DNA of 5,671 bases from Deltaproteobacteria bacterium (GTDB lineage: Bacteria > Desulfobacterota > Syntrophia > Syntrophales > UBA2210). The translations under genes were made by a program, and so were the position numbers. Shown piece by piece: positions 1-5,671 of the stretch (within the stretch, counting starts at the first letter, position 1; each line of letters opens with the position of its first letter). The notes beneath the pieces are model-generated. The model was not told the DNA's origin. It saw nothing but the letters and a program-made list of their open reading frames with translations, and made no database searches. The stretch covers positions 1 to 5,671 of the forward strand of contig JAFCZZ010000272.1 in the NCBI GenBank assembly GCA_019314085.1. Direction: 5' to 3'.

Positions 1-193
1 TGATATCCGTAACGATCTTCAGATCGAACTCGAGGTATGCGAGGGGTTCGTTGGTAACGAGGACGATCTCATCAAACAGCTCCCTGAAGATCCGTATCGT
101 CCTGTCAATGATCCGCTCCCCGTCTACGCGTATAAACGCCTTGTTCTCGCCCATGCGGGCGTTTTTGCCCCCCGATAGTATGATTCCAGTCAT
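1..193 (-). CDS. mobA: Molybdenum cofactor guanylyltransferase MobA (N-terminal part, cut by window edge)
   Basis: Only the first 64 residues are in the window; the rest lies past the left edge. MobA transfers GMP from GTP to molybdopterin to make the guanine dinucleotide cofactor used by DMSO-reductase-family molybdo- and tungstoenzymes; it is cytoplasmic. The start carries the nucleotidyltransferase signature: L6-S-G-G9, R13-M-G15 and K18, followed by a Rossmann-like strand ending in VTN (residues 46-48) and by VTD (61-63), where the family has its metal-binding Asp. The ATG at 193 lies 19 bp after the alcohol dehydrogenase stop, so the two are very likely cotranscribed. The ribosome binding site is weak: a purine stretch (AGAAGAAAG) lies somewhat far upstream. 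The motif order is typical of MobA, but other small NTP transferases (MobA-like, IspD-like, CofC) share this N-terminus, so the exact substrate is inferred. Confidence 0.85.
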   Translation of the reverse strand, partial: MTGIILSGGKNARMGENKAFIRVDGERIIDRTIRIFRELFDEIVLVTNEPLAYLEFDLKIVTDI

Positions 194-212
194 CTGATCT
201 TACAGCTTTCTT

Positions 213-1379
213 CTACTTACACAGCGTGAGGATATCAGCGATAACCTCTTCAGTATAATAATCCTCGATCCCCCAGACCTGCGCAAGGGCGTACGCGTTT
301 TGTGCAATCTTTCCTATATCTCCTTCGGGTATCTGTGCCTCTCCGAGCGATACGGGGCTTCCGACGGACGCGAACCACTCTTTTAAACGGGCTATTCCCT
401 CCCTTCCCGCCTCCAGGTCGTCCTTCTCCTCGATGCCGAAGATCTCGCGTCCCAGCCGTGCAAACTTCGCGGGATCTTTTTCAACCATGTACGACATCCA
501 CGCCGGGAGTATAATCGACAGCCCGGCGCCGTGCGCGATATCGTAGAGCGCACTGAGCGAATGCTCCATCATGTGAGCAGGGAGGCTGATCCCTCCCATT
601 CCCGCCGAGGTCAGACCGTTAAAACCCAGTATGGCGGCCCACATCATGTTTGCCCTCGCGTCGTAATCCGCCGGATCCTTCAGTATGATCTGCGTGCTTT
701 CCATAACCGTCTTCACCAGACCCTCCACGAGCCTGTCCTGGAGGAGACTGTTCGGTTCCGTATTACTGAGATACGGCTCCAGCATGTGCGCTATCGCGTC
801 GACAGCGCTGTACGCGCTGTAGGCGGGGCTAAGGGTAAAGAGCGTCGTCGGGTCGAGAATGGATGTCTTCGGCTGGGCAAAGGGGGACTTGAAGCTGTAC
901 TTTCTGGCCCCATCTTCGCTGGTGATGACCGCCGCCTGGTTCATCTCCGACGCGCTGGCCGAGAGGGTGACAACCGTCAGGATGGGCAGGGCATCCTGTG
1001 CCGTCTTTGTTCGCATAAAGTACTCCCACACGTCACCATCCGTTTTCGCCCCCACCGCTATCGTCTTCGCCGTATCCATCACAGACCCGCCGCCGACCGC
1101 GAGGACCACATCGACCCCCTCTTTTTTCGCGACATCGATCCCCTTCAGGGCGTGGGACAGGACCGGATTCGACTTGGCACCGGGAAACTCGACGATTGCG
1201 AGGCCCGCCTCTTTCAGCGAGGCAATAACCTGATCATAGATACCGCTCTTCTTGATGCTCCCCTGGCCGTATACCATCAGGACCTTTCCCCCGAACACCC
1301 TGACCTCGTCACCGATGTTCCTTATCTGACCCTTCCCGAAGACTATCTTTGTCGGGTTTTCGAATACGAAATTTTGCAT
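213..1379 (-). CDS. Iron-containing alcohol dehydrogenase, YqhD/butanol dehydrogenase-like
   Basis: A 388-residue group III (iron-type) alcohol dehydrogenase, the usual length for the YqhD/BdhA branch (E. coli YqhD is 387). The N-terminal nucleotide-binding domain (about 1-185) contains YGQGSIKK (37-44) and the GGGS loop (96-99). The C-terminal helical metal domain carries the expected ligands D194, H198, H269 and H283, plus the conserved H273. These enzymes reduce aldehydes to primary alcohols with NAD(P)H in the cytoplasm. Position 38 is Gly, where NAD-specific relatives such as FucO have an Asp nearby, and 37-44 resembles the YqhD loop that binds the NADPH 2'-phosphate; NADPH use is therefore inferred. 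The ATG at 1379 has AAGGGGG 8 nt upstream and lies downstream of a strong promoter. mobA follows in the same operon. The physiological substrate cannot be read from sequence; aldehyde detoxification or fermentative alcohol formation are the main options. Confidence 0.95.
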   Translation of the reverse strand: MQNFVFENPTKIVFGKGQIRNIGDEVRVFGGKVLMVYGQGSIKKSGIYDQVIASLKEAGLAIVEFPGAKSNPVLSHALKGIDVAKKEGVDVVLAVGGGSVMDTAKTIAVGAKTDGDVWEYFMRTKTAQDALPILTVVTLSASASEMNQAAVITSEDGARKYSFKSPFAQPKTSILDPTTLFTLSPAYSAYSAVDAIAHMLEPYLSNTEPNSLLQDRLVEGLVKTVMESTQIILKDPADYDARANMMWAAILGFNGLTSAGMGGISLPAHMMEHSLSALYDIAHGAGLSIILPAWMSYMVEKDPAKFARLGREIFGIEEKDDLEAGREGIARLKEWFASVGSPVSLGEAQIPEGDIGKIAQNAYALAQVWGIEDYYTEEVIADILTLCK

Positions 1380-1423
1380 CTCCCGTTCCCCCTTGAAACG
1401 TATTCTTTCCCCTTTCGGAAGAT

Positions 1424-1452
1424 TCTATACATGCGCCCGGGTGATCTGTCAA
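1424..1452 (-). promoter_or_regulatory. Sigma70-type promoter of the alcohol dehydrogenase-mobA operon
   Basis: On the minus strand, TTGACA (1452-1447) is followed after exactly 17 bp by TATAGA (1429-1424). The -35 is a perfect consensus and the -10 matches 5 of 6. Transcription would begin near 1417, giving a leader of about 38 nt with the AAGGGGG ribosome binding site (1394-1388) ahead of the ATG. The near-consensus form suggests high basal activity unless a repressor acts on it. Confidence 0.8.
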
Positions 1453-1480
1453 TGAGCCAAACTATGACAAAAGCCTCTTT

Positions 1481-1507
1481 GACTTACCGTTTGTATTGTA
1501 GTAAGTC
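1481..1507. promoter_or_regulatory. Inverted repeat in divergent intergenic region, possible operator
   Basis: GACTTAC (1481-1487) and GTAAGTC (1501-1507) are perfect inverted copies separated by 13 bp, so the arm centres are 20 bp apart, about two helical turns. The dyad lies about 30 bp upstream of the alcohol dehydrogenase -35 and about 73 bp upstream of azlC, where a regulator could act on either operon. A TTGACT at 1480-1485 overlaps the left arm, but no -10 lies at a proper distance, so no azlC promoter is called. A 7-bp arm can arise by chance; the function is inferred. I see nothing else in the 200-bp gap (1380-1579) beyond the promoter above. Confidence 0.35.
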
Positions 1508-1579
1508 TGCGGGCTGTCGCTTTCGGGTCTGAGGGTTCGATTTGACAGGGATTTTCGGTGGACGGGACACAGGGCAGAG

Positions 1580-2506
1580 ATGGATTCTGAAACACACAGC
1601 ACCCACTGGGTGGAAATACTCAAAGACGGCGTTATCGGCGCGTGGCCCATCTGTCTCGGTTATCTTGCCATCGGCCTGGCCTTCGGCGTGATCGCCCAGA
1701 AGGCGGGTCTCAGCCCCGTGGAGATCGGTCTCATGTCCCTGCTCGTCTACGCGGGCAGTTCCCAGTTTATCGCCGTCTCGATGCTGAGCGCCGGGGCAGG
1801 CATCGTCCCCATCGTGATCACCACCTTTACCGTTAACCTGCGTCACATGCTGATGAGCTCGTCACTTGCGACCTTTATGCGCAATCTCGGCATATGTCGG
1901 CTCTCCCTCTTTGCCTACGGGGTGACGGATGAGAGCTTCGCCCTCAACAGCGCAAAGTTCAGGGACGGGAAGTGGGACTGGAGGCGTGCCCTCGTCCTGA
2001 ATCACACAACGAATCTCACCTGGATCGCCAGCACGGTGGCGGGCGGATTCGGCGGACAGTTCATCCCCGCCGGGGCTCTCGGAATCGACTATGCCCTGAG
2101 CGCCATGTTCATCTGCCTCCTCGGCGGCGCTCGGAGTTGTCCTCAAAAGATCGCGGACATCCTCAAACGCGGAGGGACAGTCATGATACATGCCGACTAT
2201 CTGTACATCCTGATCGGGATGGGGATCGTCACCTACGTGCCCCGATGGCTTCCCCTCGTGGTCCTGTCCCGCCGGAAACTGCCGGAGTGGTTTGAGCAGT
2301 GGCTCGACCTGGTTCCGGCGGCAATACTGAGCGCTCTGATACTCCCGATACTGATCACAACGGGGGAGCCCCGGCACCTCGATCTCGTGCGGCCCGAGCT
2401 TCTCGTGGCGCTGCCGACCTTTCTCTTCGCTATTAAGACACGGTCGCTGGCGGGAACCGTCGTCCTCGGTATGTTTCTCTTCTGGCTCGCCGGAAAATTT
2501 CTATAA
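1580..2506 (+). CDS. azlC: AzlC-AzlD branched-chain amino acid exporter as one fused ORF, AzlC part internally deleted
   Basis: A 308-residue membrane protein. Residues 1-181 are AzlC: PICLGYLAIGLAFG (23-36), the YAGSSQF motif (57-63), TVNLRHMLM (84-92), GVTDESFALN (114-123) and the segment up to SAMFICLL (174-181). Residues 202-308 are a complete AzlD. AzlC and AzlD are normally separate inner-membrane subunits (about 230-250 and 100-110 residues) that together export branched-chain amino acids and analogues. Here AzlC stops being recognisable after residue 181: its last hydrophobic segments, roughly 40-55 residues, are absent. The rest of the AzlC C-terminus survives out of frame (2124-2186). 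The linker GGARSCPQKIADILKRGGTV (182-201) is that tail and the azlD ribosome-binding region read in the wrong frame. The ATG at 1580 has only a weak upstream purine run (AGGGCAGAG), and no better in-frame start is seen. Whether the fusion is functional, decayed or an assembly artefact is open. Confidence 0.85.
   Translation: MDSETHSTHWVEILKDGVIGAWPICLGYLAIGLAFGVIAQKAGLSPVEIGLMSLLVYAGSSQFIAVSMLSAGAGIVPIVITTFTVNLRHMLMSSSLATFMRNLGICRLSLFAYGVTDESFALNSAKFRDGKWDWRRALVLNHTTNLTWIASTVAGGFGGQFIPAGALGIDYALSAMFICLLGGARSCPQKIADILKRGGTVMIHADYLYILIGMGIVTYVPRWLPLVVLSRRKLPEWFEQWLDLVPAAILSALILPILITTGEPRHLDLVRPELLVALPTFLFAIKTRSLAGTVVLGMFLFWLAGKFL
2124..2186 (+). pseudogene. azlC: Out-of-frame remnant of the AzlC C-terminus
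   Basis: In the +1 frame relative to the upstream AzlC reading frame, 2124-2186 translates to A-A-L-G-V-V-L-K-R followed by a polar tail and TGA at 2184-2186. The small-hydrophobic run ending in VVLKR and then a short polar tail is how AzlC proteins typically end. The TGA overlaps the azlD ATG as ATGA, the classic coupling in azlCD operons. This fragment is the strongest evidence that the upstream ORF is a rearranged azlC rather than an evolved fusion with a designed linker. The breakpoint lies near 2120-2128; the lost segment must be 3n+2 bp long to explain the frame change. Confidence 0.7.
2171..2176 (+). promoter_or_regulatory. Internal ribosome binding site for azlD
   Basis: GGAGGG stands 6 nt before the ATG at 2183, inside the fused ORF. 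It is the best Shine-Dalgarno match in the export operon, clearly better than the one before azlC, and supports separate translation of AzlD. Confidence 0.65.
2183..2506 (+). CDS. azlD: AzlD subunit, separately translatable from an internal start
   Basis: From the ATG at 2183 the frame encodes 107 residues, the normal AzlD length. It begins with a hydrophobic segment YLYILIGMGIVTYVPRWLPL (numbered 207-226 in the fused ORF), carries the typical AzlD RRKLPEW and DLVPAAILSALILP stretches, and ends with further hydrophobic helices. AzlD is the small partner of AzlC in the inner-membrane exporter. The start is supported by the adjacent GGAGGG and by the ATGA overlap with the ancestral azlC stop. 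In the present sequence ribosomes initiating at 1580 would also read through this region, so the locus can in principle make both a fused protein and free AzlD. An EamA transporter gene starts 20 bp after the stop. Confidence 0.7.
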   Translation: MIHADYLYILIGMGIVTYVPRWLPLVVLSRRKLPEWFEQWLDLVPAAILSALILPILITTGEPRHLDLVRPELLVALPTFLFAIKTRSLAGTVVLGMFLFWLAGKFL

Positions 2507-2526
2507 GGAAGGTTACCACATATACC

Positions 2527-3408
2527 ATGATTGTTTACGTCAAGCTCCTGCTGACCGCCGTCTTCTGGGGCGGCACCTTTATCGCCGCGCGGGTTGTTAC
2601 ACAGAACGTCGGGCCCTTCAGCGCCTCATTCCTGCGGTTCGCCATAGCGTCGCTGTTTCTTGTCTCTATCATCATACGGCTGGAAGGGGGACTCCCCCGT
2701 CTCAAGAGGCACCAGATCATCCCGGTCATCCTCCTCGGCATGACCGGCGTGTTCGCCTATAACATATTCTTTTTCCTCGGCCTGAAGACCGTCACGGCTG
2801 GCCGGGCCTCCGTCATCATCGCAATGAACCCGATCTTCATCGCCCTCTTCGCCCGTCTCCTCTTCAGCGAACGACTCAGCCGGATAAACGTGACCGGGAT
2901 CCTTCTGTGCGTCACGGGGGCCCTCGTCGTCATATCGAAGGGCAACCCCCCGGCACTGCTGCAGGGAGGTCTCGAAGGAGGAGAGCTGTACATCCTCGGA
3001 TGCGTCGCGAGCTGGGTCCTCTATTCACTCATCGGGAAGCACACTATGCAGGAGATCTCCCCCATGGCGGCCGTCACCTATTCCTGCCTGATCGGCGGCG
3101 CACTGCTCTTTGTCCCCGCCTGTATAGAGGGATTTCTTGCGGACGTTGCGGGATATCGAACGGTGGACTGGCTGGGGATCGCGTATCTCGGTTTCTTCGG
3201 CTCTGTCCTCGGAGTTACCTGGTACTATCAGGGAATCAAGAAGATCGGCGCCTCACGGGCGGCCGTATTCATCAACTTCGTCCCCGTCAGCGCCGTCATC
3301 CTCGCCGTCCTGCTCCTGGGGGAGACACTCGACATCTCTCTCATCACAGGCGGGGGCATGGTCATCTGCGGGGCATACCTGACTAACAGGAAAAAAGATG
3401 GTGCGTGA
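2527..3408 (+). CDS. EamA/DMT-superfamily transporter (10 membrane helices)
   Basis: A 293-residue inner-membrane protein of the drug/metabolite transporter superfamily. It shows the two tandem EamA repeats of the family: repeat 1 at about 3-137 (opening with FWGGTFIAARVV, 13-24, and ending in NPIFIALFARLLFSERL, 101-117, plus a last helix) and repeat 2 at about 154-286 (ending in the parallel INFVPVSAVILAVLLLGE, 249-266). Hydrophobicity fits five helices per repeat, with a short basic cytoplasmic tail (NRKKDGA). Family members mostly export amino acids or other small metabolites; the substrate cannot be told from sequence. Placement 20 bp behind azlCD suggests a joint role in amino acid efflux (inference). 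The ATG at 2527 is the first in frame and fits the family's N-terminus, but the nearest Shine-Dalgarno-like stretch, AGGAAGG at 2506-2512, is 14 nt away, longer than usual, so translation may depend partly on coupling to azlD. Confidence 0.93.
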   Translation: MIVYVKLLLTAVFWGGTFIAARVVTQNVGPFSASFLRFAIASLFLVSIIIRLEGGLPRLKRHQIIPVILLGMTGVFAYNIFFFLGLKTVTAGRASVIIAMNPIFIALFARLLFSERLSRINVTGILLCVTGALVVISKGNPPALLQGGLEGGELYILGCVASWVLYSLIGKHTMQEISPMAAVTYSCLIGGALLFVPACIEGFLADVAGYRTVDWLGIAYLGFFGSVLGVTWYYQGIKKIGASRAAVFINFVPVSAVILAVLLLGETLDISLITGGGMVICGAYLTNRKKDGA

Positions 3409-3455
3409 ACGGGGAAATGAAATAAATCTGCCCGTCTTTCCGGTTTGATCCCGGG

Positions 3456-4373
3456 CTATGGCATCAAAGCGCCTTCGGAGTTCGGCTTTGGGCAGAAATA
3501 TGTATTCTTCACACGGAAAAAACAACGGTTGAAAAAGGATACCGGCCTTCTGAACGGATAGACCCTTTTTGAATAAAACGTAAGCATATTGAGTTTGTCA
3601 AATCCATCAAGCATGTTCTTTGCGTGCCATTCTACCGTCCTGTCGTTCTGCTTGAACCCCCAGGTATTAAATCTGTTTGCCAGCTCAATGCTCCGGAATT
3701 CAGCTTCAAAATGCAGTGGGCCTGACAGTATCAATGGGCACATGTCCTTGATCTCTCTGACTGCCTGGGCGGCCTTTTCTCTCAATTGCTGACGTCCGTC
3801 CCTGAGATATGTCCTGCTTTCTTCTCCTGCTGTGTACGTTTCCTCTCGTTTATCGACGATAACCGATTGAGCCCAGGGTAATATCTGAAGCGCCTGTTCA
3901 ACCGCGATTTTTTCGCCCGAGACAAAGCCAACGGGAATTCCGAATTCACCTAAATACCCACCATAGATATCCATTTCACAAACCGGCCTGCCATTTATCC
4001 GTATTTCAGAAAAGACACCGTAATGTGTGTGAGGGAAAAAAGCATTCTCTGTGCCTGACGCGGCGTGAATGGCTACATAGAGGACCAGATCGAAATCCGA
4101 GATATCGCCGTAGAATGACGGCTTTATGAAATGTCCGCCCACATACTTCGCCCGTGGATCCAGCTTGTCAATAAGGCAATTGAAACCCACTTCATGCGTA
4201 TCGTTCACCGTGACGTGCGTCGCCCCTGCGTCAAAAGAGCCCTGAACAACGTGATTCACGTCCTCGGTCAGACAATGCCGGCCGTATTGCCATTCCGCGG
4301 TTCCCATCCTGCATTGACGCATGCGCCAGATTCCAAAACTTCCTTCGATGTCGGCAAATACCGCAACGTGCAT
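3456..4373 (-). CDS. M55-family zinc D-aminopeptidase (DppA-like)
   Basis: A 305-residue protein resembling Bacillus subtilis DppA, the cytoplasmic decameric di-zinc D-aminopeptidase of peptidase family M55. Every expected active-site residue is present and at almost the same number as in DppA: D8 and E10 in ADIEG, H60 in VNDTH, H103 in AIHA, the catalytic-type H115 in FPHTHYG, and E133. Such enzymes cleave N-terminal D-amino acids (D-Ala in DppA) from short peptides, for example peptidoglycan turnover products. The ATG at 4373 has AGGAG (4385-4381 on this strand) 7 nt upstream, a convincing start. It lies 75 bp behind the nitroreductase gene, in the same direction, so an operon is likely. 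It is about 30 residues longer than DppA: the segment from about 272 to 305 is basic, aromatic and Cys-containing and has no counterpart in DppA. D-peptide specificity is inferred from the family. Confidence 0.92.
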   Translation of the reverse strand: MHVAVFADIEGSFGIWRMRQCRMGTAEWQYGRHCLTEDVNHVVQGSFDAGATHVTVNDTHEVGFNCLIDKLDPRAKYVGGHFIKPSFYGDISDFDLVLYVAIHAASGTENAFFPHTHYGVFSEIRINGRPVCEMDIYGGYLGEFGIPVGFVSGEKIAVEQALQILPWAQSVIVDKREETYTAGEESRTYLRDGRQQLREKAAQAVREIKDMCPLILSGPLHFEAEFRSIELANRFNTWGFKQNDRTVEWHAKNMLDGFDKLNMLTFYSKRVYPFRRPVSFFNRCFFRVKNTYFCPKPNSEGALMP

Positions 4374-4448
4374 GGCAGTACTCCTGTGGTAAATCAGAAT
4401 GACGAATGCACCTGTCCGGCAGATCTCTGCTTATACGGGAATGATCGT

Positions 4449-5120
4449 TTAGAATCCTATCCAGCGCGTATTATTATCGAGGGATTCACGATCGGTAGAT
4501 ACATCATTGGCCGGAAAGTCCCAATCAGGGTATCCGATGGCAATGGCAATGATGATCCGCTTGCTTTCCGGAATCTCCGCAATTTCTCTCAACACTTCAG
4601 GATACAGAACGCTCTGATCCTCGATGCAGGTCCCGAGGCCGAAGTGGCGCGCGGCCAGGCAGATATTCTGCATCGCCGCCCCAAGATCGAGAAGAGGTCC
4701 GACATCGCTCAAGGATGTATCCGTCAGAAGAAGAATGCCGACCGGAGCATCAAAGAAACGGAACCCCCGCTCCATCCACGCAACCCTCTTCTGTTTATCC
4801 TCCCGGGGGATATCCATGAGGTTAAAGAGCCCCCTGGCTAGTTCTATCTGGCGCTCTCGGTATGTGCTGTCATTGGACCAGCTGACAACCTGGTGGTCCG
4901 GTTGCATCGGTTCCCCTTTGTTTAATTTCTCAACGATGGCTGATCGTACTTTGTTAAGAACATTACCAGTGATTACGGCAAATTCCCAGGGCTGCGTATT
5001 CATCGCCGAGGGGGCCCTGCAGGCTGCTTCAAGAATCTTGGCTAAAACGTCTTTCGAAACAGGGTCAGGCTTGAATCCTCGGATGCTTTTCCGTTGAATA
5101 ATCGCTTCAATAATATCCAT
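4449..5120 (-). CDS. Nitroreductase-family FMN oxidoreductase
   Basis: A 223-residue member of the nitroreductase superfamily, homodimeric flavoproteins that use NAD(P)H to reduce nitro groups, quinones, enones or other acceptors. FMN-contact features are visible: R10-K-S-I-R14 near the N-terminus, APSAMNTQPWEF (36-47) and FGLGTCIED (160-168), with the late strand IAIAIGYPD (191-199). The middle insert (about 65-125) is charged and aromatic, and probably forms the lid that sets substrate choice. A longer reading from 5150 would add ten residues, but the ATG at 5120 has AAAGGAG 7 nt upstream and gives the standard MDIIEAI...RKSIR start, so 5120 is chosen. The M55 peptidase gene follows after 75 bp. 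The natural acceptor is unknown; the superfamily also includes dehalogenases and cofactor-modifying enzymes, so 'nitroreductase' names the fold rather than a proven activity. Confidence 0.92.
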   Translation of the reverse strand: MDIIEAIIQRKSIRGFKPDPVSKDVLAKILEAACRAPSAMNTQPWEFAVITGNVLNKVRSAIVEKLNKGEPMQPDHQVVSWSNDSTYRERQIELARGLFNLMDIPREDKQKRVAWMERGFRFFDAPVGILLLTDTSLSDVGPLLDLGAAMQNICLAARHFGLGTCIEDQSVLYPEVLREIAEIPESKRIIIAIAIGYPDWDFPANDVSTDRESLDNNTRWIGF

Positions 5121-5127
5121 ATGGTTG

Positions 5128-5134
5128 CTCCTTT
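5128..5134 (-). promoter_or_regulatory. Ribosome binding site fixing the nitroreductase start
   Basis: AAAGGAG on the minus strand, 7 nt before the ATG at 5120. The alternative upstream ATG at 5150 has no comparable site, so this decides the start. Confidence 0.75.
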
Positions 5135-5185
5135 GTATGAATAGCATCACCGTGGAGGGTGGAGCTGCAACGACTGTAATGGAAA

Positions 5186-5195
5186 GGGGAACCCC
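5186..5195. repeat. Perfect 10-bp palindrome beside an A/T tract
   Basis: GGGGAACCCC is self-complementary and is followed on the plus strand by six A's. It lies about 66 bp upstream of the nitroreductase ATG and 75 bp past the stop of the right-edge gene. It could be a protein-binding site for the nitroreductase-peptidase operon. It is a poor intrinsic terminator, because a hairpin would have only about 3 pairs and, on the minus strand, the T run precedes rather than follows it. No clear -35/-10 pair was found in this 149-bp gap (5121-5269). Confidence 0.25.
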
Positions 5196-5269
5196 AAAAA
5201 ATCATCCGCGTTTGTGTTAGCTTATCTGCTGATCAATTTCAAGAAGGAAGAATGGTCGAACGCCGAGCG

Positions 5270-5671
5270 TTATATGGTCTTCTTCTTAGTTTTTGTTGAT
5301 TTCCAAGGCTTGAAAATGGAAATAAAGATCGTAGTCATCAATACCAAGACTTGAATAGTTCCAAAAATCAAATTCATCTTTTCACTGTATAAGTATTCTG
5401 AGTTGCTCAAAGATGATATTCCGATCTTTCCAGAAATTTCCATCATATTAGCTTCCCAAGGCCCAAGATAAAATGTTCCGAATAAAATAGCCGCTACGGT
5501 GACAACCCACTTGAATATCATCCAAGTGTGCTTGAAAAATCCCCAATTACTGAATGACGAGTAGATTAAACCTGTAACCAGACAGCCAAAAGCACCTGGG
5601 ATTACAACCACTGCCATATCCACATGATGAACACTCTGATTTATTCCATATAAAACTCCGCCGTCATCAAC
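5270..5671 (-). CDS. Small integral membrane protein, probably DUF2269-like (C-terminal part, cut by window edge)
   Basis: The frame stays open from the stop at 5270-5272 to the right edge, giving 133 visible residues; a GTG at 5623 is an internal codon rather than a convincing start, because the frame continues upstream with protein-like sequence (V-D-D-G-G-V-L-Y-G-I-N-Q). Three membrane segments are visible at about residues 19-37, 53-70 and 101-120 of the visible part. Conserved-looking stretches are NWGFFKHTWMIFKW (42-55), LFGTFYLGPWE (63-72) and IFGTIQV (102-108), and the tail is strongly basic (KSTKTKKK), hence probably cytoplasmic. I associate this pattern with DUF2269-type membrane proteins, whose function is unknown; that assignment is from memory and moderate. 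The coding region is about 37% G+C, far below its neighbours. A separate transcript from the nitroreductase operon is plausible given the 149-bp gap. Confidence 0.75.
   Translation of the reverse strand, partial: VDDGGVLYGINQSVHHVDMAVVVIPGAFGCLVTGLIYSSFSNWGFFKHTWMIFKWVVTVAAILFGTFYLGPWEANMMEISGKIGISSLSNSEYLYSEKMNLIFGTIQVLVLMTTIFISIFKPWKSTKTKKKTI

Follow-up and report, generated by a model that had tools for sequence, protein, structure and literature searches.

The closest described systems are the LIV-E exporters (TC 2.A.78) AzlCD, BrnFE, and YgaZH. In passages of one published account, BrnF, the counterpart of AzlC, has seven membrane helices and BrnE has four, the two proteins form an obligatory pair, and overexpression of either BrnF or BrnE alone gives neither export nor analogue resistance (PMC8140960). 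The same passages make efflux by BrnFE dependent on the membrane gradient, with amino acid export driven by the proton motive force having been reported (PMC8140960), and passages of another paper present AzlCD of B. subtilis as a bipartite exporter with 4-azaleucine, histidine, and asparagine as its substrates (PMC10882977). Searches of the literature for AzlC/AzlD, BrnFE, and YgaZ found, among the titles listed, none on a fused AzlC-AzlD. The locus considered here lies in a window of 5,671 nucleotides (the whole stretch of DNA that was analyzed) and resembles these exporters in its complete AzlC Pfam domain and AzlD, in the order azlC-azlD, and in a readable ATGA. It differs from them in that its AzlC appears to lack the last two helices and the native tail and in that the subunits stand in one frame; instead of two separate, adjacent, and complete subunit genes, there is one frame of 308 aa with a truncated AzlC. 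The explanation favored here, and considered probable, is that an ordinary azlCD operon has undergone a recent, private 119-bp deletion, which yields a fused chain of 308 aa and inactivates the exporter.

Organization of the fused frame

The features of the locus are listed with their evidence in parentheses; L numbers denote loci of relatives, and P numbers denote protein matches.

1580..2506 (+): fused 308-codon frame (open reading frame)
1580..2122 (+): 5′ part of azlC, residues 1-181, ending within the last membrane helix that is kept (Pfam; P0001; 92% identity to L001)
2121..2122 (+): deletion junction, where 119 bp of the relatives are absent, with 1-2 bp of microhomology (alignment with relatives)
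2123..2182 (+): 3′ remnant of azlC, read as the out-of-frame 20-residue linker GGARSCPQKIADILKRGGTV; its +1 frame is the normal AzlC tail (three-frame translation; pLDDT)
2171..2175 (+): Shine-Dalgarno-like GGAGG, 7 nt upstream of the azlD ATG (sequence; function putative)
2183..2506 (+): complete azlD, 107 codons, with its own ATG (Pfam; stand-alone relatives of 107 aa, the best at 91%, P0121)
2184..2186 (+): +1-frame TGA, the original stop of azlC, which shares an ATGA with the azlD start (also in L001-L006 and L008)

Both families are recognized by score within the single open frame. The Pfam AzlC match (PF03591) reaches 145.5 bits against a cut-off of 32.1 and covers residues 23-162 and the entire profile (positions 1-137 of 137), while AzlD (PF05437) is matched at residues 208-304 over profile positions 2-98 of 99 with 89.7 bits against a cut-off of 23.7. 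The AzlC match stops at residue 162, and the deleted part consequently lies outside that model. The match to TIGR00346 (221 positions) ends at position 168 for the window protein and at position 217 for P0001, the best protein match, and the scores (84 and 90.9 bits, respectively) are both below the equivalog cut-off of 332.35 bits. Three-frame translation places the AzlC tail AALGVVLKRSRTSSNAEGQS and the TGA after it (2184-2186) in the +1 frame only, and it shows AzlD starting from its own ATG in phase with the N-terminal part of AzlC. The open reading frame, Pfam, and three-frame translation thus agree with the original prediction, which had placed azlC and azlD in one ORF, with AzlC recognizable to residue 181 and its tail only in the +1 frame. 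In a search for stand-alone AzlD, P0121 was the best match at 91%, and no 99% sibling was among the matches listed from this database, which is clustered at 90%.

The 119-bp deletion in azlC

Alignment with seven close relatives (L001-L006 and L008), whose record titles place them in Syntrophales and Deltaproteobacteria, opens a gap of 119 columns in the window, which is filled in 7/7 of them, with intact flanks on both sides; the gap was reproduced on realignment of five of the seven. The break falls at 2121/2122, with 1-2 bp of ambiguity or shared sequence at its ends, and the length is 3x39+2, or 39 2/3 codons. The best protein match, P0001 (241 aa, from a 2919-bp contig of a Deltaproteobacterium MAG), is identical to the window at 180 of residues 1-181 (99%), continues beyond residue 181 with two further hydrophobic stretches, and ends in AALGVILKRSRTSSNAEGQS; its last 20 residues share 19 with the +1-frame tail of the window, and its residues 182-221 are absent there. 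P0001 is considered here as a protein alone. A simple frameshift was rejected, as the 39 2/3 codons are absent rather than shifted, and a deletion between long repeats was rejected with just 1-2 bp of microhomology. At the level of sequence, the intact azlD and a deletion of this length at this position, as measured against the relatives compared, can be regarded as demonstrated. An out-of-phase internal deletion in azlC had been predicted, and the comparison with relatives that was proposed for defining the missing segment and any microhomology bears it out: the length of 3n+2 is exact, the break lies within the expected interval (2120-2128), and the expected loss of 40-55 residues comes close to that found.

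The codons that remain look ordinary in comparison with the relatives. Against L001, the 181 azlC codons include 32 with synonymous and 14 with non-synonymous differences, and the 25 codons of azlD that could be compared include 5 and 0, respectively; for L003, the corresponding numbers are 41 and 18 among the 181 azlC codons and 31 and 13 among 107 azlD codons. L001 is also the nearest DNA (86.9% over 2125 aligned bases), so that the window probably derives from a Syntrophales-like bacterium. Synteny of the surroundings is partial: L001 and L004 share the order NTP transferase gene, Fe-ADH, azlC. EamA follows azlD in L002 and L003, and in L004, M55 follows azlD with no EamA between them. A nitroreductase and a 133-codon frame of the window had no match in loci L001-L068; the latter (5270-5671, - strand) is membrane-like, runs off the window end, and has no Pfam match. 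A scan of 1380-2600 gave 0 sigma-70-like promoters and two terminator-like sites, against 1.1 expected, and Rfam gave 0 matches.

Distribution of the missing segment and of fusions

The scan of contigs yielded 68 loci, 67 of them with an azlC match by tblastn (L064 has azlD only). Residues 182-221 are covered to 80% or more by the alignment in 62/67 of the azlC loci, counting L006, whose alignment runs in two frames because of a lesion of its own. The alignment stops early in L027, L057, L058, and L065, where the frame remains open for a further 147, 105, 147, and 147 nt, respectively, which leaves room for a diverged segment, and in L025, it stops near the contig end. Among the 60 of these 67 loci that could be judged, having both a stop and an azlD match, none carries a fused azlC-azlD. 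In the family of L001's genome, 13 of the 19 genomes searched gave a match, and azlC is uninterrupted over the segment in 12 of the 13; the remaining one, G006, has a different lesion of 13 bp.

At the level of the order, P0030, a two-domain protein, was matched by 48/155 genomes, and in one of these, G039, both halves fall within a single open match. This 363-aa frame (L120; G039:C50:63484-64473) was not counted as a fusion because the NN in a codon TNN, two codons ahead of the ATG that opens the AzlD part, could hide a stop. In the phylum draw, the window protein was matched by 96/395 genomes, and among the matches listed for these 96, none that starts in AzlC passes residue 208. An AzlD-side match in G180 (residues 175-308) crosses the junction position but has an internal TAA, and G356 and G378 each show one match over both halves but with an internal TAG, and were read as separate genes. 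P0030 is the only two-domain protein among the best 120 of 3849 protein matches, and the truncated fusion of the window does not recur among them. A search of other proteins of 169-539 aa for an AzlD half found none at E <= 0.001 among 659 candidates and carries no weight, since P0030 was also missed; a plasmid collection gave no match to the window. An established AzlC-AzlD fusion with the same junction in independent genomes, which the original prediction had recognized as a case of many relatives sharing the short linker, was therefore rejected: the junction is absent from the 60 judged loci and from the listed phylum matches, and it appears private within the relatives that were examined.

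P0030 (356 aa, from a 1760-bp metagenome contig) likewise has AzlC followed by AzlD, with 52% identity over 97% of the window protein, and differs in that both AzlC helices are kept and AzlD is joined directly after the "ALKR" end of AzlC; it may either function as a true single-chain exporter or owe its fusion to a frame error. Two other lesions of azlC occur in close relatives. The Syntrophales MAG STD1_132 (G006/L006) resembles the window in an azlC broken by a small deletion next to an intact azlD, and differs in that 13 bp are missing and the frameshift causes no fusion. This lesion (L006:1421-1436 and following; G006:C68) lies at a 7-bp direct repeat of L001, GGCGGGC, of which the window copy has one mismatch, and the title of the L006 record gives a coverage of 4.04. 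In P0046 (173 aa, 1061-bp contig), compared as a protein alone, the last ~21 residues are out of frame, with the break near the same G/C-rich stretch. L006, P0046, and the window represent different events, and they could reflect either an occasional loss of azlC in the group or contig errors.

Gene overlap as the source of the fusion

The TGA of azlC overlaps the ATG of azlD as ATGA in L001-L006 and L008, and azlD in the window keeps its own start site, two points that go beyond the original prediction. The azlD frame is moreover open upstream of its ATG, with a total of 230 aa in G002, G003, and G004, 194 in G006, and 148 in G001 (where the match is at the contig start), and only 119 in G005 and G007. 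A 3n+2 deletion near the end of azlC would, judging from these frames, read into azlD in most, not all, of these relatives, and a third of all deletion lengths would join the genes wherever that frame is open. The overlap of the azlC stop with the azlD start, together with the open frame, therefore means that a 3n+2 deletion joins the two genes with no special cause needed. The fusion is an accidental by-product and gives no evidence of selection for a fused protein.

Loss of AzlC helices and its probable consequence

In the structure model of P0030, the last two AzlC helices are residues 206-225 and 230-251, and both are absent from the window protein. The linker of the window protein (residues 183-202) is modeled with pLDDT < 50, as are residues 253-278 of P0030. 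The alignments behind the models (61 and 60 rows) left the AzlC and AzlD rows unpaired, and MAFFT aligned part of the out-of-frame linker with an AzlC helix; the models were used for the AzlC helix count only. A sequence search of solved structures gave no match at E <= 0.1, and a Foldseek comparison of the fusion model with the PDB gave nothing usable (best E 0.027, TM 0.18). The P0030 model and homology support the loss of the last two AzlC helices, where one or two missing membrane segments had been anticipated. With AzlC incomplete, the exporter would presumably be inactive. AzlD alone may still be made from its own ATG and the GGAGG before it.

Origin of the locus and alternative explanations

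The sequence of events in the favored explanation would begin with an ordinary azlCD operon for a two-subunit LIV-E/AzlCD exporter in a Syntrophales-like bacterium; a recent and private deletion of 119 bp would then have taken out the part of azlC that encodes its final two membrane helices. Given the ATGA overlap and the 3n+2 length, the broken azlC frame would continue into azlD, and the product would consist of AzlC to residue 181, 20 out-of-frame linker residues, and the complete AzlD, 308 residues in all. With hardly any microhomology at the ends, the deletion may have arisen by illegitimate end joining or replication slippage. Recent inactivation by deletion is preferred because both exporter subunits are needed, as passages of PMC8140960 indicate, and of the outcomes considered in the original prediction, a dead exporter fits best. 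Apart from the deletion, azlC and azlD carry no lesion, which is expected of a very recent deletion and equally of an artefact; with so little decay, the deletion is either recent or absent from the genome itself.

The deletion may exist in the assembly only, azlC being intact in the genome and 119 bp having been skipped through a chimeric read, gap closing, or a strain mixture. Such an assembly or library artefact is the main alternative, possible though less likely. A near-identical intact AzlC is known in P0001, and both of the other azlC lesions in close relatives (L006 and P0046) also come from metagenome or short contigs. The neighboring genes that can be compared with relatives argue against it, as no lesion is seen in Fe-ADH (388/388 residues aligned with L001), M55 (305/305 with L004), or EamA (290/293 with L003). 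The 1-2 bp shared at the junction would also be too little for a collapse driven by repeats in a k-mer assembler, and this route appears disfavored, while a chimeric read or a gap-closing step remains compatible with the junction.

It is very unlikely that the fused protein is a functional single-chain exporter, or one evolving toward a new topology with AzlD in the place of the lost AzlC helices. In favor of this reading, no stop interrupts the frame before the end of AzlD, both Pfam profiles are matched over their whole length, the full-length AzlC joined to AzlD in P0030 indicates that covalent joining may be tolerable, and the loss of two helices would keep the parity of membrane crossings. 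Against this, P0030 retains both of the helices that the window protein lacks, the segment, present in 62/67 loci, is not demonstrably missing from any of the remaining five, the linker lacks a confident fold and consists of out-of-frame sequence, and no equally truncated fusion is among the best 120 of 3849 protein matches. The novel single-chain topology that had been put forward is disfavored because the junction was seen in none of the relatives compared, two conserved helices are gone, and the linker is out of frame. More improbable still is a real deletion whose 308-residue product, truncated as it is, exports amino acids as a single chain, with AzlD standing in for the lost helices.

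Implications

Under the favored explanation of a recent inactivating deletion, the locus adds one case of azlC disruption with an intact azlD in this bacterial group and means little beyond the locus itself. The overlapping stop and start (ATGA) lets an ordinary deletion mimic a gene fusion, which is a trap for automatic annotation.
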